From the IMG/VR virus record IMGVR_UViG_3300025887_000155, positions 1 through 22,369 of that record: 22,369 nucleotides of DNA; one strand, written 5' to 3'. The position numbers and the translations under genes were made by a program. Source of the stretch: a virus. Below, piece after piece: positions 1-22,369 of this stretch (the stretch's first letter is position 1; each line of letters opens with the position of its first letter). The notes below the pieces were generated by a model, which was not told the DNA's origin, ran no database searches, and saw nothing but the letters and a program-made list of their open reading frames with translations.

Positions 1-164
1 CGATTGGGTTAACAGGGTCTGATGCATCAACGGTAATATCGGTTCCGGATTGCACACTATCTACTTGACCTCCTAATGTACCTGTAAAATTAACGATTGG
101 GTTAACAGGGTCTGATGCATCAACAGTAATATCGGTTCCGGATTGCACACTATCTACTTGACCT
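1..164 (-). repeat. 93-bp tandem repeat inside the tail fibre gene
   Basis: Bases 1-71 and 94-164 are the same apart from one base (position 32 G against 125 A), giving a 93-bp period that encodes a 31-residue repeat. The unit starts with CGATTGGGTTAACAGG on the plus strand. The array reaches the window edge, so two copies is a minimum. Confidence 0.9.
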
Positions 165-541
165 GACCCTCCTCCACCTACAGGAGCGAATAACAAACCG
201 TCTCCACCTTCTGTGATTGAGTTGGACGGATCGCTACTGATTAAGTCAGCTATTACAACCTCTCCGTCCTCTCTAAAAGCTGGATATCCTAAGTTTATTA
301 GCCTTTGGAATAATAATATTCCTGAAGCAAAGCTCTCAACACCTCCTCCTGAAGAGTCATCAACTATACTTACTTCGCTATAAATCCAAGAACCTCTTTT
401 AGCTCCATTGGGTTCTACTAACAATAAGTAGTCTCCATCGACTTTTGCTGTTAGTTTAGATAAACCAAAGACAAGACTACCGCTTTCTGTTGGATAGTGA
501 AAGAAATTTTTATTACCTTTTTTTCTAATAGTTAATGCCAT
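1..541 (-). CDS. Tail fibre protein, N-terminal part (runs off the window)
   Basis: The frame opens with ATG at 541-539 (MALTIRKKGNKNFFHYP) and stays open for 180 codons to the window edge, so the C-terminus is missing. The first 110 residues or so look like a small adaptor domain of mixed strands. A GGGGSG linker follows, then a 31-residue repeat beginning QVDSVQSGTDITVDASDPV, present twice before the edge. Gly/Asp/Val-rich repeats of this style are common in shafts of Bacteroidota phage tail fibres; this is family knowledge, not a search result. The gene starts 2 nt after the stop of the upstream 344-aa tail protein and is the last gene visible in the tail-tip cluster. A role in host-surface recognition is inferred from position and repeats. 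Confidence 0.7.
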   Translation of the reverse strand, partial: MALTIRKKGNKNFFHYPTESGSLVFGLSKLTAKVDGDYLLLVEPNGAKRGSWIYSEVSIVDDSSGGGVESFASGILLFQRLINLGYPAFREDGEVVIADLISSDPSNSITEGGDGLLFAPVGGGGSGQVDSVQSGTDITVDASDPVNPIVNFTGTLGGQVDSVQSGTDITVDASDPVNPI

Positions 542-543
542 AA

Positions 544-1578
544 TTATCTTGCTTTATGTGTTCTTGTTATTATATATCTAATGTCATAAACAGCTATATC
601 TTCGTTTGTAGATAAAATCTTTACCGTTCCACCGTTTGCTTCCCATGTTCCTAAAGTGTAAGCGTCAAATGATTTTAAAAAATAATGTTCCACACCACTT
701 CCTTTTGATAAAGAGAATTCGCTTTCGTATATTTTACCAACAGCGCCACCGATATCTATACTTGTCTTTAACCTAGGGTCTGCTCCTACTCCTAAAGGTT
801 TACAATGAAGTTCAATAGTTATATTAACACCGTCTCCATCCCTTCCTGTTATTACAGTTCCATCATAGAAAGTGTTTACATCAAGTGGTTTTTGTAGTTC
901 ATAAGAATTTAAAGCATCATTAGGCAGGGAAATCTCTACTCCATCAACTAGTGTTAATGGCGCACCTTCAGTATAAAGTGTGTCTGCATAATTACCCCAA
1001 CCGGTATAGATGTTAAAAAGATTTCCTTGAGGTTTATTGTAGCTCGCTACAGCACCATCACCGTCTAACCTATTGGTGTCATGCAACATCATACCGTCAA
1101 TAAACACGGTTTCACTAGCACCAACACCATTGGTAGCATCAAAAGTAAATGTAAAAGTTACAACATCACCTAGAAACAACACATATGGAATATCACTTAC
1201 AAAACGATGCCATTCTTGATTTTCTGTAGTCGGCAATGCCCATGCTTGGGTGTCTATTAATATTCCGTTTACAAATATTTTAACGTTTCCTGTATAGTCG
1301 TCAGTAGCTGAAAGTCTATACATGTAAAAAGACAATAAACATCTACCAGCTTTTAGAGATATAATTGTGTCTTGTATACTATTAGAAACTGTTATAGGGT
1401 TCGCTAAGTCGGTATTTTGTATCTTCAAAGCTCTTTCTCCTTCAAAAACAAAGTCCTCTGAATGAATAGCGCTTCCTGTTCCTGATGGTACCGTCCATGA
1501 GCCAGCGTTGTTAAACGCTAGGTATGGGTCTATTATGTTGTCGCTGTAATTAACTGCTTTTCTTGTAGTTTGTATCAT
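544..1578 (-). CDS. Putative tail protein with carbohydrate-binding-like jelly roll (344 aa)
   Basis: I do not recognise a named family. The protein has no signal peptide or membrane segment and is rich in Gly, Thr, Asn and aromatic residues, as beta-sandwich virion proteins are. Residues 15-170 or so read like a carbohydrate-binding jelly roll: an N-terminal stretch with AFNNAGSWTV, then GERALKIQN, then an amphipathic strand series ending in ETVFIDGMMLHD. Residues 200-344 form a second beta-rich part. The gene starts with ATG at 1578, 1 nt after the preceding stop, and ends 2 nt before the tail fibre gene, so it is part of the tail-tip operon. A receptor-binding or fibre-associated role is inference from fold impression and position. 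Confidence 0.6.
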   Translation of the reverse strand: MIQTTRKAVNYSDNIIDPYLAFNNAGSWTVPSGTGSAIHSEDFVFEGERALKIQNTDLANPITVSNSIQDTIISLKAGRCLLSFYMYRLSATDDYTGNVKIFVNGILIDTQAWALPTTENQEWHRFVSDIPYVLFLGDVVTFTFTFDATNGVGASETVFIDGMMLHDTNRLDGDGAVASYNKPQGNLFNIYTGWGNYADTLYTEGAPLTLVDGVEISLPNDALNSYELQKPLDVNTFYDGTVITGRDGDGVNITIELHCKPLGVGADPRLKTSIDIGGAVGKIYESEFSLSKGSGVEHYFLKSFDAYTLGTWEANGGTVKILSTNEDIAVYDIRYIITRTHKAR

Positions 1579-1579
1579 C

Positions 1580-2086
1580 TTAGTTTAGTGTGTTATATGT
1601 TATTTCAAATGTGGCTGTTTCACCAGCTCCGAAAGCGCCTCTTATAAATACATCTCCAGTGCTTAATAAAGTAATACCGACTTCCTCTGAAGTAAATACT
1701 GTTCTACCAACTCCATTTGCTATATAGTTCGAAAGGCCAAATATTGATAGTATGACATTACTATCTTGAACGAAACTAGTGTCGGCTTGGTTAATCGTGA
1801 ATATAATTGGAGAAGTCTGTGACACACCGGAAACGTTTGTGGTCGCTCCTTTTATTGTAACTTGCCTTCCTATCTTTGTGATAATAGCATTGTAATCCAT
1901 TATTGCATTGCTACCGGTTATGGTTCCTGTAGATTGTGTTTCAACTATTACTTCAGGGTATAGTGACTCTAAGACACTTTCTACTTCAGTATGTAGGAAT
2001 TCTTCATGCTGTGCATGTGTTGTTAAACCAGCATTCAGCGTTAGCTGTGCTTGTATTTTTGCTTTAATCTCTGCTTTTGTTGCCAT
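1580..2086 (-). CDS. Small tail-tip protein with N-terminal helix and beta-rich C-terminus (168 aa)
   Basis: Residues 1-40 are helical and charged (MATKAEIKAKIQAQL), followed from about residue 45 by a Thr/Ile/Val-rich region predicted to be beta-strands (ETQSTGTITGSNAIMDYNAI). A helix of the MATKxEIKxKI kind opens many small tail proteins of flavobacterial phages, where it may dock to a larger tail component; this is remembered family style, not a search result. No catalytic motif is seen. It lies between the LamG protein gene (13 nt gap) and the 344-aa gene (1 nt gap), both adhesion-type. It is best called a structural tail-tip protein of unknown role. Confidence 0.6.
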   Translation of the reverse strand: MATKAEIKAKIQAQLTLNAGLTTHAQHEEFLHTEVESVLESLYPEVIVETQSTGTITGSNAIMDYNAIITKIGRQVTIKGATTNVSGVSQTSPIIFTINQADTSFVQDSNVILSIFGLSNYIANGVGRTVFTSEEVGITLLSTGDVFIRGAFGAGETATFEITYNTLN

Positions 2087-2099
2087 AATTTATTATTAA

Positions 2100-4013
2100 T
2101 TAACTTTCTGTTCCAGCGCCTCCGTTATAGAGTGCTGTTATTTCTGCTTCTGTTACTTCGTAACCTTTCCATATTCTTAAAATGTCCATGTTACCCTGAA
2201 ATTTATTATTTGTTAAACCACCGTTCTGATCTCCTATTTTTAGGAAATAACTTGTTAAAGGCATTCCGGTATAATTACCTTGTTCACTAGAACTCTCACT
2301 TGCTGCCACATCGTTTATTCTCATTTTTAAACCACTTGCGTCACCACTACCGTCATAAGTAATAAATATCTGATTCCAAGCATTTGTAACCGTATTACCA
2401 TTGTCGCCACAAACCAAATAATTACCTGAATCTGTATAAGCATAGAAAGTCATCCACCCACTTTGGTAAATCATTTTATACTCCCCTTGGCCTGTGTTTT
2501 CGTAAAACTTATTTAAAGGCCTACCAAAAGACTGAAAGGGATATAACCAAATCTCTATAGAGAATGGGTCAGCTCCAAAACTTAATTGAGAAGACGAAGG
2601 AACATTTACACTTTGACCGTAAGCTCCATTGTAATTAAATCGATAACCTTTATCTATAACCCCAAGTTGATTAAGTTCTGGGGTGCCTTGTCCAGCCACA
2701 CCTTGTGTTAATGTTCCCTCATTACTATTAACACTACTATCCAAAGCAGTAGTTCCACTTAATTCGTTGAATTTGTAGAATAAAGATAAGTTGCTAGTTA
2801 AAGGGTTTAAGCAATCAACTAAGTATTCGTTATTATCGTAATTTGTTCCTTGATATTGACCGACAGAAAACACAAAACTCCATTGCGTGTCGTTTACGAT
2901 TCCAACATAAGGTATCCCTATCGCTGAAACTAATCCTGGAGACACTAAGATGTAGTAACTTCCGATAGAAGGTATGTCGTTTCCATCTCCAAAAACATTA
3001 GGTATTGATAGTTGGTTACTAACAATAGTCATGTCTGCTTCGGTGTATGTCACTAGTGGTGTTATTGGAAGTGACCCAAGTGCGTCATATATCTTTATTG
3101 TACCCACCCCTAATTCTACAGGCACATTGAAATTCATTTCTAAATTTGGGTCTACAGTACAAGTAGTATAAACAGAATCCATTGCGACTTGAGTGCTAAC
3201 TAATGATAACCCACCTGAGAATATTTGATAGTCGTAAACATATATGTCAGATTCGTTTCTATACAAATTAAAACTAGCTCCAAACTGATTAGTTTTTCCG
3301 ACCCTACCATTTTCTTTTATTAATGGATTGTTTGATACTCTTATATTATCGATGTAAATCTCGTCATGAGCAAACGTCTTCTTTAAAGCAGTATATGTTT
3401 GTAGGTCAATCCTTTCTAATACATAGTCATGAGCTGTTTTTTCTAGAAGCCTGTTAGAGATAGTGTTCCCGGTGGATATTTGAAAGTATTCACCAACTTC
3501 GCTATTATCTATAACTCCTACATACTCGCAAAATATTCTGATAGATTGGTAGTAAGGTACTATTTGATAATCAATACCTTCTAGACTGTTAAAGTTTTTA
3601 TAGTCAAATCTAATGGTTTTCTCTATGTTCTTATTAGTAATCTTTAATGGATTCGAATAGTAAGAATTATTATTTGTAGTGTTTGTTAGTTTAAGCATTA
3701 CAGCTCTACCGTGATAGTCAACGGTTAGATTTATATACTCTATAGCGCACTGGGTCACTCCCTTTGAGTCTGTGTATTGCTCTATAAACACGTTAGGAGT
3801 AACGTCATCTAAAACTTTTCCATCCCTATCAATAGTCTCTACTTTATATGTTCCGTTAAAAACAACTCCTGTAGCATTATTAGTTATCTGGAGATAGCTT
3901 TCTGTAGGAGATAACTGTACGCTAAAATGGTAAGCTATTTGCGTAGTCTTGTAATCACCTAAAGATAAAGCTTCGGCAAGCGTGTTATTTAATTTTATAA
4001 AACTTCTATCCAT
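2100..4013 (-). CDS. LamG-domain tail adhesin (637 aa)
   Basis: Residues 410-637 carry the hallmarks of a LamG/concanavalin A-like lectin domain. It opens with LFYKFNELSGTTALDSS, continues with FSIEIWLYP and NAWNQIFITYDGSG, and closes with the typical FQGNMDILRIWKGYEVTEAE and ITALYNGG. Such domains bind sugars or proteins and in phage tails usually touch the host envelope. The first 400 residues are beta-rich with no recognised domain and probably anchor the protein to the tail tip. The start overlaps the preceding stop as TAATG (shared A at 4013), indicating translational coupling to the 913-aa tail gene. The LamG call is firm; the exact receptor and whether it sits in the baseplate or a fibre are unknown. 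Confidence 0.8.
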   Translation of the reverse strand: MDRSFIKLNNTLAEALSLGDYKTTQIAYHFSVQLSPTESYLQITNNATGVVFNGTYKVETIDRDGKVLDDVTPNVFIEQYTDSKGVTQCAIEYINLTVDYHGRAVMLKLTNTTNNNSYYSNPLKITNKNIEKTIRFDYKNFNSLEGIDYQIVPYYQSIRIFCEYVGVIDNSEVGEYFQISTGNTISNRLLEKTAHDYVLERIDLQTYTALKKTFAHDEIYIDNIRVSNNPLIKENGRVGKTNQFGASFNLYRNESDIYVYDYQIFSGGLSLVSTQVAMDSVYTTCTVDPNLEMNFNVPVELGVGTIKIYDALGSLPITPLVTYTEADMTIVSNQLSIPNVFGDGNDIPSIGSYYILVSPGLVSAIGIPYVGIVNDTQWSFVFSVGQYQGTNYDNNEYLVDCLNPLTSNLSLFYKFNELSGTTALDSSVNSNEGTLTQGVAGQGTPELNQLGVIDKGYRFNYNGAYGQSVNVPSSSQLSFGADPFSIEIWLYPFQSFGRPLNKFYENTGQGEYKMIYQSGWMTFYAYTDSGNYLVCGDNGNTVTNAWNQIFITYDGSGDASGLKMRINDVAASESSSEQGNYTGMPLTSYFLKIGDQNGGLTNNKFQGNMDILRIWKGYEVTEAEITALYNGGAGTES

Positions 4014-6754
4014 TATAAATCTGTTAATGCTTGAGCTAAATCCTCAACATTGGCAAAAGAAACACCATTTACTTTTACTTTGTCAAATTTAGTCAAATTA
4101 ATTATATTTACCGTGTTATTATCCTTAATAAGCAAATAATCTCCTGTTATATCCCAAAATATCTCAGGCAATATCTCTTGGTCGTAACCAACTTCGTTAA
4201 TAACTATTAAGCTTCCTATTTTATCTATAGTTGTGAAGTCGCTCACACTCTTCTCTTCAGCGTATAATGTTAATACTTTTGTTTGCCAAACATATCCAAA
4301 CTTAACAGGATATACCTTTATCATCGCTCCATTGTTGTTTTGAATTCTAAGAAAGCCACCCAAAGTAGCTTCGTCTTCGTATTTCTTAATGATATTTAGA
4401 GCCTCCTCATAATCAACGATTATAGGTAGTTCGTATATCTTAGGTGTTAGAATCTTAGGTTCTAAAGTATCTAACTTAATAGCTTCATTTTCCACATATA
4501 CTATTCCGTCAGCTCCAAAACGAGTAAGTAGCTCACCATTACTTTCAAAGAAAGTATTTCTTATTGATTGAGTTATATAACTAGCAGCCGTATTAATGTA
4601 GCTCTCCCAATGCTTCATGTTTCTTCTAATCGTGTAAAGAAGGTTGGAGAAGTTAGAAGGATTGTCAATATTTTCTATAAGCGAAAAACCTTCATCAGTT
4701 CTATTAGTGTATACTACGTCTGATAATGGATAACTTACATCTGTAAGAAAAGTTCCTATAAGACTTGGAGCGCCTGACAACTTAAGTATAGTTCTTTCTA
4801 TTTCTATTACCGTGTATGTTCCTTCGTTATCATCGCTGTTTATAATAAAGGTATCACCTAAATTAAAGCCTAATAATCCCCAATCAAATGAAGAGTCATT
4901 TAACAATTGAAGATTACCATCATCATCTACATTATGGATTAGGTTTTTAACAAATCCTCCTAATGTACCTGGTGCAATTTCTATAACATCTAATACTGAT
5001 ATTTTATTATCTGTATCTAGAGCTGTAGAATCTTTAGTGGCCTTCTTTCTTTGGAATTCAATCTTAAATGGATCGCGAATATCTGATATATTTATCTGCT
5101 TAGAATTCTGTACTTGTCTATTAGCTATACTCCATTGTGATTCCGTATGAACAGCGTCGATAGTGTTTAACTCGTCCTTGTCTTTTTCAAAATTCTTGTA
5201 CTTAAAGTTGAATTCATTTATAGCATACCTTTCATTGAATCTAGACATAAATTCCTCGCTAGGAGCTAAAAAGAATCCACCATTATCCACATTGCTGTAG
5301 AAGTCATTGTATTGTCCTACATATGCTTCTTCAGGGTTTATTTGACAATCGGCATTTACTTCCATTAAGTTTTCTCTACGATCCTTATAGGTTATATAAA
5401 ATGGCTCGTCGTCTCTTTGTCTTATTAGATTACCACTAAAAGCAAATTGGTCGTAGAATTCTCCACCTACTTCCCATTTAGGAGCTGAAGTCTCTAATCC
5501 TCCACTAGTGCTTTTAATTGCTTGCTTTAATAAATCAATATATCTAACACCTTTTATTACGCTGTCTATTGCAGTTGAGGTGTATGTAATTGTCTGTTCT
5601 CCAGACCTCCATACATATCCTGTAAGAATTCTTGTTAATTGAAGTATAATTGAAAGTCTTTCACCGTTTTCAATATCCGGCAAGGGTATAGATAGGTCTG
5701 TGATTGTGAGGTCGTATCTTTTTTGATTTGTTGCTGTAAAAACACCGGGAACACTATAAGATTCAATACCCATGTATTGAACATCCATTAGAGGGCTTGA
5801 GAAGTTTTGCATTGTAAAATCACTAGTGTAAGAAGGGGTGTTGCCCTCCTGTGTAGGGGTTTTAAATGCCCACATAAAAAGCTCTGCGTAATCATTTAGC
5901 CTCCAATTATCTTCTATGTTTTCATTAGTAGGTATATATAAGGATACGCGAACATCTTTATAGTTTAAAACTCCTTCTGTTAAAGTGTTTTTAGCATCAA
6001 TACAACCCATGTCATATCTGTTTTCAAAGATATATTGGTCAGAGGAACTTCCTGTAGTATAAAACCCTCTATCAATATAACTTAAATCATTTTCTATGCC
6101 ATTTATTATAACATTATTATAAGGGTTCACAAAATACCTTATATCATTTGGTGTGCCAAATTGATATGAGCCTACTTCTCCCTGTATTCCCCATAGACTG
6201 CTCTGTGTAAAAGGCTTCGCTTTTAACAGTATTTTTTCAGAAGTCAAAGGCTCTATAGCCTCTCCATCTACGTTTAAATCACTAAAAACATCAACTTTTA
6301 TGCTTTTTCTTCGTTTAATTATGGCTCTTTGCGTATCTTGTACAACTTTACACTTAAAATACGTTAGTTCATCAGTCTCAGAACCTTCAAAGTTCAAGAC
6401 TCCTAATATAAATTCAACACCATTTCTTTCTAAGATATATTCGACTTCGCTTTCGAATCCAAAGTTTTTATAATACTCTAATATGAAAGGCAGTAAATGG
6501 CCTAGCATATCCACTATAATTCCATTAGGTAATGTGTATGGTGTTTCTGCTGGCTCAAAATACCCTTTAATAAACTCTAAATCAATCTCGCTATTCATGA
6601 AAGTCACATCCCTAGCATAACCGTCAGAGTTTTGTATGATATTAAACTCACTAGCATCAAACTTTACAGGCTCACTTATTTGTATTCTTCCTGTGTCGTC
6701 ATTCTTGAAATTAAGAAAATGCGTAAATTCTTTATGTTCTATAGGATCGCTCAT
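4013..6754 (-). CDS. Large tail-tip / baseplate protein (913 aa)
   Basis: This follows the tape measure gene directly, where siphophages encode the distal tail protein and tail hub. The protein is acidic and beta-rich throughout, with no membrane segment, no signal peptide and no visible lysozyme or peptidase motif. The N-terminal 170 residues (for example TFMNSEIDLEFIKGYFEP and RAIIKRRKSIKVDVF) look like a compact structural domain. Its size suggests a fusion of distal-tail and hub functions, or one large tail-tip scaffold, as in many Bacteroidota siphophages. The start overlaps the tape measure stop as TAATG at 6754-6756, and its own stop overlaps the LamG gene in the same way, so three genes are coupled in a row. 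The role is inferred from gene order. Confidence 0.65.
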   Translation of the reverse strand: MSDPIEHKEFTHFLNFKNDDTGRIQISEPVKFDASEFNIIQNSDGYARDVTFMNSEIDLEFIKGYFEPAETPYTLPNGIIVDMLGHLLPFILEYYKNFGFESEVEYILERNGVEFILGVLNFEGSETDELTYFKCKVVQDTQRAIIKRRKSIKVDVFSDLNVDGEAIEPLTSEKILLKAKPFTQSSLWGIQGEVGSYQFGTPNDIRYFVNPYNNVIINGIENDLSYIDRGFYTTGSSSDQYIFENRYDMGCIDAKNTLTEGVLNYKDVRVSLYIPTNENIEDNWRLNDYAELFMWAFKTPTQEGNTPSYTSDFTMQNFSSPLMDVQYMGIESYSVPGVFTATNQKRYDLTITDLSIPLPDIENGERLSIILQLTRILTGYVWRSGEQTITYTSTAIDSVIKGVRYIDLLKQAIKSTSGGLETSAPKWEVGGEFYDQFAFSGNLIRQRDDEPFYITYKDRRENLMEVNADCQINPEEAYVGQYNDFYSNVDNGGFFLAPSEEFMSRFNERYAINEFNFKYKNFEKDKDELNTIDAVHTESQWSIANRQVQNSKQINISDIRDPFKIEFQRKKATKDSTALDTDNKISVLDVIEIAPGTLGGFVKNLIHNVDDDGNLQLLNDSSFDWGLLGFNLGDTFIINSDDNEGTYTVIEIERTILKLSGAPSLIGTFLTDVSYPLSDVVYTNRTDEGFSLIENIDNPSNFSNLLYTIRRNMKHWESYINTAASYITQSIRNTFFESNGELLTRFGADGIVYVENEAIKLDTLEPKILTPKIYELPIIVDYEEALNIIKKYEDEATLGGFLRIQNNNGAMIKVYPVKFGYVWQTKVLTLYAEEKSVSDFTTIDKIGSLIVINEVGYDQEILPEIFWDITGDYLLIKDNNTVNIINLTKFDKVKVNGVSFANVEDLAQALTDL

Positions 6755-9700
6755 TATACTCCTTTACCGGTTAATGTTAGAATGTTATTGTGCTTATTAG
6801 TTGTTGTGTTTCCGTTCCTCATGCTTGTAGCAAAACCATTTTTATCTATATTTACAACAGACGTTTGTTTGTTGTTTACAGCCGATTTAAGAGACTTTAA
6901 TTCTCTAACAACGGATTCATTAGAATTTCTCTGAACGTTCACTATAGGTGTAGCTGAGTTGTTCATGTTGTATGCAGTGATATCATTATCCATTAACACT
7001 CCACCAAGCTCTTCCTTAAAGTGTAACTCTCTAGATTTATAGATTTTATCACCACTTTCAAGATACCTCATATTGGCTTTGCTTTCACCGTAACTCTTTA
7101 CGTTACCTTGTCTATCTGTGTGTACTTCAGGTCTTTTTTCATCTACCATTGCCCAACCTTCAGGAGCATTCATTGTACCTCTAAAATACTCAGGTACTGA
7201 TTGTGATGATATAGCTGCAATCTTTGCTACAGTAAGCCCAGCAATAACAGCAGTTAAGGCAATAGCGCCAGGATATCCTGGATTAGCCCATGCACCGATA
7301 ATAGCTTGCGCTCCATCAATATTCGCATTAAAAATAGCCTGTTGTTTTTTAGCTTTGGCCTCTCTAATTTGTATCTTCCTTTTTTTAGCTTCATACTGTC
7401 TATCAATCTCTTCTTGTGCTGAAGCTGATTCACCAGCAAATAATATCTTTATATCTCTTTCTCTTTCAAGGTTTTCGTATTCATCTTCAAATCCTTGATT
7501 AGATAAATTTGAAATAAAGTTAAAAGCCTCTTGAGCCATTTCAGCAATTTGATTAAAATGGAAAGCAAACTTCTCTATTCCTTCTTCAGCAGCTCTCTCC
7601 ATAACAGTCCACATGTTCTCCCATTGTCCTGTGATTTCGTTTAACTGAAAGTTATTAAACATTTCATTGAACGTATCAAGACCGGCTTCTGAGAACACAT
7701 CTCCAGCAAAACTATTAAAGAATTCCCTCATAGCATTACTTGCTGCCTCTATTCCTTTAGCGTCCTCACTATCAGGCATATTTAATTCAGAAATTTGAGC
7801 ATTCAGGTTCGCGATATCATCAGAAATAGATGCAGCTTTTGCATACATACCCATGGCTTTTGCTTCTCGTCTAGCTGCTATTAACTTCTCTTTACTCATT
7901 TCTAAATAATGGATCAACCCTTCTCTCTGTATCTCTTTAGTGAAATCAAGCATTTTTTTCTCAATTTTCTCTCTAGAAAGACCTTGAGATATAAGTCTGT
8001 TTCTCTCAGCAGTTATAGCGTTAGTTTGCCAAGTTGTCATTTTCTGTGTAGCAAGTCTTAAGTCTTCTAATTCGGCTGCGATATGTGTTTTTGTTATGGT
8101 TTTAATTCTTTCTTGCCCAGCTAAGTTTATTGCTACTTTCTCCTTAACAAACTTTTTCTCTATTAGTTTTTTAGATTCAGCACCTCCTTTAGTGGTTTCT
8201 ATACCATAATCCCTAATTAACTCAGCGAGTTTCGCTTCTTCTACGACAAGGAGTTCATTAGCTTCTAATCGCATTTTTAAAGATAAATCCGTGTTTTCAG
8301 TAAGCTCTTTTAGAGCATCTATATTGGTTTGTAAATAAATCTTGTCGAGTTCATGTTTAGCTTTAGACTCTTCATCCGTTCCTTTAGCTTTATTTAACCG
8401 TTCCCATGCTTCCTTTTCTTTATTAAGCACATCAATCCTATCTAGAATATCCGGAGCTTCAGGAGCAATAGATTTTTGTCTTTCAGCCTCTATATCTTCT
8501 AAATCTTGAAGAACATCCTTGAGTTCTCTTCTGTCGGAAGTTTTAAGCTTCCCTTTATCGTTTTCTAACCTACCTATTATATCCTCGTAATCAAGCCAAG
8601 TCTGCTCGTAACCTTTTATGGTTGCTTTTACCTCTTCTAACCCTCTTTTTTCCATGATAGTTAATGGCCCAGGTTCATAATCCGCTGGTAGTGCCACTCC
8701 GGTAACTGTTTTTGGATTTAAACCTCTTGTGCCACCTTCGTCTACGTTTATATATTTGTCTTCATCTTCTGCCGCATCATCAATAGTTTGCTGTACAGCT
8801 CTTTGCTTCTTCTCGATATATGCTATTTGTTCATCAATAATCTTGGCTTTAGCTTTATTTATCTCTAGTTCTGTTTTTGCTGCATCTATCTGTGCTTGGC
8901 TCCTATCTCTTATTTCTTTTATCTCCTTCTCCATCTTAGCAGTTCTTTTTGCAGCTTGTTTAGCCTCCCACTTATCACCGTCTTCAATTGCTTTGTTCAG
9001 GTTTCTTTGAGCTTTAGCTGATCCATCTAGTTCGTCTGAAAAAGAGATTAAAAGACCAATAGCAAGTGATAATGCTGAGATTAAAAGACCAATAGGATTA
9101 GCCTTTGTAGCCACATTTAAAGCTATCATTTCTATCTTCGCTGCTCGTAATCCTCCTTTAAATAACGCTGTCGCTATAGTCATCGCTGTTGTAACAGCTA
9201 CATAAGCTCTACTAGCAACGGTAAGACTAATCATTATCCCTTTATAAATAGCCCATGCTTTTATAGCTTGGTATATCCATTTTACTAAAGTGCCTAAATT
9301 AGAAGCTATTCCGTCAATTATTCTCATTAAAGTTTCGGACACATAGTTATCCCTTCCAAAATCCTCTACCAATATAGTCCATGCGTTTGTTAGTCTACTA
9401 ACAGCGGCTTGTAGTGTTTCTACTTTATCAACAGTATTTAGTCCAAATGCAATCTCAACTTGTTCAGCAAATTTAGGAAGTACATCCTTAGTGATAACCT
9501 CTCCTTTCTTCAGCATTTCATCAAGTTCCCTAGTGGTTACACCCATAGAGTTCGCCATAATATCCATAGCACCAGGAAGTCTTTCCCCTAACTGACGACG
9601 AAGTTCCTCTGTCGTTATCTTACCCTTAGAAACCATTTGCTCTAACGCTAAGAATATACCTTGAAGTTCATCTTTTTTAAGACCAAGTACACCGGCAGCT

Positions 9701-10944
9701 TTAGTCATTGTTCCAAATATCCTTTGCGTTGCCATCGCTGTAAGACCAGCTTGTTGAGTTGCTGCTCTAAACTTAATGTATCTATTTGTTATAGTAACTA
9801 AATCAGCACCATAAGCTTGAGCCGTAGTTCTAAGAAAACTAGTGGTTTGATGTAATTCATATGTATTTTTTATAACAGCTTCCATAGAGAATCTCATGGA
9901 ATCCAACTTCTTCGTTAAAGAAAAAGCATTCTTTATTAGGCCAGCAAATAATGTAGCACCTCCAATAAGTCCGAAAGCTGAAACCAAACTTCGCACCCCT
10001 CTCATAGCGCCTTTTAAGCCTGTGTTAGTAAACTTTTGTGTAGCCGAGTTTGCGTGGTTTATTCTATTTGTTAGCTTATCATATTCTTTTTGCGCTCTTC
10101 TAGTTGCTCTTGAGTTCTTTCCTTGAGTAGTCATCAAGTCTTGAAGAACTTTTTTAGCTTCTTTTTGCTTTTCGACCAACTTGTTGTATGGCCTGTTCAT
10201 TTCAATATAAGCTGCTTTCTGCCTTTGTAATGCTTCTTTGTTTCTTTGTATAGCATCAGCTTCTTTTAGCTTATTCTGTACAGCTTTTTTTGAATTCGCT
10301 GCGTCTCTTGCTGAAGTTTTTTCCCATTCCTTATAATCTTCATTAAGCTTCTTTAAGGAATCACTAGTTCTACCAATAGCGTTAGCATCCTCCTTCATTT
10401 GCGCTGTTACCTGACCAGATATACCTTTTTCTCTAGCTGTTTTTTGAGCTTTTATTAACGCATCTTCTTTATCATAATAAGCAACTATTTTATCATGTCT
10501 TTTCTTCTCTGCCTCAGACAATCCTTGTATAGCATTTTGATTTTTAGCAATGTTATTTAATCTAGCTTGTTCAGCAGCTATATCTTTTTTTACTAAAGCG
10601 TCTTGTTTTGTGTAATAATCAACTATTTTATCATGTCTCTTCTTTTCAGCAGCCGTTAAACCTACTACACTATTCTGGAATTTAGCAATATTTTCTAACT
10701 TCTTTTGCCATAAAGAAGTCTCTTTAGAACCTTGTGAATTCACAGTATTCTGTAAAGACTTTAAAGCTCCTTCAAGTTCTTTTATTTTCGCAGTTTGATT
10801 TTCAGCGCCTAACCCTTGTTGTGCGAATTGTTTTGCATTAGCATTAAGCTTAGTTATCGTATCGTTTAAAGCCAATACACCCTGTTCAATGGCTGAAACC
10901 ATTGCTAGTGCTGCGTCCTTCGATTCTTGAAAATTATTACCCAT
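6754..10944 (-). CDS. Tape measure protein (1396 aa)
   Basis: This sets tail length and is fed through the tail tube. Residues 345-525 or so match the conserved phage tape measure domain, with the telltale GKITTEELRRQLGERLPGAM, MGVTTRELDEMLKKGE and KDVLPKFAEQ. Residues 50-300 are Lys/Glu/Gln-rich coiled coil and contain a duplicated segment (83-122 and 129-168). Hydrophobic stretches at about 315-340, 550-600, 617-635 and 1219-1247 fit the membrane-active parts seen in such proteins. Residues 640-1215 are again mostly coiled coil. At the usual 1.5 angstroms per residue the tail would be near 200 nm; this is an estimate. The start overlaps the chaperone-like gene by 8 nt, and the stop overlaps the next start as TAATG with a GGAGT purine stretch just ahead. 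Confidence 0.93.
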   Translation of the reverse strand: MGNNFQESKDAALAMVSAIEQGVLALNDTITKLNANAKQFAQQGLGAENQTAKIKELEGALKSLQNTVNSQGSKETSLWQKKLENIAKFQNSVVGLTAAEKKRHDKIVDYYTKQDALVKKDIAAEQARLNNIAKNQNAIQGLSEAEKKRHDKIVAYYDKEDALIKAQKTAREKGISGQVTAQMKEDANAIGRTSDSLKKLNEDYKEWEKTSARDAANSKKAVQNKLKEADAIQRNKEALQRQKAAYIEMNRPYNKLVEKQKEAKKVLQDLMTTQGKNSRATRRAQKEYDKLTNRINHANSATQKFTNTGLKGAMRGVRSLVSAFGLIGGATLFAGLIKNAFSLTKKLDSMRFSMEAVIKNTYELHQTTSFLRTTAQAYGADLVTITNRYIKFRAATQQAGLTAMATQRIFGTMTKAAGVLGLKKDELQGIFLALEQMVSKGKITTEELRRQLGERLPGAMDIMANSMGVTTRELDEMLKKGEVITKDVLPKFAEQVEIAFGLNTVDKVETLQAAVSRLTNAWTILVEDFGRDNYVSETLMRIIDGIASNLGTLVKWIYQAIKAWAIYKGIMISLTVASRAYVAVTTAMTIATALFKGGLRAAKIEMIALNVATKANPIGLLISALSLAIGLLISFSDELDGSAKAQRNLNKAIEDGDKWEAKQAAKRTAKMEKEIKEIRDRSQAQIDAAKTELEINKAKAKIIDEQIAYIEKKQRAVQQTIDDAAEDEDKYINVDEGGTRGLNPKTVTGVALPADYEPGPLTIMEKRGLEEVKATIKGYEQTWLDYEDIIGRLENDKGKLKTSDRRELKDVLQDLEDIEAERQKSIAPEAPDILDRIDVLNKEKEAWERLNKAKGTDEESKAKHELDKIYLQTNIDALKELTENTDLSLKMRLEANELLVVEEAKLAELIRDYGIETTKGGAESKKLIEKKFVKEKVAINLAGQERIKTITKTHIAAELEDLRLATQKMTTWQTNAITAERNRLISQGLSREKIEKKMLDFTKEIQREGLIHYLEMSKEKLIAARREAKAMGMYAKAASISDDIANLNAQISELNMPDSEDAKGIEAASNAMREFFNSFAGDVFSEAGLDTFNEMFNNFQLNEITGQWENMWTVMERAAEEGIEKFAFHFNQIAEMAQEAFNFISNLSNQGFEDEYENLERERDIKILFAGESASAQEEIDRQYEAKKRKIQIREAKAKKQQAIFNANIDGAQAIIGAWANPGYPGAIALTAVIAGLTVAKIAAISSQSVPEYFRGTMNAPEGWAMVDEKRPEVHTDRQGNVKSYGESKANMRYLESGDKIYKSRELHFKEELGGVLMDNDITAYNMNNSATPIVNVQRNSNESVVRELKSLKSAVNNKQTSVVNIDKNGFATSMRNGNTTTNKHNNILTLTGKGV
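10441..10698 (-). repeat. Duplicated coiled-coil segment in the tape measure protein
   Basis: Residues 83-122 and 129-168 are two copies of a segment spaced 46 residues apart. Both share AEKKRHDKIV, followed by DYYTKQDALVK in the first copy and AYYDKEDALIK in the second. DNA coordinates are 10698-10579 and 10560-10441. The copies have diverged at many positions, so the duplication is not fresh. Confidence 0.85.
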
Positions 10945-11557
10945 TTGATTTTCGTCTTTCTTCGTTAATTTCGTTAGCTATATTATTTATTTCTAGCCAC
11001 TTCTTAACACTTGTAGTCTTGATATCGATGTTGTTCTTGCCTGTTATCTGTTCAAGTAGAACCGCTTGCTTTTCTATACTTGATTCTTCTCCGGCTAATT
11101 CGTTTTCTTTTTGCAATTCCTTTAACTCGTCTAGCTTTATCCCTAGCTTATTTTCGCTAGATTTTCTTTGCTGTAGTAGTCTTTTTACTTCTACCAACTT
11201 CTTTGCTTTACGATTCCACTTATAACCCCATTCGCCTAAAGCTTCTATGTAAACTTCTAAAGTTTCTTCATGCATCTCCCTCTCAAATATTTCCTTTAAA
11301 AACATACCTGATACTTCATACCTGGTCTGTAGGTAAACAACTTCAGACATTAGCTGATGATAGTATGCAACAGTATTATCATCTATCAGTTCAGCCCATT
11401 CTTTTTTAATAGCTTGCCAGCGCTCGTTAGCGTTTTTAGGTATAGACACTTCGTTATATCCATCAAATTCAACCACTAAGTAGTTAAAGTCTTGTGACTT
11501 GTAAATAATATCGAAATTGTAAATCGGTAAATCACTACAATCTTTGTATAAATTCAT
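10937..11557 (-). CDS. Probable tail assembly chaperone (206 aa)
   Basis: The protein is cytosolic, acidic in its first half and helical. Residues 110-170 are charged coiled coil (RKAKKLVEVKRLLQQRK and LDELKELQKENEL) and the C-terminus ends in a helix with VKKWLEINNIANEINEERR. It has no membrane segment and no catalytic motif. The gene lies immediately before the tape measure gene and overlaps it by 8 nt (AATGGGTAA), the place where siphophages encode the protein that binds and protects the tape measure during assembly. I saw no slippery heptamer in frame that would extend it, so it would be a single-product version. The assignment rests on position and shape. Its leader is structured and lies behind a terminator. 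Confidence 0.55.
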   Translation of the reverse strand: MNLYKDCSDLPIYNFDIIYKSQDFNYLVVEFDGYNEVSIPKNANERWQAIKKEWAELIDDNTVAYYHQLMSEVVYLQTRYEVSGMFLKEIFEREMHEETLEVYIEALGEWGYKWNRKAKKLVEVKRLLQQRKSSENKLGIKLDELKELQKENELAGEESSIEKQAVLLEQITGKNNIDIKTTSVKKWLEINNIANEINEERRKSNG

Positions 11558-11586
11558 TTATATGTTTTTAGATTTTTAATATGACT

Positions 11587-11644
11587 TTCCTTCTAGGATC
11601 GGAGGAATTGTAATCGGTGTAGTCCTTTCGTAAAAGGCGATTAC
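11587..11644 (-). other. Structured leader: two adjacent hairpins ahead of the chaperone-like gene
   Basis: Two inverted repeats sit side by side. At 11610-11644 the arms GTAATCG (11610-11616) and CGATTAC (11638-11644) enclose an inner CCTTT/AAAGG stem with a 4-base loop, leaving a 7-base bulge on one side; read on the minus strand the loop is TACG. At 11587-11607 the arms TTCCTTC and GGAGGAA flank a 7-base loop, with one wobble pair on the plus strand and one mismatch on the minus strand. The element lies in the 209-base gap between two genes, ends 30 nt before the ATG at 11557, and is more G+C rich than its surroundings. It could be a regulatory 5' leader. No known RNA family is recognised. 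Confidence 0.5.
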
Positions 11645-11657
11645 TTGGTAGCTTCAG

Positions 11658-11665
11658 CAAATATA
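11658..11665 (-). promoter_or_regulatory. Candidate -7 box (TATATTTG) ahead of the chaperone-like gene
   Basis: The minus strand reads TATATTTG, a full match to the Bacteroidota -7 consensus TAnnTTTG, directly after the T-tract of a terminator. The only -33-like element is a TTG at 11691-11689, 23 bases away, a little long for this class. If used, the transcript would start near 11652 and carry a leader of about 95 nt with both hairpins. Confidence 0.35.
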
Positions 11666-11698
11666 CAAAAAAATCCCTCAAGAACCACCAAGAGGGAT
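11666..11698 (-). terminator. Intrinsic terminator after the 159-aa gene
   Basis: On the minus strand a perfect 7-bp stem ATCCCTC/GAGGGAT (11698-11692 with 11679-11673) with a 12-base loop is followed at once by seven T residues (11672-11666). This is the classic shape of a factor-independent terminator for the gene ending at 11767. Confidence 0.85.
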
Positions 11699-11766
11699 AA
11701 ACAACTTTCAAAACCTTCCAAATGAAAAATACATAAGTGAAGTGACTGCTAAGATAGTAATTTATT

Positions 11767-12246
11767 TTAGAATTCAAGCATTTGCGCATTTATTTTATTT
11801 AACAAGAAAGGCTCTATGATTTCAACGTTAACTTTATGATTATGTTTCTCAGTAAGGTCGAATATCTCTCCGTATATCGATTCAAGTAGTGATTGCTTAC
11901 CTCTTACAGTACCAATATCATATGTAGATTCATTAACATTCACCGAGTCTAAGTACATGTTTTCAAAAGTTTCTCCTGTCCAGTAGAAGTTGTAAGCCAT
12001 TCCTGGAGTTTTAGGAGTGTAAACATTTTGAGCTTCGGCAAATCTTTCAGTATCAGGAGCATATGTTCCGTCTCCATCAGCATGCTCTAAAGCCATGTCT
12101 AAGGAGTTTTTACCTTTGTTTAATTGGCCATATTTAACTAAATCAATAATCTCTTGCTTATTAGCAATAACAGCCTCTTTACCCCATTGAGGTATCATTT
12201 TTTTTATATTCGCTAAGTTCTTTAGAACTTGTTCTGTAACATTCAT
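11767..12246 (-). CDS. Phage protein of unknown function between two terminators (159 aa)
   Basis: I chose ATG at 12246-12244 (MNVTEQVLKNLANIKK); an upstream in-frame TTG at 12261 lies inside the preceding terminator and is unlikely. The protein is soluble and mixed helical. A central segment TPGMAYNFYWTGETF is reminiscent of small neck or tail-completion proteins of the HK97 gp10 kind, which share a TP...Y..TG.....M pattern, but this is only an impression. It lies between the major tail protein gene and the chaperone-like gene. An intrinsic terminator lies 12 nt before its start and another 69 nt after its stop, so it is a separate transcriptional island. It may be a tail-completion protein with its own dosage, or an inserted accessory gene. 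Confidence 0.6.
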   Translation of the reverse strand: MNVTEQVLKNLANIKKMIPQWGKEAVIANKQEIIDLVKYGQLNKGKNSLDMALEHADGDGTYAPDTERFAEAQNVYTPKTPGMAYNFYWTGETFENMYLDSVNVNESTYDIGTVRGKQSLLESIYGEIFDLTEKHNHKVNVEIIEPFLLNKINAQMLEF

Positions 12247-12257
12247 AATGTAAAGGT

Positions 12258-12292
12258 ACAAAAAAGCCTCTGAACTTAATCAAAGGCTTTTT
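12258..12292 (-). terminator. Intrinsic terminator after the major tail protein gene
   Basis: A stem AAAAAGCCT/AGGCTTTTT (12261-12269 with 12284-12292) with a 14-base loop lies 24 nt after the major tail protein stop. Its A/T flanks make it near-symmetrical, so it would work in both directions; on the minus strand it ends in six T residues. Partial read-through would give high major tail protein and lower downstream expression. Confidence 0.75.
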
Positions 12293-12315
12293 AAAAATTC
12301 TACAATTAATTCGTA

Positions 12316-13242
12316 CTATACTGTTGTAGCACTAGCTAATTGAGACTGATATAAGTCAGTATCTTTTAAGATAACTGTATTGTTTTCTGCTGAATCATAT
12401 AATCGAATAGCGATTATGTCATTAGCAGCTAATGCAGCCACGGTAAACGTGTAAGTACCTTCTGGACTTTCAACAACTGTTTGAGATTCAGTAACACCAT
12501 TTCTAGTGATTAAGAAATCTGTTGTTAAACCACCAACCCATGCGTTTTGGTTTTGTTTAGACTTAGCATTAACAACAATAGTTGTTCCTAAATCAGCAGG
12601 CACAGCGTCGAACGTAAGAACAACTTCGTTGATACCGTCTTCTTTTTGAGGTTGGTAACCACTAAGTTCCTTCTGAGAAATATAAAGATAATCACGATCT
12701 AACTCACCACGTTCAGTCATTTGAAAGCCTAAACCTTCTTTCTGACCAACTGAATCAGTAGGGAATGATAACTTCATTGCTTGTAACATACCTATCGTAA
12801 ATCCTCTAAGACTTCCAGTAGTTGATTTTGTACCTAAGATGTTTCCATCCCTGTCCACAAATAACACGTTGTAAGCACCAAAACTATTTAAAGAGTGTAA
12901 AGCTGCGTGAAAAGCCATACCATTAATAAACGTAAGAGCGAACTCATACATACCTAATGTTGCTACTTGCTTGGTTCCGTCTTCTAAAGTTTCAATAACA
13001 TCTTCTGAAGAATTATCAGAGAATGTTTTAGCTCCTTTTAAGATAATTAAATTACCTTCAGCCTGTACTTCTTGTACGTAAGTCTGATCTAGTGTTCTCG
13101 CACCATCAAATTCAAATCCATCAGGAGTGAACCACAATGCTGTAGCTTTCTTGATAAATTGTTTGCATCCTTTCGTGCCTGTTCCGAAAACTGCACCAGC
13201 GCCACATAGCACTAAATTGTAAATTGTGTTTAATATTGCCAT
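12316..13242 (-). CDS. Major tail (tube) protein with C-terminal Ig-like domain (308 aa)
   Basis: Position two to four genes after the capsid and connector genes and ahead of the chaperone/tape-measure pair is that of the tail tube protein. The terminator right after it fits a very abundant product. Residues 1-200 form the likely tube domain (TPDGFEFDGARTLDQTYVQ; KGAKTFSDNSSEDVIETLED; MYEFALTFINGMAFHAALH). Residues 205-308 form a Thr/Val-rich beta domain, from VVLTFDAVPADLGTTIVV to IAIRLYDSAENN, like the Ig-fold decorations on many tail tubes. There is no signal peptide; the hydrophobic N-terminal stretch (LVLCGAGAVFG) is too short and lacks a basic n-region. It starts 1 nt after the previous stop. 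Sheath genes are absent, in line with a non-contractile tail. Confidence 0.75.
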   Translation of the reverse strand: MAILNTIYNLVLCGAGAVFGTGTKGCKQFIKKATALWFTPDGFEFDGARTLDQTYVQEVQAEGNLIILKGAKTFSDNSSEDVIETLEDGTKQVATLGMYEFALTFINGMAFHAALHSLNSFGAYNVLFVDRDGNILGTKSTTGSLRGFTIGMLQAMKLSFPTDSVGQKEGLGFQMTERGELDRDYLYISQKELSGYQPQKEDGINEVVLTFDAVPADLGTTIVVNAKSKQNQNAWVGGLTTDFLITRNGVTESQTVVESPEGTYTFTVAALAANDIIAIRLYDSAENNTVILKDTDLYQSQLASATTV

Positions 13243-13243
13243 T

Positions 13244-13489
13244 TTATTTAACTTTTTGGGTGGCTTTCAGATATCTAAATCCTTCTGCCGTTAATTTTAT
13301 TTTTTCGCCTTTCTCTTTCCAAACTTCACCTACTTTAAATCTACGAGTAACGGTGTATGATTTGGTTTTAGGAGAATCGACTTTCTTTGAAGTAACCACG
13401 ACTTCTGCCTGGTCTTCAGGTAAACTCTCAATAGCTACTAAGCTTTTCTGACGAGTGCCTTTTTTGTTTTTGCGTTCTATTTTATCCAT
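13244..13489 (-). CDS. Small basic phage protein (81 aa)
   Basis: Not recognised. The N-terminal 20 residues are very basic (MDKIERKNKKGTRQKSL), the middle is Val/Thr/Lys-rich, and residues 45-81 look like a small strand-helix unit (VTRRFKVGEVWKEKGEKIKL, then TAEGFRYLKATQ). It lies 1 nt ahead of the major tail protein gene and 9 nt after the tail-terminator candidate, so it is co-expressed with connector and tail genes. Small proteins in this place can be head-tail joining factors, but nothing in the sequence proves it. Confidence 0.55.
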   Translation of the reverse strand: MDKIERKNKKGTRQKSLVAIESLPEDQAEVVVTSKKVDSPKTKSYTVTRRFKVGEVWKEKGEKIKLTAEGFRYLKATQKVK

Positions 13490-13498
13490 TTCTTTTAT

Positions 13499-14050
13499 TT
13501 AACATTGCTCATTAATATAATAACTTAAATCCAGGTTAACACTAAAACAATGAAACGGTTGCGTATCACTTAGTCTAATTCCTGAAGTCTCAAAACCCTG
13601 AAAAACATTCTTAATCCCTTTAGTAATCCCTGTTATTTCAAACCTCTCAAACGCATTGTCACGCAATATAGCGATAACATCTTGTTGGATTTTTTGGTCT
13701 TCTCTTTCAGTTCCAGCATAAGCTTTCTCAAGGTCTAACATGAATACAACTTTAACTTCGGCAAGAAACTTATTCTCGTCCTTAGTCTTGTGTTGTTGAT
13801 TCTCAATAAATGCGAATACCAATGAATAATCATCATCGTAATAAACATCTACATAGTCTCCTTTTGTTGCGTTATACCACTCTGGGTTAATAGCGTTAGA
13901 GTTTGCGTCCGAGCTATGCTCATTCCTATAGACTCTACCATAAGCTGAAATGTCACCTTGTACGCTCGCTGAAAGCAAATCATATAAAGTATTCTTGATA
14001 TTCTCGATATCAACATCTATGCCTAACGGATTAGTGAGACTATTGTTCAT
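13499..14050 (-). CDS. Probable tail terminator / tail completion protein (183 aa)
   Basis: The protein has a mixed alpha/beta layout without membrane segments: an N-terminal helix (IENIKNTLYDLL), strands around YVDVYYDDDYSLVFAF, a helix-rich middle (REDQKIQQDVIAILRD) and a final strand pair in PFHCFSVNLDLSYYI. This order resembles the small alpha/beta tail terminators that cap the tube at the head end, encoded between connector and tube genes as here. The start overlaps the connector gene stop by 11 nt. Family membership was not tested; a profile search against tail-terminator families would settle it. Confidence 0.5.
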   Translation of the reverse strand: MNNSLTNPLGIDVDIENIKNTLYDLLSASVQGDISAYGRVYRNEHSSDANSNAINPEWYNATKGDYVDVYYDDDYSLVFAFIENQQHKTKDENKFLAEVKVVFMLDLEKAYAGTEREDQKIQQDVIAILRDNAFERFEITGITKGIKNVFQGFETSGIRLSDTQPFHCFSVNLDLSYYINEQC

Positions 14051-14645
14051 GAGTTATAGTTCCTGAGACTTGCCCTTTAGTTATTGTTTTTAATAGATTT
14101 CTTTGTGTGCCAAACCTTCTTTGGACAGATTCAATTTCATATCCGTATCTAGTTGCAACACCTAACGTGTAATTGTAGTTTGCGCCTCTAATAGCAAACT
14201 TGTTAGGAGCTGAACGAAATACATCATAATTTAATCTACCTAAGAATTCTTCGGTAAGACGTTTGATACCGTTCTTTCTTGGTGAAGTTGAAATCAACTC
14301 CGAAATAACGATAACCATTCTCAATGAGATTGCCTTATCGAATCCTCTAGGGTATAACACTAGTAAGTTATCGTCTACAGTATCTCTTTCAAAACTATCA
14401 TTAAGAACTTGAGTAACAGCTTGCTTCTTAATAACTTCTAGATAAGTCTGAAAATCAGCCTCGCTTATACCAGCTATAGGTTGACATTCTAAAACGTTTT
14501 CTAGAGTTATAGCGCTGTGTTCATCCTGAAAGTTTGAACCACTTTCGGAAAGTACATTCTCGGCTGAAAGAGAGAAGTCTATTGTGCCGTCTTCCCTCCA
14601 ACCGATTCGTTTAACTAGTTCTAATGATAGTTCTGTTAGAGTCAT
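14040..14645 (-). CDS. Probable head-tail connector protein (201 aa)
   Basis: This is the first gene after the major capsid gene (2 nt gap), the usual place of the adaptor that docks on the portal ring. The protein is largely helical: residues 60-120 (EADFQTYLEVIKKQAVTQV; FDKAISLRMVIVISELI) could form the helical bundle typical of such adaptors, and the C-terminal 50 residues are more strand-like (NYTLGVATRYGYEIESVQRR). There is no catalytic motif. Function is inferred from order and helical content. It overlaps the next gene by 11 nt, consistent with coupled translation. Confidence 0.55.
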   Translation of the reverse strand: MTLTELSLELVKRIGWREDGTIDFSLSAENVLSESGSNFQDEHSAITLENVLECQPIAGISEADFQTYLEVIKKQAVTQVLNDSFERDTVDDNLLVLYPRGFDKAISLRMVIVISELISTSPRKNGIKRLTEEFLGRLNYDVFRSAPNKFAIRGANYNYTLGVATRYGYEIESVQRRFGTQRNLLKTITKGQVSGTITHEQ

Positions 14646-14647
14646 AC

Positions 14648-15670
14648 TTATGAGTTAGCTTGAACTACTTTAAAGATATGAGTTTCTGTAGCTGAATTCA
14701 ACCAAGAACCTTCAATAGCGTATGTTAATGCTATTTCATACTCGTCAACAACATCCTGAACATTACCACCTGAAGCAGCCGTGTCAGCAACGTTACGTTT
14801 AACGTGCATATCTAAGTTAAATCCAAATGCTGGATCAACCATTGTTGTGAATAAACCTTCGTTTGCTCCAACACTACCAGTTCCTCTACGGTTTAACGGT
14901 TCGTTCCAAGTAGTCATACCTACTAATCCTTGCTCCCACATGAACATTGTAGCATCTGCTCCAATAGCCATTTGAGGCTCTTCTACGACAGTAATACCAG
15001 CTAATGAATATTCTGTGTTATCAGCATTAGTTCGTCCGTTAGAAGCTAACTTTCTGTAGTCAGCAGCCATACGTTGGTCACCAACAGCAACAGTATTCAT
15101 TTTATTATACTTGTTTAAAGCTTGAGTCGACTTAGCATATTCAAACACCATGTCTTTATCAGCTAAAGCATTGTCGTATTGGTCATTCGTAACTTCATCA
15201 AATACCATTAACCCATCAGCACCTACTTCAGAACGGTTAGTATTTAACCAGGCTAAATTCGCTGTAGATAAATCAGTATAAAGCGAAATAAGCTTGTTTT
15301 TGATTTCATGTTGTAAGATATCTTCATAAGATAATCTGTTCATGTCAGCTTGTTTCGTTGAAACTTTGAATGTTTGCGTCATTCGAACGTAAGTAATATC
15401 CTTAACAAAAGAATCCGGGAAAGCTGCTGCTGCGTGAGAAGCTGATTTTGCCGATCCTGAAGCTGTATAAACTCTAGTGTTTATATCAACCTTTGTTGGT
15501 TGGATATCAGATTGCTTCAGAGCGTTAAGGTTACGGAAAGTATCGTTTTCCCCAGCCAATAACAACCTTGTCGCTGAATGTTGGTAGTCTCTAAACTCCC
15601 CTTTGTCAATTAAATTATTACTAGCTTTTGTAATAGCAGCTAATAATTGCGTGTCTGTAAGATTCGCCAT
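14648..15670 (-). CDS. Major capsid protein (340 aa)
   Basis: The gene directly follows a scaffold-like gene and precedes the connector genes. Length and composition fit an HK97-fold shell protein: Ala/Asn/Thr-rich, no Cys, no membrane segment. An N-terminal helical part (QLLAAITKASNNLIDKGEF) is followed by a probable loop region near residues 60-80 (VYTASGSAKSASHAAAAF). A mixed alpha/beta core comes next (KDITYVRMTQTFKVSTKQAD; ILQHEIKNKLISLYTDLSTA), and strands such as DMHVKRNVADTAASGG lie near the C-terminus. No long N-terminal delta domain is present, which agrees with a separate scaffold gene 9 nt upstream. It uses ATG at 15670. The identification rests on context and overall shape. Confidence 0.82.
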   Translation of the reverse strand: MANLTDTQLLAAITKASNNLIDKGEFRDYQHSATRLLLAGENDTFRNLNALKQSDIQPTKVDINTRVYTASGSAKSASHAAAAFPDSFVKDITYVRMTQTFKVSTKQADMNRLSYEDILQHEIKNKLISLYTDLSTANLAWLNTNRSEVGADGLMVFDEVTNDQYDNALADKDMVFEYAKSTQALNKYNKMNTVAVGDQRMAADYRKLASNGRTNADNTEYSLAGITVVEEPQMAIGADATMFMWEQGLVGMTTWNEPLNRRGTGSVGANEGLFTTMVDPAFGFNLDMHVKRNVADTAASGGNVQDVVDEYEIALTYAIEGSWLNSATETHIFKVVQANS

Positions 15671-15679
15671 AACTTTTTA

Positions 15680-16483
15680 TTAGTTTAATATTTCAGGATT
15701 CTCTTTTGCCATTTCTTTAAGTAGCGCATTGGCTTCTTCACTACCTACATTAATATTTTTCTCCTTAAGAATAGCTTCGTATTCAGCTAATGTAGATGCT
15801 GTTTGACCTTCTTGGTTATTGCCACTTCCACCACCACGACCAGTAATCACCGGAGCTTTATCCCATCCTTTGCTGTTAACAAATCCTGCTACAGCTTCTG
15901 AAAGGGTTAAATCTTTTTCGCTAGTGTCTTTTAGCTTGTTCCCATTTTGGTAAATACCATCTTCTTTTACTTCATGCGATAAGAAAAATAAACTAGTGGC
16001 CTCACCTTTAGATAACCCTATTGCCTCGGCAAGATTCGGTATCATTGAAGTGACATCACTCTTAGTTGCATTCGTCTTCATTGTATTCTCAAGAGAAGAG
16101 TATTCAGTTTCTTTTTCAGCTATAATCCCTTGTAATTTGCTTATAGAAGTTTCCAACTCTTTTACTTGTGCATCAGGCTCTAATTTTGCGTCTTTAAGAA
16201 TAAGAGCTTTAAAAGAATTCAAGAATCCATCACGGTCTTTTACCCTTTCAGGTAAACCGCCTTTGTCGCTTAAATCTTTAAAAAGCATTTCTCTTGAAGC
16301 AGTAGCTCCTTCGTCATACTTATCTTTACCTATGTTTGTCTTAATCTCGTCAACTTGAGACTGAGTAAACAATGTTGGTAATGTGATATTTTCATCTTCG
16401 TTTTCAGAAGACAAGGACTGTGCTAGTATCTTAGCGTCGATGCCAAGCGATAAAGCTAATGCATCTAGGACTTTTTTATTCAT
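15680..16483 (-). CDS. Capsid scaffolding protein (267 aa)
   Basis: This acidic, Lys/Glu-rich protein lies between the small head gene and the major capsid gene. Residues 105-137 form a coiled coil (QVKELETSISKLQGIIAEKE), the usual core of scaffolds. Residues 145-210 form a second helical segment (MIPNLAEAIGLSKGEATSLF), a Gly-rich linker follows at 215-223 (GRGGGSG), and the C-terminal 35 residues are a short helical tail that could bind the coat (LAEYEAILKEKNINVGSEEA). No protease motif is visible. It probably guides shell assembly inside the prohead and is lost on maturation. It starts 3 nt after the previous stop. Confidence 0.72.
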   Translation of the reverse strand: MNKKVLDALALSLGIDAKILAQSLSSENEDENITLPTLFTQSQVDEIKTNIGKDKYDEGATASREMLFKDLSDKGGLPERVKDRDGFLNSFKALILKDAKLEPDAQVKELETSISKLQGIIAEKETEYSSLENTMKTNATKSDVTSMIPNLAEAIGLSKGEATSLFFLSHEVKEDGIYQNGNKLKDTSEKDLTLSEAVAGFVNSKGWDKAPVITGRGGGSGNNQEGQTASTLAEYEAILKEKNINVGSEEANALLKEMAKENPEILN

Positions 16484-16486
16484 CTT

Positions 16487-16855
16487 TTATTCGTTTATTT
16501 TTTCGGTTAACTTAATACCTCCCATTTGAGGGTGAGGTTGCTTCCCAAATTTCTCTGAATAAGCATTTCTTAATTCTTCAAGTTCAAGTTCAGTAAACGT
16601 TGGAGCTGAAGCTGATTTAGCTTTTCCAGAAGTAGCTTCTTTTTTAGCTGTGTCTTTTTTAGCTGTTGGCTTTTGGTCTTCAGCTAAAATATAACGTCTT
16701 CGGTAAGCGTTTTTGTTACGATTCATTATTTCAGCTTCGTCTTTGGTTATAAAAACCCTTTTCTGAGTCTTCTCGCCTGTTTTTTTGCTAGTGTTTAGCA
16801 ACGGAGTCCATTCTCCTCTGTGTAGTTCTTCTACAAGGAACTTAAATTGTTTCAT
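16487..16855 (-). CDS. Small head protein with Lys/Ala linker and HeH-like C-terminus (122 aa)
   Basis: Residues 1-60 are a small mixed domain (QFKFLVEELHRGEWTPLL). Residues 63-84 are a Lys/Ala-rich flexible linker (PTAKKDTAKKEATSGKAK). Residues 86-120 read like the short HeH/LEM-type helix pair seen at the ends of assorted phage proteins (LEELRNAYSEKFGKQPHPQM). The gene overlaps the portal gene by 14 nt and comes 3 nt before the scaffold gene, so it belongs to head morphogenesis. It might be a minor head or decoration protein. The function is not known. Confidence 0.6.
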   Translation of the reverse strand: MKQFKFLVEELHRGEWTPLLNTSKKTGEKTQKRVFITKDEAEIMNRNKNAYRRRYILAEDQKPTAKKDTAKKEATSGKAKSASAPTFTELELEELRNAYSEKFGKQPHPQMGGIKLTEKINE

Positions 16856-18557
16856 TTTGTTTAATTGTTTTATTGTTAATGTAATTGTTAAAATTCTCTG
16901 TTAACTCAGATATGTTTAGTAATGTTTTCTGAGCTTCTGTTAAGGACTGAAGCCAATCAGCATAGTATGCTTTCTTAATTTTATCCTGATCCGAAAGACC
17001 AGCTAAAGATAGTATATCTTTTACACTTGAAGTAGGAAAAGGCTCTATTTTTGACAGTTTGTCTTGTTTTGATAACTCAACAGCGTCATTTTGATACTCA
17101 GCGTCGAAATACTGCTTTCTCAAATCAAGTATAACAGCGTCTGACACGTTTTTTGTCACGGTGTCAGTATACTTTTTAAGTATATCATCAGGACTTTCTA
17201 AGATATATCTCATTCCGTAAGAAACAGAACTTTGATAAGAGTTATCCCTTAATACAACCTTTCCGAAACAATCTATCATAAACTTATGTAGTTTAGCAAA
17301 TGTTTCAGACATATCTCTTAATCTGTCTTGTACTGGCTGTGCGTCTAAGAATCGACCAGTAGCCGTTTCTCTTTTACCACCTTGTTCGTAAGTTGTTCCC
17401 CACATAGACTGAAACATTCTATTTCTGTCTTTGTCCATCTTCTCTACATAGAATTTTGCTGTCTGTAAATCAGGACTAACAAATCCCATTAGATTAGGAG
17501 CTACTATTGGGTCGTCAACTTGAGGTAAAGGAACTACTGTTTCATCACTAGGATTAGTTCTAGTCTTAGCTCCACTACCACCACATGAACCACATGTAGT
17601 AGACTCAAATACATCAGGGTCTTCACCAGCTCCTTCGCTAATAAGCGTGTTCACCATTCCTTCTCCGTCACACCTGGTACATGCTTGAGCATAAGACCAA
17701 TATCTAGGATATAAGTGAGCTAAGTCGTGAACAGTACTTGTTGAAACAAGCCTAAGTAATGCATCAGCATCTTCTACTACATCAGCTATAATACTTTCAA
17801 AAACCTCGTAGTTAGGGTCTTTTTCATCACCTAATATACGAGCAGGCACAAAACCAAAGAAGTTATCCATTCTATCGGCAACTACCTCTACATATGTGCC
17901 TCCCTCATTAGTGAATATTCTATCAGTATACTTGTCTATTACTCTGTAGTATTTTTTCTCTTGTTGTATCTTTAAGTAGGATTCCCCTTGTTCGTTGTTG
18001 CCAAGATTTCTGTAAATCTGTTCATCAACCTCAGATAGCTTCTTTTTGTGAGATTCAAATATAATAGCTTCTACGTTATTCCCTTTGTTGGAATACCATA
18101 GTATTTCTTCTGTATTAACAACATGAGTCTCTAGCTTACCTTCGTCATCTACGTCAATAAACAAAACACCATTAGGATCGATAACATATTGCTTCTTTAC
18201 AACCTTCTTTAAGAATTTCTTGATATCAAGCACATCGGAAGTAGTGCTTATGCTAGATTTTAAAAGGTCTATTCCACCTTGATTTAGATTGTAAGATATG
18301 CTACCTCCTTTCGCTGTGAATATTTTATCAACCGGCCTTAGTATAAATGAGAAAAGAGAACGGTTTGATTTAACTAACTTCTCTCTTAATAATTTCTGTG
18401 CATGAGTTTCGTAGTCGTCCAGCTTAATAAGGAAGTCTGAAACCCCTTTTCCTGTAACATGCATTCGGTTTTTCTTAGCTCTTTTTCTAGAAAGTTTAAT
18501 CTCCGGAGAGACACCCTTTTCTATTAGCTTAATAACCGTACTATTATCTAAAGTCAT
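16842..18557 (-). CDS. Portal protein with DnaJ-like zinc-ribbon insertion (571 aa)
   Basis: The gene lies between the large terminase and the scaffold/capsid genes and has portal length. It forms the dodecameric ring through which DNA enters and to which the connector binds. Residues 1-290 form the N-terminal wing part (for example GVLFIDVDDEGKLETHVV). Residues 370-440 include the long helix region typical of portals (YVEKMDKDRNRMFQSMWGTT; ATGRFLDAQPVQDRLRDMSE). Unusually, residues 293-300 (CTRCDGEG) and 322-329 (CGSCGGSG) are two CxxCxGxG motifs like those of DnaJ, separated by 21 residues, which probably bind one zinc ion. The start codon is 59 nt after the terminase stop, with a promoter-like box in the gap, and the end overlaps the next gene by 14 nt. 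Confidence 0.85.
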   Translation of the reverse strand: MTLDNSTVIKLIEKGVSPEIKLSRKRAKKNRMHVTGKGVSDFLIKLDDYETHAQKLLREKLVKSNRSLFSFILRPVDKIFTAKGGSISYNLNQGGIDLLKSSISTTSDVLDIKKFLKKVVKKQYVIDPNGVLFIDVDDEGKLETHVVNTEEILWYSNKGNNVEAIIFESHKKKLSEVDEQIYRNLGNNEQGESYLKIQQEKKYYRVIDKYTDRIFTNEGGTYVEVVADRMDNFFGFVPARILGDEKDPNYEVFESIIADVVEDADALLRLVSTSTVHDLAHLYPRYWSYAQACTRCDGEGMVNTLISEGAGEDPDVFESTTCGSCGGSGAKTRTNPSDETVVPLPQVDDPIVAPNLMGFVSPDLQTAKFYVEKMDKDRNRMFQSMWGTTYEQGGKRETATGRFLDAQPVQDRLRDMSETFAKLHKFMIDCFGKVVLRDNSYQSSVSYGMRYILESPDDILKKYTDTVTKNVSDAVILDLRKQYFDAEYQNDAVELSKQDKLSKIEPFPTSSVKDILSLAGLSDQDKIKKAYYADWLQSLTEAQKTLLNISELTENFNNYINNKTIKQNETI

Positions 18558-18579
18558 TTATTTAAAATGTGTGTGTCAG

Positions 18580-18603
18580 CAAAGGTATAGAATTTTTTCT
18601 ATA
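18580..18603 (-). promoter_or_regulatory. Candidate internal promoter overlapped by a perfect inverted repeat
   Basis: The 59-base gap between terminase and portal genes holds TACCTTTG (18587-18580, minus strand), a full match to the Bacteroidota -7 box. Overlapping its upstream end is a perfect 7-bp inverted repeat TATAGAA/TTCTATA with a 4-base centre (18586-18603). I find no clear TTTG -33 element at the right distance, so this may be a weak or activator-dependent promoter, with the inverted repeat as a possible operator. It would give the head genes a start of their own, about 20 nt ahead of the portal ATG. Confidence 0.4.
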
Positions 18604-18616
18604 TAATAACACTATA

Positions 18617-20131
18617 TCACATATTTTCTCTTTTTCTAGAACCAAGGAAGCTTTTTTTAGTCTTAGCTATGTCAAACCAGGCTCTCATGAATAAAGCATC
18701 CCTGTAATCAGGAGAACGTCCAATATCGCTCTTAATTTTACCTTTAGGCTTGCAATCTAGCTTAGTTCCATCCCTTTCATTAGGCACACTTTGTATCTGG
18801 GCCAACTCAACTTTGATATCAGTCTGTACCTTAGTGGTTAGGTCGCATCTAATATCGATTTCACCTTTATTTATCTGTTCTGCAAGGTAATACAAGCATT
18901 GCACTTGTAAATTACGGTAGTTTGGAGTCTTTTCACCTTGTCGACCAACCCTAATAGCTTTAGCGTTATTTATGAATCCTTTTATACCACCAATGTCCAC
19001 AACACCACCTCCGACACCATCAACATCTGCGATACACCGTAACTTAGGAACCTTGTACTTGTTTCTTAAGTATAAGATCGCGTGAGCGATATCTGTTATC
19101 TTACTAAAGTCAAAAGTAAGAATTTCAACAGCAACCCATCCTTTCCATGCTATTATTACAGCTTTATCACTACCAAAACGAGCAACATCGGCTGTTATGA
19201 AGTTTTTTCCTAAAGGAACATGGTCGTTTTCGAATATCGAGTCAATCATTTCCTGGTCAGCTAGTTGATATGGGTTATCTTCGTAATCCCAATTACCATT
19301 AAATAGTCTTTCATACATAGCCTTGTCCTCATGAGCTTGCGCTCTTAAGTTGTCTATATAATCTTGCTCAATAAAAGGGTTTTCGGTAACTAAACAGTTT
19401 AAATAAGTCTTAACGATGGTCTTTTCTCGCTTATTCTCAATAGCAAGCTCTCCATTCTGATGCTTATCGTAAATATTTGTCTTAGCCCAATTCTGTTTTG
19501 GGTTACATGTGAGGAAAAACTTCTTTCTTAGTCCATATTTCTTATTGTGCTGACGGCCAATACGAGTTTGAAGTGTTTTAACAGCGTTTTCGTGTATTTC
19601 ACCAACTTCCTCTGCCCATCCACCAGTATATTCAGTAGAACCAATATCCTCGTAAAGTGGATCAGACGGCTTGTACTTAACCTCAATAAGATTTATATGA
19701 CTTCCGTTAGGGAAATCAATATAACCCTTGATAGAATTATAATTAAAATCCTCAATACCGTATTCCCGGCAAACCTTCTTGAATGTCTTTACAACAGAAT
19801 CCGAAATATCCTTAATCTGATTACGAGCAATGAACCAGTTAGTATTTGGGTAAGCTAAACACGAAAACACAATCCAACAAACTCCTGTCCAAGACTTTGC
19901 TCCACCAGCAGCTCCCCCATAAAGGAATTGGTCATGAACCCTGTCTGTGAGTATCTCCAGAGCTTGTTTCTGTTTGTGATGGGTGGTTATTTCTCCCTCA
20001 GCAACCCCTGTCTCGCTATTCTGAGCTTCGCCCTTTACAATGAAATCGAAGTTGCCTTGTTTGAATAATTCAACCCTAACATCAATCGGTTTAATCGACT
20101 GCGTTAAACTGTTAAACTTCTTTAAGTCCAT
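18617..20131 (-). CDS. terL: Terminase large subunit (504 aa)
   Basis: This is the ATP-driven packaging motor and nuclease. I chose ATG at 20131 (MDLKKFNSLTQ), 4 nt after the upstream stop; an open stretch upstream overlaps the neighbouring gene. The Walker A motif GGAAGGAKS is at residues 72-80, the Walker B region with paired glutamates in GGWAEEVGEI at 170-179, and a coupling-type motif LTCNPKQ at 207-213. The C-terminal RNase H-like nuclease shows its acidic residues in TADVARFGSDK (D315), IADVDGVGGG (D369, D371) and SPDYRDALFMR (D475, D478). The length is normal for the family. Three small genes separate it from the small subunit gene, which is unusual. Confidence 0.96.
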   Translation of the reverse strand: MDLKKFNSLTQSIKPIDVRVELFKQGNFDFIVKGEAQNSETGVAEGEITTHHKQKQALEILTDRVHDQFLYGGAAGGAKSWTGVCWIVFSCLAYPNTNWFIARNQIKDISDSVVKTFKKVCREYGIEDFNYNSIKGYIDFPNGSHINLIEVKYKPSDPLYEDIGSTEYTGGWAEEVGEIHENAVKTLQTRIGRQHNKKYGLRKKFFLTCNPKQNWAKTNIYDKHQNGELAIENKREKTIVKTYLNCLVTENPFIEQDYIDNLRAQAHEDKAMYERLFNGNWDYEDNPYQLADQEMIDSIFENDHVPLGKNFITADVARFGSDKAVIIAWKGWVAVEILTFDFSKITDIAHAILYLRNKYKVPKLRCIADVDGVGGGVVDIGGIKGFINNAKAIRVGRQGEKTPNYRNLQVQCLYYLAEQINKGEIDIRCDLTTKVQTDIKVELAQIQSVPNERDGTKLDCKPKGKIKSDIGRSPDYRDALFMRAWFDIAKTKKSFLGSRKRENM

Positions 20132-20135
20132 TAAG

Positions 20136-20360
20136 TTATTTCTTAAAAGTCTTGTGTCTGTAAGTCTCGTCGATAGCTGGAGTTTTAGCATAATGCTTAG
20201 TCTCCATATCTTTGTGACGCTTTGTTATTCTTAAATGCTCGTCGTAATCAGCTAATTCCTGTTCTATTTGATGCTCATAAGCCTTTACCTTAAGCCCTAT
20301 AAGAGCAAATACTGTAAATAAAAGCACTACTAATCCAATTCCAATCCATAAGTAAATCAT
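20136..20360 (-). CDS. Small single-pass membrane protein (74 aa)
   Basis: Residues 4-25 form one transmembrane helix (IGIGLVVLLFTVFALIGLKV), followed by a charged helical tail (KAYEHQIEQELADYDEHL) and a basic C-terminus. With few positive charges before the helix, the tail could face either side. It lies 4 nt ahead of the large terminase gene and downstream of a small lipoprotein gene. A short inner-membrane protein with a coiled-coil-like tail near a lipoprotein gene recalls two-component spanins, but the tail is short for that. Alternatives are a superinfection-exclusion or holin-accessory protein. Function is unproven. Confidence 0.6.
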   Translation of the reverse strand: MIYLWIGIGLVVLLFTVFALIGLKVKAYEHQIEQELADYDEHLRITKRHKDMETKHYAKTPAIDETYRHKTFKK

Positions 20361-20439
20361 ATATCTGTTGTTTTAATTGTTATTCCATTAAATTGCTTAG
20401 TAACCAAGCGAAAAATAATATGTACAAGAACGTGTCCAC
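20361..20439. other. 79-base non-coding gap
   Basis: This A/T-rich gap between two small genes holds a weak 5-bp hairpin (GCTTG/TAAGC) near 20396-20410 on the minus strand, not followed by a T-tract. I see no promoter match and no ORF of note. Confidence 0.4.
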
Positions 20440-20622
20440 TTATTTTATCATAGTTTCTGAGCATAATTCACACTTCTTTTTGCAACCATTGTTTCCTACA
20501 GCCTCTTCTAAGCAAATGTAATCAATACCGATTCTAGGCTTGCTTCGCTTTACCATTTCTTTAACTCGCTTAAAAGCGCAAAATACAGCTTGTAAAATAG
20601 GGTGTTGTTCTTTTATTTTCAT
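20440..20622 (-). CDS. Cys-rich small protein (60 aa)
   Basis: I chose ATG at 20622 (MKIKEQHPILQAVF); a longer frame would need an upstream TTG at 20646. The N-terminal half is helical and basic (FKRVKEMVKRSKPR), and the C-terminal half carries a Cys cluster, CLEE followed by GCKKKCELCSE (C37, C47, C51, C54), which could hold a metal ion. There is no signal peptide or membrane segment. It stands between the lipoprotein gene and the membrane protein gene, with gaps of 81 and 79 nt. No family is recognised. A DNA-binding or regulatory role is possible but untested. Confidence 0.5.
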   Translation of the reverse strand: MKIKEQHPILQAVFCAFKRVKEMVKRSKPRIGIDYICLEEAVGNNGCKKKCELCSETMIK

Positions 20623-20703
20623 ATCAGTCAAATTTTTCGCAATCAAAGATTAATAATAATAAATTTATACATATTCCTACACTTATAGAAGCTATAAACA
20701 TAC

Positions 20704-20928
20704 TTATCTGTTTTTGTACTGCTTAAACGAAATGCTCAAACATAAACTGTCGGCTTCTTTTTTTGTAACTTCCTTGTTGTTCACTTTGTACTTTCCGTAA
20801 CGAGACAACTCAACGATTGTTCCAGGCTCTGCGCAAACAGTTACATAATTAATTGATTTCAATACGTCACAACTAAATGCTAACGTCATAACACATACAA
20901 GTGCCGTAATAAGTTTTAATTTTTTCAT
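20704..20928 (-). CDS. Small phage-encoded lipoprotein (74 aa)
   Basis: Residues 1-20 are a lipoprotein signal: basic start (MKKLKL), hydrophobic core and a lipobox ending LAFSC with lipidated Cys20. The mature part is about 55 residues with two more Cys (C32, C63) that may form a disulfide and a basic, strand-rich body (GTIVELSRYGKYKVNNKEVT). It overlaps the small terminase stop as ATGA, so it is translationally coupled to a packaging gene. Phage lipoproteins are usually outer spanins for lysis or superinfection-exclusion proteins that block receptors. With the membrane protein gene at 20136-20360, either would be plausible. The lipoprotein call is firm, the role is inference. Confidence 0.72.
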   Translation of the reverse strand: MKKLKLITALVCVMTLAFSCDVLKSINYVTVCAEPGTIVELSRYGKYKVNNKEVTKKEADSLCLSISFKQYKNR

Positions 20929-21530
20929 ATATCTATTGTTTCACTATTAGTATTCCCTCCTATTTGGTCTTGCATTAAAGTCAAAACCGTATTCAATTGC
21001 TCTGGAGTAGCCTTGCTCAAATCCATAACAGGACTCTTTTGCATATTATCCATAGCATAATAACCTTGCATCTTATTCAAAATCTCCAAAGCCTTAACCT
21101 TGCTTATTAACTTGACAACCATCTGCTCCTCAACAACATCATTGCCCTCGCGATCCGTATACTTCTTCTTCTTATGAGTGATACTCTCTATGCATTGCCT
21201 CGCCTCATGTGGTAAAGCTTTAAGCTCCTCCGGAGTAAGCGACAGATAATCAGTAGCGTCACTACGAAGCCAATGAACCAAATGCTGTACAACCTGCTCC
21301 TGCTCAACATTAATCAAGGATCGGATAGCCGTTCGCTTGTCGTCAAAGTAAACCTTGCCCTTCGGACTCTTTACCATTACCGAAAACATAGTGGCTGCCG
21401 ACGAATCCTTTATATCAGGCTTGAACTTCTTAATAGCCTTTGTGCCATTGAATCCATTAACATAATACTCGTCTATAACCATCCGATTAAAAGACTCTAC
21501 CGTATCACTAAGCGTTAATTCATCACTCAT
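20925..21530 (-). CDS. terS: Terminase small subunit (201 aa)
   Basis: This recognises the packaging site and directs the large subunit to it. Residues 15-60 resemble the N-terminal DNA-binding helices of the Terminase_2-type family (YYVNGFNGTKAIKKFKPDI then SVMVKSPKGKVYFDDKR). The middle has the family's typical oligomerisation and hinge region (ATDYLSLTPEELKALPHEAR; ESITHKKKKYTDREGN; KLISKVKALEILNKMQGYYA), and the tail is acidic and disordered. Its start overlaps the upstream small gene as ATGA and its stop overlaps the lipoprotein gene as ATGA. The large subunit lies 794 bases further on, beyond three small genes. The repeats upstream (21937-22123) are candidate binding sites. Confidence 0.82.
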   Translation of the reverse strand: MSDELTLSDTVESFNRMVIDEYYVNGFNGTKAIKKFKPDIKDSSAATMFSVMVKSPKGKVYFDDKRTAIRSLINVEQEQVVQHLVHWLRSDATDYLSLTPEELKALPHEARQCIESITHKKKKYTDREGNDVVEEQMVVKLISKVKALEILNKMQGYYAMDNMQKSPVMDLSKATPEQLNTVLTLMQDQIGGNTNSETIDI

Positions 21531-21808
21531 ACCTTAAACTCCTTGTTAAACTCATTCATAAGCTCCTCTATGGTGATATTCAAATCTAAACCGTACTGTT
21601 CGCAAGTATTCTGAAATTGAACAATAACCTTCCTAGAAATACTACGATTAAAAGGTACCTTTAAATCTATCTTGTCCTTTAATGGAGCTGTTCTGATGTG
21701 TTTTCTTCTCTTCCTTGGCTGTTTATTCCTCTTTTTGCGAGGAACCGGTCCAGGAGGCTTTCTATCCGATATTCTTAACATCTTTCTTCGACCTTCTAAT
21801 CTTGCCAT
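21527..21808 (-). CDS. Arginine-rich small protein at the head of the operon (93 aa, start uncertain)
   Basis: Not recognised. The N-terminal third is strikingly basic (PRKKRNKQPRKRRKH, about residues 23-37), and the C-terminal half is a compact helical part (SRKVIVQFQNTCEQYGLDL, then TIEELMNEFNKEF). It may bind nucleic acid. Two starts are possible: ATG at 21808, which lies only 7 nt after the -7 promoter box and would make a nearly leaderless message, or ATG at 21781 (84 aa), preceded by a purine-rich GAAGAAAG stretch and giving a normal leader. The stop overlaps the small terminase start as ATGA. Being coupled to that gene, it may assist packaging initiation or late-gene control. Confidence 0.6.
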   Translation of the reverse strand: MARLEGRRKMLRISDRKPPGPVPRKKRNKQPRKRRKHIRTAPLKDKIDLKVPFNRSISRKVIVQFQNTCEQYGLDLNITIEELMNEFNKEFKV

Positions 21809-21815
21809 TCTGTCG

Positions 21816-21847
21816 CAAAGTTAATGCTTATTATAGTACTGTGCAAA
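21816..21847 (-). promoter_or_regulatory. Consensus Bacteroidota promoter for the packaging/structural operon
   Basis: On the minus strand TTTG (21847-21844) and TAACTTTG (21823-21816) are separated by 20 bases, matching the primary sigma factor promoter pattern known from Bacteroides and Flavobacterium (TTTG, about 19-21 bases, TAnnTTTG). Transcription would start at or just before the ATG at 21808 and proceed through all the genes of this window. It is the best promoter match in the intergenic sequence. Confidence 0.75.
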
Positions 21848-21924
21848 TACAATGACAAAAAGTCACCATTGAGTCCGAAATTCCCCAAAAATTATTATAG
21901 ACGGTTGAAGCCCAGGCGACGGCA

Positions 21925-21937
21925 ACCCCTTGGGGGT
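21925..21937. repeat. Short G+C-rich hairpin
   Basis: The arms ACCCC and GGGGT enclose three bases, a compact perfect inverted repeat right before the TGTCA motif field. No T-tract follows on either strand, so it is not a typical terminator. Confidence 0.6.
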
Positions 21938-22123
21938 GACACGTTGTCATGTCACGTTGTCAGGTGTCATGTGCCAGGGTGTCATGTGCCAGGGTGTCAT
22001 GTCCTCGAATCCCTGTGATAGCAAGGCTTCCCAAAGGTTGTCATGTTCTGGCTTGTCATCTTGTCAGGTTGTCATGTGACAGATCGTCACGTTGTCAGGT
22101 CAGGCTGTCATGACGTTGTGACA
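21937..22123. repeat. Cluster of TGTCA motifs (12 direct, 3 inverted)
   Basis: TGTCA occurs on the plus strand at 21945, 21950, 21958, 21965, 21980, 21995, 22039, 22054, 22062, 22070, 22093 and 22106, and its complement TGACA at 21937, 22077 and 22119. Longer copies exist: a 15-bp unit TGTCATGTGCCAGGG stands twice in tandem at 21965-21994 with a third partial copy, GTCACGTTGTCAGGT recurs exactly at 21951 and 22086, and GGTTGTCATGT at 22037 and 22067. The layout suggests repeated protein-binding sites or a decaying minisatellite. Confidence 0.85.
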
Positions 22124-22127
22124 TGGG

Positions 22128-22137
22128 CGCTGCAGCG
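22128..22137. repeat. 10-bp perfect palindrome CGCTGCAGCG
   Basis: A perfect palindrome just beyond the TGTCA field, in otherwise A/T-rich flanking DNA. It could be a dimer-binding site or chance. Confidence 0.4.
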
Positions 22138-22243
22138 ATTTTAAGGTGCTTTTTAGAGTACTTTTTTGGCCATTGCAAGATAGCGCCAGTTATATATTTA
22201 AGGCTCTTAGAAGCGCTTATTTGTACCTTGTTTCGCTGCTTTG

Positions 22244-22369
22244 GGTGCATTGTATCAGGTGCATTGTATCAGGTGCATTGTATCAGGTGCATTGTATCAG
22301 GTGCATTGTATCAGGTGCATTGTATCAGGTGCATTGTATCAGGTGCATTGTATCAGGTGCATTGTATCA
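22244..22369. repeat. Nine perfect tandem copies of a 14-bp unit
   Basis: The unit GGTGCATTGTATCA is repeated exactly nine times without a mismatch up to the last base of the window, so nine is a minimum. The identical copies point to recent expansion or active homogenisation, or to an assembly artefact at a contig end. The unit is not a multiple of three, yet no reading frame on the plus strand contains a stop; the minus strand has a TGA in every frame. It resembles an iteron array in form, but no replication gene is in the window. Confidence 0.9.

Follow-up and report, generated by a model that had tools for sequence, protein, structure and literature searches.

Portal gene and its siphovirus neighborhood

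The window analyzed here is the whole of a 22,369-nucleotide stretch of viral DNA (IMG/VR record IMGVR_UViG_3300025887_000155), and its minus-strand gene set is a siphovirus head–tail module. Read along that strand, it encodes the small terminase, the large terminase, the portal, a 122-aa protein, a 267-aa protein that occupies the usual place of the scaffold, a 340-aa virion protein, and proteins of 201 and 183 aa, with tail genes and a tape measure of 1396 aa beyond the last of these (Table 1). The portal gene is thus placed between the large terminase and capsid genes. During packaging, the large terminase is the expected docking partner of the portal's clip, and the 201-aa protein is, by position only, a candidate for the head–tail adaptor expected on the clip once packaging has ended. 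Downstream of the tape-measure gene, a 637-aa ORF (2100–4013, minus strand) carries a Laminin_G_3/concanavalin-like lectin domain (PF13385, E = 5.8e-11), which makes it a candidate receptor- or glycan-binding part of the tail.

The portal ORF matches the phrog_7376 profile over residues 1–568, that is, over its full length (E = 5e-112), and the profile of phrog_145/DUF4055 weakly (E = 2.3e-5). Among the members of phrog_7376 are Polaribacter phages P12002S and P12002L, Bacteroides phages B40-8 and B124-14 ('MP3'), Parabacteroides phage PDS1 and the protein of PDB entry 9WWA; the family is already known, and its members are annotated as portal or 'major protein 3'. The two Polaribacter phages are the closest isolates by portal, at 60% identity, with an alignment that covers the whole length in the case of P12002S, and an identical portal (100% identity) lies on a 37.5-kb viral contig, L222.

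The end of the window is repetitive. A 14-bp unit, GGTGCATTGTATCA, is repeated nine times without a mismatch through positions 22244–22369, up to the end of the record, and in viral contigs two adjacent copies of this unit were found only in L222, the carrier of the identical portal. The array may mark an assembly break within it, or a replication or packaging site. Beyond the small terminase, the intergenic stretch 21940–22120 is rich in TGTCA and includes 2.7 copies of the 15-bp unit GGTGTCATGTGCCAG at 21963–22002; it is a possible cluster of binding sites.

Table 1. Coordinates of the portal gene, its parts and its structural neighbors in the window
Feature	Positions	Strand	Basis or remark
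201-aa protein directly after the capsid gene	14040..14645	-	phrog_32171, family without known function
Capsid protein candidate, 340 aa	14648..15670	-	phrog_7231, virion structural protein
Portal protein, 571 aa (phrog_7376)	16842..18557	-	Profile match; AlphaFold model matches solved portals
Tunnel loop region, portal residues 387-406	17340..17399	-	Model; inferred
Second stem helix (alpha5 counterpart), residues 364-386	17400..17468	-	Model; inferred from helix order
Clip domain, residues 280-363	17469..17720	-	Borders estimated from the model's helices and the domain order in SPP1 gp6
Four-cysteine module, residues 293-329 (C293, C296, C322, C325)	17571..17681	-	Insertion relative to DUF4055 portals
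Second knuckle CGSCGGSG, residues 322-329	17571..17594	-	
First knuckle CTRCDGEG, residues 293-300	17658..17681	-	
First stem helix (alpha3 counterpart), residues 258-279	17721..17786	-	Model; inferred from helix order
Large terminase, 524 aa	18617..20191	-	Pfam Terminase_3 and Terminase_6N, phrog_2
Small terminase, 201 aa	20925..21530	-	phrog_51, E = 4.5e-11

Four cysteines conserved as a set

A preliminary description of this DNA had pointed to two CxxCxGxG motifs in the portal, and its coordinates and spacing proved exact: CTRCDGEG and CGSCGGSG are separated by a spacer of exactly 21 residues. These are the sole matches to CxxCxGxG across all six frames of the window, and they hold four of the five cysteines of the portal. 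When the portal sequence was shuffled, 20 of 200,000 versions contained at least one such motif. Chance or composition as the origin of the motif is ruled out by these shuffles together with conservation, because the four cysteines persist in relatives down to 15–18% identity.

Relatives were gathered from phage records, viral contigs and genome contigs, two large scans among these searches using patterns that excluded the cysteines; single-protein scans with the Pan5 and MD05 portals returned no relatives. All four cysteines are present in 103 of 104 non-redundant phrog_7376 portals and none in the one that remains, and in a wider set that includes near-duplicates the complete foursome occurs in 180 of 181 portal sequences, counts that come from collections skewed to Bacteroidota phages and do not represent independent events. 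The cysteines are also among just 24 invariant columns in an alignment of seven phages at 16–60% identity, and the sequence behind the solved structure 9WWA, itself a family member, has all four. The module is therefore family-wide and not special to this portal. Loss of cysteines in random pairs was looked for among the relatives and not found; all four are present or all are absent. Judged from these alignments, selection retains the four cysteines as a set.

What surrounds the cysteines is far less constant. In the window's branch the first pair is spaced as CxxC, whereas Bacteroides-branch portals have Cx10C there and those of Flavobacterium phages Cx4C, each of the three spacings retaining four cysteines; in two Flavobacterium phage portals (L207:253-2253 and L208:301-2013) the first knuckle reads CPNPDC. 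Most members of the window's branch hold the glycine pattern of CxxCxGxG, and the Bacteroides branch has lost these DnaJ-motif glycines while retaining the cysteines. Because glycines are dropped and the first knuckle varies while the cysteines are kept, the constrained property appears to be a four-cysteine metal site and not DnaJ identity. Between the two pairs lie 10 to 25 residues across the 181-sequence set, a variability that counts against a rigid conserved interface in this loop.

The single exception, on contig L168 (2426–4198), is an intact portal ORF of 590 aa with zero of the four cysteines. It is nested within the Cx10C clade (44 tips, support 0.97), every other member of which bears the cysteines, and this placement indicates one derived, concerted loss of the whole set. 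No further cysteine-free portal turned up in a search close to L168, which recovered the L168 contig again and 19 other loci, of which 18 have all four cysteines and one is too short for the region. Since the L168 lineage apparently lives without the cysteines, zinc would not be absolutely required. On its sequence, the L168 portal would be a natural zinc-free version of the protein with its ORF intact.

Predicted position in the clip

An AlphaFold model of the portal monomer, built on a 67-sequence alignment (pLDDT 86.7), contains the portal fold, with stem helix, clip, stem helix, tunnel loop and long helix, and matches many solved portals at VIA Z 16–20. Its best VIA fold match is the portal of Acinetobacter phage SH-Ab 15497 (PDB 8XB5; Z 20.2, rmsd 4.5 over 325 residues); 9WWA was absent among the Foldseek and VIA matches listed. 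The model runs from a helix at 258–279 through a strand at 285–289, the motif region with a hairpin (301–307, 316–321) and short strands to a helix at 364–386, a weak loop that contains the sole segment of at least three residues under pLDDT 50 (inside 387–406), and a helix at 407–435. SPP1 gp6 has its stem at 256–280, its clip at 281–326, its stem again at 327–346 and its tunnel loop at 347–368 (PMC9701221). The helix order of the model is the stem–clip–stem–tunnel loop order of SPP1 gp6, and this places the motif in the clip, between the two stem helices. No helix stands in the model at the spot of the SPP1 clip helix alpha4, nor indeed anywhere in residues 280–363, so that the module may have replaced alpha4.

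Comparison with a sister family supports the view that the module is a separable element. DUF4055/phrog_145 portals, which include those of SH-Ab 15497 and Escherichia phage Shy among others, have no conserved cysteines and no counterpart of window-portal residues 293 to about 326. HHalign aligned the profile of the window's family with a profile of 11 DUF4055 portals over residues 20–470 (probability 95.3, E = 2.2e-8), and the stretch from residue 293 to about 326 is gapped in this alignment, so the module is a clip insertion or replacement relative to the sister family. The relationship is clear only with the 11-portal profile: HHalign against the single SH-Ab 15497 portal gave a low-probability alignment in which cysteines were paired by chance and which we rejected, and against the single T7 gp8 sequence it gave no match. 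Conserved together and inserted relative to DUF4055 portals, the two motifs behave as the one zinc-knuckle-type unit that had been suggested at the outset.

A probable structural zinc module and its alternatives

The zinc knuckles of DnaJ, Anti-TRAP and UvrA are the nearest counterparts of the module in sequence and predicted fold. A clip-fragment profile of 52 sequences, searched against PDB sequences, picked out the zinc domain of DnaJ from E. coli (1exk, E = 2e-10) and, with higher E-values, Anti-TRAP (2e-5) and UvrA (2e-4). A model of the fragment (pLDDT 76 overall, 83–88 over the motifs) found DnaJ, UvrA or lambda Q zinc modules in all of its best 20 Foldseek matches, with probabilities up to 0.99 and E-values that are weak (0.14 or above), and reached VIA Z of at most 4.3. 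The fold matches of this fragment to DnaJ and UvrA zinc modules speak indirectly against a structure in which the four cysteines lie far from one another. The DnaJ cysteine-rich domain shares the CxxCxGxG repeats and provides the predicted-fold match from DnaJA2 (Foldseek probability 0.99), but DnaJ is a chaperone with four repeats and two zinc sites, whereas the window portal has two repeats. UvrA resembles the portal module in its two CxxC knuckles and joining hairpin (Foldseek probability 0.94–0.95), although its module belongs to a DNA-repair ATPase with otherwise no kinship to the portal. Anti-TRAP (RtpA), like the window portal, has two CxxCxGxG motifs and four cysteines and requires zinc for assembly and function (PMC2896485), which indicates that two motifs suffice for a zinc-dependent module. 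It differs in being a free-standing 53-aa inhibitor of the TRAP regulator and in its shorter inter-knuckle loop; when compact relatives are aligned to it, no gap opens from one knuckle to the other. Because the DnaJ-like match rests on few residues, the cysteines and glycines, it may be convergence.

We infer zinc binding, replacement of alpha4, stabilization and a docking role, and consider it highly probable that residues 293–329 are a structural zinc module in the clip, with one zinc per subunit, that shapes the docking surface for terminase and adaptor. The two CxxC knuckles, of the DnaJ, Anti-TRAP and UvrA type, would hold this zinc with their four cysteines, giving twelve per ring. Seated between the stem helices in place of an SPP1-type alpha4, the module would anchor the end of the first clip strand to the beginning of the strand that follows and so fix the shape of the clip, and to judge from the monomer prediction it would be exposed in the dodecamer. 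On this fixed surface the large terminase would dock for packaging, and the head–tail adaptor would bind there afterward. In SPP1, a clip pocket is used by the terminase first and by gp15 second (PMC9701221), and the T7 adaptor grips the clip (PMC6702177); by analogy, a zinc-shaped clip would serve both motor docking and adaptor binding. Of the altered contacts that the preliminary description had proposed, those with terminase and connector fit the predicted clip location, whereas contact with scaffold is less likely for a clip than contact with terminase or adaptor.

Other uses of the four cysteines can be envisioned. The module could be a zinc ribbon that binds nucleic acid and contacts DNA at the channel's exit, for packaging or retention, as the fragment model matches zinc modules of two DNA-binding proteins, UvrA and lambda Q, and the clip of known portals encircles the lower channel; we regard this as improbable, given that the alignments, judged by eye, have no conserved basic patch between the knuckles and that the loop there is variable in length. 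A redox switch or structural disulfides, closing for example once outside the cell and thereby locking the head–tail joint, would make use of two CxxC pairs that are in principle able to form disulfides and of the exit of virions from a reducing cytoplasm, and the widening of the first pair to Cx10C or Cx4C in two clades would be in keeping with it. The cysteines are nevertheless lost all or none and not by pairs, and both the CxxCxGxG glycines in most of the window's branch and the profile matches to DnaJ, Anti-TRAP and UvrA are typical of zinc knuckles. We thus judge a disulfide role less likely than zinc, and quite improbable in itself.

Two further readings seem to us very improbable. One, already raised in part when host chaperone recruitment was proposed for this portal, is that the module acts as a piece of a DnaJ-like chaperone, either by binding unfolded chains of coat or scaffold protein or by bringing in host Hsp70. 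Pfam does match the DnaJ central domain (PF00684) to the window portal at E = 0.018, and 54 of 67 relatives also score below E = 0.05, the best of them at 1.5e-5, but the window's 15.7 bits fall below the gathering cut-off of 32.7, the two motifs amount to half of a four-motif DnaJ zinc domain, the Pfam scan gave no J domain or any other match in the portal up to E = 1, and the Bacteroides clade loses the glycines while retaining the cysteines. Chaperone recruitment accordingly has no support in these data. The other is that selection has favored an altered clip surface that evades clip-sensing host defenses such as SpbK-type TIR systems. There is precedent in SP-beta, where SpbK docks on the clip of the portal YonE and a mutation in that clip allows escape (PMC12847820); the module, however, is near-fixed across the family where escape surfaces would be expected to vary, and nothing within the window points to such a defense.

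Starting from the structural zinc module, one can imagine a bolder scenario, which we regard as doubtful: that this lineage swapped a motor-contacting clip helix for a zinc knuckle of the DnaJ/Anti-TRAP type, whether taken from elsewhere or converged upon, and that twelve zincs around the portal's base govern the change from terminase to adaptor and make packaging metal-dependent. CXXCXGXG motifs have been described in other phage proteins, a DNA polymerase (PMC9038755) and another (PMC3853051). In the literature that we searched, no description of zinc in any phage portal was found, which is weak evidence of absence because subscription papers are poorly covered, and the authors of 9WWA may already know the site.

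For annotation, the family suggests a simple rule: a portal that matches DnaJ zinc-domain models is no chaperone. Phages of the human gut, those of Bacteroides, are among the carriers of the module. If zinc is bound, a lineage-wide and near-invariant metal site in the clip would offer a natural handle on clip function, and because the family includes the isolated Bacteroides fragilis phages B40-8 and B124-14, a functional test is practical.
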